From Saccoglossus kowalevskii (taxonomy: Eukaryota; Hemichordata; Enteropneusta; Harrimaniidae), in NCBI RefSeq assembly GCF_000003605.2, contig NW_003133346.1, forward strand, positions 787,672 through 813,003: DNA of 25,332 nucleotides, in the 5' to 3' direction. Positions 1-25,332 of the stretch are shown here, piece by piece. The translations under genes and the position numbers were made by a program. The notes below the pieces were generated by a model. It saw only the letters and a list, made by a program, of their open reading frames with translations. It had not been told where the DNA came from and made no database searches. Position 1 is the stretch's first letter. The number at the start of each line of letters is the position of its first letter.

Positions 1-738
1 ACTGAAAGGGAATGTCTTTTTTGGACAAAAAACACATCAATACAAGATTATGTGTGCAAGGTTAGATTTATAGAACGTACATGACTGCTTAATTCTGTAT
101 TTTTTTTTAATAATCATGTCGCATGTGAAATGCAGGAGACATTTTAGTTCGCCCATTTCTTGTTTACCGATCTTGAACTTTTTGTCTGGAATGCGATACA
201 GACAAAGATTAAATTTTACTGGTAACAACCAAGAGGCTTGAATCAGGAAGGCTTGGCTATTTTAAACTTCGTGAATAACATTCTTTTCAAGCGTAGACTT
301 TATTCGAGTCTAATAAACGTAAGTGAAATGTATTTTACAACAATTCGTATACAGCAAGTTTTATGCTTTTCGACTTCACAGTGAAACATTTTTAGCATCA
401 TATTTGAAATGGCGCGATCGATACAAGATGTCGGACAGGAAATTGGGTCTGTAAAAATGTTTGTAGGTTCAGTTAGGCAATGTGTGGACCAAAACATCGC
501 CCAATATTTGAAACATCGCTGATGGGCGGGGTTTAGGATGGGCGGGGTATCAGCCGAATCCGGTAAATAATTTAAACACAAATTTTGAAAAGAGTGTTCA
601 GTTTATAGTACATGCAAGAGTTCAATCTGTTTAGTGGGATTTAGAGCTTACAGTACGGGGTTTTTAAAAATAGTGTTTCGATTTGGTAGTTAGGTGCATG
701 AATGTAGCATTATTTGACAGCCAAACATTGAGACAAAT
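1..738. other. Unassigned DNA, presumably inside an IDH1 intron
   Basis: No coding, RNA or mobile element recognised. It is placed in the intron only because IDH1 exons after residue 138 were not found anywhere to the right of it. Around 530-550 there is a short duplicated motif, GATGGGCGGGGT and GGATGGGCGGGGTAT. Confidence 0.5.
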
Positions 739-975
739 CAGGTTGCACTCTTTATAATTTTAATCAAAATGTGATCACATTGTAACACTTCGTTTACTTG
801 GCGTCTTTACTACAAACTACGAGGACAAGAAAGCCTGATCGTGCCCGCCGTCCGTGTCAGTGTTTCAGATTCCGATGTAATATTGGTTATGACAAACTAT
901 AATTGTCACAACAGACCCTACCAGAAGGGAACGTCACTCAGCGATGATTAATCTCAAATAATCATAAAGGAAATT

Positions 976-1963
976 GTGGAGAGTGGTGGTAATATGAATA
1001 CCGACGAGGTACTGAGAGCAGTGTTCCCTGCAGTAGGGCGTAAGTTTTCAATAACCGCAGCCGGGGTCCGAAAAGTATGGCTGAGATACGTACGAACAAG
1101 TTCGACAAAACCATCAGTTTCGAATAGGGGGAGACCCACCAAATTACTGCATGGAAATTAAACATTTCTCAAAGTTGAAGCTCTTAAGCGGATAGGCCGT
1201 CAATCACTTAACGCGAGATGCAGGAGAGACTTCAAGAAGTATTGGCAACAAACGTGTCTACGCTTTCCAACGCTGTTCGCCACAGATTTACAGGTGGAGA
1301 CTGGACATGGAAGAGATTAAATACTCCAGCCACAAAAAGATTCACCGAACGAAATATGATTTACACTCGAGAATTTATTGATGAAATGCGTGTTTTAGAT
1401 CAGCATCGTTTAAAATACATGGATGCAAGTGGCTTCAATGTTTCGGTTGCTAATCCTAAATACGGACATTTGTTAATTTGGACTCCGCGTATTGAAATCG
1501 TGCGCCATCGTAGGACACCAAATGTCACGTTGAATATCGGGGTGTGATACATGCGAACACTTTGGATAGAGCGTCAAACTCATTATGTGAGTTTTATTGA
1601 GGACTGCACCACAGCAATAACAGTTATTGGAGAACCAGCTTTACGAGCTGGCGATATTTTAATTGTCGACAATTGTCCAACGCACCACGTCGAGGTGGCG
1701 GATGACATCATGTACTTCGCCTGTGGCTATATCGACAAGGGATCGGCGTGATGTTTTTGCCAACATACTCTCCTCATCTCAACCCAGTAGAGAATGTTTT
1801 CACCAAGTTGAAAACGTTATTCCAACGATTTCATATGCGGACACTGGCATGGGAAAACCTTCATTTCGCAATCTACAATGCAATTCGCCAGGTAACCATA
1901 GCTGACATTGAGAGATACTTCCGGAATGTTGGTTATTTACAGATATACAGATGTAACCGATAG
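976..1963 (+). pseudogene. Tc1/mariner-type (DDE_3) transposase, broken
   Basis: Would cut and join transposon ends. Several consecutive frames are needed to read it. 976-1161 gives an N-terminal DNA-binding part ending in NRGRPTKLL; 1218-1547 holds the first catalytic Asp in YMDASGFN and a segment ending in RRTPNVTLN; after a TGA at 1545-1547 the same frame continues (1551-1751) to the second Asp in VDNCPTHH; after another shift, 1748-1963 gives LPTYSPHLNPVENVF with the catalytic Glu. The distance from the second Asp (1668-1670) to the Glu (1790-1792) is 119 nt, about 39-40 codons including a frameshift. At least one internal stop and two frameshifts make it non-functional. The stop at 1961-1963 probably marks the original C-terminus. 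Confidence 0.85.
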
Positions 1964-1996
1964 TGAAATTATTCTGCAACTCAAACCAAACCCAAC

Positions 1997-2033
1997 GGTT
2001 CTTTTCAGGGCCACAACATCCTCCAAAAAGAGA
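1997..2033 (+). promoter_or_regulatory. Histone-type mRNA 3' end: stem-loop plus downstream element
   Basis: GGTTCT (1997-2002), loop TTTC (2003-2006) and AGGGCC (2007-2012) form a six-pair stem with two T.G wobbles and a four-base loop, matching the metazoan histone consensus. The flanks also fit (CCAAC before, ACAAC after). Eleven bases further on, CAAAAAGAGA (2024-2033) matches the purine-rich element that pairs with U7 snRNA. No histone coding sequence precedes it. Instead the transposase stop lies 33 nt upstream, a spacing usual for histone genes. It may be a captured histone 3' UTR or part of the transposon itself; the wobbles suggest decay from a GGCCCT/AGGGCC stem. Confidence 0.7.
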
Positions 2034-2308
2034 TAATACTTTAAATTTACAAAAAATGTCCTTTTTATTTTATTGATTCTTCACTATTGTCACACAAATG
2101 AAACAAATGTGGGGTAACAAAACCAGTTTTCTTGAAAAAAAACGAGGGAGAAATTTGACTGAACAAACTGTGTTCATTAAAATTTGATGTAGTGTAGAGG
2201 ATATTTTTTCATGAAAATTTTATTAATATTTATTTTCACTATACTGTATTATCATTTTTTATCATTTTTATTTTGTTCTGAGATTGTTTTATTTTTACTG
2301 ACTGCTAT

Positions 2309-2333
2309 CATAGACCGTCTAAAAGGGTCTATG
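2309..2333. repeat. Hairpin CATAGACC / GGTCTATG
   Basis: Perfect 8-bp inverted repeat around a 9-nt loop (GTCTAAAAG), inside the 3' part of the transposon. Its arms and loop resemble the larger palindrome at 21806-21834. Confidence 0.55.
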
Positions 2334-2467
2334 CTGCTATTTAGGCGACATAATAAAAAAAAGTGATAAAAAATAAAAATATTTTCATCAACCAAAAATA
2401 TTAGCCCGTACACTACCGGTACATCTCATTGTGATCAGATTGTCACATTTGATTTAGAGTGCTACTT

Positions 2468-9081
<6,614 letters not shown>

Positions 9082-9332
9082 TACAACATTAAAAACACAC
9101 GTCGGCTAACAATTTCAATAATAACACACGAAACGGAAACAATTTCTTCAAACTTGCCCTGAATCTTCGACATTTTGCTGGATAATTGCTATAACAAATC
9201 GTGCTGAATATTAAATCTCGCGCAGTACCAATATACACGGCTTCTCGGTCGCGTGTCAACGAAGGGAAAAGTCCAGGCAGGAAGTACCACTCCAAATCTC
9301 GCGAGGTTTTGCTTACAACCGGGAAGTTAAAA
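9082..9332. promoter_or_regulatory. Bidirectional promoter shared by IDH1 and CPSF3
   Basis: Only 251 bp separate the two start codons, so both 5' UTRs and the core promoter must fit here unless untranslated exons lie elsewhere. The segment is richer in CpG than its surroundings and has no obvious TATA box at a usable place. It holds the palindromic TCTCGCGAG and a related TCTCGCGCA at about 9215. The CPSF3 start context AAAATGGCGACC resembles a YY1 site overlapping the start codon. The promoter call is inferred from the gene arrangement; transcription starts cannot be read from the sequence. Confidence 0.8.
9297..9305. promoter_or_regulatory. TCTCGCGAG element (BANP-type CGCG box)
   Basis: Nine of ten bases match the TCTCGCGAGA palindrome that BANP binds in vertebrate housekeeping promoters, many of them bidirectional. 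It lies 28 bp upstream of the CPSF3 start codon, so it is probably in or next to the transcription start region. Binding in this organism is an inference. Confidence 0.5.
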
Positions 9333-19146
<9,814 letters not shown>

Positions 19147-20380
19147 TTTCTCCAGCTAAACCCGGCTGAACCAAGCTCTTTGTAGTTTCATCAGTTGTTA
19201 CCCGGCTACACCAAGCTCTCCATACTCCATAGTTTCTCCAGCTAAACCCGGCTGAACCAAGCTCTTTGTAGTTTCATCAGTTGTTACCCGACTACACCAA
19301 GCTCTCCATACTCCATAGTTTCTCCAGCTAAACCCGGCTGAACCAAGCTCTTCGTAATTTCATCAGCTGTTAGCCGACTACACCAAGCTCTCCATACTAC
19401 ATAGTTTCTCTAGCTGAACCAAGCTCTTCGTAGTTTCATCAGCTGTTAGCCGACTACACCAAGCTCTCCATACTACATAGTTTCTCCAGCTGAACCAAGC
19501 TCTTCGTAGTTTCATCAGCTGTTACCCGACTACACCAAGCTCTTCATACAACATAGTTTCATCAGCTAAATCCGATTAAACCTAGCTCATCATAGTTTCA
19601 TCAGCTGTTACTCGGCTACACCAGCTCTCCATATTCCAGTCTTATCAGCTGTTACCTGGCTACACGAAGCTCTCCATACTCTGTAATTTCATCAGCTGTT
19701 ACTCGGCTACACCAAGCTCTCCATACTCCATAGTTTCATCAGCTGCTACCCGACTACACAAAGCTCTCCATATTCCAGTCTTATCAGCTGTTACCCGACT
19801 ACACCAAGCTCTCCATACTCAATAGTTTCATCAGTTGTTACCCGACTACACCAAGCTCTCCATACTCCATAGTTTCATCAGCTGTTACCTGGCTACACCA
19901 AGCTCTCCATACTTTGTTGAGAGCCTTTTGTTATACCTACAGTTTTTGTATCAACTCACCATGAGTTGTCTTTGGACAAACCATGGTTTTTGAATCAATG
20001 CCTCGTTCGTTCGTCTTTTAACTAGTCATCTCATCTAAGCTGTTCATTGATACCCGATATGACAGCAAGTAGTAGACAAAGCTCATTATTGTATTAGTTT
20101 TTTTAAATCATCATACCAAGCCTTCAACTATCAAAGATATGCTTTCAAATTGGTATTATTCAGTTTATGTATGAATGCACACCAGCATGTTAGCAACCAT
20201 CACATGGGACTCACCATTCCATTCATTTGCAACTATAATGGCAGTGTGTGTGGAATACTGAGATGAATAATCTTTACTGCTTCCAATAAGGATATATTCA
20301 CTGTCTGTATATATTTATTTTGTATTTTTGAGTTGAAGACTGCCATACACTAACACAAATAATAAAAATTTGTTATAAAA
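19147..20380 (+). other. CPSF3 3' untranslated region
   Basis: Runs from the predicted stop through the remaining minisatellite units to just past the AATAAA at 20361. From 19917 to 20360 it is unique AT-rich sequence with no other element seen. Confidence 0.75.
20361..20366 (+). terminator. CPSF3 poly(A) signal
   Basis: AATAAA, followed within 60 nt by GT-rich sequence (TTTTGTGTTTATGACTG and then the GTGTTTCCC repeats). This is the first hexamer with a good downstream element after the stop. Confidence 0.7.
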
Positions 20381-20428
20381 ACCAGTATTATTATTTTGTG
20401 TTTATGACTGTTCTTTGGTCATGTTGCT

Positions 20429-21425
20429 CTGTGTCTCCTAGTTACATATCTGTGTTTCCCAATTATGTGGCTGTGTTTTCCAATTATGTGGCTGTGTTTC
20501 CCAATTATGTGGCTGTGTTTCCCAATTATGTGGCTGTGTTTCCCAATTATGTGGCTGTGTTTCCCAATTATGTGGCTGTGTTTCCCAATTATGTGGCTGT
20601 GTTTCCCAATTATGTGGCTGTGTTTCCCAATTATGTGGCTGTGTTTCCCAATTATGTAGCTGTGTTTTCCGATTATGTGGCTGTGTTTTCCAATTATGCG
20701 GCTGTGTTTCACCATTATGCGGCTGTGTTTTCCAATTATGTGGCTGTGTTTTCCAATTATGTGGCTGTGTTTTCCAATTATGTGGCTGTGTTTTCCAATT
20801 ATGTGGCCGTGTTTCCCAATTATGCGGCCGTGTTTCCCAATTATGTGGCTGTTTTTCAGTATTATGTGGCTGTTTCCCAATTATGTGGCTGTGTTTTCCA
20901 ATTATGTGGCCGTGTTTTCCCAATTATGTGGCTGTCTTTCCCAATTATGTGGCTGTGTTTTCCAATTATGTGGCTGTGTTTCCCAATTATGCGGCTGTGT
21001 TTCACTATTATGTGGCTGTGTTTACCAATTATGTGGGTGTTTCCCAATTATGTGGCTGTGTTTCCCAATTATGTGGTCGTGTTTCCCAATTATGTGGTTG
21101 TGTTTCCCAATTATGTGGCTGTGTTTCCCAATTACGTGGCCGTGTTTCCCAATTATGTGGCTGTTCCCCAATTATGTGGCCGTGTTTCCCAATTATGTGG
21201 CTGTGTTTCCCAATTATGTGGCTGTGTTTTCCAATTATGTGGCCGTGTTTTCCAATTATGTGGCTGTCTTTCCCAATTATGTGGCTGTCTTTCCCAATTG
21301 TGTGGCTGTGTTTTCCAATTATGTGGCTGTGTTTCACAATTATGTGGCAGTGTTTCACCATTATGTGGCTGTGTTTCACAATTATGTGGCAGTGTTTCAC
21401 AATTATGTGGCTGTTTTTCCAGTTT
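20429..21425 (+). repeat. 21-bp minisatellite, about 46 copies
   Basis: Unit CTGTGTTTCCCAATTATGTGG, with CCC/TCC and GGCT/GGCC variants; the first ~10 units are almost identical and the later ones diverge. The period is a multiple of three and the unit lacks stops in five of six frames. Long artificial open frames result (FPNYVAV, CFPIMWL, HIIGKHS, PHNWETQ repeats). It begins about 60 bp downstream of the CPSF3 poly(A) signal. Confidence 0.97.
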
Positions 21426-21429
21426 AATT

Positions 21430-22121
21430 GTTGTCAACTCCCCCCTAGACTCGAAGCGAGTTTGATTGCATTGAGTGACAGGTGGTGCCTGGATGCTGTT
21501 CAACCTCTTGCTGGGGCAAGTCAACACGTTTCCCACAACACAGAATGGCAAAAGATGGGTTTATGCATGTGCAACACTGCCAAACTGCAATACCTTGTGA
21601 CACACAGTCAAGTAGCTGGGAGAGCCTCAAAGCTCTATTCCTGTTGATAGTGGCAACATGGAAATACTTTACCATTCTGGCCGAATGCAGGCATTTCTCT
21701 TGCTGAGAGTGGTGCTTGGTTTTTTAGGGCCACTTAGATGGTGCTCATATTTCTCCAACCTAACTACCCACTAACCAGAGCCAATGCGGGTATTACCTTG
21801 ACCACAGACCTTAAAAGACGGTCTTTTAAGGTCTATGCCTTGACTTTTGTTTACAACACCAATTGTTTCCACCCTTTTATAACTCACTTATTTGTTGTAC
21901 TATGTGGCTAATACTGTTCATCTACTGTTGGAAATACCAGGACTACTAAGATTAGTCCGATTGAAGCCACCACTGTGGAAACCAATGCTAAAAAGTCTGC
22001 AAAGAGAATTGTGAGAAAATGGCCTGCTTTTCTTCGGAATTCAGTCGTCCAAGGGCCAGTAAATCTGTGAAAAGAATGCTTGGATCTCAGACACTTCTGG
22101 AAAAAATGATAATGGTGTTGT
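21430..22121. other. Unassigned intergenic DNA
   Basis: No gene recognised. The only structure seen is the palindrome at 21806-21834. Some open stretches exist (for example 21482-21706 on the plus strand), but they have no family resemblance that I can see. Confidence 0.5.
21806..21834. repeat. Near-perfect palindrome, 14-bp arms
   Basis: AGACCTTAAAAGAC, one G, GTCTTTTAAGGTCT, then ATG. The arms are fully complementary. It resembles the hairpin at 2309-2333 (shared CATAGACC end on the complement and GACCGTCT centre). Confidence 0.9.
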
Positions 22122-22467
22122 AAAGTGTAAGAGACTATTCCTGTAAATTAATTGGCACTCCACCTTCATTTCGTCTGGTGAAAAAAAAAGTTCTGGAAAC
22201 AAAAGAAATGAAATATTGTATATGTAGTAAAACTAGCACTGTCGAATTGTTTCAGGTGAAGTGGGGAGACTTTACCTAATGTTTGTTTGTTCATCTTACA
22301 ATCCACAAATTTTTAATACAATTGGAGTTACTTGGTAATCTGTCTTCATTATTTGTTGTTTTTGTTTTGTTTTCTTTTTTTACTTTTTTTTTTTTGTATT
22401 TATTAAAGTCCTGTAACTGTTTGTTTATGAGTAATAAATATTTATCAAAAAAAAAAAAGTGTAAGAG
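22122..22467 (+). mobile_element. Retroposed element (SINE or LINE tail) with 12-bp target duplication
   Basis: AAAGTGTAAGAG occurs at 22122-22133 and again at 22456-22467, directly after a run of A. Between them lies about 322 bp that ends TATTTATTAAAG...AATAAATATTTATC and poly(A). Target-site duplication plus 3' poly(A) is the signature of L1-type retroposition. The body has no reverse-transcriptase motif, so it is a SINE or a short 5'-truncated LINE. Confidence 0.75.
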
Positions 22468-22915
22468 GCATTTAAAAAAAAAACATTGCCATCTTCTGTA
22501 TCCGATGAGCCTAAGGTGGCTCAGTCGCCATTTGTCCCTGTGTACATGCGGCATTGATTACTGTTGGGGTTTGCATTATTTCAACACAGCCAAGATAAAT
22601 ATGGAGTGCAACCCTTAACATACTCCTATATATTGTATTCGAGAATGGGACCTCGTTAATTGGCCAGAGAACTGCCAAGCAACCACACAACTAAGATAAT
22701 GGTCAGGCAACTACAAAACTAGCACTAATAGTGAGTGGTTGTGGGATGTTATGATGGTACCGGTGAGTAACACAGCAGCGAGACGAATCGTTGAAGAGTT
22801 TGTTGCTGCCTGTTGAATTACGTCTTCTGCATTTGGTTAAGGAACCAGGCTATGCTGGAAGGTAGTTTATGTTGTCACCAGTCATACTGCTTTGCCTTCT
22901 TTCAACCACTGCCAC
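22468..22915. other. Unassigned intergenic DNA
   Basis: Begins with a poly(A) tract; otherwise nothing recognisable. A short frame across the element's empty site was read and gave no known domain. Confidence 0.5.
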
Positions 22916-23073
22916 TGGCGGATCCAGAAATTCGGTAAGGATGGGGGGGGGGGGGGGGGCTTCTATTGACGTGGTATTCGGCCACGTCCGCGCACCTCCG
23001 CTTGTTTTGTCTATTGATTTGTCTTTTTTTTTTTGCGGGCTGAAGGGGGGGGGGGGCACCCCTGAATCTGCGC
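22916..23073. mobile_element. G-rich MITE-like element
   Basis: The left end TGGCGGATCCAG (22916) and the complement of the right end GCGCAGATTCAG (23073-23062) form an imperfect inverted repeat. Runs of 17 G (22943-22959) and 12 G (23045-23056) lie just inside the two ends. Length is about 158 bp, without coding capacity. Confidence 0.45.
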
Positions 23074-24964
23074 GTGACTTTGCGCATCATCCGGGGTATG
23101 TGTGTATATCATTTTGTTTCTTTGTTATGTCTGGAACCCAATACTCGCTCTTGGAATAGACAATGTCATTTCTCAGTTGCCCGCCGATTTAACCAATGTT
23201 ATTCCTGTTTTCTCGCAGCAAGTTGCATTCATGCAACCATTCTTGTTCGCAATACTTATAGCATGCATAAAAGTGACTAACATTTACAGGCTAATAAAAT
23301 TAATAGTTTTGTAATTAAATAAAGAAAATGTATACTAATTTTTTAATTAACGTTGAGATTCTTTGAGTACATCCTTATCCTCATTACATGATGCTGCCCT
23401 TCAACTCAGGTTCATGGATATCGACTGACTCCATGACAGTATATTGCATAGTTCTTCGTTATTGTAAAACGTCTGAACTTCTGAAGTGCCAAACATCAAA
23501 CGTGCGCAAATATGTTGGGATATTCCTCTCTCTATTCAGATGATTGTGGGTTTTTCCTCTGATTTGAAAAAGAACGGCGAAAGAGTGAAGCAACCTACGA
23601 ACAGCCATTTCGTTTGGAGTGGTTGCAAATGTCAAATTTTATAGTGAGAATTGTATTCAATGTCAGCAGTGTGTGCTGGACGGACTTTTTTTTCATGAAG
23701 AACAACCTCACTCCTTTGACACCACATGGAAACGTCTTTCTAGACAATCGTCAAATATAATGGATTTCAGTTATTGAAGGGTTATTACTCCAGTCTGAAT
23801 CTGTTAGGTATGTTGTGAAAGTAACTGTAACTGGGTTCTTCGTCATCGTAAACGTCATTATCATCGCCACCGGCTTTTCATGGTTGTAGGCTCAACTTGT
23901 GCGCTGTTTTTTATGTAGTCTCGGCTATATTACATAAATCATAAAACCAGCCTGTGAATGTTATAGAGTTTAGCCTATCTAAATTCATATGTACACAATA
24001 TGAACATAACATATAACAACATGTCGTAGTTTTCGGAAGATAAAACTAATGCCATTCCTATTCAATAAAAAATGCAGCAACAGCAAATATTACACTGTCA
24101 ACAAACTGCGATTAAACCTCGATTAAAATGTCTGGCCTTAAAATGTAATACTAGTAAACAAAGCCAAGTGGGTTATTTCGTGAATCGTTATAGCATTCAT
24201 GCGCACATTACCTCATCGTGTTCTAGGATGAATAGTTATATTTCTAATGAAATAAACTGTACTTACTATTCGAAATGGGCGTAATAATCCATGTTCGCTA
24301 TTAGCCCTCTGGAGGCAAAATTATGCTATGAATAATCTGCTCTTCGTCTTGTAAACCCGTTTTGTACGGCACATATTATTTTTTATTATTATCAGAATGT
24401 ATTTATTGATTTCAAGTGTCATGTACAATCGCCCATAAACCTTTTTGTTTGCCTTAATTTCTGTAAAATCTATAAAAAGTGATTTTTCCCGAAAAAGGAG
24501 CCCTAGAAACTCATAATAATCTAAATGTATATAACTTTTACAGACTGTCACAATATTCTGTTTGTTTTTGACGAATTTCACTGTAATTTCAGCGAATGTA
24601 TTATTTTGAAATTGTTATAAAACAACAAATAGTTCTCAGTCACGTCCCCAACTCTTTGTATGAATTCGTAGACATTGGATACTTCTACTTACGATTGTAT
24701 AATATCGATTAATAGATTTTATAATTACTGTAATTAACACGTTTAATGACTCGTGAATTATTAACCAATCAATCAACATGTTTATGAGGTAATGTATATC
24801 AAATTAAATTGTTAATTAATTGTCTCTTGTATTTTATTTATCAGTACATATGAAGTGACGTGAATTACGAACCACATCACGCACTCGACGTTATGAAAGG
24901 AATGTCGTAATGTTCCATGGGAAATTGACAGATATTTCGACACCCGCTGTAACAGATATCAGTT
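23074..24964. other. Unassigned AT-rich intergenic DNA
   Basis: No coding exon, RNA gene or repeat could be named. The one signal noted is a possible minus-strand first exon, ATG at 24292 to a GTAAGT donor after 24267, described under findings. Confidence 0.5.
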
Positions 24965-25332
24965 ATTTGCCCGCCACGAATACAATGATAGACAATATAC
25001 TACCCAATAATCCCGTCACTAATACAATGATTGACCATTATATTACCCAGTCAGTCCGTCACAAATACAATGATAGACCATATATTACCCAGTCAGTCCG
25101 TCACAAATACAATAATAGACCATATATGACCCAATCATCCCGTCACGAATACAATGAAAAACAATATACTACCCAATAACCCCGTCACTAATACAATGAT
25201 AGACCATATATGACCCAGTCATACCGTCACGAATACAATGATAAACCATATATGACCCAGTCATCCCGTCACGAATACAATGATAGACCATATATGACCC
25301 AGTCATCCCATCACGAATACAATGATAGACCA
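24965..25332 (+). repeat. 42-bp minisatellite, about 8.7 copies, running off the right edge
   Basis: Unit ACCATATATGACCCAGTCAT, CCCGTCACGAATACAATGAT, AG, with two recurring variants (ACAATATACTACCCAATAA.. and CAGTCAGTCCGTCACAAAT..). The period is 14 codons, so a frame from 24910 stays open for 89 codons, but a variant unit ends it with TAA. The array is probably non-coding. Its full length cannot be seen. Confidence 0.93.

Follow-up and report, generated by a model that had tools for sequence, protein, structure and literature searches.

Outside replication-dependent histone genes, histone 3′ ends are considered to be practically absent. In the processing of histone pre-mRNA, SLBP binds the stem-loop, U7 binds the downstream element, and CPSF73 cuts after ACCA. 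Transposons of the Tc1/mariner type have, as far as we know, ordinary poly(A) ends. The whole stretch of DNA analyzed here, 25,332 nucleotides in length (the window), contains a broken element of this type, designated family F1. It shares with Tc1/mariner the DDE_3-type transposase, as does a second family (F2), and the short terminal repeats with TA ends; the nearest solved structure is that of Sleeping Beauty (5cr4, E 0.005). It differs from them by a complete histone 3′ signal following the transposase stop. Compared with the Rfam family RF00032 (Histone3), stem, loop, flanks, spacing, and downstream element are the same as in the host histone genes, whereas the signal follows a transposase or another repeat ORF herein and a histone in RF00032. 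Both the transposons and the signal are of known kinds; for their combination, a histone stem-loop within a transposon, no report was found in the titles and abstract openings of a mostly non-subscription literature.

The histone-type 3′ end of the F1 element

The inverted repeats of the F1 element are 30 nt long and 87% identical, and its only Pfam match is DDE_3, obtained with one of five pieces (1706–1963, E 1.1e-8). The first-pass annotation had placed a stem-loop with its flanks, and CAAAAAGAGA 11 nt downstream, between these repeats and 33 nt behind the transposase stop; letters, coordinates, and the recounted spacer all agree with this description (Table 1). In a cmscan of the whole window on both strands against 4227 families, Histone3 was the sole Rfam match at E ≤5 (1992–2037, + strand, 23.8 bits, E 0.012), with a score below the gathering threshold of the family (34 bits). 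The architecture of RF00032 is present, with a 6-bp stem, a 4-nt loop, an A-rich 5′ flank, and an ACC-type 3′ flank. The purine-rich downstream element of histone-type mRNA 3′ ends follows about 11 nt 3′ of the stem; among 19 host histone rows, which represent 16 distinct sites, most have the identical element. Aligned with five host histone ends, all six pairs of the window stem form, two of them as G–U.

Table 1. Coordinates of the features of the window.
Feature	Position	Strand	Remarks
Broken Tc1/mariner-type element, family F1	654–2606	+	inverted repeats; second copy C4320
Left terminal inverted repeat	654–683	+	repeat search
Right terminal inverted repeat	2577–2606	-	repeat search
Broken transposase	1212–1963	+	pieces 1212–1547, 1548–1751, 1706–1963; frame changes/stops
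Transposase stop TAG	1961–1963	+	ends last transposase piece
Region alignable with host histone 3′ UTRs	1982–2033	+	92% over 52 bp versus three histone loci
Histone-type stem-loop	1997–2012	+	6-bp stem with two G–U pairs, TTTC loop
Stem strands and loop	GGTTCT 1997–2002, TTTC 2003–2006, AGGGCC 2007–2012		read from sequence
Stem-loop flanks			5′ CCAAC, 3′ ACAAC; read from sequence
Histone downstream element (U7-type) CAAAAAGAGA	2024–2033	+	11 nt 3′ of stem
Intron-bearing CPSF73-like gene	10843–19000		three exon pieces with Pfam matches; extent by eye

The genome searched for further copies comprises 572 Mb in 4830 contigs. A second F1 copy lies on C4320 in other surroundings, and its pieces are 91 to 94% identical to the window. 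It sits at a TA site, with TA at both ends, while the left end of the window copy is slightly altered. As in the window, 33 nt separate its stop codon from its stem-loop; most of its downstream element has been lost. That the signal belongs to the transposon is hence borne out by a copy at another site, and also by transposase lineages whose DNA is otherwise unalignable. The expectation of a stem-loop at the same place in all copies holds for C4320, but not for five internally deleted F1-kin loci that retain the right end without a stem-loop. Three of these (C1358, C2264, and C4725) share the left 840 to 860 bp and the right 110 bp of the element, two (C2950 and C2916) share less of the left part, and all five have in common an alternative middle stretch devoid of the stem-loop. 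Four further loci (C4555, C1343:552226, C2716, and C1742) are left-end fragments and uninformative in this respect. A shorter F1 derivative (L035, L036, L037, and L040) has spread to several sites; in it, a shared stretch of 157 to 161 bp replaces both the stem-loop and the end of the transposase.

Transposase lineages and other repeats carrying the signal

Protein searches with the 85-aa transposase end piece and with the F2 protein gave 15 and 42 matches, respectively. Within this genome, the stem-loop is carried by 13 copies that belong to five transposase lineages (F1, F2, F3, F5, and F6); in the matched parts, these transposases are 31 to 44% identical to that of the window or of F2. Histone3 was detected by cmscan in nine of 16 sources (L034 and L046 being the same place, and L045 the window) and then in two of 20. 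The Rfam model thus recovers ten copies (L045, L034, L047, L048, L053, L055, L057, L059, L073, and L075), four of them above the gathering score (L047 and L048, 40.8; L053, 39.6; L073, 35.8), but not the degenerate stem-loops of C4505, C166, and C513, which were recognized by eye or regular expression. Since four relatives reach the gathering score, the transposon group carries RF00032 elements, of which the window copy is a weak one.

In the transposon copies, the signal lies on the transposase strand. The stem begins 19 to 33 nt behind the stop in 11 copies (by script) and, by a manual count, 52 nt behind it in C1007; the stop codon of C513 is altered. The F1 and F2 proteins are about 42% identical, whereas their DNA is alignable only over the 46 to 57 bp of the signal (E 1e-5). 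The spacing between stem-loop and downstream element is gap-free across the lineages, and this spacing and the core are kept next to lineage-specific letters, such as the F2 spacer CTAAATATTC and AAGAGAGA in F6. The loop of F3 is UUUU, which also occurs in one host histone row. F2 combines DDE_3 with a paired-box–like N terminus (PF00292, 8e-7); a search for its terminal inverted repeats found none. The stem-loop is absent from nine relatives with readable ends (C3473, C3324, C4410, C3895, C3574, C2160, C4661, C1219, and C452). C1550 and C2345 show a degenerate stem-loop–like stretch. No relative in viral contigs was confirmed.

The compensatory stem changes anticipated by the first-pass annotation did not materialize: none of the six pairs is changed on both sides, and only C–G to U–G changes and losses occur, with no covariation among 15 distinct rows. 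The argument hence rests on position, orientation, and recurrence rather than on covariation. A covariance model (R1) was set aside, as it had been built on an alignment with uninformative flanks.

The signal extends to several jumping-gene families rather than the single one first noted. The exact stem-loop pattern GGYYCTTTTCAGRRCCAC occurs at 111 genome sites, and its reversed control at none. Among 100 of the 111 sites listed, seven are known transposon copies, 22 lie on histone-cluster contigs (partly read), 11 fall outside the classification, and 60, chosen outside known histone clusters, were classified from 130 nt upstream. These 60 comprise 32 sites in repeat cluster Q1 and four each in Q2, Q3, and Q4 (44 in repeat clusters), two H2B genes, one F5 copy (L154), one F6 copy (L104), and 12 unassigned sites. 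F3-type loops are missed because the pattern admits only TTTC. Because the clusters rest on blastn comparisons of about 120 nt upstream of the stem-loop, different kinds of element may be combined in Q1. An H1 label, based on a loose lysine motif, was overridden for three sites: L104 matches F6, L114 clusters with Q1, and L136 is left unassigned.

One copy of each cluster was read past the stem-loop. In the Q1 copy, the stem-loop lies 27 nt behind the stop of a broken HIRAN ORF (PF08797, 7e-11, for a peptide assembled across frames), and CCAAAAAGAGAACTACTGT comes after it; in the Q3 copy, 31 nt separate the stem-loop from the stop of an ORF with an acidic end, and the stem-loop is succeeded by CAAAAAGAGAACTACCGT (both distances counted by hand). 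Judged by eye, the Q3 ORF may be pogo-like; its 82-aa end piece has no Pfam match. In the Q2 and Q4 copies, the stem-loop continues into an A-rich element and ACCGT. As scattered repeats, Q1 to Q4 are putatively mobile. Q1, represented by C1492:168252–168750 and 31 sites among L106 to L161, is the largest set of stem-loops outside histone clusters; these stem-loops lie behind a scattered repeat.

Likeness to host histone ends and the number of gains

An 80-bp query with the window signal gave 40 genome matches, two of which are transposon copies, whereas 38 cover only 45 to 57 bp of the signal. The best matches reach 92% identity across 52 bp and 94% across 47 bp. All gene-adjacent loci read are histone genes, namely H4 with the ending GFGG (L003–L006, L008, and L028) and H2B with KYTSSK (L033). 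The host histone ends mostly have the form AAACCAAAC-GGCCCTTTTCAGGGCC-ACCACATCCTCCAAAAAGAGAACTACCGT (19 rows, 16 distinct sites). This likeness suggests that the window signal was derived from host histone 3′ UTRs, and the transfer probably ran from histone to transposon. Because the likeness extends beyond the cleavage site, the genomic signal would have been copied rather than a reverse-transcribed mature histone mRNA. The first-pass annotation had named capture of a histone 3′ UTR as an alternative; this holds for the origin of the signal, but the captured piece is carried within the element and does not merely flank this one copy.

Upstream of the stem-loop, often by about 11 nt, a hairpin of ≥5 bp was observed in eight of 17 histone rows (seven of 16 distinct sites; 1.4 of 17 expected). 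Such a hairpin also occurs within the 40 nt examined in 13 of 29 other selected rows, including one H2B row (four expected), and is absent from the H4 genes read and from the window.

It is scarcely credible that the signal is a chance resemblance or that the window copy was inserted beside a histone gene. The window match alone lies below the curated Rfam score and, with many windows scanned, would not exclude chance. The 111 pattern matches versus none for the reversed pattern and the same-place signal inside the second element copy do exclude it; this control and this copy likewise rule out insertion beside a histone gene, and no histone match was found among the window pieces scanned, which cover part of the window. 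Hence, the signal of the window is confirmed as a genuine histone-type 3′ end signal. Whether it was gained once or repeatedly was addressed with a transposase tree of 27 rows, from which C3245 (<45 residues) was dropped and four further matches of the F2 protein with scanned 3′ flanks (C4340, C1210:336319, C3049, and the second C3792 copy) were left out; C1550, C2345, C2391, C4223, and C3792 were unlabeled for the stem-loop. On this tree, which has gappy rows (those of F3 are 25–28% filled) and long branches, the stem-loop label changes five times, four of them forced by well-supported branches, and only two of 500 shuffles were as low. An arrangement of the stem-loop rows as a single clade, that is, on one side of a branch, was rejected (AU p 2e-142). 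Because the lineages do not form one clade, repeated capture and retention are favored. A common ancestor with the stem-loop, which some lineages then lost, is an unlikely source: the clustering of the label would suit it, as the changes may be losses, and so would the lineage-specific letters of F2 and F6, which speak of long separate histories. Against it stand the rejected arrangement, the stem-loop–less lines nested within (C3473/C3324 beside F3, and C2160/C4661 beside C1007), and the same signal behind repeats outside this transposase family (the Q1 HIRAN ORF and Q3). Several captures, or transfers between elements, followed by long retention, hence fit better than one ancestral gain.

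The ends might also have been gained by insertion into or recombination with histone repeats and stayed idle, the mRNAs ending at poly(A) sites. Histone genes are a multi-copy target, and copies without the stem-loop were amplified too; from the nine relatives and five deleted copies that lack it, the signal is not needed by all. AATAAA or ATTAAA is present within 600 nt downstream of the stem-loop in nine of the 12 copies examined, so that poly(A) ends are possible. An idle signal is nonetheless quite improbable, since the signal always lies on the sense strand directly behind the stop, is found again in many families of repeats, and is conserved between F1 and F2 where the remaining DNA is not. 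Conservation within a family says little herein because the copies are dead.

Putative processing of the transposase message

The explanation that we regard as probable combines a captured and retained histone end with histone-style processing and an S-phase transposase. DNA transposons would have taken a terminal piece of about 50 bp from host histone genes, placed it behind the transposase stop, and retained it. The captured piece would consist of an A-rich leader, the stem-loop, a spacer, and the U7-type element, often ACTACCGT. The transposase pre-mRNA would then be cut after the stem-loop by SLBP, the U7 snRNP, and CPSF73, yielding an SLBP-bound mRNA without poly(A) whose synthesis and translation would fall mainly into S phase. 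Given the established processing of histone pre-mRNA, a transcribed ORF with an intact signal behind it can be expected to undergo such processing. With such an mRNA, the enzyme would appear at a time when newly copied DNA can serve as target and as a template for repair. That the signal is used, that the mRNA lacks poly(A), that expression is coupled to S phase, and that the element benefits are predictions from the sequence; the benefit may lie in S-phase timing, in export and translation of an intronless mRNA, or in dispensing with a poly(A) site.

The host encodes the RNA-binding domain of SLBP (PF15247) in two neighboring exons (51.2 and 33.8 bits). For U7 snRNA (RF00066), no match was obtained by a search whose controls also gave 0 of 14. 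The first-pass annotation had recognized CPSF73 in the same window; a CPSF73-like gene is encoded there, with RMMBL and Beta-Casp above the cut-off and Lactamase_B just below it; this proximity is probably a coincidence.

We lean slightly toward a broader reading, in which the histone 3′ end would be a shared and repeatedly captured end of mobile elements (Tc1/mariner, HIRAN-bearing, and pogo-like), whose mRNAs would lack poly(A), be bound by SLBP, and be restricted to S phase, thus coupling transposition to replication. Such ends might also let transposon RNA escape handling that depends on poly(A) or on introns. If the explanation is true, a known host pathway would tie transposase production to S phase, the export and translation of transposon mRNAs without poly(A) would be explained, and poly(A)-selected RNA-seq would overlook such mRNAs. 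The replication timing of a cut-and-paste element would thereby become directly testable.

Two further features of the window were noted by eye: an ORF piece at 7090 to 7410 with a motif reminiscent of the polyprotein end of non-LTR retrotransposons, and a long tandem array at 20450 to 21425 with a unit of about 21 bp (CCCAATTATGTGGCTGTGTTT).
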